A stretch of 64,000 bases of DNA from Roseibacillus ishigakijimensis (GTDB taxonomy: Bacteria; Verrucomicrobiota; Verrucomicrobiia; Verrucomicrobiales; Akkermansiaceae), in the NCBI RefSeq assembly GCF_016595415.1, contig NZ_JAENIO010000011.1:1-64000 (forward strand). Direction: 5' to 3'. The translations under genes were made by a program, and so were the position numbers. The notes beneath the pieces are model-generated. The model did no database searches, was not told the origin of the DNA, and saw only the letters and a list, made by a program, of their open reading frames with translations. Below are positions 1-64,000 of this stretch, in pieces (the first letter of the stretch is position 1; each line of letters begins with the position of its first letter).

Positions 1-2
1 TT

Positions 3-110
3 GCCCCCTCTCGTCAAACCGGTCCGCGACCCCTCAAAGGTCTCGCCACCGTCCCCAAGCCCGAGCGCCTCTACAACTTCCGCCAACTGGGAAAAGATGT
101 CCTTGGCTAA
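3..110 (+). CDS. C-terminal end of an unidentified protein (partial)
   Basis: An open frame enters from the left edge and stops at the TAA at 108-110, giving about 35 residues that end in RLYNFRQLGKDVLG. The residue mix (KPERLYNF) looks like a real protein tail rather than noise. It converges on moaC, which ends 25 bases away on the other strand. Too little is present to name a family. Confidence 0.45.
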   Translation, partial: APSRQTGPRPLKGLATVPKPERLYNFRQLGKDVLG

Positions 111-134
111 GCCGTGAAACAGGCCCGAATCTTG

Positions 135-620
135 TCAGGAAGCGGAAAAATCCGACTTTCCACCGGTTTTTTGAACAAGTTTGAGTTGGCTGATTACGAT
201 CCCAGGGTTGGCCGATTTACACATGTCGTAAAGAGTGAGAGCAGCAACGGAGGCTCCGGTGAGGGCTTCCATTTCGACCCCGGTTTTTCCGGTAGTTCTT
301 GCCGTGCAGGTGATTTGCACCGTTTCTCTGTCCGAGATGTTGATTTCCACTTGTGAGGAATCCAGCGGCAGGGGGTGACAAAGTGGAATCAGCTGGGAGG
401 TGAGCTTCGTGCCTTGGATGCCGGCTAAAATGGCAGTGTGCATGACCGGACCTTTCTTGTTTTTGAGTTCGCCATCTTCCATCTGGGCAACGAGCTCCGC
501 TCCCAAGTTGACCAGACAGGTGGCCACCGCAGTGCGGGCGGTGATCGCTTTTTGGCTGACGTCGACCATGCGAGGTTGGTCGGATTCGGATAAATGGCTT
601 AGGGAAGGGGTGTCGCTCAT
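135..620 (-). CDS. moaC: Cyclic pyranopterin monophosphate synthase MoaC
   Basis: Molybdenum cofactor biosynthesis: MoaC converts the 8-oxo-cyclic GTP intermediate made by MoaA into cyclic pyranopterin monophosphate in the cytoplasm. The 161-residue protein has the usual family length. It shows the LCHPL motif (80-84), GKTGVEMEAL (111-120) and the conserved Asp132/Lys135 of the YDMCKS segment, matching the catalytic Asp/Lys pair of the family. The open frame continues upstream, but that extension has no family resemblance, so the ATG at 620 that begins MSDTPSL is chosen. No other molybdopterin gene is in view; the gene stands beside decayed DNA on its 5' side. Confidence 0.95.
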   Translation of the reverse strand: MSDTPSLSHLSESDQPRMVDVSQKAITARTAVATCLVNLGAELVAQMEDGELKNKKGPVMHTAILAGIQGTKLTSQLIPLCHPLPLDSSQVEINISDRETVQITCTARTTGKTGVEMEALTGASVAALTLYDMCKSANPGIVISQLKLVQKTGGKSDFSAS

Positions 621-754
621 GGCGCGAAAAGTAAATCGTGTGGAATCACTGTCGAGGCCCCTTTTTTTTAAGGAGGGAGAACAAAGCTCCTCTTGGGAGA
701 GATGCCTGTGCCGAAGAGTTCTGCTTTGGTTAGGTATGCGGACACTGGCGTTCT

Positions 755-1113
755 CTACGCTGTGTAGGCGCCACGGGATTCCCTTACGACAAGGTGAGGA
801 GTGAGGCTGATGGCGCGAGCAGGTAACGAGGGTTCCACGAGCCGGTCCATCATGGCGCGGAAGGCGGAGATGGCTATCCGTTGACAGGGTTGATGAACGG
901 TTGTGAGGGGGGGGGAGTGACCAGGCTGGCGAACCCCGTGTCGTCGAAGCCAACGACTCTGACGTTCTGGGGCACGGAAATGCCGAACTTTCCCAAAGTT
1001 TGAATGAGAATGGCGGCTGTGTGGTCGTTGCTGCAAACGATAGCATCAGGACGAAAAGACAGGACTTTGCTCGCAAAGGTCGCGTCACTGGTCTGGCCGA
1101 ATTCTGCGCGCAC
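755..1113 (-). pseudogene. Remnant of a LacI-family regulator (effector domain only, frameshifted)
   Basis: The reading frame from 1113 gives the C-terminal half of a LacI/GalR-type sensor domain, with typical stretches RPDAIVCSNDHTAA, GISVPQNVRVVGFDDTGFAS and TPP. It then leaves frame at a run of nine C on the coding strand (907-915). Removing one C joins it to the other frame, which reads LTTVHQPCQRIA and continues to a stop at 755. The helix-turn-helix and the first half of the sensor domain are missing. The coding sequence stops just where the IS256-type transposase remnant begins at about 1114. It cannot encode a working repressor. Confidence 0.8.
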
Positions 1114-1560
1114 GGAACATTGGTGGGAATGGTGCTGCTGGGAGCGGTGTCAATTCCACCTGCAACAGAATGCGCAGGGCTATATCACCAAATAGAGTCT
1201 GAGAATCCCCATTGCTGCCGAAATCAAAGCGATCTTCAATGGAGACTCTTAAGACCACGCCCAAGAGCGCCTGCGGGCCTTTGTGGAACGATGTCAGGGC
1301 GACTAGCCCAAGCTGGCCACCTGGGCCGAGGAGAATCTTCCCGCGGGTTTCACTGTCTTTGCTCTCTCGGAAGCCCACCGGCGCAAAATGCGCACCTCAA
1401 ACAGCTGCGAGAACCTCAATACCCAGATCCAACGCCGCACCCGCGTCGTCGGTATTTTTCCAGTGAGGAGTCCCTTGAGCGACTCGTCACCGGGGTGCTC
1501 ATCGAGATTTCCGGAAACTGGGAAGCAGGAAAAATCTCCCTCAAAAACGAACAAAGCTGA
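1114..1560 (+). pseudogene. Decayed IS256 (Mutator) family transposase, C-terminal part
   Basis: From 1142 the + strand reads ERCQFHLQQNAQGYITK, then stop codons at 1193, 1250 and 1304, then KLATWAEENLPAGFTVF, RRKMRTSNSCENLN and RRTRVVGIFP. A frame change near 1461 leads to EESLERLVTGVLIEISGNWE and a final stop at 1560. These are hallmark segments of the C-terminal half of IS256-family transposases. Three stops plus one frameshift make it dead. The N-terminal half and any terminal repeats are not recognisable, so the left boundary (placed where the LacI fragment is cut) is approximate. Confidence 0.85.
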
Positions 1561-1726
1561 TCCGAAGCTAACCCCAAAAACCAAATCAATTTCAACTTTC
1601 AGCAAAAGACCTTGACCAATTTTACAGAAGAAACGTTGCGCAGCCTTTTCGCGCGCTTGAGCGCTGTTCTTGTAGATAACTAGAGATTAGTCCAGAAATG
1701 AAAAATTGCCCTTGTTTCTGGACACG

Positions 1727-1758
1727 CAAAACCCGGAGTTGATAAGCTCCGGGTTTTG
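1727..1758 (-). terminator. Rho-independent terminator-like hairpin downstream of the DUF1328 gene
   Basis: A perfect 12-bp stem (CAAAACCCGGAG at 1727-1738 with CTCCGGGTTTTG at 1747-1758) and an 8-base loop. It lies 34 bases after the stop of the small membrane gene read on the - strand. The T-rich arm could work in either direction. Confidence 0.7.
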
Positions 1759-1791
1759 TGTTGTTCCTTTTGGAGGGGATGTGTTGGGAAG

Positions 1792-1950
1792 CTAGACTCT
1801 ACGTCCTGAGACTGCGTGGATGATGAAGAGAATCAGAGCGATGACGCCTAGGATGTAAGCAGCGTTCATGGCGAAGCCAGCGACGCCGGACAGACCTAAA
1901 GCTGCGGCGATGAGAGCAATAACAAGGCAAATGATAGCATAGTGTAACAT
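1792..1950 (-). CDS. DUF1328 (YtjA-like) small membrane protein
   Basis: A 52-residue protein starting at the ATG at 1950. It is almost entirely hydrophobic, with two membrane helices (about residues 4-24 and 29-47), a GLSGVAGFA turn between them and a basic end GRRV. Length, turn and ending fit the DUF1328/UPF0391 family, which is common in bacteria, often stress-induced and without a known biochemical role. It is monocistronic and followed by a clear terminator. Confidence 0.85.
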   Translation of the reverse strand: MLHYAIICLVIALIAAALGLSGVAGFAMNAAYILGVIALILFIIHAVSGRRV

Positions 1951-1998
1951 AATATAATTTTTGTTTGGGGTTGAAGGTTGGGAGGCTCGTTCGAAAGT

Positions 1999-2568
1999 CT
2001 ATTGGGTCTTTTCTCCTTTTTCATCGGAGAGTTCGTCGGTGAGGGCTTGCAGCTTGGCATGGATGGTTTTGCGGAAGCTTTCCACAGCGGCCATCTTGTC
2101 TTTATAGTTAAAATTACCGTCCTTCTCCAGTTGCTGGTAGACGAGCTTGACCTCTTTTTCTTGCAAGTCGGCGATCGTGCTGGTTAGGTATTCCAAGCTC
2201 TTCACATAGAGATCGGATTCCGCTTCAATGAGGTCTCTCGCATGGTTGGCGTTTCCTTCTGCGGTCTCTTGCTGCTCTTCGACAGCATCCTCCACTCGAG
2301 CGAGTTCCTCTCTCAGCTGGCGAAGTTTCTGCTCCTTCTGTTCGACTTCGCGGCGGAGGGCTTCCAGGCGCTGCTCGGACTTCAGGGTGTCTTTAGCGTC
2401 ATCGGTGACGGTATACCCGACCTTGTCCTGAGTGCTCGCCACTGACTTGGCTGTAGCTGGCCCGCGGGTCGTTTCTTCACCATTTGATTCTACTTTCTTT
2501 TGAGCTTCGGCACTGAGGGGAAGCCCAATGAGAAATCCGGCAGTGTAGAGATAGTTTTGGAGTTTCAT
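1999..2568 (-). CDS. Secreted coiled-coil protein of unknown function
   Basis: 189 residues from the ATG at 2568, preceded by a GGGGAG ribosome-binding site. The frame has an earlier start at 2601, but only this one puts a signal peptide at the N terminus (MKLQNYLYTAGFLIGLPLSAEA). Residues about 60-115 are rich in Glu, Lys, Gln and Leu in heptads (RLEALRREVEQKEQKLRQL), predicting a long coiled coil; the rest is also helical and charged. It is probably periplasmic. The preceding gene on this strand is the vWA protein of the MoxR cluster, about 200 bases away, so it may be an appended member of that group. Confidence 0.65.
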   Translation of the reverse strand: MKLQNYLYTAGFLIGLPLSAEAQKKVESNGEETTRGPATAKSVASTQDKVGYTVTDDAKDTLKSEQRLEALRREVEQKEQKLRQLREELARVEDAVEEQQETAEGNANHARDLIEAESDLYVKSLEYLTSTIADLQEKEVKLVYQQLEKDGNFNYKDKMAAVESFRKTIHAKLQALTDELSDEKGEKTQ

Positions 2569-2763
2569 AAGGCATCTCCCCATTTGCAGGAGGTTTGCCA
2601 ATTATGGGGTGATGTCTCCAACTGTCTCTCCGCCAACGCTCAAATAATGAGTGCTGTTCGCTAGCTGCTCAATGGACCGAGCAAAGGAGGCCTTTTGCAG
2701 GAAAAGTTCGTGCAATTTGCGGGGCGGCATGGTGCAGATTCCGCCTTCCTTGCACAAAGCACC

Positions 2764-4758
2764 TCAAGCCGTCGCCTTTTTGATGGATTTGGGTGAGGCC
2801 ATCGGCTTGCGATTGAGGGTGAGCAGGGCTTCGGCGAGGAGGAAAAGGAGCATGGCGAGGAGAAAGGGTCGCCAGAATTCCTGCAACAGGCTTTGGTTCC
2901 CTTCACTCTTTTGTTCAAAGAGACTGACTGGGGCCTCGGGGAGGAGGGATTCGCCAATCTCTTCGGGGGTCAGTTGCTCAATACGTAATTCGCTTTCGGG
3001 CACATTGAGGGCCAGCAGAGTTCCCTCGCCATCAGTGAGTCGATAGATACCAGCAGAATCAGGATAGGGAGCGCCTTCCAGCGCGGAATTGACCACGGTG
3101 GCATTGTTCGCAGGCGCTTGTCCGGCCGGGCGATTGTTATCGTCCAGCCTGCTGGCTCCCCGTTCGAGCAAGCGCTGGGTCAAGACCAGATGGAGGGCGG
3201 TGCGTTCAAGGTCCGACCAAGTGTAATCAGGAAGGGTCGTTAAAAGGTGGGCGGTTCCTTGGCCGAGAATACGCCGGGCCAGGAGGGGGCTGCCATCGTC
3301 CCAGGTGGCCAAAGGGATAGCCTCGCTGGCTGGGGAAAGAGGTTGGCGTTTGATGGCGCGGAGTTGTCCCAAGGGGAGGGGGGTACCGTCGTCACCATCG
3401 CGAAACGGTCCCTCGTCGCGCCGCCAGTTTTCCCCTGCAATGAAGAATTTGCCTGCTGGGGCAGACTCCACGGGCTCCCAAGCGAAGGTGGCAAAAGTTG
3501 CTTCGGGATCACTCTCATTTGGGAGAAAAAGGACTTGTCCACCACTCTCCAGATAGCTGCGCACGAGGACGGCTGCGGTGTCCGTGGGTAGGGGAGCGGC
3601 CCAGAGTAGAAGAGCGGTTTGCCGCAGGTCCAGAGCGGAAGGATCAGCACTCGGTCCGGAAAGCTCCAACTCCTGAACCTGAAAACTCGCGAGGCCTGGA
3701 GGGCTGACGGCCCGGAGCAAGGTGGCGCGGGCTTCTTCGGGCAGACTGCCATCATGGACCAAGGTGGTGAGGAGAGGCTGTTCTTCGCCATAGGTGAAGT
3801 AGACGTGGTTGTCCCGCAGGTTGGGGTCGGGGGGGAGAGAGACCCTCCCCCAGCCAGTAGCCTCGGCATTGGGCAAGGGGAGCGTGCGCCGGAAACGGAT
3901 GCTTTGCCCTTCCAAAACCAAGGAGTCGGTGGTGGGGGCTCCATTCAGGTTCACGGTGATGGGCAGATTGAGGTTTCCTTCCGATTTGTCGCGGGTCAGC
4001 TCCAGTTCGAGGGTCAGTTCGGTCTCGCTGCGGCGAACGGAGAGGAGGCGGAGGCTGTGATTTTCGCGGGGTGTTTCCGGCAAGGATAATACTCGCAAGG
4101 AAGTGGGGAAAGGCAGATCCCGGAGGGTTTGGGCGAAGGCCGGCCAGCGCGAGTCGTCGGTGCGCCAATTGGCTAGCTGCATGTCGGTGGCCAGCCAGAT
4201 TTCGGTTCGGCCTGGCTGGGCTTCGCGTAAATAATCGAGAGTCGTTGCCAGCAGGCTGGGAATGTCGCTCGCGGTATCGGTGGCCCGGGTGGTGGAGAGC
4301 TCGGGCAGGACTTCCGGCGAGGGCACTTCGGTCATTTCGCCGCTGGCGGAGTCAATCATCACGAGGCGAGCGGTTTCCAGTTCCTCCATGGCATCGGCCA
4401 CTTGTTGCAGCACGAGTTCGCGCTTGCTCGGTTGGCCGTCCGCCTCCTTGCGCTCCATGGACGCCGAGCGATCGAGGATCAAAACGACGGTATCGACACT
4501 GGCCCCGAAGCCGAGAAAGCCGCCTAACAATGGTCGCGCGATGGCAAAGATGAGGGCCGCAATGGCGAGGGCCCGGCAGGTGAGGATGAGGATGTGCTTG
4601 AGCTTCTTCTTCCCCCGCGATTCCCGGGTCGCTTTTAGCAAAAAGTCCATCGCCGCCCACTTCACCGTGCGGTGGCGACGACGGTTGAGGAGGTGGATGA
4701 TGATGGGCAGGGAGACCACAAGCAGTCCCCAGAGGAGGGCGGGTTGGAGGAAGGACAT
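2764..4758 (-). CDS. BatA-like membrane protein with von Willebrand A domain
   Basis: 664 residues. The N terminus is the BatA/aerotolerance-type module: a membrane helix at about 4-22, the basic NRRRHRTVKW segment, and a second helix at about 56-76 with ARPLL. A vWA domain follows with the metal-site motif DRSAS (96-100). The long middle resembles secreted or periplasmic domains, and another membrane helix lies near 630-650 before a basic tail. Such proteins are the downstream partners of MoxR ATPases and DUF58 proteins, and all three occur here in that order on one strand. The vWA domain presumably binds a protein partner in the periplasm or at the membrane. Confidence 0.85.
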   Translation of the reverse strand: MSFLQPALLWGLLVVSLPIIIHLLNRRRHRTVKWAAMDFLLKATRESRGKKKLKHILILTCRALAIAALIFAIARPLLGGFLGFGASVDTVVLILDRSASMERKEADGQPSKRELVLQQVADAMEELETARLVMIDSASGEMTEVPSPEVLPELSTTRATDTASDIPSLLATTLDYLREAQPGRTEIWLATDMQLANWRTDDSRWPAFAQTLRDLPFPTSLRVLSLPETPRENHSLRLLSVRRSETELTLELELTRDKSEGNLNLPITVNLNGAPTTDSLVLEGQSIRFRRTLPLPNAEATGWGRVSLPPDPNLRDNHVYFTYGEEQPLLTTLVHDGSLPEEARATLLRAVSPPGLASFQVQELELSGPSADPSALDLRQTALLLWAAPLPTDTAAVLVRSYLESGGQVLFLPNESDPEATFATFAWEPVESAPAGKFFIAGENWRRDEGPFRDGDDGTPLPLGQLRAIKRQPLSPASEAIPLATWDDGSPLLARRILGQGTAHLLTTLPDYTWSDLERTALHLVLTQRLLERGASRLDDNNRPAGQAPANNATVVNSALEGAPYPDSAGIYRLTDGEGTLLALNVPESELRIEQLTPEEIGESLLPEAPVSLFEQKSEGNQSLLQEFWRPFLLAMLLFLLAEALLTLNRKPMASPKSIKKATA

Positions 4759-4766
4759 CTTTTTGG

Positions 4767-4792
4767 GAAAAACTAAAAACGAAAGACTTAAA
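4767..4792. repeat. Left arm of 26-bp perfect inverted repeat around the four-helix-bundle gene
   Basis: The 26 bases at 4767-4792 (beginning GAAAAACTAAAAACGAAAG) are the exact reverse complement of 5192-5217. The 11-mer AAAAACGAAAG occurs twice here (4775-4785 and 4790-4800), the second copy running just past the arm. It sits 8 bases upstream of the vWA gene start. Confidence 0.95.
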
Positions 4793-4804
4793 AACGAAAG
4801 GGAG

Positions 4805-5185
4805 CTATTCGGGTGGGTGCTGGGCTTCGAGCTTTTTGAGGATGGCGCTCAGGATGCGCATGAGCTCATCGGCTTCCTGCTCGATGGTTCTCATTTCCTC
4901 AACAAGGGAGGTCGGCAAGGTTGTTTGGAGAAGGCGGGCCCAGTGTTTCGATTCTGCCGCTTCCTTGCGGGCAATTTTCATGCGGAAAAGTTTATCTCGG
5001 TGGGAGATGGAACTGTTGGCTTCGATATAGTTTGCTCCCACAGAACCAGATGAGCGAAGAATTTGTTCTGAATCAGCCCAGCAGACTGGAGGAAGGGTGT
5101 TGCGCGCGAGAATGCGACGAACCGAAACTGCGAACTCAAAGGTCCGCCCTTCCAGATCGTAGGGTCCTTTCTTTGATTCCGGCAT
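4805..5185 (-). CDS. Four-helix-bundle protein of the 23S rRNA intervening-sequence (S23/bAvd-like) family
   Basis: 126 residues, all helical, with the family pattern near the middle: ILRSSGSVGANYIEANSSISHRDKLFRMKIARKEAAESKHWARLL. Family members occur as ORFs inside 23S rRNA intervening sequences and as accessory proteins of diversity-generating retroelements, and very often as scattered single genes without known function. Here the ORF fills the space between two perfect 26-bp inverted repeats, 12 bases from one arm and 6 from the other. It interrupts the DUF58-vWA gene pair, which suggests it arrived as a cassette. No reverse transcriptase or rRNA is nearby. Confidence 0.85.
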   Translation of the reverse strand: MPESKKGPYDLEGRTFEFAVSVRRILARNTLPPVCWADSEQILRSSGSVGANYIEANSSISHRDKLFRMKIARKEAAESKHWARLLQTTLPTSLVEEMRTIEQEADELMRILSAILKKLEAQHPPE

Positions 5186-5191
5186 TTAGTG

Positions 5192-5217
5192 TTTAAGTCT
5201 TTCGTTTTTAGTTTTTC
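5192..5217. repeat. Right arm of the 26-bp perfect inverted repeat
   Basis: Exact reverse complement of 4767-4792. It begins 7 bases after the DUF58 stop codon. In a transcript the two arms could pair into a 26-bp stem enclosing the whole four-helix-bundle ORF. Confidence 0.95.
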
Positions 5218-5224
5218 GCAAGCG

Positions 5225-6106
5225 CTACTTCAACCGGTTCGTCAAAAAGTCGGAGAGCACCTCTTCATAGTCCTCATCGGTGACAATCTTGCGGTAATCT
5301 GCCTGCGCATCGTGGACCTTGGCCTCCACGGCAGTGAGGTAGTCGGCAAGCGCGGCCTGGTATTCGTCCGCGATGAGGTTGGGCTCGGCGACGAGGACGG
5401 AGTCGTCTTCCAAGTCGACAAAGCGGTGAGGCCGGTCGAAGGCAAAGTCGATCTCCTGACGGTCTAACAAGTGGAAGATGGCGATATCGTGCTTGCGGTA
5501 GCGGAGGTGCTGCAGGGCGTCGCCCAGTTCCTCGGGATCGCAGAAGAGGTCGGAGAGGATGACCACGAGGGCGCGTTGTTTGATTTTTTCCGCCACCGTG
5601 TGGAGGGCGTCCACGAGGCCGGTTTCGCCTTTGGGCTCGAGTTTGCCGAGGTTGTCAAAGATGTGCTGCAGCTGGGAGGCCGAGCGCGAAGGGGGGATTT
5701 CGAGGTGAATTTTTTCGTTACAGACCGAGAGCCCGGCGGCGTCCCCTTGCTTGACCAAGAGGTAAGCGAGAGAGGCGGCGAGGCGGCGGGCATACTGAAT
5801 CTTGCTGTCGTGTTCTCCGCTGGCAAAATTCATCGAGCCCGAGGAGTCGACCACGAAGTAAGCGCGCAGGTTGGTGTCGGCCTCAAACTCTTTGATGTAA
5901 AAACGGTCCGAGCGCGCGAAGGCTTTCCAGTCGAGACGCCGGGTGTCGTCGCCGGGGACATACTTGCGATACTCGGCGAACTCCACCGAAGAACCGCGAT
6001 GGGGAGAGCGGTGTTTGCCCGCCACGTTCCCGATCATGGCCTGCTTGGTTTCCAAGGGCAGGGCCGAGAGGCGGGCGAGGAGCTTATGATCGATGAAGTC
6101 GTGCAT
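5225..6106 (-). CDS. DUF58 domain protein (MoxR-associated)
   Basis: 293 residues. The DUF58 hallmark PGDDTRRLDWKAFAR is at 51-65, followed by a vWA-like fold with the metal-site motif VVDSSGSM (85-92) and later LVVILSDLF. No signal peptide or membrane segment is visible, so the protein is probably cytoplasmic or membrane-associated through its partners. DUF58 proteins are encoded beside MoxR AAA ATPases and BatA-type proteins and are thought to be client or adaptor proteins in assembling surface or metal-containing complexes. It lies 17 bases after the membrane protein gene and just before the four-helix-bundle cassette. Confidence 0.9.
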   Translation of the reverse strand: MHDFIDHKLLARLSALPLETKQAMIGNVAGKHRSPHRGSSVEFAEYRKYVPGDDTRRLDWKAFARSDRFYIKEFEADTNLRAYFVVDSSGSMNFASGEHDSKIQYARRLAASLAYLLVKQGDAAGLSVCNEKIHLEIPPSRSASQLQHIFDNLGKLEPKGETGLVDALHTVAEKIKQRALVVILSDLFCDPEELGDALQHLRYRKHDIAIFHLLDRQEIDFAFDRPHRFVDLEDDSVLVAEPNLIADEYQAALADYLTAVEAKVHDAQADYRKIVTDEDYEEVLSDFLTNRLK

Positions 6107-6123
6107 GAAAGGCGGGCGATTGG

Positions 6124-6873
6124 TTAGATGCTAGAAACGGACAGGAAGACCTTTGTTTGCGAGACATCGGTGATGAGGGTGTAGTGGCGGTTAGCTTCTT
6201 CGTCGGCCCCCGAATGAACGGTCCAAGCGGAGGGTGGGCTGAGGCTAGGTGCCTTTGGAAAAAGATTTTTCAAGGGTTCGGTTCTTATTGCGAATTTCAA
6301 GTCGTCTTGCCCTTGTCTACCGGGAGAACTGAGTTTCAGCTGGCGAATCAAACGCTGGGTTTCGGTTGCAGATGTTTCAAAATAGTAAAAATCGCCATAA
6401 TCCGCTAACCCTCCTCCGTAAAAATAGGTTTGGATGTTTTGAGCTGTCTCCGGAAAATCAATTTTCGTCAGGTCTCTGAACCGTTTCGTTGGTGTTGGGT
6501 AGTCATTGACGGCCGCGGTCATTTGTAAGCAGAGGAAAGCTAGGGAAGGGAGCAGAACGATGGTGCGTCGTAGTCGTTGCCAATGATTGTGATGGTATAC
6601 CCAAGCTGAAAGAAGCACCCAAGGGAGACAGAAGAAAGCCCAGAGGAAACCATAAGGAAAAATGGCATCGAAGATTCCCGCGAAGAGGCCCTGCCAAGGG
6701 TCCGTGTAGGTGGCTATGCCGTAAATGACGCTTCCCGTGAGCAGAATGAGATAGGAGTAGACGAGTAGAAGCCAAAGAGGGGGGCGAATCTTTTCTTGAG
6801 AATGCTCGCTAGCATTCGGAAACCCTTGAAGCGATTCCGTATGGTTCTGGAGAGCTGTGGGTTCTGGGTTCAT
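6124..6873 (-). CDS. Membrane protein of unknown function within the MoxR cluster
   Basis: 249 residues. Three membrane helices (about 33-53, 70-92 and 105-120) lie between a charged N terminus and a roughly 130-residue soluble C-terminal part containing NDYPTPTKRFRDLTK and FYYFETSATETQRLI. I do not recognise a family. It sits between the MoxR gene and the DUF58 gene on the same strand, a position not standard for this operon type. The high-repeat intergenic DNA upstream (6890-7010) separates it from MoxR. Confidence 0.55.
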   Translation of the reverse strand: MNPEPTALQNHTESLQGFPNASEHSQEKIRPPLWLLLVYSYLILLTGSVIYGIATYTDPWQGLFAGIFDAIFPYGFLWAFFCLPWVLLSAWVYHHNHWQRLRRTIVLLPSLAFLCLQMTAAVNDYPTPTKRFRDLTKIDFPETAQNIQTYFYGGGLADYGDFYYFETSATETQRLIRQLKLSSPGRQGQDDLKFAIRTEPLKNLFPKAPSLSPPSAWTVHSGADEEANRHYTLITDVSQTKVFLSVSSI

Positions 6874-6923
6874 ACGTCGTTGGTGCGCCCCTTCAGGGCT
6901 CGGTTCTTCTTCTCTCCGGGAAT

Positions 6924-6942
6924 CCCAGGGCGGTGCCCTGGG
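6924..6942. repeat. Palindromic repeat (REP-like)
   Basis: CCCAGGGC / GCCCTGGG arms with a 3-base loop, in the gap between the MoxR gene and the membrane protein gene. It lies in a cluster of GC-rich short repeats that also contains two copies of a 22-base unit. Confidence 0.75.
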
Positions 6943-6948
6943 CTGATA

Positions 6949-7010
6949 TAGGTCGCCCCCTTGGGGCTTATTTGTTCAGTTCACCCTGTAGGTCGCCCCC
7001 TTGGGGCTTA
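6949..7010. repeat. Two tandem copies of a 22-bp unit, the second overlapping the MoxR stop codon
   Basis: The sequence TAGGTCGCCCCCTTGGGGCT followed by TA occurs at 6949-6970 and again at 6989-7010, a 40-base period. Similarity continues beyond the unit: the MoxR end (GAACTGGACGATTAA on the coding strand) resembles GAACTGAACAAATAA in the downstream copy. This suggests a duplication spanning the stop codon. Confidence 0.8.
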
Positions 7011-8105
7011 ATCGTCCAGTTCCTCAAGAAGGCGCTTCACGATCTTCTGCGAAGTCATGCCTTGGGATTCGGCGGCGAAGTTGGGGATGACGCGGTGGGT
7101 GAGGACGGGGGTGGCGACCGCGAGGAGGTCTTCGCGCCGGACGAGATAGCTGCCGTGCAGGGCGGCGCGAGCTTTGGCGGCGATGACGAGGTTCTGGATG
7201 GCACGGGGGCCGGATCCCCAGCCGATGAGCTCGCTGATCCAGGCGGGGGCGTCCTCGCTGTTCGGGCGCGTGCGGCGGACGAGGGTGACGGCATCGTCGT
7301 AAATGTGATCGGGCACGGGCACGCGACGCACGAGCTTTTGGTAGGCTTGGATCTGCTCGCCGTTCATGAGCTTGGAGAGCTTTTCGGGGGCTTTGCCAGT
7401 GGTCTCGCGGGCGATGCGGCCTTCCTCCGCCGCGCTGGGGTAGTCCAGCTCGATGAGGAACATGAAGCGGTCCAGCTGGGCTTCGGGAAGGGGATAGGTG
7501 CCCTCCTGCTCGATGGGGTTCTGGGTCGCGAGGACGAAGAAGGGCTTGTCGAGCTGGTAGGTCTTGCCGAGGACGGTGACCTTTTTCTCCTGCATGGCCT
7601 CCAGCATGGCGGACTGGGTCTTGGCGGGGGCGCGGTTGATTTCGTCGGCCAGCACGATGTTGGCAAAGACGGGGCCTTTGATGAACTCGAATTCGCGTTT
7701 TCCGCCCACGCCGCTTTCCTGAATGATGTCCGTGCCGGTGATGTCGGCAGGCATCAGGTCGGGGGTAAATTGGATGCGCGAGAAGCTGAGGTCGAGGGTC
7801 TCGGCCACCGAGGAGACGAGCAAAGTCTTGGCCAGGCCCGGCACGCCCATGAGGAGGGAGTGACCGCCGCCAAAGAGAGAGATGGAGAGCTTCTCGATGA
7901 CGTCTTCCTGGCCGATGATGACCTTGCCGAGCTCAGCCTTGAGCTTGCGGTAGGAGTCGCCCAGCTGATCAATGGCGGCGACATCGTCCTCGGGGAGGTC
8001 GCCCACCGGTTGGGGGCGGGCGGATTCGCTGGCGACGGGAGGCTCGGCAGGAGGGCTCTTGGGGCCTTCGCTTTTCTCAAATTCAGGAGCGGAATGATCG
8101 GACAT
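7008..8105 (-). CDS. MoxR-family AAA+ ATPase
   Basis: 365 residues. An acidic, proline-rich leader of about 45 residues precedes the AAA+ core, which has Walker A GVPGLAKT (87-94), Walker B IVLADEIN (150-156), and the family patterns PVFANI and LATQNPIEQEGTYPLPEAQLDRF. MoxR ATPases are chaperone-like proteins that work with DUF58 and vWA partners to activate or insert metal cofactors or assemble envelope complexes. The gene order here (MoxR, membrane protein, DUF58, vWA) supports that role; the client is unknown. It is first in its operon and divergent from the PEP-CTERM gene at 8256. Confidence 0.93.
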   Translation of the reverse strand: MSDHSAPEFEKSEGPKSPPAEPPVASESARPQPVGDLPEDDVAAIDQLGDSYRKLKAELGKVIIGQEDVIEKLSISLFGGGHSLLMGVPGLAKTLLVSSVAETLDLSFSRIQFTPDLMPADITGTDIIQESGVGGKREFEFIKGPVFANIVLADEINRAPAKTQSAMLEAMQEKKVTVLGKTYQLDKPFFVLATQNPIEQEGTYPLPEAQLDRFMFLIELDYPSAAEEGRIARETTGKAPEKLSKLMNGEQIQAYQKLVRRVPVPDHIYDDAVTLVRRTRPNSEDAPAWISELIGWGSGPRAIQNLVIAAKARAALHGSYLVRREDLLAVATPVLTHRVIPNFAAESQGMTSQKIVKRLLEELDD

Positions 8106-8255
8106 TGGTTCTATCGGGTAGGCTAGGTCCTTCCCCCCGTTTGTCCAGCGTGGGTTGGGGTTGCTCTCATTTAGGCCTCTTCGGGTAAATTTTTTCCGAA
8201 TCTGCTTTCTTCGCGGAGCAGAATTGATATTCTCTTTCTGTATTTGACTGAAATC

Positions 8256-9023
8256 ATGACAGCAAAAATCTTTTCACTTCTCGCCCTTGGCTCCGTAGTT
8301 ACTCATGGCCAAACTGTTCTCTCCAATAATTTCGAGATGGGAACGGAAGGATGGGGCACGGACGATCACTCGGTTTCTCAGAGCGCGGGGGTTTTGGTGG
8401 TTGCCGACAATGGGGGGGTAGGAGCTACCCGGGCTTTTTCGGATTTTGATTCTCCGGTCTCTTTGTTGGTTGGGCAACAGTTGCAATTCTCTGCCGAGGT
8501 CTTTTTCACTTCTTCGGGGGCCGGGGTTGCGCGTGCTCTCACTATCGGCTTGTCCAATGGGGAAGGAGCCACGGCTTACATCAATCGCATCAGCGCGGGA
8601 GCCGACCCTTATGAAGAAGGCCATTACACCCATGCGAGCTTTAATGGTGGAGCCAATAATCTTCTTGCTGGCGGCACTGCTCTGGGCACTGACTCCGGGG
8701 TGTCCAGTATCCGGACCAATACTTCGGCAGGAGATGGCTATTCCCATACTATTACCTTCACCCTCGCGCGGACTGGATTGACAGAGTTGGAGCTGACAAC
8801 TACGGCCGAGATCGGGAACGGTTCCGTGCGCTCTTTCACTCATGCCGATGCTGCCGCCAGTGACTTTACGTTCAGCCGAGTGGACGTGGGGACTTTTGGA
8901 AACTCGGACTACGACTTCAATCTTGATGATGTGACTGTCTCCGTGATGCCCATTCCGGAGCCTTCCACCGCGCTGTTGGCTGCCGTCTGTTTTCCCGCGA
9001 TTTTGCTGCGCCGTCGCAAATAA
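8256..9023 (+). CDS. Secreted PEP-CTERM protein
   Basis: 255 residues from the ATG at 8256 (a TTG at 8244 is in frame but lengthens the signal peptide needlessly). The signal peptide covers about 1-20. A beta-rich body with repeated Gly/Asp/Thr follows, then the sorting tail PIPEPSTALLAAVCFPAILLRRRK: PEP motif, one membrane helix, basic end. PEP-CTERM tails are recognised by exosortases and occur in bacteria making an exopolysaccharide; the protein is probably anchored or released at the surface. It is a close paralogue of the next gene, sharing GWGTDDHS, ADNGGVGATRAFSDFD and TFGNSDYDFNLDDVTV. Confidence 0.88.
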   Translation: MTAKIFSLLALGSVVTHGQTVLSNNFEMGTEGWGTDDHSVSQSAGVLVVADNGGVGATRAFSDFDSPVSLLVGQQLQFSAEVFFTSSGAGVARALTIGLSNGEGATAYINRISAGADPYEEGHYTHASFNGGANNLLAGGTALGTDSGVSSIRTNTSAGDGYSHTITFTLARTGLTELELTTTAEIGNGSVRSFTHADAAASDFTFSRVDVGTFGNSDYDFNLDDVTVSVMPIPEPSTALLAAVCFPAILLRRRK

Positions 9024-9045
9024 ATTCACTAAGCTTCTGCGAGTG

Positions 9046-10002
9046 ATGAAAAAGGGTTTTTTCAATCTCATTCTTCTCTTCCCGGCGATGACCGCTGCGG
9101 AGACGGTGCTCTTCGACGATTTCGAGTCCGATGCTGGCAACTGGGGCACCGATGATCATTCTGTTCTGCAAAGTGATGGTCTTCTGGTCGTTACTGACAA
9201 TGGTGGGGCTGGAGCAACCCGGGCGTTTAGTGATTTCGATACTTCCGTCACTCTCGCGGTGGGAGAGCAAATCAAATTCTCGGCGGAGGTTTTCTTCACT
9301 TCTTCGGGCGCGAGTGTCAGCCGTGCCCTGACCATCGGGCTTTCCGACGGCGAGGGGAGCGCGGCCTATATCGGTCGGCTGAGTGCGGGGGGGATTGCCT
9401 ACGGGGAAGGTCATTATATCGATATGCAGCTTGATGGCACGGCTCCGAATTTGATCTCGGATGCCGTGGTCCTGGAGGTCTTTGAGGATGTTCCCAGTAT
9501 CCGGCTGAATAGCAGTCCCAACGATGGTTATTCCCATACCGTTAGTTTCACCTTGGCGCGCACCGGCGAGGGGGAGCTCCTGTTGACGACCTCCGGGGAG
9601 ATCGGTGACGGCAGCTTTCGCACGTTTTCCTATCTCGATAATATCGCGGAAGATTTTACCTTTAGCCGGGTGGATATCGCTACTTTCGGGAACTCCAATT
9701 ATGATTTCAACCTGGATGAAGTCACTGTGGAGTATGGGCCCATCCCTCTGGAGGCGACGATGGTGAGCAGCTTGCAATATGAGTCTGCCACCCAAAGGGT
9801 CACCCTGCGCTTTGCCGATACGGGGGAGACCACTTACACCGTAGAGAGCAGTGCGGACCTGGATTTTTCCTCGGGAGTCACAGACTATCCGCTGGATGGT
9901 TCAGAGGATGTGGAGAGTTATCCGGGTGAAATTGAGTTTCGCTTCACGGATGAATCCGCCTCTGGAGACAAGCACTTTTGGCGGGTGAGGTCCGATAGCT
10001 AG
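9046..10002 (+). CDS. Secreted paralogue of the preceding protein, without a PEP-CTERM tail
   Basis: 318 residues from the ATG at 9046 (a GTG is directly before it). Signal peptide about 1-20. The body matches the preceding protein along most of its length (GNWGTDDHS, FFTSSGASVSRALTIGLS, TFGNSNYDFNLDEVTV). Where the first protein has its PEP-CTERM tail, this one continues for about 85 residues with a beta-rich module containing YTVESSADLDF and HFWRVRSDS, common at the ends of large secreted proteins of this phylum. Only 22 bases separate the genes, so they are probably co-transcribed tandem duplicates. Confidence 0.8.
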   Translation: MKKGFFNLILLFPAMTAAETVLFDDFESDAGNWGTDDHSVLQSDGLLVVTDNGGAGATRAFSDFDTSVTLAVGEQIKFSAEVFFTSSGASVSRALTIGLSDGEGSAAYIGRLSAGGIAYGEGHYIDMQLDGTAPNLISDAVVLEVFEDVPSIRLNSSPNDGYSHTVSFTLARTGEGELLLTTSGEIGDGSFRTFSYLDNIAEDFTFSRVDIATFGNSNYDFNLDEVTVEYGPIPLEATMVSSLQYESATQRVTLRFADTGETTYTVESSADLDFSSGVTDYPLDGSEDVESYPGEIEFRFTDESASGDKHFWRVRSDS

Positions 10003-10049
10003 ATCCCGGCTCGGTGCTGGGAGATGAGTTTATAAGAGATAGAGAGGCG

Positions 10050-10982
10050 ATGAAGCGAAGACATTTCCTGGCTACGGCCGGGCTCAGTGCCGGGGCGGCG
10101 GGGGTGCGAGCGGCTGAGCCCAAGCAAGCTGAAGTTGGGGTCGGCCTCCGTCCCAATCGCCTCGGGGTTTCCTCTTATTCTTTCTGGGGTTTTCGGCGGG
10201 AGGAGCTGCGGGATCTTTCGGCCTGCCTCGACCATGCCGCTCGCATGGGCTTCGATGGCTTCGAAATTTTACAACGGCAGTTGCCTGATGTGGAAAACTC
10301 CACGTTGCAAAAACTCAAGCGGCAGGCTTTTCTCAACGGTCTCGATTTGATGGGGTATTCCACACACCAGGGATTCCTCTCTCCGGACAAGGACAAGCGG
10401 CAGGGAAATATCGATCACACCATCGCTTGTATTGAGCAGGCCAATGCCCTCGGCATCCCCACCATGCGGGTCAATTCCGGCACTTGGGGCACCTCGCGGG
10501 ATTTCGACGACCTCATGGCCAAGCGGGGGGTGGAAGAGCCGCTCGCGGGCTATGACGAGGAGGATGCCTATGGCTGGGTCATCGCGGCCTACGAGGAGAT
10601 TCTTCCCGTGGCTGAGAAGAACGGCGTGGTCTTGGGGCTGGAGAATCACTGGGGGCTTGGGGTGACTCCCGAGGGGGTGCTGCGGGTGGTGAACGCCATC
10701 GATTCGCCTTGGTTCAAGGTGACTCTGGACACCGGAAATTTTTTGCAGGATCCCTATGAACGCTTGGCGCAGCTAGCGGACGAAACCGTGCTCTTGCAGG
10801 CCAAGACCTATCAGGGGGGCGGGGTGTGGTATACCCTCGATCTGGACTACCCGCGTATTGCAGGAATCTTGAAGAAAGCGGGATTCCAAGGCTATGTGTC
10901 GCTGGAATTCGAGGGCAAGGCCGATCCTTTGCAGGCTATTCCCGAGAGTCTCGCCTTGTTGCGCGAGGCGTTTGGAGCTTGA
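10050..10982 (+). CDS. Exported TIM-barrel protein (sugar phosphate isomerase/epimerase family)
   Basis: 310 residues from the ATG at 10050. The start MKRRHFLATAGLSAGAAGVRA is a twin-arginine-type signal. The rest is a xylose-isomerase-like TIM barrel with likely metal ligands in LGLENHWG, VTLDTGNF, LLQAKTY and SLEFEGK. Members act on sugars or inositol derivatives; the Tat signal suggests a periplasmic enzyme with a pre-bound metal. This domain is strongly expanded in Planctomycetes and Verrucomicrobia. It follows the secreted paralogue by 47 bases and is closed by a terminator shared with fumC. Confidence 0.85.
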   Translation: MKRRHFLATAGLSAGAAGVRAAEPKQAEVGVGLRPNRLGVSSYSFWGFRREELRDLSACLDHAARMGFDGFEILQRQLPDVENSTLQKLKRQAFLNGLDLMGYSTHQGFLSPDKDKRQGNIDHTIACIEQANALGIPTMRVNSGTWGTSRDFDDLMAKRGVEEPLAGYDEEDAYGWVIAAYEEILPVAEKNGVVLGLENHWGLGVTPEGVLRVVNAIDSPWFKVTLDTGNFLQDPYERLAQLADETVLLQAKTYQGGGVWYTLDLDYPRIAGILKKAGFQGYVSLEFEGKADPLQAIPESLALLREAFGA

Positions 10983-10990
10983 TCAAAAAA

Positions 10991-11012
10991 ACGCGGAGAC
11001 GGTCCTCCGCGT
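10991..11012. terminator. Bidirectional terminator between the TIM-barrel gene and fumC
   Basis: 8-bp stem ACGCGGAG / CTCCGCGT with a 6-base loop, preceded by a run of A (10985-10990). The run of A acts as a T tract for the - strand fumC transcript. The two genes converge here. Confidence 0.7.
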
Positions 11013-11057
11013 GTTCTTGAAACGTCGATTTGAGAAGTGGCGCTGCCGGGGTGGGCT

Positions 11058-12440
11058 TCACTCGCCGGCCATTTTCGCCGGGTCGAGGGCTTCGGCGAGT
11101 TGCTCGGCGGTGATGCCGAGTTCGTCGAGGCGTTCGGCGCAGAGCTCGCGCACCGTGCGGCCGGTTTCCACGCTTTCCTTGGCGATCTTGCTGGCGGGCT
11201 CGTAGCCGATGATGGGGGCGAGGCTGGTGACCATGGAGAGAGAGTTCTCGATGAGAGATTCGCAGCGCTCCTTGTTGGCCACGATGCCTTGCACGCATTT
11301 TTCGTCAAAGATGGTCGCGCCATTGGCGAGGAGGCGGATGGACTGCAGCACGGCATCAATCATCACAGGCATGAAGACATTGAGCTCGAAGTGGCCATTG
11401 GCCCCCGCCCAAGTGACGGTGTTGTGGTTGCCGAAGACGCGGGCCGCTACCATGGTGACCGCCTCCGACATCACGGGATTGACCTTGCCAGGCATGATGG
11501 AGGAGCCGGGCTGGGTGGACGGGAGGGAAATCTCGCCGATGGAGCAACGGGGACCGGAGCCGAGGAGGCGGATGTCGTTGGCGATTTTGTAAAGGCTGGT
11601 GGCGATGGTGTTGAGCTGGCCGTGGACTTCCACGAGGGCGTCCTTGGCAGCCTGGGCTTCGAAGTGGTCTTCCGCTTCCACGAAGTCGAGGCCGGTCTCC
11701 TCCGCGATGAGGGCGATGGCCCTTTTGGGAAAATCAGGGTGGCAGTTCAGCCCGGTGCCCACCGCCGTGCCGCCGAGAGGGAGCTCGAAGAGGGCATTGA
11801 GCGCCTTGTGCGCGCGGTCCAGGGAGCGCTCCACTTGTTTGGCAAAGCCGCCGAATTCCTGCCCGAGGCGCACCGGGGTGGCATCCATCAGGTGGGTGCG
11901 ACCGATTTTGAGGACGTCGTGGAATTCGTGGGCTTTCTGCACCAGGGATTTGTGCAGGCCTTCGAGGGCCGGAATGAGGAGGTCCTTCAGCGCGGTGCCG
12001 GTGGCAATGTGCATCGCGGTGGGAAAGGTGTCGTTGGAGGACTGGCTCTGGTTGACGTGGTCGTTGGGATGCACGCCGCAATCGGGCGCAAGCTGCTTGG
12101 CGCGGTTGGCAATGACCTCGTTGGCATTCATGTTGGTCGAGGTGCCGGAACCGGTTTGGTAGGTGTCCACCGGGAAATGGGCGTCGTGCTGGCCTTCAAA
12201 GACCTCGCGGGCGGCCTTTTCGATAATGGCGGTCTTGGCGGAATCCACCACCCCCAGTTCTCCGTTGGTGCGGGCGGCGGCGAGCTTGATGAGCCCGTAG
12301 GCGTGAATCATGAGGGGATCGACGGGCCGGTGGGAGACGGGAAAGTTCAGGACGGCGCGCTGGGTGGAAGCTCCGTAGAGGGCCTCGGCGGGCACCGCCA
12401 TCTCACCCATGGAATCGCGTTCAATACGTGTGTCGGACAT
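11058..12440 (-). CDS. fumC: Class II fumarate hydratase
   Basis: 460 residues, the usual length of FumC. Catalyses the reversible hydration of fumarate to malate in the TCA cycle, cytoplasmic. The superfamily signature GSSIMPGKVN is at 312-321; SGTSTNMNANE, NDTFPTAM and GRTHLMDATP are the other active-site segments. The frame is open upstream, but the family start MSDTRIERDSMGEM is at the ATG at 12440. The class II (iron-independent) form is complete, with no missing key residue. Confidence 0.96.
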   Translation of the reverse strand: MSDTRIERDSMGEMAVPAEALYGASTQRAVLNFPVSHRPVDPLMIHAYGLIKLAAARTNGELGVVDSAKTAIIEKAAREVFEGQHDAHFPVDTYQTGSGTSTNMNANEVIANRAKQLAPDCGVHPNDHVNQSQSSNDTFPTAMHIATGTALKDLLIPALEGLHKSLVQKAHEFHDVLKIGRTHLMDATPVRLGQEFGGFAKQVERSLDRAHKALNALFELPLGGTAVGTGLNCHPDFPKRAIALIAEETGLDFVEAEDHFEAQAAKDALVEVHGQLNTIATSLYKIANDIRLLGSGPRCSIGEISLPSTQPGSSIMPGKVNPVMSEAVTMVAARVFGNHNTVTWAGANGHFELNVFMPVMIDAVLQSIRLLANGATIFDEKCVQGIVANKERCESLIENSLSMVTSLAPIIGYEPASKIAKESVETGRTVRELCAERLDELGITAEQLAEALDPAKMAGE

Positions 12441-12712
12441 GCCTTTAAGAGACCAGAGATCCGAGATCCGAGTCCAGACCGAAAGCGCGCGAATCGTGCC
12501 TTTGTCGGGCCGACCCATCGCGCGGCATGACTTCTTTTGCCAATTCCCTGCCGATTCTTGTCCTCCTGTTGGGGAGGTTTATTTGTTAACTCGGCAATCT
12601 CTACTGATTCCTTGTCTCTTGCGGCGGGTTTTTGATAGGAAATTAGAATAGCTGTATTGGCGGATTGCGCTAATTGCCGATCTCTCCAATACGGTAAAAA
12701 CCATAAAAACAC

Positions 12713-14947
12713 ATGATTACCTTCAAGCAATTCCTGAGGCTGGGCGGAGGACTGGCCCTATTCGCAAACCCTTTATCGGCCCAGATCGATGCGGATTTGA
12801 TCGGTTACTGGACCTTTGAGAATGATCTCCTCGATCAATCGGGAGCCCATGCGGCGGGGACTCACGATGGGGTAGAGGTGGGCACGGGTGCCCTTTCTTA
12901 TGTGGCGGGCCCGGAGGAATCCTTTGGCCAAAGTGCGAGCTTCGACGGCACCGTTGGGATTCGCATCGCCAACACCCATATCAGCGAGACCAACTATCAG
13001 AACACCTTCGACGAGGCCCTCCTGGATGATGAGACTTCAGGCGAGCCGGTTCTCGACGCCTTCTCCATCTCCTTCTGGGCAAGGGGGTTTCCCGCGCGCT
13101 GGGCTCCCTGGGTTGCTAAGCGGGGCGAGGGGGCCGAAGGCTTTCAAGTCCGGCGGCACGATACCTCGCCCAATGCGACCTTCACCCTGCGATCGACCGC
13201 AGGCACCGACGATCCCAAGGGCTCGGTTGACGTCTCCCTCGACCAACCGCGCTGGATTCACTTCGTGGCGACCTATCGTGGTTGGGACGAGGAGAATGAG
13301 GGCTCTGGTTACCGGCGCCTTTACATCAATGGCGTGGAAGATGAAGCCGTCACGCTTCTTGATGACGCCTCCTTTCCCGGACCGGGTAATGCGGCCAACT
13401 ATTGGCTGACTATCGGTGCGCGTCACAACAATGCTGACCCGAATGTTTTCCAAGCCTTCTTCACCGGAGAGATTGATGATGTCGCGATCTGGAACCGGGA
13501 ACTCACTGCCGAGGAGGTTGTTCTGCTCAATAAGAAACCGCTCTCCCTCCTGCGGAGCGAAATCGATAGCGACGGCGATGGTCTCTCCGACGAAGAGGAA
13601 GGCCTCATCGGGACCAATCCCAACGAGGCTGATACTGATGGGGATGGCATTGACGACTTCGTTGAGCATGAGGCTGGCAAGGATCCTCTCAATGATGATG
13701 ACTTCGATGGCGATGGCTTGAGCAATCTGCAGGAGAGCACGGGCTCCGCCAATCCCTGGACCGGGCCCGCCCTGGGCAGTTTGCCGGGGGACCCCACCGA
13801 TCCGTTGCAAGTCGATAGTGATGGCGACAGCATTTCCGATGGCGAGGAAGTGGCGGCGGGAGAAGATGGCTTTGTGACCAATCCCAACAGCGATGACACC
13901 GATGGCGATGGCTTCACCGATAGCGAAGAGCTGACCTACGATCCTCCCAAAGACCCCACCGATGCCGCCTCTACTCCTCCGCTCTGGTTGAGCCAGCTCG
14001 TCGGCTACTGGTCTTTCGACAACCATCTCCAGGATGCCAGCTCTTCGGCGGGTCATGGCGAAATGCGGGGCCTGGAAGTGACTGCAAGCTATGCCACGGG
14101 ACAATTTGGCCAAGCCATCGACCTCGACCGTGCCAACCAGCAGTATGTCGAGATCACCGGGGCCCCGGATGATACCTATGACAACCCCGGGGGCGACTTG
14201 AGCGTCTCCGCCTGGTTCAAGGTTGAGAACTTTGACCAAGGCTGGCAGGCTCTGATTTCGAAAGGGGAGGGCTCCAACTGGCGCATTGCCCGCTACTCGT
14301 CCTCCACGGGTATGGGCTACGCCGGGGGGCTGCCCGATGTGCCCACCTCGGCCGCCGCCGCCAATGCCTTTCCGGTGAATGACGGGGCCTGGCACCACGT
14401 GGCAGCCATCACCCGCGCGGAAGAATCCACGCAAATTTATCTTGATGGCCAGCTGGCGGGAGAATCCCTGGGCAATGCCGTTCTTGCGGAAAGCGCCTTG
14501 CCCCTGCTCATCGGGGGGAATCCCGGCACCCCCGAGGATGCGGCCGGCCCCTATCGGAGCTGGAATGGAATGATCGATGACGTGGCGGTCTGGAAGCGGG
14601 CCATCAGCGCCGAGCAAGTAGCCGCCATTTGGAACGAAGGAACGGGGAACTCCATCCAGAACCTCATCGACGGGGTCGTCGTTGAGCCCCCCGGCGGGGA
14701 TCAGGTCTCGGTCGACTCCTTTGGCTTCACCGCTTCTGGCGATGCGGTGGAGGTCTCCGTTTCCCAGCTGGCGGTCGACAAGACCTACCAAATGATGAGA
14801 AGCGTCCTGCTCGATGGCAGCGACTGGCAGAATGTAGGCGAGCCCTTCACCGGGGGCACGACCCACACCTTCACCGATCCCGCTCCTCTGGGGGCCGGGG
14901 AAGGCGGGAAAGCCTTCTACGCCATCTTTGAGGTCGCCGCCGAGTAG
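12713..14947 (+). CDS. Secreted protein with two LamG-type domains flanking calcium-binding TSP3-like repeats
   Basis: 744 residues. Signal peptide about 1-23. A LamG/concanavalin-like domain covers about 28-275 (DLIGYWTFENDLLDQSG to IDDVAIWNRELTAEEV). Asp-rich repeats follow at about 280-425 (DSDGDGLSDEEEG, DTDGDGIDDFVEHEAGKDP, DTDGDGFTDSEEL), and a second LamG domain at about 430-655 (LVGYWSFDNHLQDASS to IDDVAVWKRAISAEQV). A C-terminal beta-module of about 80 residues ends the protein. LamG domains typically bind carbohydrate or protein and the Asp repeats bind calcium, so this is probably a surface adhesin or polysaccharide-binding protein. No anchor is visible. Confidence 0.85.
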   Translation: MITFKQFLRLGGGLALFANPLSAQIDADLIGYWTFENDLLDQSGAHAAGTHDGVEVGTGALSYVAGPEESFGQSASFDGTVGIRIANTHISETNYQNTFDEALLDDETSGEPVLDAFSISFWARGFPARWAPWVAKRGEGAEGFQVRRHDTSPNATFTLRSTAGTDDPKGSVDVSLDQPRWIHFVATYRGWDEENEGSGYRRLYINGVEDEAVTLLDDASFPGPGNAANYWLTIGARHNNADPNVFQAFFTGEIDDVAIWNRELTAEEVVLLNKKPLSLLRSEIDSDGDGLSDEEEGLIGTNPNEADTDGDGIDDFVEHEAGKDPLNDDDFDGDGLSNLQESTGSANPWTGPALGSLPGDPTDPLQVDSDGDSISDGEEVAAGEDGFVTNPNSDDTDGDGFTDSEELTYDPPKDPTDAASTPPLWLSQLVGYWSFDNHLQDASSSAGHGEMRGLEVTASYATGQFGQAIDLDRANQQYVEITGAPDDTYDNPGGDLSVSAWFKVENFDQGWQALISKGEGSNWRIARYSSSTGMGYAGGLPDVPTSAAAANAFPVNDGAWHHVAAITRAEESTQIYLDGQLAGESLGNAVLAESALPLLIGGNPGTPEDAAGPYRSWNGMIDDVAVWKRAISAEQVAAIWNEGTGNSIQNLIDGVVVEPPGGDQVSVDSFGFTASGDAVEVSVSQLAVDKTYQMMRSVLLDGSDWQNVGEPFTGGTTHTFTDPAPLGAGEGGKAFYAIFEVAAE

Positions 14948-15022
14948 GCCCTCACGAGAGAAGCGACTCACCCATCCCTGGGGCTGGTTTCACCTTTGGT
15001 GGAATCGGACCCCGGGGATTTT

Positions 15023-15499
15023 TTACTTTTGGCCTTGTTCTCGTGCGATGGCGGACAGAATCCCCGCACAGCCGTCAGCCATGATGTCGGCCACGAGGTC
15101 GAAGCCGTCCTGCCCGCCGTAGTAGGGATCGGGCACTTCGGCATTGGAAAAATTTTTACAGAAAGACATGAAGGGCTTCACCTTGGCCCGGTCGGCCTCA
15201 CTGCGGGCGAGCCGCAGAATGTCCTTCCGATTGTCCTCATCCATGGCGAGGATGAGGTCAAAGTCATCGAAATCCTGCTTTGAAAACTGCCGCGCCGTCC
15301 CCGTCACCCGGATGCCCCGTTCCTCCAAGGTCGCGGTCATGCGCGGGTCCGGCCCCTTGCCAATGTGATAACCCGCCGTGCCCGCCGAATCGAGCGAGAC
15401 ATCGGTGATGTCATTCTCACGCAGGAGGTGGCGGAGGGTATTTTCCCCCGCAGGAGAGCGACAGATATTGCCGAGGCAAACGAAGAGGAGGCGGGTCAT
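15023..15499 (-). CDS. Low-molecular-weight protein-tyrosine phosphatase
   Basis: 158 residues. The phosphate-binding loop CLGNICRS is at 8-15 near the N terminus, and the general acid motif DPYYGG at 124-129; both are diagnostic of the LMW-PTP family. Such enzymes remove phosphate from tyrosines, in exopolysaccharide systems often from Wzc-type kinases. A Wzc-like kinase lies in this window about 30 kb away, but this gene is not in that operon, so the link is only a possibility. It ends 76 bases from the LamG protein gene, convergent with it. Confidence 0.93.
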   Translation of the reverse strand: MTRLLFVCLGNICRSPAGENTLRHLLRENDITDVSLDSAGTAGYHIGKGPDPRMTATLEERGIRVTGTARQFSKQDFDDFDLILAMDEDNRKDILRLARSEADRAKVKPFMSFCKNFSNAEVPDPYYGGQDGFDLVADIMADGCAGILSAIAREQGQK

Positions 15500-15531
15500 G
15501 GCCGTCAGTTAGGCGCGCGGAGGGGGAAAGA

Positions 15532-18081
15532 TCAAGAATCTCCCGCACAAGACTCCAGGCTGGTGAGCATGGCTTCCAGGCGGGTGGCGTAGTCTTTGCC
15601 GGTGGTGTTGGCCTGCAGGCGGTCGGCCCAGAGGGGGAAGGCGAAGGGGGTGAGGCGTTCGGTCTCCTGCAAGTGGAGAGGCAGGTCTTGCAGGGTGAGG
15701 AGGACCGCTTGCAGGCGGGTGAATTCAAGCTGCTTTTCCAGAATTTCGCGCTGCGCTTGTGCCAAGAGCAAGTTGCCGGGGTCGTAGTTGCGAAAGACGT
15801 CGTAGAGCAGGGAGGCCGAGGTCTGCAGCTCGCGCCCAGTCTTGCGTTTGCCGGGGTATTGCGCGACCACCAGTCCGGCCACGCGGGCGATATCGCGGAA
15901 CTGGCGGCGGGCGAGTTCGGTGGCGTTGAGGCAGGAGAGGAGGTCCTCGATGAGGTTGGTGATGGTGAAGAGGGGCCGCCAATCGGCAGCGGTGAAGGGG
16001 AGGGGACTGCCGCTGGCGAGGGCGCAGCCGTAGTCATTCTGGGTCGCTTCCACGGTCGCTCCCGTATCCCGGGTGATGCGCCAGGCGAGGAGGGCGCCGA
16101 GGCCTTCGTTGGCGGAGCGCCCGGCGAAGGTGTAGAGAAAGAGATGATGGGTGCGCTCTTTGGGGAGATAAGTGTGCTCAATGAGAAGACTGGTGTCGTC
16201 GGGAAGGCGGGACCATTGTCCCTGAATCTTCAGGAGGGGAGCCAGCGAGCGGGTCTCGGGCGTTTCCGCCGGGTCGCGATGGAGCCGATGGGCGATGGCG
16301 TGGGTGAGCTCGGTGGAGAGCGACATCTTGGCCCCGGTCCAGGTGGTGATCTGGCCTTGGTGCTTCTTGCGCGCCGCGCGCACGGTGGCGGTGTGGGCGT
16401 GGAGACGCACGAATTCCAGGCGACGTCCGGCGAAGACGAGCTGTTGCCCGGGTTTGAGCTTGGAGATGAAGCCTTCTTCCACGGTGCCGAGGAGCTTGCC
16501 ATTGCCCATCTTGACGAGGACGTTTTGGTCGCTGGTGATGGTGCCGATGGAGAGGCGGTGGAGCTGAATCTTGCGCCGGTCGGTGACGGTGAGGCGGCCG
16601 TCGGGCAGGGCTTCCGCCTTCCGATAGCCGGGATAGGCTTTGAGGGCTTCGCCTCCATGGGTGATGAAGCCGAGGGCCCAGTTCCATTCTTCATCTGTTA
16701 GATTCTGATAGGCATAACTGCTCATCACCTCCCGGCGGAGATCTTCGGGCTGGGCGGGCTCGCTGATGAGGAGGGTGACGAGGTGCTGCACGAGGAGATC
16801 GAGGGGTTTGGGGAGCGGGGGACGAGATTCGCAATGGAGGTGCGGGCCGGGAGGGCTCGCCGGACCCTCCGAATCGATGGGGGATGGAGGCCTCGGCGAG
16901 GCGTCCCGACCGAGGTCCTGGATGGCATCGCGGGCGGCGGCGAATTCCAGCAACTCGAGCGCGTTGGTGGGCACGCAAAGGAGCTTGGAAGTCTGGCCCG
17001 GGGCATGGCCGGAACGTCCCGCGCGCTGGCGGAGACGGGCGATGCCCTTGGGCGAACCGACCTGCACCACCAGGTCGACGGGGGAGAAGTCCACCCCGAG
17101 GTCGAGGCTGGAGGTGCAGACGACACACTTGAGGCGGCCGGTGCGCAGGCCGTCTTCCACGTCCTCGCGGTCCTCCCGATCCAGCGAGCCGTGGTGCATG
17201 GCGAGGGTGTCTTCCCACTCCGGGCGGATTTTGCGTAATTCCTGGAACCAGATCTCGGTCTGGGAGCGGGTGTTGGTGAAGAGTAGGGTGGAATTGTGTT
17301 TGTCGACCTCGGTGGCCACCTGGCGCACGAGGCGGGTGCCGAGGTGGCCGGCCCAGGGAAAGCGGTCGATGTCCCGGGGGAGCAGGGTGGTGATGACGAG
17401 GGGTTTTTGTTCGTTGGAATGGATGAGGGTGGGGGAAGAGTCGTTTTCGCGGATGCCTCGGCGAGGCCTCCCTACCGGGGCGAGGACTTGGGCGGCTTCC
17501 TCGAGATTGCCGAGGGTGGCGGAGAGGCCCCAGGTGCGGAGAGTGGGGCTGAAGGCCCGCAAGCGGGCGAGGCAGAGCTCGGTCTGGGAGCCGCGTTTGC
17601 TGCCCAGCAGCTCGTGCCACTCGTCGCAGATGACGGCCTGAAGGTTTTCGAAATAGCTACGGGAGTCTTCATAGCTCAGGAGAAGGGAGAGGGACTCGGG
17701 GGTGGTGACGAGGGCGAAGGGGGGCTTTTCGCGGATCTTTTTTTTGCGGTAGCCGGAGGTGTCGCCGGTGCGGGCCTCCACGTTCAGATGGGGGGCGAGT
17801 TCGGCCACGGGTTCGCGCAGGGAGGCGAGGGTATCGGCGGCGAGGGCGCGCAGGGGGGTGAGCCAGAGCACGCGCAGTTGGCCGGGAGGGGTGGGGCTTT
17901 CCAGCTCGGCAGAGAGGGGGCCGAGGAAGGCGGCGAGGGTTTTCCCCAGTCCGGTGGGCGCGTGCACGAGGCCGCTTTCGCCCCGGGCAAAGGCTTCCCA
18001 AGTCTCTTCCTGGTAGCGGAAGGGAGTCCATTGCCGGGTGGCGAAGAAGGGCTGGAGCAGGGGGGACAAGCGGGCCTTCAA
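15532..18081 (-). CDS. Lhr-like DEXH-box helicase (ligase-associated DNA damage response type)
   Basis: 849 residues. Motif I APTGLGKT (41-48), DEWH box (154-157), SAT (188-190), and the superfamily 2 motif VI RQRAGRSGH (352-360), followed by a long C-terminal region. Length and layout fit the ligase-associated DEXH helicases that are usually encoded next to an ATP-dependent DNA ligase, an exonuclease and a phosphoesterase; none of these is adjacent here. Two proline/arginine-rich insertions (about 206-216 and 392-420) coincide with GC-rich palindromic repeats in the DNA and look like in-frame repeat insertions. Confidence 0.88.
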   Translation of the reverse strand: MKARLSPLLQPFFATRQWTPFRYQEETWEAFARGESGLVHAPTGLGKTLAAFLGPLSAELESPTPPGQLRVLWLTPLRALAADTLASLREPVAELAPHLNVEARTGDTSGYRKKKIREKPPFALVTTPESLSLLLSYEDSRSYFENLQAVICDEWHELLGSKRGSQTELCLARLRAFSPTLRTWGLSATLGNLEEAAQVLAPVGRPRRGIRENDSSPTLIHSNEQKPLVITTLLPRDIDRFPWAGHLGTRLVRQVATEVDKHNSTLLFTNTRSQTEIWFQELRKIRPEWEDTLAMHHGSLDREDREDVEDGLRTGRLKCVVCTSSLDLGVDFSPVDLVVQVGSPKGIARLRQRAGRSGHAPGQTSKLLCVPTNALELLEFAAARDAIQDLGRDASPRPPSPIDSEGPASPPGPHLHCESRPPLPKPLDLLVQHLVTLLISEPAQPEDLRREVMSSYAYQNLTDEEWNWALGFITHGGEALKAYPGYRKAEALPDGRLTVTDRRKIQLHRLSIGTITSDQNVLVKMGNGKLLGTVEEGFISKLKPGQQLVFAGRRLEFVRLHAHTATVRAARKKHQGQITTWTGAKMSLSTELTHAIAHRLHRDPAETPETRSLAPLLKIQGQWSRLPDDTSLLIEHTYLPKERTHHLFLYTFAGRSANEGLGALLAWRITRDTGATVEATQNDYGCALASGSPLPFTAADWRPLFTITNLIEDLLSCLNATELARRQFRDIARVAGLVVAQYPGKRKTGRELQTSASLLYDVFRNYDPGNLLLAQAQREILEKQLEFTRLQAVLLTLQDLPLHLQETERLTPFAFPLWADRLQANTTGKDYATRLEAMLTSLESCAGDS
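16890..16902. repeat. Palindromic repeat inside the helicase gene (copy 2)
   Basis: GCCTCGGCGAGGC, flanked by GGATGGAG and GTCCCGACC. The same 13-mer occurs at 17455-17467. It lies in the codons for the low-complexity segment SPRPPSPIDSEGPASPPGP, which interrupts the helicase between motif VI and the C-terminal region. Confidence 0.8.
17455..17467. repeat. Palindromic repeat inside the helicase gene (copy 1)
   Basis: GCCTCGGCGAGGC, with GGAT before and CTCCCTACCGGGG after. It encodes part of VGRPRRGIREND, a basic insertion shortly after the SAT motif region. The reading frame is preserved. Confidence 0.8.
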
Positions 18082-18127
18082 TGAATCACCTCTGCGCCCC
18101 GCTGCACGGAATTTTCTTCATAAAAAA

Positions 18128-18155
18128 GCCCCGGAGTCCTTGCGAACTCCGGGGC
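18128..18155 (-). terminator. Terminator of the beta-helix protein gene
   Basis: 10-bp stem (GCCCCGGAGT with ACTCCGGGGC). Reading the - strand it is followed by TTTTTTA, a canonical intrinsic terminator. It is preceded on the - strand by GGCAATCCAC, a 10-mer that also precedes the hairpin at 23038-23063. Confidence 0.85.
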
Positions 18156-18181
18156 CTTTGTGGATTGCCCGGGAAAGGGGG

Positions 18182-21100
18182 TTAGTTCGCGCTGATGGCG
18201 AGACGGGCAAAGAGTTTGTCAAACGCGCTGGTCGACAGCGTCAGCGTGATCAGCTGGCTCTCGGCGTCTTCCTCGCTGCCTTCACGGGTCGGCATCACGG
18301 TGTCGTCCCAAGTCACGAGGTTTTGGGAGACTTCGAGGCCTTCCGCGCCAGGGGGCACGATGTTCTGGCGGGGATAGCTGAAGGTCAGCTCGTCACCATC
18401 GGCGCTGAAGACGATGGGGCAGGCTTCCGCGGTCTCGGGATCGAGGCCGGTGAGCCACTCGAGGGCATTGCTGTTGCCATCGCCATCGGCATCATCCTCC
18501 GGGTCGCGTTGATTGAGCGGTGTGGCTTCGGTGAAGTTGTCAGCCGCCCAGCTCTCGTAGTTGAGAAGGAAGACTTCCACCGCGCCGATATCCACCGCGT
18601 TGCCAAGGAGACGGGCAAAGCCATCGCCCCGCTGGTCGTTCATGAGGGCCATGGCAGGGGCCACCGAACCGGCGTCAACGACCGGGCTGGTGGTTGCGGG
18701 CAGGTGGGTCGCGGTCGCGCCCCCATTGTCGGCCAAGGCTCCCAGCGCGGGGTCCACTCCGGTCACGCTGGCGGAATCGAGCCCGCTGGTGGCAGAGTTG
18801 TCTTCCACGAGATTGGTCGTCGATTGGGCAAAGGCTCCCACCACGTCCGGTCCATCATGGTCGGCGAAGAGGCTGTTGGCAGCATTCAGGTTGCCTGTGA
18901 CGACATTGACCCCGCTGGCGCTGGGGGCCGAGTTGTTGGCGAGGGTGACGTGGAGGAAGGTCATTGCTCCTCCTTCGATTTGGGCTCCACCGCCGGCATT
19001 GCTGGCCATGTTGCCAGAGACCGTGGAGTTGGTCACCGTGGTCACGCCACTGCCTGCTTGGTTGAAAAGTCCGCCGCCATCGGGAGCGGAGTTTCCGTTG
19101 ATGGTGGAATCGCTCACTTCCAGGGTGCCCGCTCCGGAGTTCCAGAGACCACCGCCTTCGTTGCCGGCCATATTGCCGCTGTAGGTGCTCATTGACGTGC
19201 TGACGCTGCCCGAGCCGCTGATGTGGATGGCTCCGCCGTTGCCGGGGGCTGCCATTCCTTCGGGGCCGGTTTCGTTGTCTGTCACCAGGCAGTTTGTGAG
19301 GGTGGATAGGGTGTCGCCGGTGACTTCGAGGGCTCCGCCCGCACGGTTGGAGATGTTTCCACTCAGGATGGAGCCGGTCACGGTGAGGGTGCCCATGGCG
19401 TCGTTCAGGATGCCGCCGCCGCTGCCGGATGCGCCGTCCGCGACGTTGTCGGTGATTTCACTGTCACTCACTTGCAGGGTGCCACCGGCATTGAAGAGGC
19501 CGCCTCCGCCCTGGTCGGCGGCCGCTCCACTGGCGATATTCATGGTCACTTCCACCTCCGAAATCGTCATCGTTCCGGTGCCGTTCCAGAGGGCGCCACC
19601 TTCCGCCGCCGCGAGGTTGCCGGAGTAAACGCCGCCGGTGATGGTGGCCATTCCGGGACCGCTGATGTGCATCGCTCCGCCGCTGCCGGGGGCAGCCATC
19701 GCAGGCTCAGCTCCCGCGTTGTTGGCGGTGAAGGTCGTGTTGGTGAGGGTCACCGATCCTACCGCATCGCGGGCGTTGTCCTCGATGCCACCACCGGCGC
19801 GATTGGCGCGGTTGTTTTGCAAAGTGGAGTTCGTCACGGTCAGGATGCCGCCGTTGTTGTTGAGGATGCCGCCGCCGCTGCCGGAGGTGCCGTCCGCGAT
19901 GTTGCCGTCGAGCACCGAGCTGTTGCGCACCTCGATGGAGCCCGCTTCGTTGAAGAGACCGCCGCCGCCTTGGTCGGAGTCATTACCGCTGGCGATGTTG
20001 TTGGAAACGGTCACTCCGTCTACAATGAGGAGGCCGGTATTGATCCACAGGCCGCCGCCTTCCGCCGCCGCCACATTGGCATCGACCAGACCACCCATGA
20101 CGGTGACGTTGCCGGGGCCGCTGACGTGGAGAGCACCGCCATTGCCGGGAGCGGCGGTGGCCGGGGCCACACCCGCGTTGTTCTCGGTTAGCGTGACTCC
20201 CTCCAGGAGGATGGCCACGCCTTCGGTGAGTCCCGATTGGTCCTCGATGCCTCCACCCGCGCGATTGGCCACATTGCCACGGAGGGTGGAGTTCCGCACA
20301 GTCACGGTGCCGCCGGAGACATTCAGGATGCCGCCTCCGCTACCCGCTGCGCCGGTGGCCAGATTGGCGGTGAGCATGGCCTCGTCTTTCACTTCGACAG
20401 TGCCGCCGTTGTTGAAAATGGCCCCGCCGCCGTCATGGAGTTCGGGGCCCTGGCCCTCGTTGCCGGAGAGAGTCGAGCCCGAAACGGTGAGGAGTCCGGA
20501 GCCGTTCCAGAGTCCGCCCCCTTCCTGGGCCGCCACGTTGTCCGCGATGGTGCCTCCAGTGAAGGTGGCGTTGCCCGCACCGGTGATGTGGAGGCCTCCG
20601 CCATTGCCGGGAGCCGCCGTTGCCGGAACCGCCCCCGCGTTGTTGCTGGAAAGTATAGTGTCGGTCACGGTCAGTTCTCCGTCCGCACCCGCATTGTCCT
20701 CGATGCCTCCGCCCGCGCGGTTGGCCACGTTGTTGGTGATGGTGGCCCCGGTGATGGTCACCTTGCCGCCGACATCGTTCAGGAGGCCGCCGCCACTGCC
20801 AGCAGATCCGTCCGCCACATTGGCATCGATGAGGGTCCCGGTCTGAATGTCGATGGTTCCCCCGGCATTGAAGACGCCGCCGCCCCCTTGATCCGCACCC
20901 GCGCCGCTGGCGGTATTACTGGTGATAGAGGGGCCCACGAGAGTCATCAACCCAGTGCCGTTCCAGAGGCCTCCGCCTTCTGCGGCTGCCACGTTGTTGG
21001 TGATGCTGCCGCCCGTGATGGTGAGGTCGCCGGGGCCGGTGACGTGAAGACCGCCGCCGCTGCCGGGATTGCCCGTAGCCGGGGCCGCGCCCGCGTTGTT

Positions 21101-22885
21101 TCCATCCAAAGTGACGTTGGTCAGGGTGAGGCCGAGGCCCGCGCCAGAGGCGTCCTCGATGCCGCCCCCCGCGCGATTGGCCTGGTTTTCTGAAAAGCTC
21201 GCGCCGGTGATGGTCACTGTGCCGCCGATGGTTTGGAGGCCGCCGCCGCTGCCAGAGGTTCCGTTCGCCATGTTGCGGGAGATGTCCACCGCTCCATCGG
21301 TGTCTTCAATGATGAGCTCGCCGCTGTTGTTGAAAATGCCGCCCCCGCCATCATCGGCCGCGTCGCCGCTGGCAATATTGTCGGTGATCACGAGGCCGCC
21401 GTTCAGGGTCATGGTCGAGTTGACTTGGTTCCAAAGTCCGCCGCCTTCGCGGGCCGCTTGGTTGAACTGCACCAGACCACCGGAGATGAGGGTCGTCGTG
21501 CTGCCCGAGATGTGAATGCCGCCACCGTTGCCGGGGGCCGCGCTGCCATCGGGTCCCGCAATGTTGCCATCGGCCACCTCCGGCCCTCCGAGGGTCACGT
21601 TGGTGAGAGTCAGCTCGCCGTCAATAGTCTCAATGGCTCCGCCCGCGCGGTTGGCCACGTTGGCTGCCAGGGTCGAGTTGGTGAGAAGCAAGGCTCCGTC
21701 CAGACTGAGAACTCCGCCTCCGCTGCCCGCCGCTCCATCGGCGATGTTGCCGCGAAGGGTGCTGTCCGCGAGGGTGAGGTCGCCCCCGTTGTTGAAGATG
21801 CCGCCGCCCCCGTCATTCGCTTCCGCGCCGCTGGCGACGTTGGCGGTGATGCTGGAGCCGCTCACCGTCATAAGCCCGGCACCGTTCCAGTAGGCTCCCC
21901 CTTCTTTAGCGGCCACGTTGCCCGTGGCAGAGCCCCCGATGATTTCGATGGAGCCCGTTCCGGTGATGTGGATGGCCCCGCCATTGCCGGGAGCCGCCGT
22001 GGCCGGGGCGACCCCGGCATTGTTGTTGGTGAAGACAACCTCATCCAGCGAGATATCGAAGCCTGCGCTGCCTCCTGACTGGTCTTCGATGGCTCCGCCC
22101 GCGCGGTTGGCGATGTTGCTGTCGAAGGTGGAACTCGCCACTGTGAGCTTGGCTCCGGCCGCATTGAAGATGGCCCCGCCGCTACCTGAGTCGGCGGTGG
22201 CGATGTTGCCGGTCAGGGTCGCCTCGCTCAGGGTGGCGACTCCCTGGTTGTAGAGCGCCCCGCCATTGGCCGCCTGGTTGTTGGAGAGGGTGACGTTGGT
22301 TAGCTCCAGCTCATCGCCCTCCGCGGTGAGAAGGGCCCCGCCGTTCTCCGGAGTGGACGCATTTTGTAAAGTGAGATTGGTCAGACTGACCAAGTCGCTG
22401 GTCCCGACTGACACGGTGGTGTCGGTGGCGATGAGCCGCACGGCCCCGCCGCCATCGAGGGTCACTTGCCCGAGTGCTCCCCCGGCCAGAGCCAGGGAGC
22501 CATCGATGGCCAGATCGTCGGTGATGGTGAGCTCGCTGCTCAGGGTGAAGACCGGCGGATCAATGACTGAGAGGAGGCCGAAGTTGAAGGAAATGGTATC
22601 CCCATCCGCTTCCCCGCTATCGGGCGCCCCCGCATTCTGGTTGGCGAGGGCGACCGCTTCCCGCAGGGACAGCCCGTCGCCATCCATGGATTCGGCACCC
22701 AGGGTGCCGCCATTGTAGGGCTCGTCAACGGCAGTATCGACGACGAAGTCTGTGGCGAAGGCCTGCGAAGTCAGTAGGCAGAGCGGGAGGGCCAGCCCAA
22801 GGGAGTAGGCGGGCGAGTGGGCCCGCAGCTGGAAGGGAGTGCTTCCGTAGAGGGAAGGTTTTCGGGAGGAAGTTGATTGTTTCAT
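18182..22885 (-). CDS. Giant secreted right-handed beta-helix protein with long internal repeats
   Basis: 1567 residues. Signal peptide about 1-44 (ending SQAFA), then a CSLREA-like start (LSLREAVALANQ, about 73-84, with L in place of C). The pectin-lyase-like beta-helix region then carries about seven copies of a module of roughly 152 residues, each with GGGIFN..GG, NxADGxSGSGGG, NRAGGGIED and APGNGGxxHISGxG. The C terminus has an Asp-rich EF-like segment (DPEDDADGDGNSNALEWLTGLDP) and a beta-module ending ARLAISAN. There is no autotransporter barrel and no PEP-CTERM tail. Probably a surface or released adhesin or polysaccharide-interacting protein. Confidence 0.85.
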   Translation of the reverse strand: MKQSTSSRKPSLYGSTPFQLRAHSPAYSLGLALPLCLLTSQAFATDFVVDTAVDEPYNGGTLGAESMDGDGLSLREAVALANQNAGAPDSGEADGDTISFNFGLLSVIDPPVFTLSSELTITDDLAIDGSLALAGGALGQVTLDGGGAVRLIATDTTVSVGTSDLVSLTNLTLQNASTPENGGALLTAEGDELELTNVTLSNNQAANGGALYNQGVATLSEATLTGNIATADSGSGGAIFNAAGAKLTVASSTFDSNIANRAGGAIEDQSGGSAGFDISLDEVVFTNNNAGVAPATAAPGNGGAIHITGTGSIEIIGGSATGNVAAKEGGAYWNGAGLMTVSGSSITANVASGAEANDGGGGIFNNGGDLTLADSTLRGNIADGAAGSGGGVLSLDGALLLTNSTLAANVANRAGGAIETIDGELTLTNVTLGGPEVADGNIAGPDGSAAPGNGGGIHISGSTTTLISGGLVQFNQAAREGGGLWNQVNSTMTLNGGLVITDNIASGDAADDGGGGIFNNSGELIIEDTDGAVDISRNMANGTSGSGGGLQTIGGTVTITGASFSENQANRAGGGIEDASGAGLGLTLTNVTLDGNNAGAAPATGNPGSGGGLHVTGPGDLTITGGSITNNVAAAEGGGLWNGTGLMTLVGPSITSNTASGAGADQGGGGVFNAGGTIDIQTGTLIDANVADGSAGSGGGLLNDVGGKVTITGATITNNVANRAGGGIEDNAGADGELTVTDTILSSNNAGAVPATAAPGNGGGLHITGAGNATFTGGTIADNVAAQEGGGLWNGSGLLTVSGSTLSGNEGQGPELHDGGGAIFNNGGTVEVKDEAMLTANLATGAAGSGGGILNVSGGTVTVRNSTLRGNVANRAGGGIEDQSGLTEGVAILLEGVTLTENNAGVAPATAAPGNGGALHVSGPGNVTVMGGLVDANVAAAEGGGLWINTGLLIVDGVTVSNNIASGNDSDQGGGGLFNEAGSIEVRNSSVLDGNIADGTSGSGGGILNNNGGILTVTNSTLQNNRANRAGGGIEDNARDAVGSVTLTNTTFTANNAGAEPAMAAPGSGGAMHISGPGMATITGGVYSGNLAAAEGGALWNGTGTMTISEVEVTMNIASGAAADQGGGGLFNAGGTLQVSDSEITDNVADGASGSGGGILNDAMGTLTVTGSILSGNISNRAGGALEVTGDTLSTLTNCLVTDNETGPEGMAAPGNGGAIHISGSGSVSTSMSTYSGNMAGNEGGGLWNSGAGTLEVSDSTINGNSAPDGGGLFNQAGSGVTTVTNSTVSGNMASNAGGGAQIEGGAMTFLHVTLANNSAPSASGVNVVTGNLNAANSLFADHDGPDVVGAFAQSTTNLVEDNSATSGLDSASVTGVDPALGALADNGGATATHLPATTSPVVDAGSVAPAMALMNDQRGDGFARLLGNAVDIGAVEVFLLNYESWAADNFTEATPLNQRDPEDDADGDGNSNALEWLTGLDPETAEACPIVFSADGDELTFSYPRQNIVPPGAEGLEVSQNLVTWDDTVMPTREGSEEDAESQLITLTLSTSAFDKLFARLAISAN

Positions 22886-23264
22886 GGCAATTCACAAGGG
22901 GTTTGGGGAGCTCACTGAGCCACCCTTTCCAGCAACGCCTGCCGCCCGTTCTTGGATGCCATTTTTTGAGAAAAGTGTTCGCTTACTTTTCCGAAGAAGA
23001 GTTAATGGTTTTCTCTGAGGGTTTTGTGCACAAAAAAGGCTCCCGGAGACCAATCCGGGAGCCCAGTGGATTGCCTGCGGATGAGAAAACGTCGCCGTTC
23101 CCTCTTCCAACATTTTTAGCAACCGGATACTTGTCTCGCCTTTTTCAGAAATCAAACAATCTTCTCTGGAGAGGCCATTTTCCTGCTTTTTCTACAAATT
23201 GAGTGACGCTTTTTTCCAGAATCTTGTGCTCGTTCTCCTCCGCAAGGCACGTAAACTGGGCCTG
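22886..23264. other. Divergent intergenic region with an internal - strand terminator
   Basis: 379 bases between the beta-helix gene (-) and the DUF1080 gene (+). No convincing gene is seen. The notable content is the hairpin at 23038-23063, about 150 bases before the beta-helix start codon, and the GGCAATCCAC motif beside it. Promoters for both genes must lie here, but I could not fix them. Confidence 0.5.
23038..23063 (-). terminator. Intrinsic terminator or attenuator upstream of the beta-helix gene
   Basis: 10-bp stem GGCTCCCGGA / TCCGGGAGCC with a 6-base loop, followed on the - strand by TTTTTTG (23037-23031). It lies in the leader of the beta-helix gene, 152 bases upstream of its ATG, with no - strand gene before it. 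So it either attenuates the leader transcript or ends a small RNA or lost gene. Confidence 0.7.
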
Positions 23265-23933
23265 ATGATGAAAATGGGACTGATTCTCTTGTTCGTGGGG
23301 TGGACTGCCTGGCTTTCCGCTGAAGAGGAAGCCGTCGCCTGGACCTCTCTCTTTGATGGCGAGACCCTCGCCGGCTGGACCAAAGCCGATGGGAAAGAGG
23401 TGGCAGAGGGCCGCTGGCTGGCGGAAAAAGGTGTGCTCACCCGCCAATCCCTCCTGGCGGGCGATCTCTACAGTGCCAAGGAATATGGCGACTTCGAGTT
23501 CGCCTTCGAGTGGCGCATCAGCGAGGGCGGCAATTCGGGGGTGAAATACCGTGTTGCTCGCTTTGGCAAGGCCCTCCTCGGCCTGGAGTATCAGCTCCTC
23601 GATGATGACAAGCATCCCGATGGCAAGAACGGAGGCAACCGGCAGACCGCCGCACTCTATGATCTCAAGCCTGCCCGGGCCGACAAGCCATTGAAGCCAG
23701 TCGGCGAATGGAACCAATCCCGCATCATGGTCAAGGAGGGGGTGGTGCGGCATTTCCTCAACGGCGAGGAAGTGATGACGCTCGAGATTCCTTCAGCCGA
23801 GTGGAAAGAGCGCTTCCAGAAGAGCAAATATGCGAAGAACGCCGGCTTTGGGGTCAACGCGAAAGGCCGCCTGATGTTGCAAGACCATGGCGACCGGGTG
23901 TCCTTCCGCAAGCTGCAGATCCGCGAGTTTTAA
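23265..23933 (+). CDS. DUF1080 (3-keto-disaccharide hydrolase family) secreted protein
   Basis: 222 residues from 23265 (ATGATG; either ATG is possible). Signal peptide about 1-20. The body is the DUF1080 concanavalin-like fold: SLFDGETLAGWTK at the start, EFAFEWRISEGGNSGVKYR, LEYQLLDDDKHPDGK, GEWNQSRIMVKEGVVRHFLNGE and HGDRVSFRKLQIREF at the end. This matches the family along its full length. Characterised relatives hydrolyse 3-keto-glycosides; the family is greatly expanded in this phylum. The next gene follows after 4 bases, so they are probably co-transcribed. Confidence 0.9.
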   Translation: MMKMGLILLFVGWTAWLSAEEEAVAWTSLFDGETLAGWTKADGKEVAEGRWLAEKGVLTRQSLLAGDLYSAKEYGDFEFAFEWRISEGGNSGVKYRVARFGKALLGLEYQLLDDDKHPDGKNGGNRQTAALYDLKPARADKPLKPVGEWNQSRIMVKEGVVRHFLNGEEVMTLEIPSAEWKERFQKSKYAKNAGFGVNAKGRLMLQDHGDRVSFRKLQIREF

Positions 23934-23937
23934 CCGG

Positions 23938-25155
23938 GTGTCGACTTTGGCCCAATCCTTCCGCTCCCGGAGTCTTTCCGAATGGCGCGGTCTTTTTTTG
24001 CAAATCGCTCTCCTGGGCTGGGTCACCGGCTATTGGTGGTGCCGGGGGCGCTGGGAGCATGATCTGTGGCTGCAGTGGGTCCTGCTGCCCGCCTTTGCTT
24101 GCAATGCCGACCGGGTCTGGGCCCTGTGGCAGGAGTGGTATCGGGGAGGCTGGCGGGAGAATGGCTGTCTGCTCGTTCTGCTCGGCCTCCTCGAGTGGCA
24201 ATTCTGGATCACTGGCATTCGAGGCGGCGACTGGTGGGGCGGTCCGGGGAGCGGACGCGATTTCGTGCTGGCCCTCATCCTCCTCACCAGCTTCGCCCTC
24301 TTCCAGCGCGAGCCCGGGGCCCTGCGCCGTCTCGGCTGCGCCGTCATCTTCGTGGCGACCCTTGCCATCGCCTGCAGTCTCGTCCTATTTTACCTCGACT
24401 ACGGTTTCTCCGAGCAGCGCTTTCGCCTCGTCTGGCGCTACGAACCCGGCTTCAATGCCGTCACCACCGGCCTCCTCGCTGGCTATGCCCTCGTCGTCAC
24501 CGCTCTCGTCCCTTGGGGAGAAAACGGGTTTTTGCGCGGGGCAAAAGCCCTCGCTCTGCTCACCCTGTCCTTCGCCCTGTCCGCCACCGAGTCGCGGGGA
24601 GCGCTCCTGGCCGGCCTCGCCGCCGGGTGCGCGGCCCTGGGGCGGGGGCCTCTCCACCCCTTGCGGGAGCGCGCCGTTGTTACCGGACCCACCCTCATCC
24701 TGATGGGGGGCGGGTTTTTCTTCTACTGGGCCTTGGCGGCTGCTGCCGGGCAGAGCGAGGGTGAGATGGTCGCCCGTGGTTCGGCGGGACGTCTCACGAT
24801 TTACGAGACTTATCTGTCCCAACTAAAGGGCTGGGACTGGTGGGTCGGGCAGGGGACGGTGGGGCAGCTGCCTCCGGAGATTCTGGGCTGGCTGGTGCAT
24901 CATCCCCACAATGCCTATCTGGGGCAGCTCGTGGGCTACGGCCTTCCGGCCAGCCTTGTCTTCGGCGGACTTCTTCTCGTCGTCGGGTGGCGGCACTGTC
25001 GGGCGCGGGAGTGGCCCCTCTTCATCTTTGGTCTCACCGCCTGCCTCTTCGACGGGGGGCAGATCCTCAGCCTCTTCACCCTCGCCCGCTGGGAAACCCT
25101 TCTCGTCTTCCTTCCCCTCATGCTTTTTTGCGGGCGGGGGAAACAGGCTACTTAG
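23938..25155 (+). CDS. O-antigen ligase / polymerase-like membrane protein
   Basis: 405 residues from the GTG at 23938, 4 bases after the DUF1080 stop; earlier in-frame starts would overlap that gene. About ten membrane helices are visible. The Wzy_C-type pattern appears as RWRYEP-like periplasmic loop sequence, SATESRGALLAGLAAG, and HHPHNAYLGQLVGYGLPASL near the C-terminal third. This family joins or polymerises glycans at the outer face of the inner membrane. It is separate from the exopolysaccharide locus further right, so its glycan is unknown. The pairing with a DUF1080 gene may be only positional. Confidence 0.75.
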   Translation: MSTLAQSFRSRSLSEWRGLFLQIALLGWVTGYWWCRGRWEHDLWLQWVLLPAFACNADRVWALWQEWYRGGWRENGCLLVLLGLLEWQFWITGIRGGDWWGGPGSGRDFVLALILLTSFALFQREPGALRRLGCAVIFVATLAIACSLVLFYLDYGFSEQRFRLVWRYEPGFNAVTTGLLAGYALVVTALVPWGENGFLRGAKALALLTLSFALSATESRGALLAGLAAGCAALGRGPLHPLRERAVVTGPTLILMGGGFFFYWALAAAAGQSEGEMVARGSAGRLTIYETYLSQLKGWDWWVGQGTVGQLPPEILGWLVHHPHNAYLGQLVGYGLPASLVFGGLLLVVGWRHCRAREWPLFIFGLTACLFDGGQILSLFTLARWETLLVFLPLMLFCGRGKQAT

Positions 25156-25557
25156 CCTCATCCCGGCTTGGCAAAGGATCCGGGCGGCCCTCTCTTGTCG
25201 GGCAATTTCGTCACGCGACGGCGCTGTCTGAAATTGCGGGGGCTGCGGGCGCCCTGGGTAATGCAGACGGTCCTGCTAAGTGACCCGTCTGAAGCTTTTT
25301 GAAATCGCGGGGGCTGCGCGAGCGGGTGCTCGCGACGATTGCATTCCAAAGGTTTGTGCCGCAGGTTGCGAGCGTGGCTCGATTAGCGTTGCAGGCAATG
25401 GCCTCCCGAGCCGCGATAAGGCAATTTTTGCCTTGGGCTGGTTGGTCTGCGAGCGCGCCCTCGGGTTCGGGGCGGCACCACAGCACTCGCGATTTCAAAG
25501 AACAGCTTACCCCAAAGACGGAAGGATAAGGACGGTGCCACTTGGGCTGAAAAGTTT
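25156..25557. other. Non-coding region with an inverted-repeat element
   Basis: 402 bases between the ligase-like gene and the IS630 element. No credible gene is seen. A 19-bp near-perfect inverted repeat (25298-25316 and 25481-25499) bounds a GC-rich 202-base segment, and a third related copy of the arm lies at about 25226. The open frame on the - strand across it has no protein-like character. Before the IS inserted, this was the DNA downstream of the DUF1501 gene. Confidence 0.5.
25298..25499. repeat. 202-bp element bounded by 19-bp imperfect inverted repeats
   Basis: Left arm TTTGAAATCGCGGGGGCTG (25298-25316); right arm as reverse complement TTTGAAATCGCGAGTGCTG (25481-25499); 17 of 19 bases match. 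A direct copy of the left arm, TCTGAAATTGCGGGGGCTG, is at about 25225-25243. It could be a non-autonomous mobile element or a structured repeat. Confidence 0.6.
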
Positions 25558-25559
25558 TA

Positions 25560-25584
25560 GAGCATTTTCCAAAAGTTTGTTCGT
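25560..25584. repeat. IS630 left terminal inverted repeat
   Basis: Begins GAGCATTTTCCAAAAGTTTG directly after the TA at 25558-25559. It pairs with 26677-26701 at 20 of 25 positions. Confidence 0.85.
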
Positions 25585-25686
25585 AAAAACGCAGAAAAGA
25601 CTGGTACTGATTTCAAGCTTATTAGAGACTCTGTAATCGGAAGGTCACGACAACTCCCCGCAATCGAAAGCTGCTCACTCGAAGAG

Positions 25687-26676
25687 TTGAGAGTCGCCAT
25701 TGATTGCTGCCCGGATCAGAAGGCCCAAAAGCGTCTGAACGCCATTCACCTGCTTCTTTGTGGGGCCAGTTTTGAACTCGCCCTCGCGCACAATGCCGTC
25801 AGCGAGCGCTGCTTGCAAAAATGGATCAAAACCTTCAACGAACGAGGAATTGATGGCATCACCTACAAGCCTCGATCGGGCCGGCCCCGTGTTCTTCCGC
25901 CCGAGTCCGTGCGACAACAAATCATCCCGCTCATTGATGAGCCCCAGAAAGCCGGGCAGGATCACTGGACCGCAGTGAAGCTCTGCGGCTATTTACGCGA
26001 CGAGAAGGCGCTTGAGCTCAGCTACTCCACCCTCGTGCGCTACCTTCACGAGCATGACTATGCTCGTCGGATTCCACGGCCAATGCCCGAACCTCCGGAC
26101 CGAGAACAGTGGCAAAACCAGCGTGAAGCCTTTGCAAACGAACTTCTTGAGTTGCTTGAAGCCCCACATACCCGGGTCTTTTTCGGAGATGAAGCCGGAT
26201 TCGAAGGCGACCCTCGCCCCCGGCAACGTTGGGTCAAAAGAGGGTCCCGTCCCACCCAGGGATACTATGGAGGGCACATCCGGCAGAACGTTGTGGGAGC
26301 TGTCGAGCCCGCCACCGGACAGCTCGTCAGCCTGATTGTGCCGCACAACGATACTAAGGTCTTTCAGGCGTTTCTCGACACCATGGCCCGCGAAGTTCCC
26401 GACGAGGAGAAAGACGTTTGGCTAGTCCTCGACAACGCCAGTTGGCACAAATCCAAGTCGCTGAACTGGCACCATATCAAACCAAGATTTCTCCCTCCCT
26501 ATAGCCCCGACTTCAATCCCATCGAAAGACTCTGGCAACACCTCAAAAGCCACTATCTCGCGGGATTTCTAACAAAGAGCGGCCTCGAACTAGCCGACAA
26601 GCTTGAGGCCTCAATCCGAAGCCTCCTCAGCACACCAGAAACTCTTCAGTCAGTCTGCAACACCCACTCCCCATAA
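25687..26676 (+). CDS. IS630-family transposase
   Basis: 329 residues from a TTG at 25687. The frame is open upstream to about 25560 with no ATG, so the true start is uncertain. An N-terminal helix-turn-helix region (residues about 18-60, ending FNERGIDGITYKPRSGRP) precedes a DDE catalytic domain: FFGDEAGFEGDP (Asp168), VLDNASWHKS (Asp249) and PPYSPDFNPIERLW (Glu280). All three acidic residues are present and the frame is unbroken, so it may still be active. It cuts and inserts the surrounding element at TA sites. Confidence 0.93.
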   Translation: MRVAIDCCPDQKAQKRLNAIHLLLCGASFELALAHNAVSERCLQKWIKTFNERGIDGITYKPRSGRPRVLPPESVRQQIIPLIDEPQKAGQDHWTAVKLCGYLRDEKALELSYSTLVRYLHEHDYARRIPRPMPEPPDREQWQNQREAFANELLELLEAPHTRVFFGDEAGFEGDPRPRQRWVKRGSRPTQGYYGGHIRQNVVGAVEPATGQLVSLIVPHNDTKVFQAFLDTMAREVPDEEKDVWLVLDNASWHKSKSLNWHHIKPRFLPPYSPDFNPIERLWQHLKSHYLAGFLTKSGLELADKLEASIRSLLSTPETLQSVCNTHSP

Positions 26677-26701
26677 ACGAACGGACTTTTGAAAAACGGT
26701 C
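26677..26701. repeat. IS630 right terminal inverted repeat
   Basis: Reverse complement begins GACCGTTTTTCAAAAGTCCG. It starts immediately after the transposase stop codon and ends next to the TA at 26702-26703. Confidence 0.85.
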
Positions 26702-28122
26702 TATCCGATGAGCTCGGGGATGACTTTGCCACCGAATTGGCTGAGCTGCTTGTAGCGGCCGGCGTGGAAGTAGGTGAGCTTGTTGTCATCGAGCCCGAGG
26801 AGGTGGAGGAGGGTGACGTGGAAGTCGCGGATGGGGTGTTTGACATCGACGGCTTCGGCGCCCAGTTCGTCGGTGGCTCCTACGATGCTGCCGGCTTTCA
26901 CCCCGCCTCCGGCGAGCATCATGGTCATGGCATTGGCGTTGTGGCCACGGCCGAGGGAGTAGACGCCGCCGCGTTTGTTGTTGTCGGGAGTGCGGCCGAA
27001 TTCCCCTGTCCAAATGACGAGGGTGTCTTCCAGCATGCCGCGTTGCTTGAGGTCCTTGATGAGGGCGGCCATGGGTTTGTCCACAGCCCGGATGCGGGAG
27101 CGGTGGCCGCGCTCGAGGTAGTCGTGGCTATCCCATCCGCCGGAGAAAATTTGCACGAAGCGGGTGCCCTTCTCGACGAGGCGGCGGGCCAGGAGGCACT
27201 GGCGGCCGAAGTCCGCTGTCTCCTTGTCATCAAGGCCATACATCTCGCGCATGTATTGGGGCTCGCCCTCGATATCGACCACCTCGGGCACTTCCATTTG
27301 CATGCGATAGGCGAGCTCGTAGGACTCAATGCGGGCGGCGAGGTCGGCATGTTGTTGGTGCTGCAGGGCGTGCTCCTTGTTGAGGTAGCCGAGGGCGTCG
27401 AGAGCGGCGCGTTGGTGGGCCCGGTTCTTGTAATCTTGCGATTGCAGGTCGAGGATGGGGGCGCCTACGGGCCGCAGGGTGGTGCCCTGGTGATAGGCGG
27501 GCAGGAAGCCGTTGGACCAGTTCCGCGATCCGCCCTGGGGGAGGGCGTTCTCGGTGAGGACCACGTAACCGGGCAGATTGGCATTGCTACTACCTAGACC
27601 GTAGGTGGCCCAGGCGCCGAGAGCGGGATCGGCTCCCAGTCGGCTGCCGGTATTCATATGGAAAAGGGCTTCCGGGTGGTTGAGGGATTCGGCCTGACAG
27701 CCACGGTAGTTGCAGAATTCATCCACGATTTCGGGGTCGCGCAGATAGTGGAATTCGTCGCACATCTCGATACCGGATTGGCCGACTTTGCTAAATCCGA
27801 AGGGGCTGCCGACGAAGAATTTGAAGCCGGTCTCGAGGCCGGCGGTGAGTTTGGATTCGCTTTTATGGAGTTCCTGTAGCTTTGGCTTGGGATCGAAGGT
27901 GTCCATGTGGCCGGGTCCGCCTTCCATGAAGAGCATGATGACGTTTTTGGCCTTGGGGGTGGACATGGCGGGTTGGGGGGCGAGGGGATTGATGCCTTTA
28001 GCGGCTTCCTTGGCCAGGAGGTCGGTCATGGCGACGGAGCCGAGGCTGGCACCGAGGCCGTAGAGGAACTCTCGGCGGCTGAAGGGGGTGGCGATGGGGC
28101 GGGAGCAAAGGGGAGTGATCAT
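26701..28122 (-). CDS. DUF1501 secreted protein (sulfatase-like fold)
   Basis: 473 residues. A twin-arginine-type N terminus (SRREFLYGLGASLGSVAM from residue 15) precedes the DUF1501 body: NVIMLFMEGGPGHMDTFDPKP, QSGIEMCDEFHYL, NLPGYVVLTENALPQGGSRN, GWDSHDYLERGHRSR, LVIWTGEFGRTPDNN and GRGHNANAMTMMLAGGGVKAG. The family is related to alkaline phosphatase/sulfatase folds and is nearly always encoded after a PSCyt1/DUF1549/DUF1553 gene, as here (21 bases apart). Function is not established. Its last codon triplet, TAG, is formed by the TA target and the terminal base of the IS630 element; without the insertion the stop would be TAA at the same place, so the protein is unchanged. Confidence 0.9.
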   Translation of the reverse strand: MITPLCSRPIATPFSRREFLYGLGASLGSVAMTDLLAKEAAKGINPLAPQPAMSTPKAKNVIMLFMEGGPGHMDTFDPKPKLQELHKSESKLTAGLETGFKFFVGSPFGFSKVGQSGIEMCDEFHYLRDPEIVDEFCNYRGCQAESLNHPEALFHMNTGSRLGADPALGAWATYGLGSSNANLPGYVVLTENALPQGGSRNWSNGFLPAYHQGTTLRPVGAPILDLQSQDYKNRAHQRAALDALGYLNKEHALQHQQHADLAARIESYELAYRMQMEVPEVVDIEGEPQYMREMYGLDDKETADFGRQCLLARRLVEKGTRFVQIFSGGWDSHDYLERGHRSRIRAVDKPMAALIKDLKQRGMLEDTLVIWTGEFGRTPDNNKRGGVYSLGRGHNANAMTMMLAGGGVKAGSIVGATDELGAEAVDVKHPIRDFHVTLLHLLGLDDNKLTYFHAGRYKQLSQFGGKVIPELIG

Positions 28123-28143
28123 GATGGAGTGGGAGTTGTGGGT

Positions 28144-30993
28144 TTAGTAAACGTGCACGAATTCGTTGCTATTAAAGAGGACCAAGCAGAAGTCGGCGAG
28201 GGCACGGGTCTCGGCGCTCACCTCGTGGGCTTTGGTGTCCGGGGTGTAATCTTCGAAGACGGGGAGGATTTCCTCATATTGGAAGGGTTGTCCTGAAAAT
28301 TCCTCGATGAGGGTGCGGGTGATGGCGGTGGGATAGACCTTTTCTGCGGGAAGAGAGGTCTGGTGGTAGGCGCGCATCTCTTGGAGATAACTTTTCATCA
28401 TCTCCAGCTCTTCCTTGCGGGGGGAGCGGCCGAGGGCGAGCTCGAAGCCGCGCTCGATTTGGCCGACCGGGTTGCTAGCTTCGCGCTCGAGGCGGAGGGC
28501 GAAGGCGATGGAGCGATCGGTCATCAGGTCGCTATTCATGAGGGTGAAGGCTTGCGGGGAAACCGAGGCCGAATCCCGCATTTCGCAGGAGTCATTGGGA
28601 TTGGGCTGGTTGAAGGTTTCCAGGAAGGGATCGGCCATGCCGCGCACACGGTAGCTGTAGATGCTGCGGCGGTTGCGTTGCTCGGGGGTGGGCGAGGGCA
28701 GGTAGGCCGGGGCCAGCGAGAACTGGATCATGCGCGGCTGCAGGGCGACTTCCATATTGATTTCGGGCATCACGGGCAGTCCGCCTTGGGTGGGGTTCAG
28801 TTCGCCGGTGATCTTCAGCATACCATCGCGCAGCTCCTCGGCAGTGAGCCGCCGCACGGGGTAGTAGGCGAAAAGATCGTTGTTGGGATCGATGGTCTCC
28901 AGTTCCTCGTAGTGGGGGTGGCTGAAGGCCTGGCGGTAGGTCTCGGAAGACATGATGAGGCGGTGGAGGCGTTTGAATTGCCAGCCATTTTCCACGAAGT
29001 CGGCGGCCAGCCAGTCGAGGAGCTCGGGGTGGGTGGGCTTGGCTCCTTTCACGCCGAAGTTATTGGGGTTTCCGGCGATGGGCTTGCCAAAGTGTTGTTG
29101 CCAGATGCGGTTGACGATGGAACGGACGGTGAGGGGATTGTCTTCGTGGGCGATCCACTGGGCGAGGGCGAGGCGGCGGCCGTCGATGCTCTCTGGGATT
29201 TTGTAGGGATCTTCCGCATTTCCCGTGGGGGTGGGCAGGCCGAGGGGGCTCAGCACGCCGGGGGTGACCTTCTCGCCGGGGGCCTGGTAGGCGCCACCGC
29301 TGAAGATGAAGTGCTCGGGTTTCCAGTCCTTGGGCTTGTTGTTGGGCTTGAGGCGCAGCTTGCGGGCATTGAGGAAGCCGGGGTCGGGGCCGTTGTAGAC
29401 GGATTGCACCATGGGCTGGTAGCGCTCCTGGCGGCGCTCCCAAATCCAGACATCCTGCTCGCGCACTTTCAGTTTGCCCTGTTCGTCGTAGTCGAGCCCG
29501 ACGTGGCGGGGCGGCTTGACCTCGTCAGCCATGTCCTTGCGTTCTTCCAGGCTGACATAGGGGAGCTTGTTTTCCTGATACCACTGGCGGGCGGCCTCTT
29601 CCTGCTTGGCGAGGATTTCGTCGCGCTTTTCGGTGGCGTAGTTCAGGAGCCGGGTGACCAATTGCTTGCCTTCCTCGAAGCCCGCACGGTTTTCCGAGGA
29701 GAGGAAGGGGGCTCGGCGTTCGGCGAGCTGGGTGGCGGCGAAGACGGCGTAGAAGCGGTAGTAGTCGCGGGTGGGGAGGGGGTCGAACTTGTGGTCGTGG
29801 CACTTGAAGCAGCGCATGGTGGTGGCGAGGAAGGTCTGCCCCACCGAGTTCACGACATCGTCGACGTAGAGCTGGCGGGCCTCGGGGGCCATCACCATGG
29901 CGGGATCCCAGGGGCCGGAGCGGAGGAAGGAGCTGGCGACGAGCCATTCGCTCTCCTGCTCGTTGTAGAGGCCTTCGCGGCGGGCTTTTTCGAATTCCTT
30001 CTCGTTGGCCACGCGCTTGCGCAGGGAGTTGTCGGCCAGTTCATCTCCGGCGATTTGTTCCACGATGAACTCGTTGTAGGGCTTGTCCTCGTTGAAGGCC
30101 CGGATCACGTAGTCACGATAGCGCCAGGCGTTGGAGCGCTCGAAGTCATTGGACATGCCGCCGGTGTCGGCATAGCGCGCCACATCCAGCCAGTGCTGGG
30201 CCCAGCGTTCCCCGTAGTGGGGGCTGGCGAGGAGGCGGTCGATGAGGTCGTCCCAAGCCTTGGTGGGGTTTTTCTCCGAGGCGGCGAGGAAATCTGCGAT
30301 TTCCTCCGGCGTGGGGGGCAGACCGGTGAGGTCGTAGCTCGCCCGGCGGATCAGGGTGCGCAGATCAGCGGGCGGGGCTTTCTCGACGCCGGCTTCCGTC
30401 AGTTTTTCCTGAATGAAGGAATCGATGGGATGGGGGGATTCGGGGGAGGGGGTGATGCTGCGGTCGAGGGGCAAGAAGGCCCAGATGTCCTGGGGATTGT
30501 AGCGACGGTAGGTCCAGGTATCGGCGAGGCCTCCGGAGTTTTCAATGAGCACCCCAGCAGCGGTTACTTTGCGTTCCCGTTCAGCGAGAAAGATTTCCTC
30601 CTGCACACTCTCTTCGGGCCAGGGCGCGCCGTCCGCGATCCACTGTTCCAGGTCCGCGATCTGCCGGTCGTCGAGCCGATCGTTCTCTTTGGGTGGCATC
30701 TCATAGTCGGGGTCCTCCCAGCGCACTGTCTTCATGAGGAAGCTGGCGGCGGGATCGCCGGGCACGAGCACGTCGGTGAAGTTGTCACCTCCGTGAAGGA
30801 GTTTTTCGAGGGAGCTCATATCGAGTCCGCCCTTAATCTTTTGATTGGGGTCGCCGTGACAGCCGAAGCACTTCTCGCTGAGGACGGGAAGGACATTGAT
30901 GGTGAAGTGGCGTTCCTGCTCGGTGAACTCTCCGTGCACGCTGGAGGAGAGGGCTAGGAGGGCCAGGAGGGCGGAAAGGGGGTGCTTTTTCAT
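28144..30993 (-). CDS. Planctomycete-type cytochrome c with DUF1549 and DUF1553 domains
   Basis: 949 residues. Signal peptide about 1-21. A PSCyt1 domain has the haem motif CFGCH (42-46) and a distal Met region (EMPPKEND). DUF1549 follows (about 180-390, with RRASYDLTGLPPTPEEI and HYGERWAQHWLDVARYADT) and ends in a second CxxCH-type motif, CFKCHDHKFDP, near residue 396. DUF1553 occupies the C-terminal third (RRLALAQWIAHEDNPLTVRSIVNRIW, RRLTAEELRDGMLKITGEL). These large exported proteins are typical of Planctomycetes and Verrucomicrobia and probably take part in polysaccharide-linked redox chemistry; no reaction is proven. Third gene of the sigma/FecR operon, 8 bases after FecR-LamG. Confidence 0.92.
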   Translation of the reverse strand: MKKHPLSALLALLALSSSVHGEFTEQERHFTINVLPVLSEKCFGCHGDPNQKIKGGLDMSSLEKLLHGGDNFTDVLVPGDPAASFLMKTVRWEDPDYEMPPKENDRLDDRQIADLEQWIADGAPWPEESVQEEIFLAERERKVTAAGVLIENSGGLADTWTYRRYNPQDIWAFLPLDRSITPSPESPHPIDSFIQEKLTEAGVEKAPPADLRTLIRRASYDLTGLPPTPEEIADFLAASEKNPTKAWDDLIDRLLASPHYGERWAQHWLDVARYADTGGMSNDFERSNAWRYRDYVIRAFNEDKPYNEFIVEQIAGDELADNSLRKRVANEKEFEKARREGLYNEQESEWLVASSFLRSGPWDPAMVMAPEARQLYVDDVVNSVGQTFLATTMRCFKCHDHKFDPLPTRDYYRFYAVFAATQLAERRAPFLSSENRAGFEEGKQLVTRLLNYATEKRDEILAKQEEAARQWYQENKLPYVSLEERKDMADEVKPPRHVGLDYDEQGKLKVREQDVWIWERRQERYQPMVQSVYNGPDPGFLNARKLRLKPNNKPKDWKPEHFIFSGGAYQAPGEKVTPGVLSPLGLPTPTGNAEDPYKIPESIDGRRLALAQWIAHEDNPLTVRSIVNRIWQQHFGKPIAGNPNNFGVKGAKPTHPELLDWLAADFVENGWQFKRLHRLIMSSETYRQAFSHPHYEELETIDPNNDLFAYYPVRRLTAEELRDGMLKITGELNPTQGGLPVMPEINMEVALQPRMIQFSLAPAYLPSPTPEQRNRRSIYSYRVRGMADPFLETFNQPNPNDSCEMRDSASVSPQAFTLMNSDLMTDRSIAFALRLEREASNPVGQIERGFELALGRSPRKEELEMMKSYLQEMRAYHQTSLPAEKVYPTAITRTLIEEFSGQPFQYEEILPVFEDYTPDTKAHEVSAETRALADFCLVLFNSNEFVHVY

Positions 30994-31001
30994 GGAATGG
31001 A

Positions 31002-32570
31002 TTAGGGTTTGCCGATTTCGTAGAGATTTTTGATTTCCTCCGCGCTGAGGGCGGTGGCGAAGAGAGCGAATTCGTCAATGGCGCCGTTGAGATTGCGGAC
31101 TGCAAAGTCGGGGTCCTGACTGTAGGGCTCGCTCCAGTTGCCGATGGAGGCGGCTCCGATTTTGACGGCTTTGACGACCATTTCCTCCGGCAGATGGTCT
31201 TCGCTGATGGCCTGGCCATTGAGGTAGTGGGTGGTGGTCTGGCGATGGCTGTCGTAGACGGTGGCGATTTGCATCCACTGGCCACTCTGGGCCGGGGTCC
31301 AGATGGGCGGGGAGTGGGCGATGTGCTTGTGGGCCTTGGCCGGGGGATCGTAGGCCTTGACGGAAAAGAACAAGCGTCCGTCGGCGAGAATTTGCCAATG
31401 GGGCTCATGCAGCTCGTGGCCGTCGGTGAGGAAAAGGGAATTGTAATGGCGGTCCAGGCTATCGATGCGCAGCCAACAAAAAAGAGTGAGGGCTTCGTGC
31501 TGGCCGGGGACCTGCAGGCGCACGCGGCTGCCGGTGGGGCCGAAGTCGAGGGCACGATCGCTTTCCCCCCAACGGTTGGGAACCCGGGAGGCGCGCACGA
31601 TGGTGCCATGGCGTCCGTGGGGAGATTGGTCGGGGAGCTGGCGATTGCCGCGCTCGCTGCCTGGTCTGGTGAAGTAGGCGAGGAGGCGGGGGTCATTCCG
31701 CAGCCCGTCGCTGTGTTCTTCCCACGCTTGGCGGCGCCGTTCGCTGCCCTGCTCGAAGTCGACGATTTTTGCAAAGAGGTCCACGGTCCGGGGTAGCTCG
31801 CCCCGTTGCCCGCCCGTCCAGCGCAGGGCTTCGCCATCAAGGAGATTCTCCATTGGCGCGGCGTGGGGGTGCCACTCCACTTCCCCCTCCAGCACCTGCA
31901 AATCATGGTGCTCGGGGGTGATGTTCATTGCGAAGCGGGTGCCGAGGTCGACCACTTCCCCCGAGGCCGTGCGCACGCGGAAGCCCTGCGCGGGCTCGGG
32001 CACGTGGGCCTGCAATCTGCCACGGTGAACGGTCATCTCCATCGCGGAGTGAATCTCGAATTCGGCCTCGCCCTCCAGGATCACTTGCACCCCGCTGAAA
32101 AGCTCCAGCTTGGCGAGCCCGGAAGTGAGCTGGAGGGGGCCGGTGGGGAGAAGTTCGCCGCGGGCAAGAACCCGGCTGGCCCAGACCGCGTCAGAGGATT
32201 CCGCCAACACGCCGAAGCCACTGGCCACGGCCTCATCGTGCGCGCGGGCCAGACCGGGGTCGGCGGGGGGCTCGCCAAGGGGGAGGAGAAGGAGAGCCAG
32301 GGAGGCTGCGGCGGCTGCCCCCACGCCACCCCAAAGCCAGCGGCGCGGATTGGCTCGCGAGGGTAGGGCCACGACCTTGTCCGTCGCCGGACGGGATTCC
32401 TCGTGCCCGGCCTGCTGGGTGAGCGCTTCGTGCAATTGCAGGCGTTCGTAGTAGAGCTGCCGGGCGCGGGCATCGACGTGCAGCTCGGCTTCCAGGCGCA
32501 GGAAGTCGGCTTCGCTACAAGCGCCATCGAGGACGCTGTCGATGAGGGCGGTCAATTCGCTGGGGGTCAT
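31002..32570 (-). CDS. FecR-domain membrane protein with C-terminal LamG domain
   Basis: 522 residues. The cytoplasmic N-terminal part (1-75, LTALIDSVLDGACSEADFLRLEAEL) resembles the anti-sigma region of this family. One membrane helix lies at about 79-97. A FecR domain covers about 125-250 (RGELLPTGPLQLTSGLAKLELFSGVQVILEGEAEFEI, RVRTASGEVVDLGTRFAMN), and a LamG/concanavalin-like domain about 300-515 (LLAYFTRPGSERGN to IDEFALFATALSAEEIKNLYEIGKP). The start overlaps the sigma factor stop by 4 bases (ATGA). It likely senses a glycan outside through the LamG domain and controls the sigma factor inside. Confidence 0.87.
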   Translation of the reverse strand: MTPSELTALIDSVLDGACSEADFLRLEAELHVDARARQLYYERLQLHEALTQQAGHEESRPATDKVVALPSRANPRRWLWGGVGAAAAASLALLLLPLGEPPADPGLARAHDEAVASGFGVLAESSDAVWASRVLARGELLPTGPLQLTSGLAKLELFSGVQVILEGEAEFEIHSAMEMTVHRGRLQAHVPEPAQGFRVRTASGEVVDLGTRFAMNITPEHHDLQVLEGEVEWHPHAAPMENLLDGEALRWTGGQRGELPRTVDLFAKIVDFEQGSERRRQAWEEHSDGLRNDPRLLAYFTRPGSERGNRQLPDQSPHGRHGTIVRASRVPNRWGESDRALDFGPTGSRVRLQVPGQHEALTLFCWLRIDSLDRHYNSLFLTDGHELHEPHWQILADGRLFFSVKAYDPPAKAHKHIAHSPPIWTPAQSGQWMQIATVYDSHRQTTTHYLNGQAISEDHLPEEMVVKAVKIGAASIGNWSEPYSQDPDFAVRNLNGAIDEFALFATALSAEEIKNLYEIGKP

Positions 32571-33115
32571 GATTGGGTGGGGGGCTGGGTGAGTTTTTTC
32601 TCGATGCAGAGCTGCAGCTTGGAGCGCACCCGGTGCAGTGAGACCTTGAGGCCGCCTACGCTGCGTCCGATGCGGGCCGCGTATTCGGCGAGGGTGCCCT
32701 GCTCGTAATACCGGCTCGTAATGAGCTCGCGCTCGGTGCTTTTCAGGCGTCGCAGGCAGTCCTGGAGGGCTAGTTGCCGCTCTTGCAAATCATCGTTTTT
32801 TTCCGCGATTTCTTCCGCGAAGACTTCTTCCAGTTCTTCACTGAAGACGAGGCGGGAATCGCGGGCTTGTTTCTTGCGAAAATTGAGCACCTCGTAGCGG
32901 GCGATGGCAAAGGCCCAGGCCTTGAAGTTGGTGCCGCTGGCAAAGTCTCCCTGGCGCTTCCAGATGGTGGCATTGGCCTGCTGGGCGACATCGGCAGCCT
33001 GGCTCTGCCCCGGCATCAGCGAGGACACATAGAGCCGCAGGGCGTTCTGGTGTTCGGTGAGCAGGGCCACGAACTCCGCGCTGTCGGGATGAGGTTCTGG
33101 AGACGACTTTTCCAT
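32567..33115 (-). CDS. ECF-type RNA polymerase sigma factor (Rhodopirellula/Verrucomicrobium group)
   Basis: 182 residues from the ATG at 33115 (an ATG at 33127 adds four residues and is equally possible). Sigma region 2 at about 18-85 (EHQNALRLYVSSLMPGQSQAADVAQQANATIW, FKAWAFAIARYEVLNFRKK). Region 4 at about 115-172 (LKSTERELITSRYYEQGTLAEYAARIGRSVGGLKVSLHRVR). The sequence fits the subfamily found in Verrucomicrobia and Planctomycetes beside FecR proteins and cytochrome/DUF1501 genes. It is first in a tight four-gene operon and probably drives it and other loci. Confidence 0.92.
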   Translation of the reverse strand: MEKSSPEPHPDSAEFVALLTEHQNALRLYVSSLMPGQSQAADVAQQANATIWKRQGDFASGTNFKAWAFAIARYEVLNFRKKQARDSRLVFSEELEEVFAEEIAEKNDDLQERQLALQDCLRRLKSTERELITSRYYEQGTLAEYAARIGRSVGGLKVSLHRVRSKLQLCIEKKLTQPPTQS

Positions 33116-33270
33116 CAGGGCTGACAAGGGGAAATGTCGTTCGGCGGCGCGAGGTTAACATTTTTTGGAAAGTTTTTCCCTCCCGGGAGCCCGGGAAGGG
33201 AAATTGTGGCAAAAAAGAGGCCCGCAGGATTGACTAAAGGGCGCATTCCTTCGTCCAATCCAGACCAGCG

Positions 33271-33822
33271 ATGAGGATGAGAGTAAAATGGATACTGATG
33301 CCAGTGGCGACCGGGGTGATTGTTTCGTGTGCTCCGGTGGCTCCTTACTCCGGGAATGGCCCGCTGGGGGTGCGCGAGCCTCTTGCTCCTCAGAGCGGGC
33401 CTCGTCAGTCCCAGACGTCGGATCCCCGGTTGACCAGCGGGCAGATGCGCACCATTCGTGAGCGACAGGCGGCCCAGGCGGCCGGCTCGGTGGGACAGGT
33501 GCCCTCCGCGCCGCTTCAGCGCCGGGGGCCTGCGGGGGTCGGTTCGGGAGGTAGTGCGCCGGGCAATCCGGCGGCCGCTGGTAGTGAGGTGTCGGCAGCC
33601 GATCTGCCGGGGCTGAGCTCCACCCAGGTGGACTATCGCTATGCCATCCCGGTGCCCGGTCGTGAGGGCCATGTCCTGGAGCCCTTCAACCACCGCATGG
33701 TGGATGTGCGGGGAGTGGAATCGGGGCGCTTGGTCTACGATGAGCGCGATCCGGCCAATCAGCGTCCGGATGGTTCTCTCCTGCCCGTGGCGGAGATGCC
33801 CCACAAGTTCCGGGTTCCCTGA
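33271..33822 (+). CDS. Putative lipoprotein of unknown function
   Basis: 183 residues. The N terminus MRMRVKWILMPVATGVIVSC ends in a lipobox-like cysteine at residue 20. A Gly/Pro/Ser/Gln-rich low-complexity middle (about 25-112) and a conserved-looking C-terminal part (VDYRYAIPVPGREGHVLEPFNHRMVDVRGV, DERDPANQRPDGSLLP) follow. I do not recognise a family. The mature part probably sits at the membrane surface. Its stop codon lies in the loop of a strong hairpin (33803-33839). Confidence 0.6.
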   Translation: MRMRVKWILMPVATGVIVSCAPVAPYSGNGPLGVREPLAPQSGPRQSQTSDPRLTSGQMRTIRERQAAQAAGSVGQVPSAPLQRRGPAGVGSGGSAPGNPAAAGSEVSAADLPGLSSTQVDYRYAIPVPGREGHVLEPFNHRMVDVRGVESGRLVYDERDPANQRPDGSLLPVAEMPHKFRVP

Positions 33823-33839
33823 AGAATCCCGGAACTTGT
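33803..33839. terminator. Hairpin spanning the end of the lipoprotein gene
   Basis: Perfect 12-bp stem ACAAGTTCCGGG / CCCGGAACTTGT; the 13-base loop contains the TGA stop. There is no long T tract after it on the + strand. It may protect the 3' end or end transcription between convergent genes (the sulfatase gene stops at 33862). Confidence 0.6.
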
Positions 33840-33861
33840 CAGAGGTGGTTGTGGTAAACAA

Positions 33862-36057
33862 TTACAAGCCGAATTCCTTCAGCTTGGGCTCAATCGCTTC
33901 TGCCCAGCGCTGGTAGCCTTCCTCGTTGAGGTGGAGGGAGTCCGGCATGATGCTCTTGGGCAAGTGGCCGTCCTCTGCTAGAAAAACCTCGCCGATGTCG
34001 AGGAAATGGACGTTCTTCCCTTCGCCCAGCGCGGCGATTTTTTTGTTAATCGCTTCGTTGATCTTCCGCATCTCGCCCTCGGGGTGCTCGTCGCGCGGGA
34101 AGACCCCGAGAAGAAGAATCCGGGCTTGAGGGCAGCGGGCCCGCACATCGGAGACGATGCGGGAAATGCCGTCGGCGGTTTCCACCGGGTCCTGCTTGTT
34201 GTGGCCCGTGTTGTTGGTGCCGATCATGATGACGGCTGCCTTGGCATTCTGTTGGTTGCGGAGATTGCCATTGTTGAGCCGGTATTGCACGTGCTCGGTG
34301 CGGTCGCCGGAGAATCCGAGGTTGAGAGCCTTGCGGGGTCCGTAGAATTTCTCCCAAGTGGCCTGACCCACTCCTTCCCAGCCCTGGGTGATGGAGTCGC
34401 CGATGAAAATCAAATCGTGGCCTCCCTGGGCCGCTTGCTTGTTCTTGGCGGCGTGCCGCTTCTTCCACCAATCTTGCTCCAGCCGGTGGGTGGGAATGAC
34501 GGCCGAGCTGGCCCGGTATTGATCCCGCACTTTCGCGAGCCGGGTCTTCAACTTGCCAAGGATTTCCGCGTAGGCGGGCTCGTCATGCAGTGATTTCATC
34601 TCCTGGGGATCATTCACGAGGTCGAAGAGGTTGTATTGATCGTTGTCGGGAAAATACATAAGCTTGAAGTGCTCGGTGCGGATGCCGTCGTGGGCCGCGA
34701 CCTGATGGGTGCGCTCTCCGTAGTAGCGGTAGTAAATGTCCTCGCGCCAGCCCTCGGGAGCCTGCCCCTGGTTTTTCAGCACCGGCACCAGCGAGCGGCC
34801 TTGCATATCGGCGGGAATCTCGGCCCCCGCCCAGTCGAGGAAGGTCGGGCCGTAGTCGATATTCTGAATGAGAGTCTGGCTGATCTGGCCGGGCTGGATC
34901 ACACCGGGCCAGCGGATGAGGAAAGGCATTTCAAGAGATTCCTCAAACATCCAGCGCTTGTCATACCAACCGTGCTCGCCGAGGTAGAATCCCTGGTCGG
35001 AGGAGTAGATGACGATGGTGTTCTCGGCCAAACCCTTGGCTTCCAGCTCGTCCAGAATGCGTCCGATGCCTTCGTCCATGCTGCGAATGGAGCGAAGATA
35101 GTCCTTGAGATAGCGTTGATACTTCCAACGCAGAATGTCTTCGTCGCTGAGCTCGCCCGCCTCCATTTTGGCCAAGAAGGCCTCATTCTTGGGCCCATAA
35201 GCCGCATCCCAGGCCTTCTTCTGCTCCTCGGTCATGCGGCGGTATTCGCCATTGGGAATGCCATCCGCAAAATACTTGGGAAAGCGGTTTTCGCCATGAA
35301 ACTTCATGTCGTGACCCCAATACATGTCATTCTTGAGACTCATGGTCTGCTCCTTGAGGCTTTCATGACGGTTGGCGTAGTCGTCGAACAAGGTGTCGGG
35401 CTCGGGCAGGGTGACGTCGTCAAAAAGAGTGAGATGCCGCTCCGCCGGGGCCCAGTTGCGGTGGGGGGCCTTGTATTGCGCCATCATCAGGAAGGGCTTT
35501 CCGGACTCGCTGGCCTTGCCCAGTTGGTCGAGCGCGATCTCGGTGACCACGTCGTTGCAGTGGCCGGGATAGCGCTTCATCTTCCCGTCCATCTGCTTGA
35601 GGTCGGGATTGTAGTAAGAGCCCTGGCCGGGCAGGACTTCCCAGTGGTCGAAGCCCACCGGATCGGTGCCCAGGTGCCATTTGCCGACCATCACCGTGCG
35701 GTAGCCCGCTTCCTGCAAGAGGACGGGGAAGGTCTGCTGGTGACCGTCGAAGCGGGAGGTGTTGTTATCGAGATAGCCGTTGAGGTGGGAATGCTTTCCG
35801 GTGAGAATGCAGGCGCGCGAAGGGCCACAGATGGAGTTGGCGCAGAAACTGTTTTCGAAGAGCAGGCCTTCTTTGGCTAAGCGATCAATCTGGGGAGTGG
35901 GAGCGATTTCGTCCAGCCGTCCGCCCGGATAGGCCGAGATGGCCTCGGTGGCGTGGTCGTCGGAGAAGAGGAAGAGAATGTTCGGGCGTTCGGCAGCGAG
36001 TAGGGAACCCGCCGAGAGAGCCAGAGCCGCGAGGGATAGAATCGTTTTTGGCATCAT
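33862..36057 (-). CDS. Exported sulfatase fused to an SGNH/GDSL hydrolase domain
   Basis: 731 residues from ATGATG at 36057; the frame runs further upstream, but only this start gives the signal peptide (about 1-22). Type I sulfatase: metal ligands FSDDHATE (about 31-38), the formylglycine motif CGPSR (77-81) in the Cys form needing an FGE-type maturase, TVMVGKWHLG, and SSDQGFYLGEHGW. After about residue 530 a second hydrolase follows with GDSITQGW (about 551-558), IMIGTNNTGHN and DSLHLNEEGYQRW, the SGNH Ser, Asn and Asp-His blocks. The two could act together on a sulfated and acylated polysaccharide. No sulfatase maturase is in the window. Confidence 0.9.
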   Translation of the reverse strand: MMPKTILSLAALALSAGSLLAAERPNILFLFSDDHATEAISAYPGGRLDEIAPTPQIDRLAKEGLLFENSFCANSICGPSRACILTGKHSHLNGYLDNNTSRFDGHQQTFPVLLQEAGYRTVMVGKWHLGTDPVGFDHWEVLPGQGSYYNPDLKQMDGKMKRYPGHCNDVVTEIALDQLGKASESGKPFLMMAQYKAPHRNWAPAERHLTLFDDVTLPEPDTLFDDYANRHESLKEQTMSLKNDMYWGHDMKFHGENRFPKYFADGIPNGEYRRMTEEQKKAWDAAYGPKNEAFLAKMEAGELSDEDILRWKYQRYLKDYLRSIRSMDEGIGRILDELEAKGLAENTIVIYSSDQGFYLGEHGWYDKRWMFEESLEMPFLIRWPGVIQPGQISQTLIQNIDYGPTFLDWAGAEIPADMQGRSLVPVLKNQGQAPEGWREDIYYRYYGERTHQVAAHDGIRTEHFKLMYFPDNDQYNLFDLVNDPQEMKSLHDEPAYAEILGKLKTRLAKVRDQYRASSAVIPTHRLEQDWWKKRHAAKNKQAAQGGHDLIFIGDSITQGWEGVGQATWEKFYGPRKALNLGFSGDRTEHVQYRLNNGNLRNQQNAKAAVIMIGTNNTGHNKQDPVETADGISRIVSDVRARCPQARILLLGVFPRDEHPEGEMRKINEAINKKIAALGEGKNVHFLDIGEVFLAEDGHLPKSIMPDSLHLNEEGYQRWAEAIEPKLKEFGL

Positions 36058-36137
36058 TAGGAGGTTACGGAAAAATCGCTCATTTCCTAGCAGCTTTTTC
36101 GTTTGCCAAGTTGCGGGGAAAAGAGAGAGTGCTTCTT

Positions 36138-37097
36138 GTGAAAACCTTGCTGTTCTTCCTTCTGTGCGGTTATGCCTTTCTGTCAACGGTTTCCGCTGAA
36201 CGCGCCCAGCTGTCGGAGACCGGGGTTTCAGTGGAGTTGCCTGCCGATTTCAAAACCAATGGGGTGGTGGAGGCTTACTTGCATCATTCGCAATCCCTGT
36301 TGGGTGGTCTGGCTATTGAGGGGGGCTTCGAAGAGGTCTATGCGGCGCGATTTGCCCCCACCGCTCCCCGGGTGGGCATTACCGAACGCATTTCGGCAGA
36401 AGTGGTCAAAATGGGAGAGTGGGAAGGGCGGCTTCTCCTCGAAAGCTCGGAATTGCTCGGACTCCACACCGAAGTGTGGCGCTGGGTTTTCGGCAATGAG
36501 GAGGAAACGCGCCTCGTTTACGGCAGCTACCCCGCCGATCGTCGCAAGGAAATGAGCGAGGTCCTCCGTGAGGCCGTGCTCAGTGCCTCTTGGCAAGGGC
36601 GCAAGGCGGTGACGGCTGCTTCCCAAAAGCGACTGGGGACCCCGCCTCCTTTCACGGTGACGGAGAGCGAGTTCCTCAAGCGCGTGCCCGTGCCCTTCGA
36701 GTTGGTGGTCCTGACCAAGGATGGCGGGATGCCTGATCCTGCCGCTCCCGGGAACCCTTTCGTCTCCATTTCCCAACGCCAGGAGCCCGAGTGGCAGGCA
36801 CCCGGGGACTGGGTCGGGCTGAGCCAACGCACCCTGGCCCGGCGTGATGACTTGACCTTGGCGGCGGTGCCGGAAGCTCGCGCCGTGCTCGTCGGGGGGC
36901 AGGCGGTGGTGGTGCTGGATGCTCTCGCCAATCGGGCTGGGACGGACCTTTACCACCAACAGGCACTCATCCCGGCTGCGGACGGGTATTATCACTTTTC
37001 TGCGACCGTGGCGGCTGCGGATCGCGATCCTTGGCAGCAACGCTTCGAGGAGGTTCTCAAGACCTTCCAAACCCTTCCCGTTGAGAGTGATGACTAA
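36138..37097 (+). CDS. Secreted protein of unknown function upstream of cytidine deaminase
   Basis: 319 residues from the GTG at 36138, preceded by AAGAGAGAG. Earlier in-frame starts overlap the divergent sulfatase gene, and only here does a signal peptide begin (VKTLLFFLLCGYAFLSTVSA). The mature part repeats a beta-rich pattern twice (VSVELPADFKTNG; FLKRVPVPFELVVL) and ends near FEEVLKTFQTLPVESDD. I do not recognise a family. It overlaps the cytidine deaminase start by 8 bases, implying coupled translation, though no functional link is apparent. Confidence 0.55.
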   Translation: MKTLLFFLLCGYAFLSTVSAERAQLSETGVSVELPADFKTNGVVEAYLHHSQSLLGGLAIEGGFEEVYAARFAPTAPRVGITERISAEVVKMGEWEGRLLLESSELLGLHTEVWRWVFGNEEETRLVYGSYPADRRKEMSEVLREAVLSASWQGRKAVTAASQKRLGTPPPFTVTESEFLKRVPVPFELVVLTKDGGMPDPAAPGNPFVSISQRQEPEWQAPGDWVGLSQRTLARRDDLTLAAVPEARAVLVGGQAVVVLDALANRAGTDLYHQQALIPAADGYYHFSATVAAADRDPWQQRFEEVLKTFQTLPVESDD

Positions 37098-37533
37098 GAT
37101 TCCTGTTGGCGGAGAAACGGAACTCCCGCCGGAAGGGGAGGCTCTGCTGGAGGCCGCCCGGGCGGTGCAGTCCCGGGCCTACGCGCCTTATTCCCGCTTC
37201 CTGGTCGCGGCCGCCCTGCGTGACGAAAACGGCATGATCCATGTTGGGGTCAATGTCGAGAATGCGGCTTATCCCAACGGCACCTGTGCCGAGACCGCTG
37301 CCATTACCGCCATGGTCACTGCGGGGGCTCGCGAAATCGCGGCCATAGCTATCGTGGGCGGGAAGGGGGACTTCTGCCCTCCCTGCGGAGCCTGTCGCCA
37401 GCGGATTCGCGAATTTGCCCGGCCTTCTGCTCTTATTTTCCTGTCGGATGAGAATTCACAGCGACGGGTTCACACTTTGGGTGAATTACTGCCGGAGAGT
37501 TTCGGACCCGCCCACTTGTTGTCGAACTCGTGA
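37090..37533 (+). CDS. cdd: Cytidine deaminase
   Basis: 147 residues from the ATG at 37090. Deaminates cytidine and deoxycytidine to uridine and deoxyuridine in pyrimidine salvage, cytoplasmic. YAPYSRFLVAAAL, NVENAAYPNGTCAE (zinc ligand Cys66 and catalytic Glu68) and PPCGACRQ (zinc ligands Cys99 and Cys102) give the complete zinc site of the homotetrameric CDA class. The frame extends upstream into the preceding gene, but this start matches family length. Confidence 0.93.
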   Translation: MTKIPVGGETELPPEGEALLEAARAVQSRAYAPYSRFLVAAALRDENGMIHVGVNVENAAYPNGTCAETAAITAMVTAGAREIAAIAIVGGKGDFCPPCGACRQRIREFARPSALIFLSDENSQRRVHTLGELLPESFGPAHLLSNS

Positions 37534-37566
37534 GGCGGCTTGGGTTGGTGGCGATTGATTCTGCCT

Positions 37567-38349
37567 TCAGGGCCGACGACGAACGGCCAAGGCGAATGCT
37601 GAAAGTCCCAGGAGGGTTAGGGAGCTGGGTTCAGGCACTGCGCTCAGCACATAACCGTTCAAAATGCCGGCTCCTCCTCCGGGGCCGCTGCGTTTCGCCA
37701 TGAAAACGACCGGGTTGGTGTCGGTGACTGTGAAGCTTACGGAATAAATGCCCGCTAGAATCTGGCCGTCCCCGCCGCCAAACACCCTTGCGGCTTCTTC
37801 CGCTCCTCCGAGGCGGTTGTTGATGTCGCTTCCGTCGTTTATCATGACCAGGTTCGTGCGTTGGGCATCTGCCCCTCCAAAAAGAAATTGCACCGTGTAG
37901 GTCTGACTCGGGTCTAGAGTGGTGAAGGTTAACCTCACTTCGTTGCCTCCGGAAGTGGCTCCGTTGGTTGTCCGACCGTTGAAAAGGTCATTGAACTCGG
38001 GAACCGATCCCGAGTGGTCGCTGTAGTTGGCTGTCGCAGTTTCAAAACTGATCGAGCCTGCATTGCTCGAGAGGGAGCCTCCCGTGAAGAGAGAGGAGGA
38101 AACATTGGTGAAAGGGATCCCGTTCACGGTAGTCCCTCCGATGGCTTCGCTCGTAAAGTTATGGGCTGCAATGAGATTGGCTCCCGGATTCCTGAGGTCC
38201 GAAGCCGAGGTGACTTCCCGAAATTGGTAGGAACCCTCCACCAGCGTGATCGCTGATTGCAAGGGGGCCGCCGTGATGAGAAAAAAGGAGCTGAGAATTG
38301 CGAGGGGTTTACGAGTGCTCTGCAAGGAGTTGTTTGTGGTGAATTTCAT
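37567..38349 (-). CDS. Secreted PEP-CTERM protein
   Basis: 260 residues. Signal peptide about 1-33 (ends PLQSA). The beta-rich body contains LRNPGANLIAAHNFTSEAIGG, SQTYTVQFLFGGADAQRTN and ILAGIYSVSFTVTDTNPVVFMAK. The C-terminal sorting tail is VPEPSSLTLLGLSAFALAVRRR. A typical exosortase substrate of unknown role. Single gene with its own AT-rich upstream region containing a 17-bp palindrome. Confidence 0.87.
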   Translation of the reverse strand: MKFTTNNSLQSTRKPLAILSSFFLITAAPLQSAITLVEGSYQFREVTSASDLRNPGANLIAAHNFTSEAIGGTTVNGIPFTNVSSSLFTGGSLSSNAGSISFETATANYSDHSGSVPEFNDLFNGRTTNGATSGGNEVRLTFTTLDPSQTYTVQFLFGGADAQRTNLVMINDGSDINNRLGGAEEAARVFGGGDGQILAGIYSVSFTVTDTNPVVFMAKRSGPGGGAGILNGYVLSAVPEPSSLTLLGLSAFALAVRRRP

Positions 38350-38431
38350 GGTTTATGGACAACGGGTTCTCTGGATTCTGCGATTATTTTAAATCCTGAT
38401 GGAATTATTTTCATAAACAAAATCGCTAAAG

Positions 38432-38448
38432 TCAATACTTCGTATTGA
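38432..38448. promoter_or_regulatory. Palindrome upstream of the PEP-CTERM gene (possible operator)
   Basis: TCAATAC / GTATTGA arms (7 bp) with a 3-base centre, 83 bases before the PEP-CTERM start on the - strand. It overlaps a TTGACT that could be a -35 element read on the - strand. Short palindromes are expected by chance in AT-rich DNA, so this is tentative. Confidence 0.3.
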
Positions 38449-38566
38449 TTTATTGTTCCGAAGTCCGCCGCCAAGGGCGAGAGCAGAGAAAGTGGGGTTG
38501 GCGAATGGGAACCTTTTCGCCTGTTTGTAATCGCCAAAGGACCGTTTTTCGGACAGCTTTCATGCC

Positions 38567-39160
38567 ATGGATCCTCTCATCATTCTTCTCATTCTGATCG
38601 TCCTCGTGGTCGTCGTGGGCCTGTGGTTGATGTCGCAATACAATGGCCTCGTGAAGGCGCGAAACCGCTACCGCAATGGGTTTGCCCAGATCGATGTCCA
38701 GCTCAAGCGTCGCCACGACCTCATTCCCAATCTGGTGGAAACGGCCAAGAGCTTCATGAAACATGAGCGCGAAACTCTCGAAGCGGTCATTGCGGCGCGC
38801 AATGCGGCGGAAAGCGCGCGTTCGGGGGCCTCTCCCGAGAAGCCCGAAAGCGTGCAGAGCCTGGGAGCCGCTGAAGGCAGTCTGGGCGGCACTCTGGGGC
38901 GGCTTTTCGCTCTCAGCGAGAGTTACCCGGAGCTGGGTTCCAATCAAAATATGCTGCAATTGCAGGAGGAACTCACCAGCACTGAAAACAAAGTCGGTTT
39001 CTCGCGCCAAGCTTACAATGACGCGGTGACGGCCTACAACACCAAGCGGGAGAGTTTTCCCACCAACATCTTCGCCAATCTTTTCAACTTTGGTCCTGCC
39101 GCTCTCTTTGAGGTCAGCGAACCCGGCGAACGGGACCGGGTCGACGTGAAGTTCGATTAA
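38567..39160 (+). CDS. LemA family protein
   Basis: 197 residues. One N-terminal membrane helix (about 2-23), then the all-helical LemA domain with YNGLVKARNRYRNGFAQIDVQLKRRHDLIPNLVETAKSFMKHE and the C-terminal NIFANLFNF. LemA proteins are membrane-anchored, with the helical part on one side; their biochemical role is unsettled. A common partner is an M48 protease, and that gene follows after 13 bases. Confidence 0.93.
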   Translation: MDPLIILLILIVLVVVVGLWLMSQYNGLVKARNRYRNGFAQIDVQLKRRHDLIPNLVETAKSFMKHERETLEAVIAARNAAESARSGASPEKPESVQSLGAAEGSLGGTLGRLFALSESYPELGSNQNMLQLQEELTSTENKVGFSRQAYNDAVTAYNTKRESFPTNIFANLFNFGPAALFEVSEPGERDRVDVKFD

Positions 39161-39173
39161 GCGATTCGCCGCC

Positions 39174-41045
39174 ATGGACTTTTTTCAAGCCCAGGACGAG
39201 GCCCGCAAGAAGACCGGTTGGCTTCTCTTCGCTTTTCTCTTCTGCGTGGTCGGGGTGGTGGTCTCCATAGCCCTGCTCTCGTGGGGGCTCTCCATTCTCA
39301 TCGGGGAAAATCTGCCCCTGCCCTTCACCGCTTCCATCGGGGCGGGCGTGGGTGGGCTCATCCTACTCGCCAGCGGGTTCAAGGCCCTCCAGCTGCGGGG
39401 TGGGGGGGGAGTGGTGGCCCGCGACCTCGGCGGGCGACTGGTTGATCCCTCGACCACCGAGACCCATGAGCGACGCCTTCTCAATGTGGTGGAGGAAATG
39501 GCCATCGCCTCTGGGGTGCCTGTGCCGCAGGTCTATGTGATGGACGAGGAGGGCGATATCAATGCCTTCGCGGCTGGCACCGAACCCGGCAATGCCGCCA
39601 TCGGGGTCACTCGCGGTTGTCTCACGCTCCTGAACCGTGCCGAGCTGCAAGGAGTCATCGCCCACGAGTTTTCTCATATTCTCAATGGCGACATGAAGCT
39701 CAACATGAGGCTGATTGGCTGGATATTCGGCTTGGTCGTGCTCACCATCATGGGGCGGGGGATTCTCCACAGTCTGCGCTTTGTCCGTGTCAATGGCAGC
39801 AATCGCGAGGGCAATAGCACGGGGGCCATCCTCTTGGCCATTCTTGCCGTCGGCCTGGGGCTGCTTGTCATCGGGGGCATCGGCACCTTTTTTGCCCGCG
39901 TTCTCCAGGCGGCGGTCTCACGGCAACGCGAATTCCTGGCCGATGCCTCGGCGGTGCAGTTCACCCGCGAGCCCGAGGGATTGGCCGGAGCCCTGAAAAA
40001 AATCGGGGGAGCGGGCTCCAAGATTCAATCTGCCAAGGCGGCGGAGGCCAGTCACTGCTTTTTCGCCAATGGTGGGCTCTTTGCCTTTGGCTTCGCCACC
40101 CACCCTCCTCTGGAGGTGCGCATTCGTCGTTTGCAGAAGGACTGGGACGGTCACTTTTCCGCCAGTTCCCTCGCCCCCATCGCGGCCAGAGAGTCTTCCC
40201 CAAGCCGCGAACGCGATGCTCGCCTGGCGGGTTTTGCCGATGCCAGTCGTCTGGGGGACAGCGCCCGGGTCCATCTGGCCCAAGGTCACCGCCTCCGGGA
40301 GGAGTTGCCGCGCGAATGGCAGGAGGCCGTCCACCACCGGGAAGAGGCGCAAGCTCTCGTCTTCGGCCTCTTGCTCGCAGAAGACCAAGCCCTCCGTGCG
40401 GAAGAAGTCGCGACCCTGCGGGAGAAAGCCGGACCCGATGCCGCCGAGCTGGCCCTGCGCTGGCAAGGCGCTCTCGGAGAAGCCCATTCCGCCAACAAGA
40501 TTGCCCTCATCGACCTTGCGGTGCCCACTTTGCGCAATCTTTCCCGCCCGGAATACGAGCGCTTTGTTGGCTTGTCCCGAGACCTCATCGCGAGCGATGG
40601 CCGGGTCGACATCTTCGAGTTCATGCTGCAGCGCCTCATCGAGCACCACCTCGCGGGTCATTTTGCCCACCGGGGAAGCCCGCGCATTCGCTATCATCAG
40701 ATCAGCGACCTCAGTTCCGAGGCCGAGCTTTTGCTCTCCGCCTTTGCCCATCTCAATCCCGAACCCGCACAAGCCTTCGAGCAGGGATGGCGCGAGCTTG
40801 CTCTCGCTTCCGGTCAGTTGCGGCCGGCTGGCGAAATTGACTTGAGCAAGATCAACCGCCATCTGGAGCGTTTCGAGGAGGCCTCCCCCCTTCTCAAGCG
40901 CACCTTCCTGCAGGCCTGCACCCGCACCGTCGCCAGCGACGGCCAATTGTCCAGCCGCGAGGCCGAGCTGCTGCGAGCCATGGCCGATAGCATTGGCTGC
41001 CCGCTGGCCCCTTGGGTGGAGGAGCTGGAGCATGGCGAGCGCTGA
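39174..41045 (+). CDS. M48 (HtpX-like) membrane metalloprotease with a TerB-like C-terminal extension
   Basis: 623 residues. Membrane helices at about 17-40, 44-62, 180-200 and 220-243 surround the zinc motif HEFSH (164-168); a third ligand is likely in REFLADASA (about 250-258). HtpX/Ste24-type proteases degrade misfolded membrane proteins. The typical family ends near residue 320; here about 300 more residues follow, helical and Asp/Glu/His rich, ending with VASDGQLSSREAELLRAMADSIGCPLAPW, which resembles a TerB domain. LemA upstream is a standard partner. Confidence 0.88.
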   Translation: MDFFQAQDEARKKTGWLLFAFLFCVVGVVVSIALLSWGLSILIGENLPLPFTASIGAGVGGLILLASGFKALQLRGGGGVVARDLGGRLVDPSTTETHERRLLNVVEEMAIASGVPVPQVYVMDEEGDINAFAAGTEPGNAAIGVTRGCLTLLNRAELQGVIAHEFSHILNGDMKLNMRLIGWIFGLVVLTIMGRGILHSLRFVRVNGSNREGNSTGAILLAILAVGLGLLVIGGIGTFFARVLQAAVSRQREFLADASAVQFTREPEGLAGALKKIGGAGSKIQSAKAAEASHCFFANGGLFAFGFATHPPLEVRIRRLQKDWDGHFSASSLAPIAARESSPSRERDARLAGFADASRLGDSARVHLAQGHRLREELPREWQEAVHHREEAQALVFGLLLAEDQALRAEEVATLREKAGPDAAELALRWQGALGEAHSANKIALIDLAVPTLRNLSRPEYERFVGLSRDLIASDGRVDIFEFMLQRLIEHHLAGHFAHRGSPRIRYHQISDLSSEAELLLSAFAHLNPEPAQAFEQGWRELALASGQLRPAGEIDLSKINRHLERFEEASPLLKRTFLQACTRTVASDGQLSSREAELLRAMADSIGCPLAPWVEELEHGER

Positions 41046-41103
41046 GAAAACCATCTCGCCGTCCAGTTGCCCGGTAGTGACTTGACGAAAGAGTGACCCG
41101 TTT

Positions 41104-42081
41104 TTGCTTGTTCTCCCGGGGGGGCGGGCGGGTCTCTTTGTCCCCCCGAGCACTCCGCACTTGAGTTTCTTTTCGTTGTGGCGACATTGGGCCCGCGTGG
41201 AAAGAAGCCGGACACCTTGGTGGCAATGGCCCAACCTGCTGAGCCTCGATGCTCCGCTGGTTGCGGTGGCGTGGCTCTGGATGTTTTCACGCTTCTACTT
41301 CATTGAGGTTCAGGATCCGGCTGTCTATGGTGTCTTGGCTGGTTTGGTCTGGGTCATCTACGTCGTGGACCGCATCCGCGATGCCTCCTCCTCCACCCCG
41401 GAGCTCCGGGACCGGCATCATTTTCACGACCGTCACCGCCGGGTCTTGCTGTCCCTGGCTGCCCTCGTTTTTCTGGCCTCCATCGTCGGCTTCTTTCTGG
41501 GAGTGCCCTTCAGCATGCTCTGGGACTGGCCCCGGGGCTACCCGGCCTCTTTTGCCGCCTTTCTCCAGGCGAGCCTCACCCACGGGATGGTTGTTCTGGG
41601 GATGGCGATTCTCTTTTTCTTCCTCGGCTTCCGTTCCAACCGGGGAATGGACTTTGCGCTCTTCAAAAACGGGTGGGTCGCCCTCACTTTCGCTTTCGGC
41701 ACCGCCGCCGGCGCTCATTTCTACTCCTATGCGAGCGTGCTGGACATGATCACCTCCTTCGAGGCTCTCGGTTTCGCCTTCCTCTGCCTCATGAATCTCA
41801 ATGCCATCGAGCTCTGGGAGCGGGAAGAGGCCGCCGGAGAAGATTATCCCCAGCGAGATTTTCTTCTCAGCTTGCCACTTTTACTCATCGGCGGGACCTC
41901 GCTGTGGGCTGCTCTCTATTGGCATGACTATCACAAGCCCTTCTACTATTCCATGTTGGTCGCCTCGGCAGCCTTGCTGATGCTCGATCACTTCCGGGTC
42001 ACCCTTTCGGCCCGGCTTCTCCGCGTTCTCGCCGATCTCGCCCTCCTTCTCCCGCTCCCCATCTTCTGGTTCTGGTTCTGA
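41104..42081 (+). CDS. Polytopic membrane protein, possibly UbiA-related
   Basis: Up to 325 residues from a TTG at 41104; other starts (TTG 41161, GTG 41197) are possible and the shorter ones look more natural. About eight membrane helices are seen. SLDAPLVAVAWLWMF and IYVVDRIRDASSSTPELRDRHHFHDRHRR recall the Asp-rich loop of UbiA-type prenyltransferases, but the classic NDxxD motif is not clear, so activity is uncertain. No operon partner is evident; it follows the M48 gene by 58 bases. Confidence 0.55.
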   Translation: MLVLPGGRAGLFVPPSTPHLSFFSLWRHWARVERSRTPWWQWPNLLSLDAPLVAVAWLWMFSRFYFIEVQDPAVYGVLAGLVWVIYVVDRIRDASSSTPELRDRHHFHDRHRRVLLSLAALVFLASIVGFFLGVPFSMLWDWPRGYPASFAAFLQASLTHGMVVLGMAILFFFLGFRSNRGMDFALFKNGWVALTFAFGTAAGAHFYSYASVLDMITSFEALGFAFLCLMNLNAIELWEREEAAGEDYPQRDFLLSLPLLLIGGTSLWAALYWHDYHKPFYYSMLVASAALLMLDHFRVTLSARLLRVLADLALLLPLPIFWFWF

Positions 42082-42333
42082 GGTAAGAACGCGGCCGGAG
42101 GTGAAACCTCCATTGGCGGAGTAAGTCTCAAGATTCTTATCGTGAGTTCTCCACGTCATTTTTTGGAGTCCTCCCGACGCCCTTGCGTAAACCTTAGTCG
42201 TAGTTGAATTAGTAATCAAATTTTATAATTATTAGCAAAATTTTCCCGGTAATCATTGATGAAATTATTGCAAAGTTGTTGATATAAATAGAAAAGTTCC
42301 TAATGTAGCTTGACAAATAGTGGTTAAAAACAG

Positions 42334-43977
42334 ATGAAGCCGCGTCCTCCGATGGCACGCATAATGACCTTGCGATTCCATAGTTTGCTTTTTCTGCCGC
42401 TCTGCCTCACACAGGTTTGGGGTCAAGACGAGAACCCGGTCGACGGGCAGCAGGCCGGTTTGCCGATTGAAGAAGTGGCTGTCGTTTCCTCTTCCGCTCA
42501 GGCAGAAGGGGTGGAGCTGCCTCTGGAGGAGTATCTCCAAATTTCATCATTGCAGAGCGAGTCAGGCGAGCTTGCCACCCATGCAGTGCCGCCGCCCTCC
42601 GTTTTGCCCGAGGAGGTTTCCGTTCAAGAGGCTCTTGCTGGAGAAGAAACCTCAGGGGAGGGCGGGCGTCTCCCGGAACCGGTGCACAGCCTTGATTCGG
42701 AAGTTATTCTTCCCCTTGAAGGCGGGCCAGTCAGTCAGAAAAGGCCTCTCACCTTCGAAGAGGCCGAGCGAGCCGAGGAAGATTTTTCTTTCGATGAGTT
42801 TGAAAAGGTGGAGGTGAGCTTGGCCACGGTCTTTGAGTACGACACGAATCTGCTCTTGAGTGAAGAGGATGAAGTGCAGGCTACTTCCTTTTCTATTAGC
42901 CCGACTCTTCGTTATCTTTCCGCTCCCGAGGGAGGGGCATTGTGGATTGGGAAGTTTACTTATACTCCCACTGCGCAGTTATTCTTTGAGGACTCCGATT
43001 ATAACAGCGTGGATCATCTTGCGGGCGTGGGGCTGTCCTATAGCGGCGCGGTGATCGAGTTGAATACTCTCGCTGGTTACCGGGAAAAAACAGATAGCGA
43101 TCGGTTTGAGGGGGGACGGGTTGAAGACCGTTTGCTCACCTTCGCTCTCGATACGGAATATTATCTCTCCGAGAAGACCGCTTTGGTGGCGGAGTTTGCT
43201 TACGGAAGCTTTCGCGACGATCGCGCCAATTCGCGCGAAGCCGATAGTGTGATCGCGTCATTGACCGGCTATTGGAGCTTCACCCCACTCGTGCGCTTGG
43301 GACCTTCCATTCGCTACGGCTCGAGCGATTCCGATAATTTTGGTCGCACCACGGCAGTGGCGGCTTTGTTGCGCGGCCAGTATGAATTGAGCGAAGTGGT
43401 GCGACTGGGCTCCTTCCTTGGAGTCGAGCGCAGTGACAAGGATTTCGACGATTCCAGTGACACTGCTTTCACCTTTGGGGTTGATTTTCTCTACGAAGAT
43501 CCTCTCTTGCCTTGGTCGCTCTCAGGAGAGTGGGCCCTCCAGTCGGTGCAGCGCTTGAATTCGCTCAGCACCCGGCTCGGCGGCGGCGAGTCCCGTTGGG
43601 GAGGTCGCTTGCAGGCCAACTACCAGTGGACCGACTTCACTCGCTTCTCTCTTTCTCTTCTCTATCAGCCCATCCCCGACCCCGGAGGAAGCCGCTATTC
43701 GGTCAACGATTTGTCTTTCTCCATTGGGGGGCAACACGATTTCGGCGATTCCCTCGTTGGCCTTCGCTACTACCACACTCTCTCCCAGTATGAAGCCTTG
43801 CAGGGTTTCGGTCCGACTCCTGACGACCAGTCCCTTTCGGGGGTTCGCTTTTCCTACGAACGGAAAATGTTCGACGATCTCTTCCGACTTGGCAGCTATC
43901 TTGCTTATAGCTCTGGTGATGGTCAAACCTCCTGGAGTCGTAATCAAATTGGTGTAACTTTCGATTATGCCTTTTAG
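42334..43977 (+). CDS. Outer-membrane beta-barrel protein of the exopolysaccharide locus (BBP2/EpsL-like)
   Basis: 547 residues. Signal peptide about 1-30 (ends QVWG; starts at 42352 or 42364 are also possible). An acidic, Pro/Glu-rich spacer covers about 31-165. From about 170 the sequence alternates polar and hydrophobic residues with many Tyr/Phe/Ser (FEYDTNLLLSEEDEVQ, LRYLSAPEGG, YEASYLAY-like end), as in 14-18-stranded barrels of the BBP2 type. Such proteins are often encoded beside exopolysaccharide export genes and PEP-CTERM systems. First gene of the locus; probably a channel or anchor in the outer membrane. Confidence 0.7.
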   Translation: MKPRPPMARIMTLRFHSLLFLPLCLTQVWGQDENPVDGQQAGLPIEEVAVVSSSAQAEGVELPLEEYLQISSLQSESGELATHAVPPPSVLPEEVSVQEALAGEETSGEGGRLPEPVHSLDSEVILPLEGGPVSQKRPLTFEEAERAEEDFSFDEFEKVEVSLATVFEYDTNLLLSEEDEVQATSFSISPTLRYLSAPEGGALWIGKFTYTPTAQLFFEDSDYNSVDHLAGVGLSYSGAVIELNTLAGYREKTDSDRFEGGRVEDRLLTFALDTEYYLSEKTALVAEFAYGSFRDDRANSREADSVIASLTGYWSFTPLVRLGPSIRYGSSDSDNFGRTTAVAALLRGQYELSEVVRLGSFLGVERSDKDFDDSSDTAFTFGVDFLYEDPLLPWSLSGEWALQSVQRLNSLSTRLGGGESRWGGRLQANYQWTDFTRFSLSLLYQPIPDPGGSRYSVNDLSFSIGGQHDFGDSLVGLRYYHTLSQYEALQGFGPTPDDQSLSGVRFSYERKMFDDLFRLGSYLAYSSGDGQTSWSRNQIGVTFDYAF

Positions 43978-44009
43978 TCTTTATCGGTTGATTAGTGGTA
44001 ATAAAAAAT

Positions 44010-45077
44010 ATGAAGACTCTTATTTTCTTTTTCAGTTTTATGATGGGTCTCCCGCTTAGCTTGCTTGGCCAGGACTCCAATGGTGAAGCCTATCTTCTGA
44101 AAGGGAATGATGAAGTCCGGCTCAACGTCTTCGGCGAGCCCGACATGAGCCGTGAAGTGCGCCTCACGGCCACCGGAGAAGCTTCCCTCCCCTTGTTGGG
44201 CTCGGTCAAACTGGGCGGGATGAGCCTAGGGGCTGCAGAGGAGCGTGTGGCCGAGCTTTATCGCGGCGATTACCTGGTCGAGCCACGAATCAGCATCAAC
44301 CTTCTCAATGCGGCCAGTGAGCGCGTGATGGTGATGGGTGCCGTTCTCAACCCCGGCTCGGTGGAAATCCCCGCCAATACCACTCTGGACCTCGTCAGCG
44401 CCCTGGGTTCGGCCGGTGGCTTCACCGCCCAAGCGCAGCCCGAAAAGATCGAGCTCGTCCGGGGCTCGCAATCCTTCGTCTATGGCTTTGCCCAACTGGG
44501 AGCGGCTGATTCCAATCCCATCATGCTCAAGCATGGCGACATCATCAACGTTCCCACCAACCCCTTTGTGAACAAGTCCGTGACCATCGTGGGCGAGGTG
44601 GAGGCTCCCGGCGAACGCCCTTACCCGACTTCCGGCACCCTCGAACTCCAGACCCTCATTGGCTTGGCACAAGGAGTCACCGAAGAGGCCGATGTCAATC
44701 TGATCAAACTCAAGCGCGCCGATCGCGTCATCCGTCTCAGCCTTCCTTCCGATTCCGCCTTCCCCATCCTCCCTGGCGACGTCGTGACCGTGGCCGAAAG
44801 CCAGTATGTCGATGAGTTCGTCACCATCCTCGGCGAAGTGGGCCGACCCGGTCCGGTGGCCTTCCCCAAGGACGGCAAGCTCGACCTTCTCACCGCACTT
44901 TCGCTGGCCGGTGGATTCGACCGCCTCGCCAATAAGAAACGCGTCGTGGTCAGCCGTCAGGTCAATGGCGTCAGCAAGGCGGTCCGCCTCGATGTCGCCG
45001 AGATGGAAGAAGGGCAGACCGGCCTCTTCTTCCTGCAGCCCGGCGATACCGTCACCATCCCTGTCCGGCGCTTCTAA
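44010..45077 (+). CDS. Polysaccharide export protein (Wza-like, SLBB)
   Basis: 355 residues from the ATG at 44010. Signal peptide about 1-20. A Poly_export domain follows (NDEVRLNVFGEPDMSREVRL, about 30-105), then two SLBB domains (ERVMVMGAVLNPGSVEIP and KSVTIVGEVEAPGERPYP), a third-like repeat (EFVTILGEVGRPGPVAFP), and the ending PGDTVTIPVRRF. Wza-type proteins form the ring through which polysaccharide leaves the periplasm; some lack the lipid anchor, as here (no lipobox). It lies between the barrel gene and the Wzc-like gene. Confidence 0.92.
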   Translation: MKTLIFFFSFMMGLPLSLLGQDSNGEAYLLKGNDEVRLNVFGEPDMSREVRLTATGEASLPLLGSVKLGGMSLGAAEERVAELYRGDYLVEPRISINLLNAASERVMVMGAVLNPGSVEIPANTTLDLVSALGSAGGFTAQAQPEKIELVRGSQSFVYGFAQLGAADSNPIMLKHGDIINVPTNPFVNKSVTIVGEVEAPGERPYPTSGTLELQTLIGLAQGVTEEADVNLIKLKRADRVIRLSLPSDSAFPILPGDVVTVAESQYVDEFVTILGEVGRPGPVAFPKDGKLDLLTALSLAGGFDRLANKKRVVVSRQVNGVSKAVRLDVAEMEEGQTGLFFLQPGDTVTIPVRRF

Positions 45078-45131
45078 GCCTCCCTTCTTCCCGTCGCTCC
45101 CTTCCCAACAACCCCCTCCCAATCCATCCCA

Positions 45132-47219
45132 ATGTCAAATCGCAGCCGCGCCCGCCAGTTTGAAAATCGTAAAGAGCTCCTCGATGATTCTCGCGAGGCT
45201 TACGAAGACGAATTCACTGGTGGAGAAGGTATTCTTAATCTCCGTGACTTGGTCGAACGCCTCTTGGTTCGTTGGCCCTGGATTCTCCTCTGCACTCTGA
45301 TTGGGCTTTCCATCGGCTTCTTTCTCATCTGGCGCGCCAGCCCCCAATTCGAATCAACCACCACCGTCCTCGTTCGCGACAACAATGCCGGATTGCTGGG
45401 CGATCGCGATAGTGCGGACTTCGATTTGCAAAAGGAGGAGGCCCTCGAGACCATTCGCGCCAGTTTCACTACCCTTGAGCTCTGCCAGGCCGTGATGACG
45501 GCTCCCGAAATCCAAAAGGAACGCAATCTCATCCCCGCCGGTCCCAAGGAGCTCCCCCTCATTGGCAATCCCGACGCTGAGCCTCCCTCCATTTCCGATT
45601 TCACCGAGGAAGAATTGGCTGAAATGCTGCAGGATTGGCTCACGGTGGAAGTGCGCCGCAACACCCGCCTCATCGATATCACCATCAACCACGAAGACCC
45701 GGATGTCGCCCGCCACCTCGCCAACGAGTTCGTGACCCAGTATCTCGCCATGCGTTCCGATAAGAAGGCGAGCCGCTCCCAGGACAACCTCACCTATCTC
45801 ATGGGCGAGTCCAACCGCGTCAAGAGCGACCTCCAGCAAGCCCAGAACGTCCTCGCCAGTTACAATACCCCTCTCGAATATGAGGAAGCCCTGCGCGAGG
45901 CCGAGACCGAGGTGGCGACCCTGGCCCTCCGCTACGGCCCCCTCCATCCCAAAATGAAGGAAGCCCAGGGCAACTTGGAGAATTCCCGCCTCAAGCTCCG
46001 TGCCGCCCTCCTCAAAGCCATCAACAACCCCATCGATGCCGAATACTGGCAACCCTACCTTGTGGGCGACAAAAGCGAACTCGCCGATACCGAGTCTCTC
46101 AACGAATTCCGCGACCTTTTCGTGGCGCGCCGCACCGTCTTGGAAAGCGAAATTGCCAGCCAGAACTCTCTCTACTCGACTCTCCTGGCCCAGATGGAAA
46201 CTCTCGAACTCGGCGTTGATACCAGCGAGGCAGAGGTCTCCGTCCACTCCGTTGCCCGCGAGGGTGTGCAAGTCGCTCCCCGCAAAAGCCTCATGCTTGC
46301 CGGAGGACTCATGTTCGGTGGTGCCATGGGCCTGGCCTTGGCTTTCCTCCTCCAGTTGCTCGACAACAAATTTCACAAGCCCGATGACCTCGAGTCCCAA
46401 TTCGGGGTTCCCGTCATCGCCGCCATCACCAAGCTCGAGGACAAGATGGTCGCCGACAAAGCCACTGCCGGGCATTCCCTCCAGGATGGTCTCGACAAGC
46501 GCCTCCTCTTCCTCAACGACGACACCAAAGAGAACTACCTCGAGATGTTCCGCGTGCTGCGGGCCTCCATCCTCTTGCTGGGCTCGGGTGATCAGCGTAA
46601 AATCACCAGCGTGCTCTCGGCCGGTCCCTCTGAGGGAAAAAGCTTCGTCGCTGCCAACCTCGCCAGCGCTTTCGCCCAGCAGGGCCAAAAGACCCTCCTG
46701 GTGGACTTCGACCTTCGCAAGCCCTCCCTCCACAAACTGTTCCGCCAGGATCGCAAAGAGCATCCTGGCCTGGTCGACTATCTCGCCGAGGTCAACTCCC
46801 TCGAAGAGTCGATTCAAGAAGCTCCTATTCACCCCAATCTCGACCTCCTCCTCACTGGCTCCAAGGCCCCCAGTCCGGGCGAACTCCTGAGCCAGGACAA
46901 ACTCAAGAAGTTTTTGGCCGAAATCGGCTCTCGCTACGACCGCATCGTCATCGATACCGCCCCCATTCTCCCCGTTCCCGATACCCGCCTGCTCGCTCCC
47001 CTCGTGGACAACCGCCTCTTCGTGGTGCGTGCCGACCAGGCCACCCGTGGCGGCGTTTCCAGCGCCCTCAAGACTCTCGAACAAACCGGCTCCACCCCCC
47101 ACGGCTTCGTCCTCAACGGCTACGAAGAACGTCGTGGATTCGGTAAAAAAGGTTACTACGGCTACTACGCCTACGGCTATGGATCCAGCTACGGCGAGGT
47201 CTATGGAGAAGGGGAGTGA
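45132..47219 (+). CDS. Polysaccharide chain-length / tyrosine autokinase (Wzc-like)
   Basis: 695 residues. Wzz domain with one membrane helix near 49-68 and a second near 395. A long periplasmic coiled coil lies between (KSDLQQAQNVLASYNTPLEYEEA). The cytoplasmic kinase has Walker A SAGPSEGKS (about 494-502), Walker A' LLVDFDLRKPS (about 523) and Walker B RIVIDTAPI (about 604), ending in a Tyr-rich tail, YYGYYAYGYGSSYGEVYG, the autophosphorylation cluster. It controls chain length and export together with the Wza-like protein. The LMW phosphatase at 15023 could be a distant partner. Confidence 0.93.
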   Translation: MSNRSRARQFENRKELLDDSREAYEDEFTGGEGILNLRDLVERLLVRWPWILLCTLIGLSIGFFLIWRASPQFESTTTVLVRDNNAGLLGDRDSADFDLQKEEALETIRASFTTLELCQAVMTAPEIQKERNLIPAGPKELPLIGNPDAEPPSISDFTEEELAEMLQDWLTVEVRRNTRLIDITINHEDPDVARHLANEFVTQYLAMRSDKKASRSQDNLTYLMGESNRVKSDLQQAQNVLASYNTPLEYEEALREAETEVATLALRYGPLHPKMKEAQGNLENSRLKLRAALLKAINNPIDAEYWQPYLVGDKSELADTESLNEFRDLFVARRTVLESEIASQNSLYSTLLAQMETLELGVDTSEAEVSVHSVAREGVQVAPRKSLMLAGGLMFGGAMGLALAFLLQLLDNKFHKPDDLESQFGVPVIAAITKLEDKMVADKATAGHSLQDGLDKRLLFLNDDTKENYLEMFRVLRASILLLGSGDQRKITSVLSAGPSEGKSFVAANLASAFAQQGQKTLLVDFDLRKPSLHKLFRQDRKEHPGLVDYLAEVNSLEESIQEAPIHPNLDLLLTGSKAPSPGELLSQDKLKKFLAEIGSRYDRIVIDTAPILPVPDTRLLAPLVDNRLFVVRADQATRGGVSSALKTLEQTGSTPHGFVLNGYEERRGFGKKGYYGYYAYGYGSSYGEVYGEGE

Positions 47220-47401
47220 TTCCTTCTATACAGGTGTCCGAGCAGTACAAATTTTTTGGACAGAATCCGAATTTATCGGTAAGTGGAGGATGGGCTTAGT
47301 TACTGGTAGGTTTAATCAAGCTATACCACTGGCGGACGCGTGGAATTTGAGCATATTGAGGAAGAAATTCTTCGCAACTAAGAATACAGAGTATACTGAA
47401 G
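47220..47401. other. Junction between the GC-rich export genes and the AT-rich glycan genes
   Basis: 182 bases with no credible gene. The segment at about 47366-47402 reads TTCTTCGCAACTAAGAATAC followed by AGAGTATACTGAAGG. This resembles a widespread intergenic repeat of these bacteria (form ACTAAGACACAGAGGACACAGAG); I recognise it by memory only. Base composition changes abruptly here. Confidence 0.4.
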
Positions 47402-48685
47402 GTGAGAAAAATACGCCTTATTACGGATAGGAATTTTACGTTCCTAGCTGTTGCCCTAGGTAAGCTAATCTTAGCTATACGTCAGTTTTTAACAGTGCCG
47501 CTTCTAATCTCAGCATGGGGTGCCGAGAAATATGGAGAATGGCTTGTGATTTCAGCAATACCAACATTTATTCAATTATCAAATGTAGGTATTGGCACAT
47601 CGGCGGCTACAAGTATTGCGATTAGATCAACAAAGGAAGATGAAAAAAATGCTGTGACATTCACAACATCCGTCTTCAGCATTCTAATTGTTTTTACTGC
47701 AGTTATTTTACTAGTGTTAATAGTTTGTCCGTTTTTCCAATCAAAGGAAGATGACAGCTCAGAGAATATCGTAATAATCTGTTGTCTCTTATTTGCTGCT
47801 TTCGTAAGAATCCTTACACAGCCTATCCAAGGGTGGTGGAATTCTAAAAGAAAAGCCTACATCGGAATCATTCTAACACAAATATTCTTCATTGGGGAAA
47901 TTGGTTTATATTTGTTTGTCTGGCAAAATCAAACCACATCTGTGGATCTTGCAATCTATATTTTTTTATGGTCCATTATTTGGCTTTTCAGCTATTGTTC
48001 ATTGCTGAAGAAACAAAAGTTCAAGTTGTTCAATGTTAAATCATTTAGGTTGAAGGAAGTTAGAGCTTTAGTTGGAATCGGGGCTGGATATCAATTAAGT
48101 TCAGTTTGGCAAGCAGTGTTCTTTCAGGGTTCAATTCTAATGGCTAACGGACTATATGGGCCAATTGGAGCTTCAATGTGGGGTTCGTTACGTATTTTTA
48201 TTAGAGCAGGGCATCAAGCGATAGAGCTAATTAGCCAAACAATAAATCCTGAGATTCAAGTTATGACGTCGAATGGACAAAATGCCAAAGTTAAAAGATT
48301 AGTATTACGGTCTGCATATTTAGCATTTGCAGTGTCTCTAGTTATGTCTTTAATGTTTATCTTCGGTGGGCATCAATTATTTATTTATTGGACAGGAGGA
48401 AAATTTTATTTAGATAAGGTGACTTGGAATGTATTTGTCCTGTCACTTGTCCCTTTTTCAATTTGGTGGGTGATTGCTGAGTTTCAGAGGTCTATAGGGA
48501 AACCCTGGTTTGTAAATGTAACTGCTTCAATATGCTCTATCATTTTTCTTGTCTCGAGTGCAGCGTTTGAATTCTGGCTATTTGATGGTTTGATATCACT
48601 TTGCTATGGCGTGCTACTTTTTGAAATTTTGATGACTATTACTATAGTTTCATCAACGAGAAAATTATTCAGAGGTATGGTTTGA
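47402..48685 (+). CDS. Wzx-like polysaccharide flippase
   Basis: 427 residues from the GTG at 47402. About twelve membrane helices; the N terminus RNFTFLAVALGKLILAIRQFLTVPLLISAWGAEKYGEW is the MATE-like start of oligosaccharide flippases. It would move lipid-linked repeat units across the inner membrane. First gene of the AT-rich block; codon use (many AAA, ATT, TTA) differs from the upstream export genes, suggesting horizontal origin. The next gene follows after about 50 bases. Confidence 0.8.
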   Translation: MRKIRLITDRNFTFLAVALGKLILAIRQFLTVPLLISAWGAEKYGEWLVISAIPTFIQLSNVGIGTSAATSIAIRSTKEDEKNAVTFTTSVFSILIVFTAVILLVLIVCPFFQSKEDDSSENIVIICCLLFAAFVRILTQPIQGWWNSKRKAYIGIILTQIFFIGEIGLYLFVWQNQTTSVDLAIYIFLWSIIWLFSYCSLLKKQKFKLFNVKSFRLKEVRALVGIGAGYQLSSVWQAVFFQGSILMANGLYGPIGASMWGSLRIFIRAGHQAIELISQTINPEIQVMTSNGQNAKVKRLVLRSAYLAFAVSLVMSLMFIFGGHQLFIYWTGGKFYLDKVTWNVFVLSLVPFSIWWVIAEFQRSIGKPWFVNVTASICSIIFLVSSAAFEFWLFDGLISLCYGVLLFEILMTITIVSSTRKLFRGMV

Positions 48686-48737
48686 TACTGATGTTTGCGT
48701 GGTTTGACATTTTCTCGAATACCGCATAAAAATTATT

Positions 48738-49400
48738 ATGATTATTCTAAAATTGTTCCTAGTGTTCCTACCTTGGAAGATTAGATGTTTTCTGCTAAAT
48801 AGGTTGTTTGGATATACGGTAAGCTACAATGCTCGCATAGGCTTCTCATGGGTTTATCCAAGAAATGCCGTTTTGGCTGAGGGTGCGACTATTGGACATC
48901 TAAATTTTGTTGGGAATCTTGATCAGCTGAAAATGGATACCCGCTCTAGAATTGGGAGGGCGAATTGGATAACAGGATATTCAGTGGAGAAAAAAGAACA
49001 TTTTCAGCACGTATTGAAACGCAAGTCCCAGCTTATAATGGAAGAAGAATCGACTATTACTCGTAGTCATCACATTGACTGCACAGATCAAGTGAAATTG
49101 GGCAAGTATGCAACCATTGCTGGATATAGGAGTCAAATTCTTACGCATTCTATTTGCTTAAGGGAAAACCGTCAGGATTGTGCGCCGGTGGAAATTGGAT
49201 CCTATAGCTTTGTGGGCACAAATTGTGTGATCCTTGGGGGAGCCAAACTACCAAATAAATCAGCGCTTGGCGCAAGCAGTTTACTTAGGAAAAGCGAGCA
49301 GGGGCAACCCGGATTATACTCTGGTGTTCCCGCTATCAGAGTTACAGAATTAGACAGAGAATTTAAATATTTTAACAGAAGCAAAGGACGAGTAGATTAA
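48738..49400 (+). CDS. Left-handed beta-helix acyltransferase (hexapeptide repeat family)
   Basis: 220 residues. It starts with a short hydrophobic segment (MIILKLFLVFLPWKIRCFLL), then hexapeptide turns (NARIGFSWVYPRNAVLAEGATIGHLNFVGN, VEIGSYSFVGTNCVILGGAKLPNKSALGASSLL). The ending has the SGVPAIRV pattern common to sugar O-acetyltransferases. It probably acylates a sugar of the exopolysaccharide at the membrane. AT-rich like its neighbours. Confidence 0.75.
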   Translation: MIILKLFLVFLPWKIRCFLLNRLFGYTVSYNARIGFSWVYPRNAVLAEGATIGHLNFVGNLDQLKMDTRSRIGRANWITGYSVEKKEHFQHVLKRKSQLIMEEESTITRSHHIDCTDQVKLGKYATIAGYRSQILTHSICLRENRQDCAPVEIGSYSFVGTNCVILGGAKLPNKSALGASSLLRKSEQGQPGLYSGVPAIRVTELDREFKYFNRSKGRVD

Positions 49401-49559
49401 ATTTATAAACGGAAATTAATTAAATTAAATTATCATCTATAAATCCGTAATGTGTTCGATAAAATATTATATATGTATATAGGTCCCTAACGGAAAGCAA
49501 GTGTAAAATCAATCGTTCTGTCAGCTCTAATAGTCTAAAATTCTACTTTATTGGATAAA

Positions 49560-50456
49560 ATGATTGGTTTTGATATGGCAAGGCACTTTTTTGCGGTATG
49601 TGTAATTATCATGCATATGAATAGCTCGCATTTCAGTCATGATGCTAATACACTGCTTCGAGCGATCCAGGCCTACCTAGACGGCTGTGTTTTCGGATTC
49701 TTTATCATCTCTGGAATTTTTACCAAGTTCGACGGTAGATTCACAGATTTTTTCTGCACACAAATGCGGCGCTTACTGATCCCTTACTTTCTATTCGCTT
49801 GGTTTTATGGCCTCATTTTCGCACTGTTGGGGGAAACATCGATCCTGCGCGCTTTTATCGACGCGGTTCGGTTGGAGTCGATTGCAATGCAATTGTACTT
49901 TCTGCCTTTATTATTCTTCAGTCAATTGCTAGGATTTTTTTTGATGGTATTCAGGCAGAGGGCTCCTTATTTAAATTACATCGTGATCGTTATCTTGGCA
50001 TTCGCGTCAGTAATTACAGATAGCGACTACTCTACAGGGTTTCATTACAATCTTTTACCTATGTATGGTCTATCATTTTTTTTAGGAGTGTCTCTATCTC
50101 GCTTTCGGAATAATCTACGGAAATCTAAAGAGATGAAAATAGCTATTCTGATTTCTTTGGTAATAGGGTTCTTGGATGAAAGATTCTTCGACCTTGCATT
50201 TGCCGCAGTTGTCGTTCTCCTTTTCTCAGAGATCACAAATTTGTTCGGCAGGAAACGGTTACCTGGTTCGGGAGTGGTCTATCTTGCACACACGCCTTTG
50301 GTGAATTTTTCCATCGTAATTGTTTTGTTTAGATTTGGATTAGAAGAAGAGCTTGTTTTGTCCTTCTCGATCGTTTTGACTTATATCTTCTGCTGTCTTT
50401 GTGCGTATGTCGTTCTGAAGACGTTAGGCCCAATGAAATGGCTGGCCCTGGAATAA
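49560..50456 (+). CDS. Acyltransferase 3 family membrane protein
   Basis: 298 residues from the ATG at 49560 (a TTG at 49551 is three codons upstream). MIGFDMARHFFAVCVIIMHMNSSHFS carries the family's N-terminal helix with the Arg/His cluster. About ten membrane helices, with GCVFGFFIISGIFTKFDGRF and LAHTPLVNFSIVIVLFRFG near the end. The family transfers acyl groups (often acetyl) to exported glycans. Within the AT-rich polysaccharide block. Confidence 0.8.
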   Translation: MIGFDMARHFFAVCVIIMHMNSSHFSHDANTLLRAIQAYLDGCVFGFFIISGIFTKFDGRFTDFFCTQMRRLLIPYFLFAWFYGLIFALLGETSILRAFIDAVRLESIAMQLYFLPLLFFSQLLGFFLMVFRQRAPYLNYIVIVILAFASVITDSDYSTGFHYNLLPMYGLSFFLGVSLSRFRNNLRKSKEMKIAILISLVIGFLDERFFDLAFAAVVVLLFSEITNLFGRKRLPGSGVVYLAHTPLVNFSIVIVLFRFGLEEELVLSFSIVLTYIFCCLCAYVVLKTLGPMKWLALE

Positions 50457-50694
50457 TAAATATATTGTATTTTTAATTGATTGTGAGCATATGTATTGTA
50501 ATAAAGTTAATATGTGTTGAAATTTCCGCCGAATCAGTGAGCAGATGAAAAGTATTTGTAACCATTTTTAAAGGACACGTAGTGTCTCGTCTTTACTAAT
50601 CGCTGATACATAAATTGCATGGAATGCGTCATCTTAATTTGTGACCAAACGACCTAAAAATTATGCTACATAAATATTTACAAGGAGCGCAACT

Positions 50695-51870
50695 GTGAAA
50701 TCGAAAAAAAAACACATCATAGTCTATACTGCGCCGACAGTCGCACATCACTACCAATATGCTTCATCATTTGCAGAGTTAAATCTTCTAAAAGACTTTG
50801 TAACAGGGGCAACGAGGTTTAGCAGCAAGCAAAAAAATATAGACAGCAAGATTATTCCCTACAAGAGATCTCATAATATCTTCTCCGCTCTCAACGCCCT
50901 CGTTTTCCGATACGGTCTAGATTTCCTGAAGCCTTATACAAGATATTTAATGAGTCTTGAATTAGATATTGCAACAAGAAAATACTTGAAGGATGCTAAA
51001 ATAGTAATGATGTATTCTGGTTGTGGTGTGTATTCGATTCGTGAAGCTCGCAGAATGGGATGTAAATCTGTAGTCGAGGTAGTTTCCACGCACGTTAATG
51101 ATTATCTTGAGTGTTTGGAGAAGGAAGCAGACAGTTGTGGTATAAAACCTATCGGTATGCTAACCGCTCTGAAAGAGCGCATGATACTCGAATACCGAGA
51201 AGCGGATTATATTTTATGCGCTTCAAATGCAGTGAGAGATTCGTTGATCAACAATGGCATATCAGCTGAAAAAATTAGAATGGTGTCCTATCCAATGCCG
51301 CAATTCAAGAGGAAGAAAGTTGCGAATTTGGATGAAGATTCGAGAGGAAGTCAATTTAATGTATTATTCGTCGGTCAGATACATTATAGAAAAGGAATAA
51401 AGTATTTACTCGAGGGGTTTGTTGAAGCTCGGATTCAAAGTTCGTTGCTCAGGCTCGTTGGTCCACCAAGCAAAAGCTCAGGTGTCAATTTAAACCAGTT
51501 ACCGACCAATGTCGAATATCTCGGCAAGATGGGAGCAACGAAATTACAAGCTCAGTATGAATGGGCAGACGTTCTAGTTTTGCCGTCCGTAGAAGATGGA
51601 TTTGGTTTAGTTGTACTAGAGGCGATCTCCTATGGAGTTGTTCCTGTTGTCTCACGTGCAGCGGGATCGGCCGAAATTATAACTGACCGTGAAAACGGGA
51701 TCTTGATTGAACCTAGGTCCTCAGTTTCGATTGCGGTTGCATTAAAACTATTGGAAAATAAAGAATGCAGGAAAAGTCTGCAAAGAAATATAGATAGTCT
51801 AATTGACCAAATAAATGGCAAACCAAGTTTGTCTAAATCTCTTTCTGACTTAGTCGACAGCATCCTATAG
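50695..51870 (+). CDS. Glycosyltransferase family 1/4 (GT-B fold)
   Basis: 391 residues from the GTG at 50695, preceded by AAGGAG 8 bases upstream, a good ribosome-binding site. The GT-B C-terminal domain is evident: VLFVGQIHYRKGIKYLLEGF, LVLPSVEDGFGLVVLEAISYGVVPVVSRAAGSAEII with the E(x7)E nucleotide-binding pattern. The N-terminal half (VAHHYQYASSFAELNLLKD, VEVVSTHVNDYLE) is less conserved. It should add one sugar to the repeat unit; the donor is unknown. Confidence 0.85.
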   Translation: MKSKKKHIIVYTAPTVAHHYQYASSFAELNLLKDFVTGATRFSSKQKNIDSKIIPYKRSHNIFSALNALVFRYGLDFLKPYTRYLMSLELDIATRKYLKDAKIVMMYSGCGVYSIREARRMGCKSVVEVVSTHVNDYLECLEKEADSCGIKPIGMLTALKERMILEYREADYILCASNAVRDSLINNGISAEKIRMVSYPMPQFKRKKVANLDEDSRGSQFNVLFVGQIHYRKGIKYLLEGFVEARIQSSLLRLVGPPSKSSGVNLNQLPTNVEYLGKMGATKLQAQYEWADVLVLPSVEDGFGLVVLEAISYGVVPVVSRAAGSAEIITDRENGILIEPRSSVSIAVALKLLENKECRKSLQRNIDSLIDQINGKPSLSKSLSDLVDSIL

Positions 51871-51932
51871 TCTCGTGGAATAATACCAGGACAACTGAAT
51901 TAAATTACTGAGAGAATTCCCACATAGCCACG

Positions 51933-53249
51933 ATGTTCATTTTATCTGCTTTCCTAAACTTCTCGATTTGTGTAACCATTTTTCTTGTTTTTCTCAAATA
52001 TGAAAAGTCGTTCTCGGTTTATTCCCCGTTGTTTGCTTATTTAGCGTTTCACCTTTTTGTTTTCATACTATGGCCTTTGATTTCAGGTGCTTATGGCTAC
52101 TCCAAAATATACGATAAGATGGGGATTTCCCCGAATAATAGCCTGCTAATAAGGACACATTGTGCAACATTAGTTGGCTTGTTATTTTTCACAATTGGGT
52201 ATTATCTTGTCACGGCGGGAAGAAATTGGACTCGAGGAAGTTTTGAGAAGAAGTTCCCACTAGATAATTCGTTTAGTTTACTTGTCATTGTTCTCTCTCT
52301 TTGTTTTCCATTGATTCTATACAGTATTGTTTATTCGGTTCGTGCTGGTCACAATGTATCCTTTGTGGATGGAAAGGGAATAGTAGAGCAGGGTTCAGGG
52401 TACTTGTTGGATGCTCAGAATATGGCTATTGGCATGTCTTTGTTGCTTTTGTTATGCAGGTCCAGTTTCAAGATCGGAGTTTCTCTTTTGGTTGTATTTA
52501 TTATTGGGAGGATGCTGCAAGGTTACGGTAGGCAAATGTTGCTTTTTGCTATTCTGGTTCCCATTGTGTTCTACTTTCTGCGGAAGAGAATACGATTTCC
52601 ATCTACTAGAGTCGGATTGGTAATCGTGCTTTCGGTTCTTCTCGTCTATCCTGCTTTCGTCGCTCTTGGTGCTTTCCGAGATGGAGGAAAGGTTCTTTTA
52701 GGTTTAAAAGATGAGTCGTCTTACGCAGAATTCAGAAGAAAAGATGGTGTAGACTATAGGGATAATCAAGATTTCGCGAACTTTCAATATTTAACGTATA
52801 TCATAGATACTGTTCCTGATCTGAGTGGCGATTACTCGTATGGCATACAACATCTAATGGTCTTTTTGGAGCCTGTTCCGCGTAAAATCTGGCCCGAAAA
52901 GCCAACAAGTCTGGTGGAATGGAACTTGAATGATTATGGAAATTTCCTCGGATTGACTCCATCAATGGTTGGAGATGGATGGATGTCGGGTGGGTTTATC
53001 GGTGTTTCTGTGACAATGTTAATTTGGGGCGCGTTTTCTGGTATGATCTATCGTCATTGGTGCCTCGACAACGGTAATTTGCTGCAGTTAATTCTTTATT
53101 CGATATTTATCACAGTGTCGATTATTTGGTATAGGGATGGCGAGGTTACCTCTCTCGTTAAAAAGTTTCTTATTCTTTCTCTGCCAGTTTTCATATTTGT
53201 CCTATTAAGATGTGGGTGGAAGCTGTTAAAAGTAGATGTTAAGTTGTAA
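51933..53249 (+). CDS. O-antigen polymerase-like membrane protein (Wzy candidate)
   Basis: 438 residues with about ten to twelve membrane helices and a large loop in the C-terminal half (KDESSYAEFRRKDGVDYRDNQDFANFQYLTYIIDTVPDLSGDYSYG). PRKIWPEKPTSLVEWNLNDYG and GDGWMSGGFIGVSVTMLIWG resemble the oligosaccharide repeat unit polymerase type. Position between two glycosyltransferase/sulfotransferase genes fits a Wzy role. Family conservation is low, so this is inference from topology and place. Confidence 0.65.
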   Translation: MFILSAFLNFSICVTIFLVFLKYEKSFSVYSPLFAYLAFHLFVFILWPLISGAYGYSKIYDKMGISPNNSLLIRTHCATLVGLLFFTIGYYLVTAGRNWTRGSFEKKFPLDNSFSLLVIVLSLCFPLILYSIVYSVRAGHNVSFVDGKGIVEQGSGYLLDAQNMAIGMSLLLLLCRSSFKIGVSLLVVFIIGRMLQGYGRQMLLFAILVPIVFYFLRKRIRFPSTRVGLVIVLSVLLVYPAFVALGAFRDGGKVLLGLKDESSYAEFRRKDGVDYRDNQDFANFQYLTYIIDTVPDLSGDYSYGIQHLMVFLEPVPRKIWPEKPTSLVEWNLNDYGNFLGLTPSMVGDGWMSGGFIGVSVTMLIWGAFSGMIYRHWCLDNGNLLQLILYSIFITVSIIWYRDGEVTSLVKKFLILSLPVFIFVLLRCGWKLLKVDVKL

Positions 53250-53252
53250 GTG

Positions 53253-54143
53253 ATGAGCGATAAATTATATCCAGATGTTACGGTTGTAGGATTCCCCAAG
53301 TGTGGCTCGACTTCCTTTGTTAGGTGGTTATCTCAGTCTGACTCCGTGAATATTCCCTCTAGAAAAGAACCCAATTACCTCATCAACAGTGAATTTCATC
53401 CCGAATTGGCAAAGATATTGCGGAATGCTACAACTGAATTAGAATACGAATGCGCGCTTTCCAGCAGTGAATGCGGTCTTTCTATTGACGGTTCAGTGAA
53501 TTATTGTTGGAGTTCGGAGGCTCGCGATAGATTATTCGCGCTGAATCCTAAGACGAAAATTGTTTTTATTGTGCGGAATCCAATAGATAGGCTAATTTCT
53601 CACTATTTGGCAGATGTGAGCAATGGAAGGCAATGTCTCAGTTTCAGAGATGCGGTCTTGTCCTCTCAGAAGCGAGAGGGTAGAAATTTTGATGATTGGA
53701 AGCCTTATATTTATTGTTCAAATTTTCGAACTGCCATTGAAATGTGGTTGGAAAAGTTTCCATTGGATAACATCTATGTTTTAAATTTCGAGGATTTGTT
53801 GTTAGAACCTCATAGCGCAGCCCAAGATCTGCTAACAGACTTGAGTGTCTCCTGTGATACCTTGCCGTCAAATATGTCCTTCGAGAACGTAGGAAGTGTT
53901 GCTCGTAACTCTATTGTTAAAACGTTGTTTTCTGAGCGTAGTGGACAACTATGGGGAATCTATAAATACTATGGCCTATTACCAGAGGCGGTGCGGCGGT
54001 CTGTGCGCACTGTATGCTTCCGCCGCCGTAGTAGTAACGATCTCTCGATCGAAATGGAGGATCGAATTTGGGTGGATTCGTTTATTGAGAGCTCTGGAGA
54101 TTGGTTGAATTCTAAATTCGATTTAAATTGCTCTTGGAGGTAG
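53253..54143 (+). CDS. Sulfotransferase
   Basis: 296 residues from the ATG at 53253 (a GTG directly before it follows the previous stop without a gap). The PAPS 5'-phosphosulfate loop GFPKCGSTSFVRWL is at about 13-26 and the 3'-phosphate motif IVFIVRNPIDRLISHYL near 103-119; both are diagnostic. It transfers sulfate from PAPS to a hydroxyl, here presumably on the exopolysaccharide, making it a sulfated polymer. No PAPS synthesis gene is nearby. The sulfatase at 33862 might act on similar polymers. Confidence 0.87.
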   Translation: MSDKLYPDVTVVGFPKCGSTSFVRWLSQSDSVNIPSRKEPNYLINSEFHPELAKILRNATTELEYECALSSSECGLSIDGSVNYCWSSEARDRLFALNPKTKIVFIVRNPIDRLISHYLADVSNGRQCLSFRDAVLSSQKREGRNFDDWKPYIYCSNFRTAIEMWLEKFPLDNIYVLNFEDLLLEPHSAAQDLLTDLSVSCDTLPSNMSFENVGSVARNSIVKTLFSERSGQLWGIYKYYGLLPEAVRRSVRTVCFRRRSSNDLSIEMEDRIWVDSFIESSGDWLNSKFDLNCSWR

Positions 54144-54229
54144 TATCTTTTAGGTTAAGGTCCGATTTTATTCTATTTGAGAAGTGTTTTTCTTAGTCTA
54201 TTGTTTAGTTTATAAATGTCCTAGCGTTA

Positions 54230-55360
54230 ATGGCTTATAATCATCTCCATTTCGTGCAATCGCTTGAAACTATGGAAGGGGGGGGGCTTGGGGTATCTGC
54301 CCGGCAATTACACGGTGCCATGCTCTCCTGTGCCTCCTCTCGCTTGGTGGCTACTACTTCACAGAAGTCTTTTGCTGAAGAGAATGGAATCCATCAGTTC
54401 CAGCGTGTTCAGCCAAATTCCTTTTATTACTCTCCCTATTTAGCCAATGTTGCCCGCGATTTTGTGAGCGAGGCCGACTACATTCATGGTCACGGACTCT
54501 ATGTTTATCCGAATTTCGTCTTTGGAAGAGAGGCGCGACGGCAAGGAAAGTCTCTCATCTATCATATCCACGGCTTCTTTGATCCCTGGATACTAGGGCG
54601 TTCCAAGATCAAGAAGGGACTCGTTAATCTGCTCTTCGAAAAAAGAAATTTGGATTCCGTGAGCTTTATTCGTGCTCTCACAAACAAGGAGGAACTGCAG
54701 GTGCGGGGCTTTGGCTACCGCGGTCCCATCGAAGTGATACCCAACGGTGTTGATCTCGAAGAAATTGATGCGGTCTCTCCTGAGGAGGCTTTACATGCAC
54801 GATTTGATAAGAAGCGTCCGAAGCGGGCTTTGTTTCTCTCCAGGCTTCATCCAAAGAAGGGGTTGGATATCCTTATTGAATCTTGGGCAGGACTGGGAGA
54901 GGTTGGCAAGGACTGGGAGCTTCTCATTGTGGGCCCGAACGAGGGAGGGTATCAGAGTGAAATCGAAAAGATGATAAAAGAGCGCAATCTGGGCGAGCAA
55001 TGTCGGATAATGCCCCCGGTAAGAGGGCTTGAGAAGCATCGGGTTTTTCAGAGTGCGGATCTCTTCGTGTTGCCTAGTTATTCCGAGGGTTTTCCGATGG
55101 CGGTTTTAGAAGCTTTAGCGAATCGCAAACCTTGTGTGGTGACTTCAGAGTGCAATGTTCCTGAAATGTATGAAGAGGGTGCGGTTTGGCAGTGCTTGCC
55201 TAATGCAGAGTCATTTCGTGCGTCATTACAGGAAGCTCTGGGTTGTGGGGATAGCGAGAGGCAAGAGCGGGGAGCGATTGGCCGGAAAATGATGGAGGAG
55301 TCTTACAGTTGGCAGAGTGTTGCTCGTCAGCTCGACTCTGCCTGCCGGTCTCACCGCTAG
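54230..55360 (+). CDS. Glycosyltransferase family 4 (GT-B)
   Basis: 376 residues. N-terminal acceptor domain with LETMEGGGLGVSARQLHGAM and IYHIHGFFDPW. Donor-binding domain with VIPNGVDLEEID, ALFLSRLHPKKGLDILIESW and LPSYSEGFPMAVLEALANRKPCVVTSECNVPEM, showing the E(x7)E element. Base composition is closer to the chromosome average than the preceding genes, so it sits near the right edge of the AT-rich block. Probably transfers a sugar to the repeat unit. Confidence 0.87.
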   Translation: MAYNHLHFVQSLETMEGGGLGVSARQLHGAMLSCASSRLVATTSQKSFAEENGIHQFQRVQPNSFYYSPYLANVARDFVSEADYIHGHGLYVYPNFVFGREARRQGKSLIYHIHGFFDPWILGRSKIKKGLVNLLFEKRNLDSVSFIRALTNKEELQVRGFGYRGPIEVIPNGVDLEEIDAVSPEEALHARFDKKRPKRALFLSRLHPKKGLDILIESWAGLGEVGKDWELLIVGPNEGGYQSEIEKMIKERNLGEQCRIMPPVRGLEKHRVFQSADLFVLPSYSEGFPMAVLEALANRKPCVVTSECNVPEMYEEGAVWQCLPNAESFRASLQEALGCGDSERQERGAIGRKMMEESYSWQSVARQLDSACRSHR

Positions 55361-55386
55361 TTAAAGATACTAATTAAAACGTTAGC

Positions 55387-55956
55387 ATGAAAGCAGCAAA
55401 TTTAGCTCTTTTCGACTCAGAGAGAGGACTGGATCGGGGGCGTGACAAAGGGGTTGAGGTCGTCTGGTATCTTCTCAAATGCCTCTTCTTTCTTTCTCCT
55501 CTTCCTTGGCCAAGTTCTTGGAAAGTCAAGATCCTCCGAAGTTTCGGGGCCAAGGTGGGTGACGGTGTGGTGATTAAACCTCGGGTGAATATTCATTTCC
55601 CTTGGAAGTTGATCGTTGGGGATCATGTTTGGTTGGGGGAGGAGTTGTTTATTCTTAATTTCGAACCGATAACCATTGGTTCGAATTCTTGTCTTTCCCA
55701 ACGAGCTTTTTTGTGTGCTGGCAATCACGACTTCCGCGATGAGGCTTTCAGTTACCGGAATGCTCCTATCACGATCTCGGAAGGAGTTTGGGTGGGCGCG
55801 CAATGTTTTGTTGGCCCTGGAGTGACTGTCGGGGCGGAGACAGTTCTTACTGCGGGTTCTATTGTCACCAAAGATATTCCCGAGAACCGCATTTTTGGAG
55901 GCAATCCTGCTATTGAACTAGGTGTTCGATGGAAAGAAGCCGGGCGACCTCAATGA
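55387..55956 (+). CDS. WcaF-type acetyltransferase
   Basis: 189 residues. Hexapeptide acyltransferase with the WcaF pattern: WYLLKCLFFLSPLPWPSSWKVKILRSFGAKVGDGVVIKPRVNIHFPWKL and the catalytic region CLSQRAFLCAGNHDFRDEAFSY, ending TAGSIVTKDIPENRIFGGNPA. WcaF acetylates a sugar of colanic-acid-like polymers. Its stop overlaps the next gene's start by ATGA, and the next gene is a WcaI-like glycosyltransferase, a recognised pair. Confidence 0.85.
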   Translation: MKAANLALFDSERGLDRGRDKGVEVVWYLLKCLFFLSPLPWPSSWKVKILRSFGAKVGDGVVIKPRVNIHFPWKLIVGDHVWLGEELFILNFEPITIGSNSCLSQRAFLCAGNHDFRDEAFSYRNAPITISEGVWVGAQCFVGPGVTVGAETVLTAGSIVTKDIPENRIFGGNPAIELGVRWKEAGRPQ

Positions 55957-57941
55957 GTAGGCCCAAACTACGGTCGGGTTTGTGGTCGGGACAGTTGGCG
56001 GCCTTCCTCTCCCTGCTCTGGCTCTTTGGGGTGGTGCCATTGATGGCGCTTTTTTTGCTGCGGGGAGATCCGCGGAGCGCTTCTTTGACTTGGATGCCGG
56101 ATATTTGTGCCCGTTGGCTCGATGGCCACGACGATTTGCGCACTCTGTTGATGGCTTTCGGGGCCGCGATTGTCCCGGCTCTCCTCCTGGCGCGATGGAC
56201 GAGTCTGCGACTGTTCCTGTTGGGCATCGTCCTGGCTGCTCTTCTTGTGGGAGAGTTTGCCCAGCTGGCTGTCCCCACTCGCACCTTTTCCGGCGTCGAT
56301 CTGGCTTTCTCCCTGCTAGGGGTGGGAGCGGCCGAGCTGCTTGCCCGGGTTGGCGGCTGGCTTTGGCTAAACTATTTTTTCCGGATGGGCGGCCGACTCG
56401 GGGGAAGCGAGGAAAGGGTGTTTGCGGGACGAGGGCCGGGAGAGGAACGCGATCTAGAAAATAGGATGAAGGTTTTAATATACGGTTTGAACTATGCCCC
56501 GGAGTTGACGGGAATTGGGCGTTACACGGGGGAGATGGGTCCTTGGCTGCAGCAGCAGGGAGTGGAGGTGCGGGTGGTCACCACGCCGCCTTATTATCCT
56601 CATTGGAAGATTGCGGAGGGCTACCGCAAGTTCTGGTTCCAGAAGGAAGTGGTGGAGGGGGTTCCGGTGTGGCGGTGTCCTTTTTATGTCCCGGCCCAGC
56701 CCACTACTCTCAAGCGTCTCCTTCACTTGGGGAGTTTTGCGGTGACCGGGTTTGTGGCGCTTTGGCGCCATTTGCTTTGGCGGCCGGACTGGGTGTTTAT
56801 GGTGGAGCCTGCCAGTATGACGGTTCCGGGCGGTCTGATTTTCGCCAAGGTCGCAGGAGCGAAGTCGTGGTTGCATGTGCAGGATTTTGAAATGGAGGCG
56901 ATGTTGGGCTTGTCCAAGGAGTTGGATAGCAAGACACGAGAAAAAAGAGGAGAGAATGAAGTGGTTGCCAGTGTCGCTTCCTTGGAATCAGGGAGGGCGA
57001 GCCTCAGCTCTCCTCAGAGCAAAGGGGAGTCAGTCGGTTCGTTGGGGCGGACTGAAGTCCGCGCTCCAGGGGAAGGGGCGAAGGCTTCCGGGCTAAAAGG
57101 GAAGGCGCTTTCTTGGGCTGCAGGTTGGGAGGCTTGGTTGAAGCGGCGCTTCGACCGGACTTCGTCCATCTCGCAGGTGATGATGGGCAAATTGGCGGAG
57201 CGGGGAATTCCCGAGGAGAAGATATCGTTTTTTCCCAATTGGGTGGATATCGATTTCATGTCGCCCGGAAAGCCTCAGCGTGATTTTCGCCAGGAGTGGG
57301 GGATGGGCGAGGACGACTGTTTTGTGCTTTATTCCGGCAACATCGGTCGCAAGCAAGGTCTGGAGATGGTTCTGGAAGTGGCGGAGGGGCTTGCCGAGGG
57401 TTCTGGAGAGCGGTCTGGTTCCGAGGTCGTGGTTGGGGAGGAAGAGGTTAAAGATGGCCACTGGAAACGGGCTAAGTTCACCTTTATCATCGTGGGGGAG
57501 GGGGCCGCTAAGGAGGAGCTGATGGCGGAAGCCACGCGACGGGGCCTGGCGAATGTGCACTTTCACCCTCTGCAACCCTATGAGGATTTGCCGGATTTGC
57601 TGCGCTCGGCGGATGTGCATCTTGTCATTCAAAAGAAGGGCGCGGCGGACGCGGTTCTTCCTTCCAAGTTGACCTCTATTTTGGCGGTCGGAGGGGAGGC
57701 CATCATCACCGCCGAAAGCGAGACCGAGCTCGGTCGCCTGGGCCAGAACTACCCTGGCATGGTCACCGTCATCGAACCGGAGGAACCGGAAGCGTTGCAA
57801 AAGGCCCTCCTGGCCCATCGCGATCAGAAAGCGCCGGGCGTGGTCAACGAAAGGGCGAGGGACTATTGCGTGCGGAATCTGGAGCGGGATGCGGTCTTGT
57901 CGGCTGTCTGCCGTCAGATGAAGGAGTTGTCCCAAGAGTGA
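55953..57941 (+). CDS. VanZ-like membrane domain fused to a WcaI-type glycosyltransferase
   Basis: 662 residues from the ATG at 55953, overlapping the previous stop (ATGA). Residues 1 to about 170 are a membrane region of four or five helices with TRTFSGVDLAFSLLGVGAAELLA, like VanZ domains. A glycosyltransferase of the colanic acid WcaI kind begins at about 172 with MKVLIYGLNYAPELTGIGRYTGEMGPWL and includes VTTPPYYPHWKIAEGYRKFWFQ and LYSGNIGRKQGLEMVLEVAE. An internal ATG at 56466 could make the transferase alone. A roughly 65-residue low-complexity insertion (about 328-392) carries a palindromic repeat. Confidence 0.8.
   Translation: MSRPKLRSGLWSGQLAAFLSLLWLFGVVPLMALFLLRGDPRSASLTWMPDICARWLDGHDDLRTLLMAFGAAIVPALLLARWTSLRLFLLGIVLAALLVGEFAQLAVPTRTFSGVDLAFSLLGVGAAELLARVGGWLWLNYFFRMGGRLGGSEERVFAGRGPGEERDLENRMKVLIYGLNYAPELTGIGRYTGEMGPWLQQQGVEVRVVTTPPYYPHWKIAEGYRKFWFQKEVVEGVPVWRCPFYVPAQPTTLKRLLHLGSFAVTGFVALWRHLLWRPDWVFMVEPASMTVPGGLIFAKVAGAKSWLHVQDFEMEAMLGLSKELDSKTREKRGENEVVASVASLESGRASLSSPQSKGESVGSLGRTEVRAPGEGAKASGLKGKALSWAAGWEAWLKRRFDRTSSISQVMMGKLAERGIPEEKISFFPNWVDIDFMSPGKPQRDFRQEWGMGEDDCFVLYSGNIGRKQGLEMVLEVAEGLAEGSGERSGSEVVVGEEEVKDGHWKRAKFTFIIVGEGAAKEELMAEATRRGLANVHFHPLQPYEDLPDLLRSADVHLVIQKKGAADAVLPSKLTSILAVGGEAIITAESETELGRLGQNYPGMVTVIEPEEPEALQKALLAHRDQKAPGVVNERARDYCVRNLERDAVLSAVCRQMKELSQE
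57047..57062. repeat. Palindromic repeat inside the glycosyltransferase gene
   Basis: GCGGACT / AGTCCGC with a 2-base loop, encoding LGRTEVRAPGE in frame. It lies in a Gly/Ser/Lys-rich insertion absent from typical WcaI proteins. GGGAGGGCGAGCCTC at about 56991-57005 is another repeat-like piece of the same insertion. Confidence 0.7.
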
Positions 57942-58094
57942 AAAAGCGGCCTTTAGGCGCATCACTTGACTTCAAGGAAAAACAAGCGGGTTCGATTCCT
58001 ACGAATCGGTGCAGGAGGGGAGTTTTTTCAATCCTCTCAGGATGTTCAGATTCAATTGTCTAGTTAAAATGGTAGAAAAATCACTGGTCCTCGC

Positions 58095-58122
58095 TTGACT
58101 TGGTTTGCGAAATGCTTATTAC
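58095..58122 (+). promoter_or_regulatory. Candidate promoter of the small secreted protein gene
   Basis: TTGACT (58095-58100) and TATTAC (58117-58122) with a 16-base spacer, about 30 bases before the ATG. The match to the housekeeping consensus is fair. Confidence 0.4.
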
Positions 58123-58152
58123 GCCCCTGACTAGCCAATTCTCTATATCAAA

Positions 58153-58506
58153 ATGAAAACCATCGCTATCACCACGTTGTTCTCAGCCCTCGCCATCCAA
58201 GGCGCTCTGGCTGAATCCTCTCCCCTGATGGGGAAGACCTTCACCGCTGGAAGCCTCGGGCAACAGCCGGTTCTTAACATGGAGAACGCCAAGGGTCCCT
58301 TGGTCACTCCTGCCGAGCCTTATGAGGAGGATGCTCCTCAAGAGGTTCTGGTGAAGAAAGCGCTTGAGTCTGCCCAGGCGACCCAAGTTTATAATCAAGT
58401 CATGGAATCCTTGGGCAACACCATTCGCGAAGGCGGCGAAGTTCCGCTCGAAGTTTTCCGCACCTCGTTGCGTGATGCTCTCAACAACTTCTTCTTCGGT
58501 TCCTAA
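58153..58506 (+). CDS. Small secreted protein of unknown function
   Basis: 117 residues. Signal peptide about 1-20 (MKTIAITTLFSALAIQGALA). The mature part has a disordered N-terminal half and a helical C-terminal half (VLVKKALESAQATQVYNQVMESLGNTI, VFRTSLRDALNNFFFGS). No family recognised. It has its own candidate promoter and is followed by a hairpin, placed as a single gene between the WcaI-like and priming-transferase genes. Confidence 0.6.
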   Translation: MKTIAITTLFSALAIQGALAESSPLMGKTFTAGSLGQQPVLNMENAKGPLVTPAEPYEEDAPQEVLVKKALESAQATQVYNQVMESLGNTIREGGEVPLEVFRTSLRDALNNFFFGS

Positions 58507-58555
58507 CCCAAGTCAGTCCAAAAAGTTAATTCTTGAGCGGTGACTTTTCGCCTGT

Positions 58556-58587
58556 CCGGTTTCTCAAGCTTTTTTTGCTTGAACCGG
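58556..58587 (+). terminator. Hairpin after the small secreted protein gene
   Basis: CCGGTT / AACCGG outer stem and CAAGC / GCTTG inner stem with a TCT bulge and a T-rich loop (58570-58576), about 50 bases after the stop. There is no T run after the stem, so termination is likely but not certain. Confidence 0.5.
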
Positions 58588-58794
58588 GCGGGCTCACTCT
58601 CCTCGCGTCTTTGCGAGCGAAAGTCCTCGATTTTTCGAATCAACGGCCTGCTGCGCTCCCAGCTGGAAGAGCCATTCCAAGTGGATCCCCGCCCTTGGTC
58701 CGGATTGCTCTGAAGCTCGCAGGCGATTTTCTTTCATCTTTTTTTAGCGCCTTGGGTCGCCCCCGCCTGGGGTATTGCCATATCCAATTGCATT

Positions 58795-60171
58795 ATGGTC
58801 TCTACTCGCGAATCCAATCTTTACCAAGCTCATGCCCTTGTGCAAGGAGCACTGCTCTTACTGAGCTACCTTCTCGTTTTATTTTTAGTGCTAGGTCTTC
58901 TTTATGGGCAGGAGATTCCCTTCATTCCCTATTTGAAGTGTCTGGCGATTATCATGGCGGCCTTCACTCTGGAGGTGAGCACCCGGCCTGAGCATCTGCG
59001 CTTTGCCATGAGCCAATCCCGGCGGGTGGCTTGGCGGGTGACAATGCGGCAGGCCTCGGTGATGACGATTGCCTTGCTGGTTTTTCTCGTTTTTTCGCGA
59101 GATCAGCGGATTGCGCGGGGATTTCTGCTGGGCTACTCCGTCTTTTCCTTTTTTCTTCTCCTCCTCTCAAATCGATTCTGGTTTCGCGAGTTGATTGCTC
59201 TCCTGCGGAAGCGGTCGGATTCTTGGGCTCTCCGCACGGTGGTGGTGGGCCCCCAGGATTGGACCTCTTCGGTGATCGCCAAGATGACGACTTCAAGTGC
59301 CGCCTTCTCGGTAGATGAGATCATCACCATCGAGAGCGATGCCACCATTGCGGAAGTGGAAGCTGCCTTGCAGGGACTGGAGATCGATCTCCTTGTTGTC
59401 TCGGCCTACTACTACCGCATGGAGGTGAGCAATTACCTCATTGAGCGTGGCGAACGGCGTGGGCACCGCACCTGGATTCCGCTCGAGCTTTCGCGTTGTA
59501 AAGGGCGTCGGTTTGTGGTGGAGCGGGTTGGCGAGATCGAAATGCTCACCCCGCCTCCCAGCCCATTGGAAAACACCTTCAATACCTTTGTCAAAGCCGT
59601 GTTTGACCGCTCGGTGGCGCTGATTGCGATTACCTTGGTTCTTCCGCCGATGATGGTTTTTGTCTGGTTCCTTCACCGTCGCTATTCTCCCGGGCCCATG
59701 TTCTTCGTGCAAGAGCGGATGGGGGCCAACAACCGCACCTTCAAGATTTTCAAATTTCGCACGATGAAAGTGGCCAATGACGATGAGTCCCGGCAGGCCA
59801 CGGCCGATGACGATCGCTTCTTTCCGGGGTCCGGGCTTCTCCGGAAGACAAGCATTGATGAGTTTCCCCAGTTTATCAATGTGCTTTTGGGCCACATGAG
59901 CGTGGTGGGACCGAGACCTCACATGGCTGCTCACGAAGACGACTTCCAAGTCTATTTCGAGCGTTATGGCACCCGCCGGTTCGTCAAGCCGGGAGTGACG
60001 GGGCTCGCCCAAGTGAGAGGATTCCGGGGTGAGGTGAAGAGTGCTCGTGATATCCGGAACCGTGCGCGTCACGATGTGCTCTACATCCGGAGTTGGAGTC
60101 TTTTACTGGATATCCGAATCATCCTGCGCACCGCCTTGGCTGTCTTTAAGCCTCACTCAACTGCCTATTAA
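58795..60171 (+). CDS. Priming sugar transferase (undecaprenyl-phosphate glycosylphosphotransferase, WbaP/WcaJ type)
   Basis: 458 residues. Four or five N-terminal membrane helices (about 15-155), a CoA-binding-like central region with VVVGPQDWTSSVI, one further helix (about 270-295), and the C-terminal bacterial sugar transferase domain: FVQERMGANNRTFKIFKFRTMK (about 304-325), LRKTSIDEFPQFINVLLGHMSVVGPRPH and GVTGLAQVRGFRGEV. It starts repeat-unit synthesis by moving sugar-1-phosphate onto undecaprenyl phosphate at the inner membrane. The locus is otherwise complete with flippase, polymerase and export genes upstream. Confidence 0.93.
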   Translation: MVSTRESNLYQAHALVQGALLLLSYLLVLFLVLGLLYGQEIPFIPYLKCLAIIMAAFTLEVSTRPEHLRFAMSQSRRVAWRVTMRQASVMTIALLVFLVFSRDQRIARGFLLGYSVFSFFLLLLSNRFWFRELIALLRKRSDSWALRTVVVGPQDWTSSVIAKMTTSSAAFSVDEIITIESDATIAEVEAALQGLEIDLLVVSAYYYRMEVSNYLIERGERRGHRTWIPLELSRCKGRRFVVERVGEIEMLTPPPSPLENTFNTFVKAVFDRSVALIAITLVLPPMMVFVWFLHRRYSPGPMFFVQERMGANNRTFKIFKFRTMKVANDDESRQATADDDRFFPGSGLLRKTSIDEFPQFINVLLGHMSVVGPRPHMAAHEDDFQVYFERYGTRRFVKPGVTGLAQVRGFRGEVKSARDIRNRARHDVLYIRSWSLLLDIRIILRTALAVFKPHSTAY

Positions 60172-60201
60172 TTCCCAATCTCCCTTAAACTAGTAAAATC
60201 T

Positions 60202-60843
60202 ATGAAACAACAATTCATGAAAAAAGGAGGATTCAGTTCGCTCCGTTTATTCACTGCGGCTTCCCTTGCAATGGGCGCGGCAGTGACCAGTGAGGCCGCT
60301 TTGGTGACGATCGCTGGTCCGAGCCTGGTCAGTAATGATACGACTACCAGCTCTACAGGCCTTGATATCGACAATGATGGCAACAATGAATTCATTGCCA
60401 CTTTCGTCGGCCAGGGGTCTTTGATTTTGTTCGGAGAGGGTGATTCCGCGGTTGTGGGCGCCCTCAATGGCGGCTCATTCGAAGCGACCGCTTATGGCCT
60501 GAACTCCAACTTCACGATTGGTTCCGGTTTGACCTACGGCGGGGTTGAGCCCGGCTTCAGCAATCTTGCTGAGGAAGCTTCCACTCCGACCATCGGGGAC
60601 TGGGCTGGTGGCAATGATGCCTACTTCGGCCTGTCCTTTGTCGTTGGTGGCGAGACTTATTACGGTTACGCCCGTTTGAACTACATTCCTGATATCGGTG
60701 GCGGTATTAGCTCCGCGAACTTCATCGAGCTGACCTACGAAGATGTGGCGGGCGATCCGGCGGTGCACATTCCCGAACCCTCGGCAGCACTCTTGGCTTG
60801 TTCCGCTTTGTTCGGTCTCGCTCTTCGCCGTCGCCAGCGCTAA
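60202..60843 (+). CDS. Secreted PEP-CTERM protein in the exopolysaccharide locus
   Basis: 213 residues. Signal peptide about 1-33 (ends SEAALV). The beta-rich mature part contains NDTTTSSTGLDIDNDGNNEF and GGNDAYFGLSFVVGGETYYGYARLNYI. The tail is HIPEPSAALLACSALFGLALRRRQR. Its place between the priming transferase and the ligase-like gene agrees with the known tie between PEP-CTERM proteins and exopolysaccharide. A strong terminator follows. Confidence 0.9.
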   Translation: MKQQFMKKGGFSSLRLFTAASLAMGAAVTSEAALVTIAGPSLVSNDTTTSSTGLDIDNDGNNEFIATFVGQGSLILFGEGDSAVVGALNGGSFEATAYGLNSNFTIGSGLTYGGVEPGFSNLAEEASTPTIGDWAGGNDAYFGLSFVVGGETYYGYARLNYIPDIGGGISSANFIELTYEDVAGDPAVHIPEPSAALLACSALFGLALRRRQR

Positions 60844-60890
60844 CAGTCTCGCGCACGAACCGCAAATTATCCAAGAATCGTCAGGCAGGT

Positions 60891-60920
60891 CCGCTTTTCT
60901 TCTGAAGAGCGGGCTTTTTT
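60891..60920 (+). terminator. Intrinsic terminator after the PEP-CTERM gene
   Basis: 9-bp stem CCGCTTTTC / GAAGAGCGG (one G-U pair) with a TTCT loop, followed by GCTTTTTT. A canonical + strand terminator, so the downstream ligase-like gene needs its own promoter. Confidence 0.88.
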
Positions 60921-61002
60921 CGTCCTCCATGCTGAAAGGCAGGCGATTACGGGACGATAAAGGGGCTGAAGTAGGATGGGTTAGATTTTCATTAGGTTTG
61001 TT

Positions 61003-62427
61003 TTGAAGGGTAAATTAAAGAATCGCATTTGTTTCTCCGCCGTGGTGCTTTCACTGCTCTGGACCATTCTGGTCTTTGGTTCCGTATCGGGCAGCTACCG
61101 CACCGTGGCGGCTACTTTGGCGGGCTTGACCGGTTTGATTTGTCTTTTTCTCCTGGAGAGGCGGCGGGTGCTACCCCGTGCTCCCCTGGGCCTTTGGGTC
61201 TCAGCTGGAATTATTTTTCTCTTCGGGTGGTATATGACGATCAACGCCCGCACGGATCATTCTATGGATCTGTGGTTGTTCTCTACCGTGGAGGGAAGGC
61301 CCTTACCCTTGGACTCGGCCCCCGGCACCTTGACCTTGTCCTCCAGTTTGCGCGTGATGGTCGAGGTCACCCTGACTCTCTTGGCTCTCTTCGCCGCCGT
61401 CCGCGCCAGTGAATTCGGTGGTTGGAAGGTTTTCCTCAAGATAGTGGCCGTCTCGGGCGCAGTGGTGGCCTTGATTGGCTTTTTTCATAAAGCGTTGGGC
61501 GCAGAGACGGTCTGGTGGATCGACGATCCCTATTCGCGAGCTTCCTATTTCTTCGCCCCTTTTATCTATCATGCCAATGCAGGCGCTTTTTTAAATCTTT
61601 GCCTGCCTCTCGCCATGGGGCTGATGTTTGCCGAAATGGGGGACCCCGCAAGACGATCCTTCCAGATGGTCTGGACCATCGTTTCCGTCATCATCCTGGC
61701 CGGTGTTCTGGCGACTGCTTCGAAGGGAGCGGTTTTGGTCACCCTGCTCCTCATCCCGTTGATGCTGATCTGGAACGGGAAGCGGGTGCTCTTTGCTCTG
61801 AATGAATTCTTTTCCGACAAAAGAAGAAGGCTGGAAAGAATGATCTTCACTGTCTTCGTCTGGCTCTTTGCGACCACTCTGGTGATATTGGGAATCGAGA
61901 ATTCGATCAAAAGGTGGGAGGGCTTCTTGATGGCCTTTGCCGAGAATTCTGAAACCTCGATGACCTCCCGGCAGGAGATGATGGCCTTGATGGTGCGGAT
62001 GTCAGGTCCCGAGGAGGGGAGTTGGCATGGTTTCGGCCCTGGTTCGTTTCCTCATCTCGTGCCTTACTTCACCGTCACTCCTGAGGGAGAAGAAAATCCG
62101 ATTGCAAAAGGCCGGTGGCATCACGGTCATTCCGACCCGTTGCAGACCTTGGTTGAGTGGGGCTATCTAGGCGCCGCCGGTTGGTTTCTTCTGGGGGTGG
62201 GAGCACTTGCTTGCGGGTTGTGGATCATTTTTCGCTATAAGTTGCCCCGTCATGAGCAACCCTTGGTCCGGGGAATGATGGTTTCCATTCTCATGGTTGG
62301 TTTCCATTCCACCGTCGACTTTCCCCTTTCCGTTTATTCGATTCACCTTGTGACCATCGTTCTATGCGGATTTTGCTGGGGACTGTTTGCGAGAGGCAGG
62401 GAGCCCAAGCCCGCAATCTCAACCTGA
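61003..62427 (+). CDS. O-antigen ligase / polymerase-like membrane protein
   Basis: 474 residues from a TTG at 61003 (no ATG is available in the leader). About twelve membrane helices. Wzy_C-type features: FIYHANAGAFLNLCLPLAMG, TASKGAVLVTLLL, a large periplasmic loop with GFGPGSFPHLVPYF, HHGHSDPLQTLVEWGYLGAAGW and HSTVDFPLSVYS. It probably joins or polymerises exopolysaccharide chains; together with the Wzy candidate at 51933 the locus has two such enzymes. It begins after the terminator of the PEP-CTERM gene. Confidence 0.78.
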   Translation: MKGKLKNRICFSAVVLSLLWTILVFGSVSGSYRTVAATLAGLTGLICLFLLERRRVLPRAPLGLWVSAGIIFLFGWYMTINARTDHSMDLWLFSTVEGRPLPLDSAPGTLTLSSSLRVMVEVTLTLLALFAAVRASEFGGWKVFLKIVAVSGAVVALIGFFHKALGAETVWWIDDPYSRASYFFAPFIYHANAGAFLNLCLPLAMGLMFAEMGDPARRSFQMVWTIVSVIILAGVLATASKGAVLVTLLLIPLMLIWNGKRVLFALNEFFSDKRRRLERMIFTVFVWLFATTLVILGIENSIKRWEGFLMAFAENSETSMTSRQEMMALMVRMSGPEEGSWHGFGPGSFPHLVPYFTVTPEGEENPIAKGRWHHGHSDPLQTLVEWGYLGAAGWFLLGVGALACGLWIIFRYKLPRHEQPLVRGMMVSILMVGFHSTVDFPLSVYSIHLVTIVLCGFCWGLFARGREPKPAIST

Positions 62428-62477
62428 TGTTTTCCCCGTTCCGGTCAATTGAATCTTATTCCTCTATTCCTCTAGCC

Positions 62478-64000
62478 ATGAAAAAAGCTGAGTTTCTGTT
62501 TCTTGTCGCCTGTGGCAGTGGCTCTCTCGGAGCCCAGTATGTCGTCGATTCCAATCTAGGCACTCTTGCTCCTTCGGGGGTGAAAAACGTGCAGGGGAAC
62601 ACCTCGGGCAGCGGTGGTCCTGTTCGCAATCGAGCTGACTTCCACACTGGCAATCGTTATTTCGAGAATGGCTTTCAATGGAATTTTGAAGGAAACTGGG
62701 GACACGAGCGGGTTTATCGCTTCGAGTTGACCGCACCTGCCAAGCTCTATCTTTCGAGTAGTAGTTTGACGGGCGATCCGGACTTTTTTCTCCTCGAAGT
62801 TCCAGATGTCGTGGAGGAGCCGCTTAACGGGAAAAAGAAGGCGATCGCGACCCTTGCGATGGCGCCTCAGGATTTCGGGCTGAACACTGAGGAATATCTG
62901 GGAGGATACCCGCCGGGGATTTATTACCTGGTTGCCGAGAGCTTCGACGGCTTTGACCATCCTGAGAACGAGCCTGTTCGCAATGACGTCCAGTTTTCCT
63001 CCACTTTGGCGGCTAGAAGTGCCTCCGCTTTGGATTTGGCCGAGCATTTGGGAACCCTTTCCACTCCCAACCAGTTTGTGCGGTTCAGCACGATCAGTTC
63101 TACCGGTAATGAGAATGCCGCCATCTTGGGTTTGTATCGCGAGAGTGGCGAATTCCTAGCGGCCACGGTTGGCGGGGATGACGTGCTGGCGAGCGAAGGA
63201 CTCGAGGCCGGCGATTACTTTCTGGCAGTCGCCAACGAGGGCTCGACCTTTGGCGAGGATTTCGCGGTGGTGGCAGCCGGAAGCAATGGGCCATTCCAGC
63301 TGAATGTCTCGCAGGGCAGGCACACGGAGCCGCTTTTCCGCTTCGGATTCTTTGATTTTTCTTTCGCCGCCACTTCGGTCAAATTCTATCGCTTCACCAT
63401 TGCGGAGCCACCGGCCTATACCGATTTGGGAGTTTTGGTCCGGCAGGGAGAGCCGCTGGAGTTGAGTTTTCTCGCCTCCAATTTCGACACTGAGATTGCG
63501 GTTTACGATCAACATGGCTTCTTTTTTGATCGCAATGATGATTATCAACCGGGTGTCACCCAGAGCCTGTTGCAATATTCGCAAGGTGGAGTGGGCGCTC
63601 TTCCGGTGGGGGTGTGGTATCTGACCGTGGGAGGCTACGATCTCGTTTTTCGTGAGCACTTCGTCACCGATATCGTCAATGGGGCCACCACGGAGGGGGA
63701 GTATGTGCTGAACTACAATGGCCAAACGGAATCTGGCGTGCTCGCCCCTGTTGAGCAGGCTTGGTTCCGCTTCGAAGTCGGCCCTCCGGTGTTAGAGCTT
63801 GCTGATTTTTCTTTTGATAGCGGCCAACAGAAAGTGCAGCTCTCTTGGGAGGAAGGGTCGCCCAACTCGACTTATAGTATCTACCGCTCGGTGGATGGGG
63901 TCGAGTTCACCCTCGTGCCGGGGCAGGAGGGGATGCAGAGCTTGTCGACAAGCTTTCATGTCGATCTCAGTAATGAACCCAAGCAGTTCTTTCAGGTGCG
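62478..64000 (+). CDS. Large secreted protein of unknown function (partial, runs off the window)
   Basis: 507 residues from the ATG at 62478 with no stop before the window edge. Signal peptide about 1-19 (ends SLGAQ). Repeated beta-sandwich modules follow, each with a pattern like YRFELTAPAKLYLSSS or FYRFTIAEPPAYTDLGV and Gly-Asp turns (LPVGVWYLTVGGYDLVF), resembling pre-peptidase C-terminal type domains. A fibronectin-like segment is reached near the edge (LSWEEGSPNSTYSIYRSVDGVEF). Probably an exported surface or secreted protein; the missing C terminus might carry a sorting signal. Confidence 0.75.
   Translation, partial: MKKAEFLFLVACGSGSLGAQYVVDSNLGTLAPSGVKNVQGNTSGSGGPVRNRADFHTGNRYFENGFQWNFEGNWGHERVYRFELTAPAKLYLSSSSLTGDPDFFLLEVPDVVEEPLNGKKKAIATLAMAPQDFGLNTEEYLGGYPPGIYYLVAESFDGFDHPENEPVRNDVQFSSTLAARSASALDLAEHLGTLSTPNQFVRFSTISSTGNENAAILGLYRESGEFLAATVGGDDVLASEGLEAGDYFLAVANEGSTFGEDFAVVAAGSNGPFQLNVSQGRHTEPLFRFGFFDFSFAATSVKFYRFTIAEPPAYTDLGVLVRQGEPLELSFLASNFDTEIAVYDQHGFFFDRNDDYQPGVTQSLLQYSQGGVGALPVGVWYLTVGGYDLVFREHFVTDIVNGATTEGEYVLNYNGQTESGVLAPVEQAWFRFEVGPPVLELADFSFDSGQQKVQLSWEEGSPNSTYSIYRSVDGVEFTLVPGQEGMQSLSTSFHVDLSNEPKQFFQV

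Follow-up and report, generated by a model that had tools for sequence, protein, structure and literature searches.

In the 64,000-nt stretch of Roseibacillus ishigakijimensis DNA analysed here (the window), a gene for a four-helix-bundle protein of the S23/IVP type, enclosed by inverted repeats, lies between the DUF58 and vWA genes of an operon with a MoxR-type ATPase gene. The features are listed below, with the arms named in the sense of the operon.

2764..4758, minus strand: BatA/vWA protein, the host gene downstream (PF07584, E 1.8e-21; TIGR02226)
4767..4792, plus strand: downstream arm, an inverted copy of the upstream arm (26/26 identical; extended imperfect arm 4763-4799)
4774..4800, plus strand: heptad array inside the downstream arm, TAAAAACGAAAG twice, 15 nt apart (7+8); repeat family D2
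4805..5185, minus strand: S23/IVP four-helix-bundle ORF, 126 aa (PF05635, TIGR02436)
5192..5217, minus strand: upstream arm, with the heptads GAAAAAC TAAAAAC GAAAGAC TTAAA (extended imperfect arm 5185-5221)
5225..6106, minus strand: DUF58 protein, the host gene upstream (PF01882, E 3.1e-48)
7008..8105, minus strand: MoxR-type AAA ATPase of the host operon (PF07726, E 9.3e-64)

An S23 gene between arms of seven-nucleotide repeats

By sequence and repeat search, the full arms (4763-4799 and 5185-5221) are 37 nt long with a complementarity of 92%, and in their core (4767-4792 and 5192-5217) 26 of 26 bases match without a break; the outer ends of the perfect arms span 451 nt. A sequence-only reading of this DNA had described an S23/IVS-type ORF at 4805-5185 between arms identical at 26 of 26 positions, which the sequence and both protein profiles confirm. 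It had also noticed an 11-mer repeated at one arm. This proves to be part of a chain of degenerate 7-nt near-repeats (heptads), interrupted by one 8-nt step, that makes up the arms: TAAAAACGAAAG occurs at 4774-4785 and 4789-4800 in the left arm and, inverted, at 5199-5210 in the right. The repeats are tandem and intergenic, as in the STRRs, the name given to the heptanucleotide repeats of Calothrix; heptads also occur in cyanobacterial tRNA-Leu introns. When the upstream flank was compared with the reverse complement of the downstream flank, the cassette obtained an arm score of 28.5. Among the 45 other window ORFs of at least 150 aa, one scored 10.5 or more, the 95th percentile of swapped flanks in the 78-gene set described below, and none 15 or more. 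The predicted RNA fold (486 nt) pairs both arms and has a minimum free energy of -146.3, compared with -126.3 (sd 6.3) in 100 shuffles (z -3.19); as judged from sequence and predicted fold, the terminal inverted repeats are able to form a stem.

An ordinary terminator pair, which the sequence-only reading had named as an outcome that would speak against it, is rejected, since a scan of 4500-5500 found no G+C-rich hairpin with a T run at the arms; the two terminator-like sites in this interval lie elsewhere, and shuffles give 1.1. No sigma-70-like promoter was found between 4500 and 5500 with a scan model that may not suit this phylum, and an Rfam search of 4300-5700 at E 1 returned no known RNA family. 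The cassette adjoins the DUF58 and vWA genes and not 23S rRNA, the location of intervening sequences (IVSs). Elsewhere in the window, the ORFs 8244-9023 and 9043-10002 look, from their translations read by eye, like tandem duplicates.

The S23 ORF matches PF05635 with E 2.1e-11 (44.4 bits, cut-off 33.8) and TIGR02436 with E 1.3e-17 (64 bits, cut-off 24), and the predicted model of its product is a bundle of four helices with a mean pLDDT of 92.2. In a structure library made up of the PDB, the best fold matches were the S23 proteins 2RLD (E 1.5e-5) and 2GSC (E 9e-4), followed more weakly by the DGR/Avd entries 8UB7 and 4DWL (E about 0.02, TM 0.7-0.8). Compared with its ortholog in genome G001, the window gene has a dN of 0.264 and a dS of 1.215, the latter near saturation; a second pair of S23 orthologs has a dN of 0.069 and a dS of 0.864, and in a third dS is saturated. 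Judged by these substitution rates, the S23 protein is under purifying selection. No function is known for S23 proteins according to the accessible part of PMC4990558.

Inverted heptad arms around S23 genes across genomes

S23 matches in the window's genome comprise five good ones and a weak one in a longer frame; by eye, the arms of the five good copies are built alike, with a different sequence in each copy. Such a longer frame, of about 200-300 aa and with S23 similarity over the first part of the profile only, was seen at locus L010 on contig C149 and in weak tail matches. This 18.7-kb contig, and not the window's contig C22, also carries the only reverse transcriptase match (RVT_1, E 1e-10) of the genome. 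Among the matches listed, S23 genes were found at E 1e-4 in 45 of 58 genomes, the window's own and those of relatives. We took the flanks of 78 of at least about 150 matches, mostly the best-scoring, leaving out one further match. The inverted flank score had a median of 14.25, compared with 7.0 for swapped pairs; 59 of the 78 genes reached the 95th percentile of the swaps and 37 the 99th, with 19 below the 95th, and in direct orientation three reached the 99th. The window's own S23 subfamily has inverted arms scoring at least 10.5 in 25 of 30 cases. Neighbouring ORFs used as controls reached the threshold twice in 25, and both are S23 genes by their coordinates. The median arm length was 31.5 nt (62 of the 78 loci had scored arms).

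The seven-nucleotide period is equally apparent. Self-match at lag 7 was 0.374 and 0.369 in the 90-nt flanks of the 78 genes and 0.252 within genes, with further peaks at lags 14 and 21, and lag 7 was the best of lags 4 to 13 for 50 of 78 S23 genes compared with 6 of 70 control genes, the controls including two S23 genes taken in by mistake. Distinct places with inverted pairs in short loci numbered 79 at period 7, compared with 1, 3, 16, 1 and 1 at periods 5, 6, 8, 9 and 10. An S23 motif was held by 72 of 88 inverted period-7 pairs in the short loci, a count that takes overlapping places more than once and comes from loci mostly chosen for S23; eleven of the 16 pairs lacking the crude motif enclose an S23 match by position. 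A scan of 1.45 Mb of longer stretches, which included N runs, the window itself and 100 kb of its genome picked for heptads, gave three pairs: the window's own, one around a tRNA gene (L293) and one, L249, with no heptad by eye.

The same anatomy was met in named genomes. These loci came from a pattern-based scan of which the best 80 were kept, so that the set is biased to the query; four of the 80 were already in the 78-gene set. Among these best 80 are loci from Verrucomicrobia, Proteobacteria, Thermodesulfobacteriota and other sulfate reducers, Bacteroidetes, Melioribacter, Caldithrix, Planctomycetes, Caldiserica, Elusimicrobia, Omnitrophota, Acidobacteria and Clostridia, among others. Measured against swaps of their own flanks, 61 of the 78 usable loci have inverted arms at the 95th percentile or higher. 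For direct arms, eight of the 78 reached the 99th percentile, and ten loci had arms in neither orientation. Lag 7 was best in 65 of the 80, one of which (L155) is mostly N upstream, and a period of 8 instead of 7 was seen at some loci (e.g. L152, L187, L192 and L200). S23 matches were also present in 20 plasmid records, cyanobacterial or from Riemerella. Of the 12 plasmid loci read, all cyanobacterial, nine had inverted arms scoring at least 10.5 and 11 had lag 7 as the best. Their sites include nrdB/nrdA, where the S23 gene opposes the direction of its neighbours, a gene for a TraM-recognition-domain protein and, twice, cas6/cas4. The latter two (L351 and L352) are on plasmids of Pseudanabaena and Anabaena, and the Pseudanabaena locus L351 has long heptad arrays that are direct rather than inverted. 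The arm anatomy and its generality across S23 genes are well supported.

Host sites, arm turnover and heptads without S23 genes

An S23 gene stands behind DUF58 at three of the 30 DUF58 loci read, those of the window's genome (G000), G001 and G031. Two genomes of the same genus are without the cassette: in G002, whose DUF58 protein is 88% identical, the vWA start follows directly on the DUF58 stop, and in G003 a short spacer separates the two genes. Neither site has heptads, and no target duplication is evident by eye beside them, both being too diverged for exact comparison. Other DUF58 sites, also read by eye, have a short gene-less heptad hairpin (G043), a heptad array (G028), a different insert (G025) and a stretch that is hard to interpret (G034). 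A class-wide search for the window's S23 subfamily (matches in 52 of 384 genomes at E 1e-12) added a cassette at the same DUF58 site in G336. The four cassettes at this site (G000, G001, G031 and G336) have four different arm sequences, each pair matching internally: 42 of 43 positions match in G001, G336 has a 55-nt aligned stretch with a score of 47.5, and G031 scores 13. In a tree of 44 S23 proteins, these four group with two copies from other sites in a single clade (95/82), and the site label has to change twice on that tree; related copies have thus lived at different sites.

These results agree with the claim of the sequence-only reading that the cassette splits DUF58 and vWA genes that are normally adjacent. 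That reading would have been refuted had all close relatives kept the insert, with diverged arms and no other copies; G002 and G003 are without it, and further S23 gene copies exist. Its proposal of a small mobile unit is supported indirectly, in that the cassette comes and goes, being missing from same-genus sites and having related copies elsewhere. It had proposed a search for other copies with the same arms; in the window's own genome, an exact match to the arm occurs in the two cassette arms and nowhere else, and near matches numbered 21, about as many as the 16 for the reversed pattern. These near matches pointed to heptads away from S23 genes.

In 26 pairs of same-site orthologs with both neighbours homologous, the arms of both elements matched better within the element than across orthologs 22 times, with a mean arm match of 22.9 within elements and 10.9 between orthologs. 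On these alignments, pairing outlives arm sequence. Kept pairing would be expected if the stem matters, and gene conversion between the arms would look alike. Since the arm sequence is free to change, the perfect 26-bp identity emphasised at the outset is not the special feature of the cassette, which lies in the grammar of 7-nt repeats and in the maintained pairing. Arm similarity is about equal within a genome (0.093) and across genomes with distant proteins (0.092), and a genome-specific pool of arms was not seen. The arms of S23 proteins more than 55% identical at different sites have a similarity of 0.299 (54 pairs, vs 0.092 in 1456 pairs), the pairs being non-independent and the rough site test one that may call some same-site pairs different; this tends to favour arms that move along with the lineage of their element. 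Both neighbours were co-directional in 99 of the 139 loci at which both were scored, and the S23 gene points with them in 92 of the 99 (46/49 in the 78-gene set and 46/50 in the named set; p 5e-20), the neighbour strands being taken from long open frames and not from annotation, and up to four loci standing in both sets. This orientation suits an element living by the host transcript; selection for expression can give the same bias.

Heptads are also found away from S23 genes. G005 has no S23 match among the matches listed, yet it has 12 heptad arrays in 200 kb, and a strict dependence of heptads on S23 genes is thereby rejected. The G005 arrays (L292-L300, e.g. L300:18956-19290) are of the ATCGTAA/ATCGTCC type, mixed with other hairpins; at L293:16840-17486, inverted heptad arms about 590 nt apart surround a tRNA-Pro gene (17122-17196) and no S23 gene. 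At the G005 threshold, samples of other genomes gave no array in 164 kb of the window's genome (an unbiased sample), none in G018 and one in G040; for G016 and G056, whose array counts are inflated by N runs (5/7 and 4/4 rows), printed sequences were used instead. Arrays of the AACT pattern are mostly single, so gene-less hairpins as the common form are not borne out for these pattern loci. AACTGAT arrays are present in the relatives G014 and G022. The number of S23 copies correlates with hits to the AACT pattern, one heptad class, over 58 genomes (rho 0.41, partial 0.33 given size, kinship ignored); the reversed AACT-type pattern is no clean control, because it too has period 7 and has many hits in several genomes. 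The 30-nt arm of G001 recurs in G000 on contig C44 with 0 mismatches and on C170 with three, and in G001 itself four times on C1 and C13 with 2-3 mismatches. These four contigs have no S23 match, and no inverted partner of the arm was found on them. In G001, L364 and L365 have a stretch of about 100 nt that contains a heptad repeat and looks, by eye, near-identical at both positions, 2.4 kb from each other; a repeat with no S23 gene may have been duplicated there recently. Because arrays occur without S23 genes, we regard heptads as a wider repeat class of which S23 cassettes are the most orderly form.

Interpretation and comparison with known systems

We interpret the cassette as an IVS-like element that lives in operon mRNA, with its arms pairing in the transcript, and give this interpretation somewhat better than an even chance. 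An RNA mechanism is the likeliest reading because the IVS parallel, the orientation and the kept pairing converge on it. In Coxiella burnetii, the 23S rRNA IVS has an S23 ORF and a 28-bp terminal stem, is cleaved by RNase III, measures 428-444 nt, and has three tandem heptamers and a degenerate one before the start codon, varying among strains (PMC4990558, accessible part). The likeness to rRNA IVSs drawn in the sequence-only reading thus extends further than claimed, since heptamers are reported before the Coxiella S23 ORF and the window's arms are heptad arrays. By this parallel, the cassette would be transcribed with the host operon, the arms would pair into a stem with the S23 gene in the loop, and RNase III would cut the stem as it does in 23S rRNA; the cassette would then leave the polycistronic message with the host genes unharmed. 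The S23 protein might, as an oligomer, bind the heptad arms and help keep or spread the element; a relative forms a homopentamer, and the fold is shared with Avd, a reverse transcriptase partner. In the opinion of the authors of PMC4990558 (accessible part), Coxiella does not make its S23 protein in vivo, a point that does not favour a role for the protein.

A bolder form, which we think unlikely, joins S23/IVP proteins with heptad repeats in a single widespread genetic system: a ring-shaped oligomer would read RNA or DNA in steps of 7 nt and would write, copy and invert heptad arrays with the help of a polymerase, from the host or acting in trans. The median arm, near five heptads, would fit a pentamer. 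If it were true, cyanobacterial heptamers, TAACTGA repeats and rRNA IVSs would be products of one machine, and insertion into rRNA a special case.

The heptad hairpins and arrays may instead be ordinary repeats, made by slippage and inverted duplication, into which S23 genes settle with a protein unrelated to the arms. S23-free arrays are indeed common, as in G005 and at most pattern loci, a gene-less hairpin occupies the DUF58 site of G043, the G001 arm is dispersed as a repeat in two genomes of the genus, and a published guess, which the accessible part of PMC4692102 quotes, has heptamers arise by slippage. We nevertheless find this doubtful: same-genus sites lacking the cassette have no heptads to settle into, arms are about as alike within a genome as across genomes, closely related S23 proteins at different sites have more similar arms, and S23 copy number tracks one heptad class, with the caveat on kinship given above.

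Mobilisation at the DNA level, by a transposon machinery acting in trans on heptad arms that serve as inverted ends, with the gene as passenger or accessory, would account for the ends themselves, for the sites without an element and for the related copies at two other sites in the supported clade of the window's subfamily, and Y1 transposase matches exist in 49 of the 58 genomes. It is an improbable account, given ends that vary in sequence, no target duplication seen and a cassette oriented with the operon in 92 of 99 cases; moreover, four Y1 loci read by eye, of many matches, have no heptads, and at E 1e-6 a Y1 match is missing from four of the 45 genomes with S23 genes. Most improbable, in our view, is a resident operon gene with arms that switch the translation or stability of the genes downstream. 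The homologous copies that different genera have at one site, the purifying selection on the gene and arms placed, by eye, right before the next gene's start codon at a number of loci would all accord with a switch, as would the translational control that MacGregor suggested for TAACTGA repeats (PMC4679880, accessible part); against it, the gene is missing in close relatives that have the DUF58 and vWA genes adjacent, and its host operons are many and unrelated.

Among the papers listed by literature searches, most subscription journals lying outside them, we saw none on S23 genes outside rRNA tied to heptad arms. Tandem heptamers have no agreed maker. If they and the S23 proteins belong together, a large family of unassigned genes gains context, rRNA IVSs would be a small part of a broader class, and a hidden segment, possibly cut from the message, would sit in many operons.

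Among known elements, a DNA insertion sequence differs from the cassette, which has only the S23 ORF inside, no transposase gene, and arms that differ among same-site copies. REPINs, of the REPIN/RAYT system, are short hairpin repeats moved in trans. REPs have a fixed sequence, unlike the cassette arms, which vary from copy to copy. The S23 protein is predicted to have the fold of Avd of diversity-generating retroelements, matched more weakly than S23 structures, and PF05635 is described as resembling Avd (PMC10053308, accessible part). Unlike such a retroelement, the cassette has no reverse transcriptase match on its contig. RVT_1 matches at E 1e-10 are present, by hand count, in 21 of 45 S23-bearing genomes and in 2 of 13 without S23; the enzyme as a required partner is rejected, since 24 of the 45 have no match at that threshold.

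Known heptanucleotide repeats share with the cassette the intergenic 7-nt arrays and, in Xanthomonas, the inverted pairs. The accessible part of PMC4692102 describes GGGAATC/GGGGATT heptamers, partly in inverted pairs, from Xanthomonas and Nostoc, and cites three Calothrix heptanucleotides; that of PMC4679880 describes TAACTGA arrays in Beggiatoaceae, Cyanobacteria and Bacteroidetes, with no evident transfer mechanism. A term search of the accessible text of both gave no mention of S23 or of a four-helix protein.

In the accessible account of the Coxiella IVS (PMC4990558), RNase III cleavage is demonstrated; unlike that IVS, the window cassette lies between protein genes of an operon, and its kind occupies many sites with many arm sequences. 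Like it, the cassette combines an S23 ORF, a stem (28 bp there, 26 bp and perfect here) and heptamers, and it is of similar size, its perfect arms reaching over 451 nt from one outer end to the other, compared with 428-444 nt.
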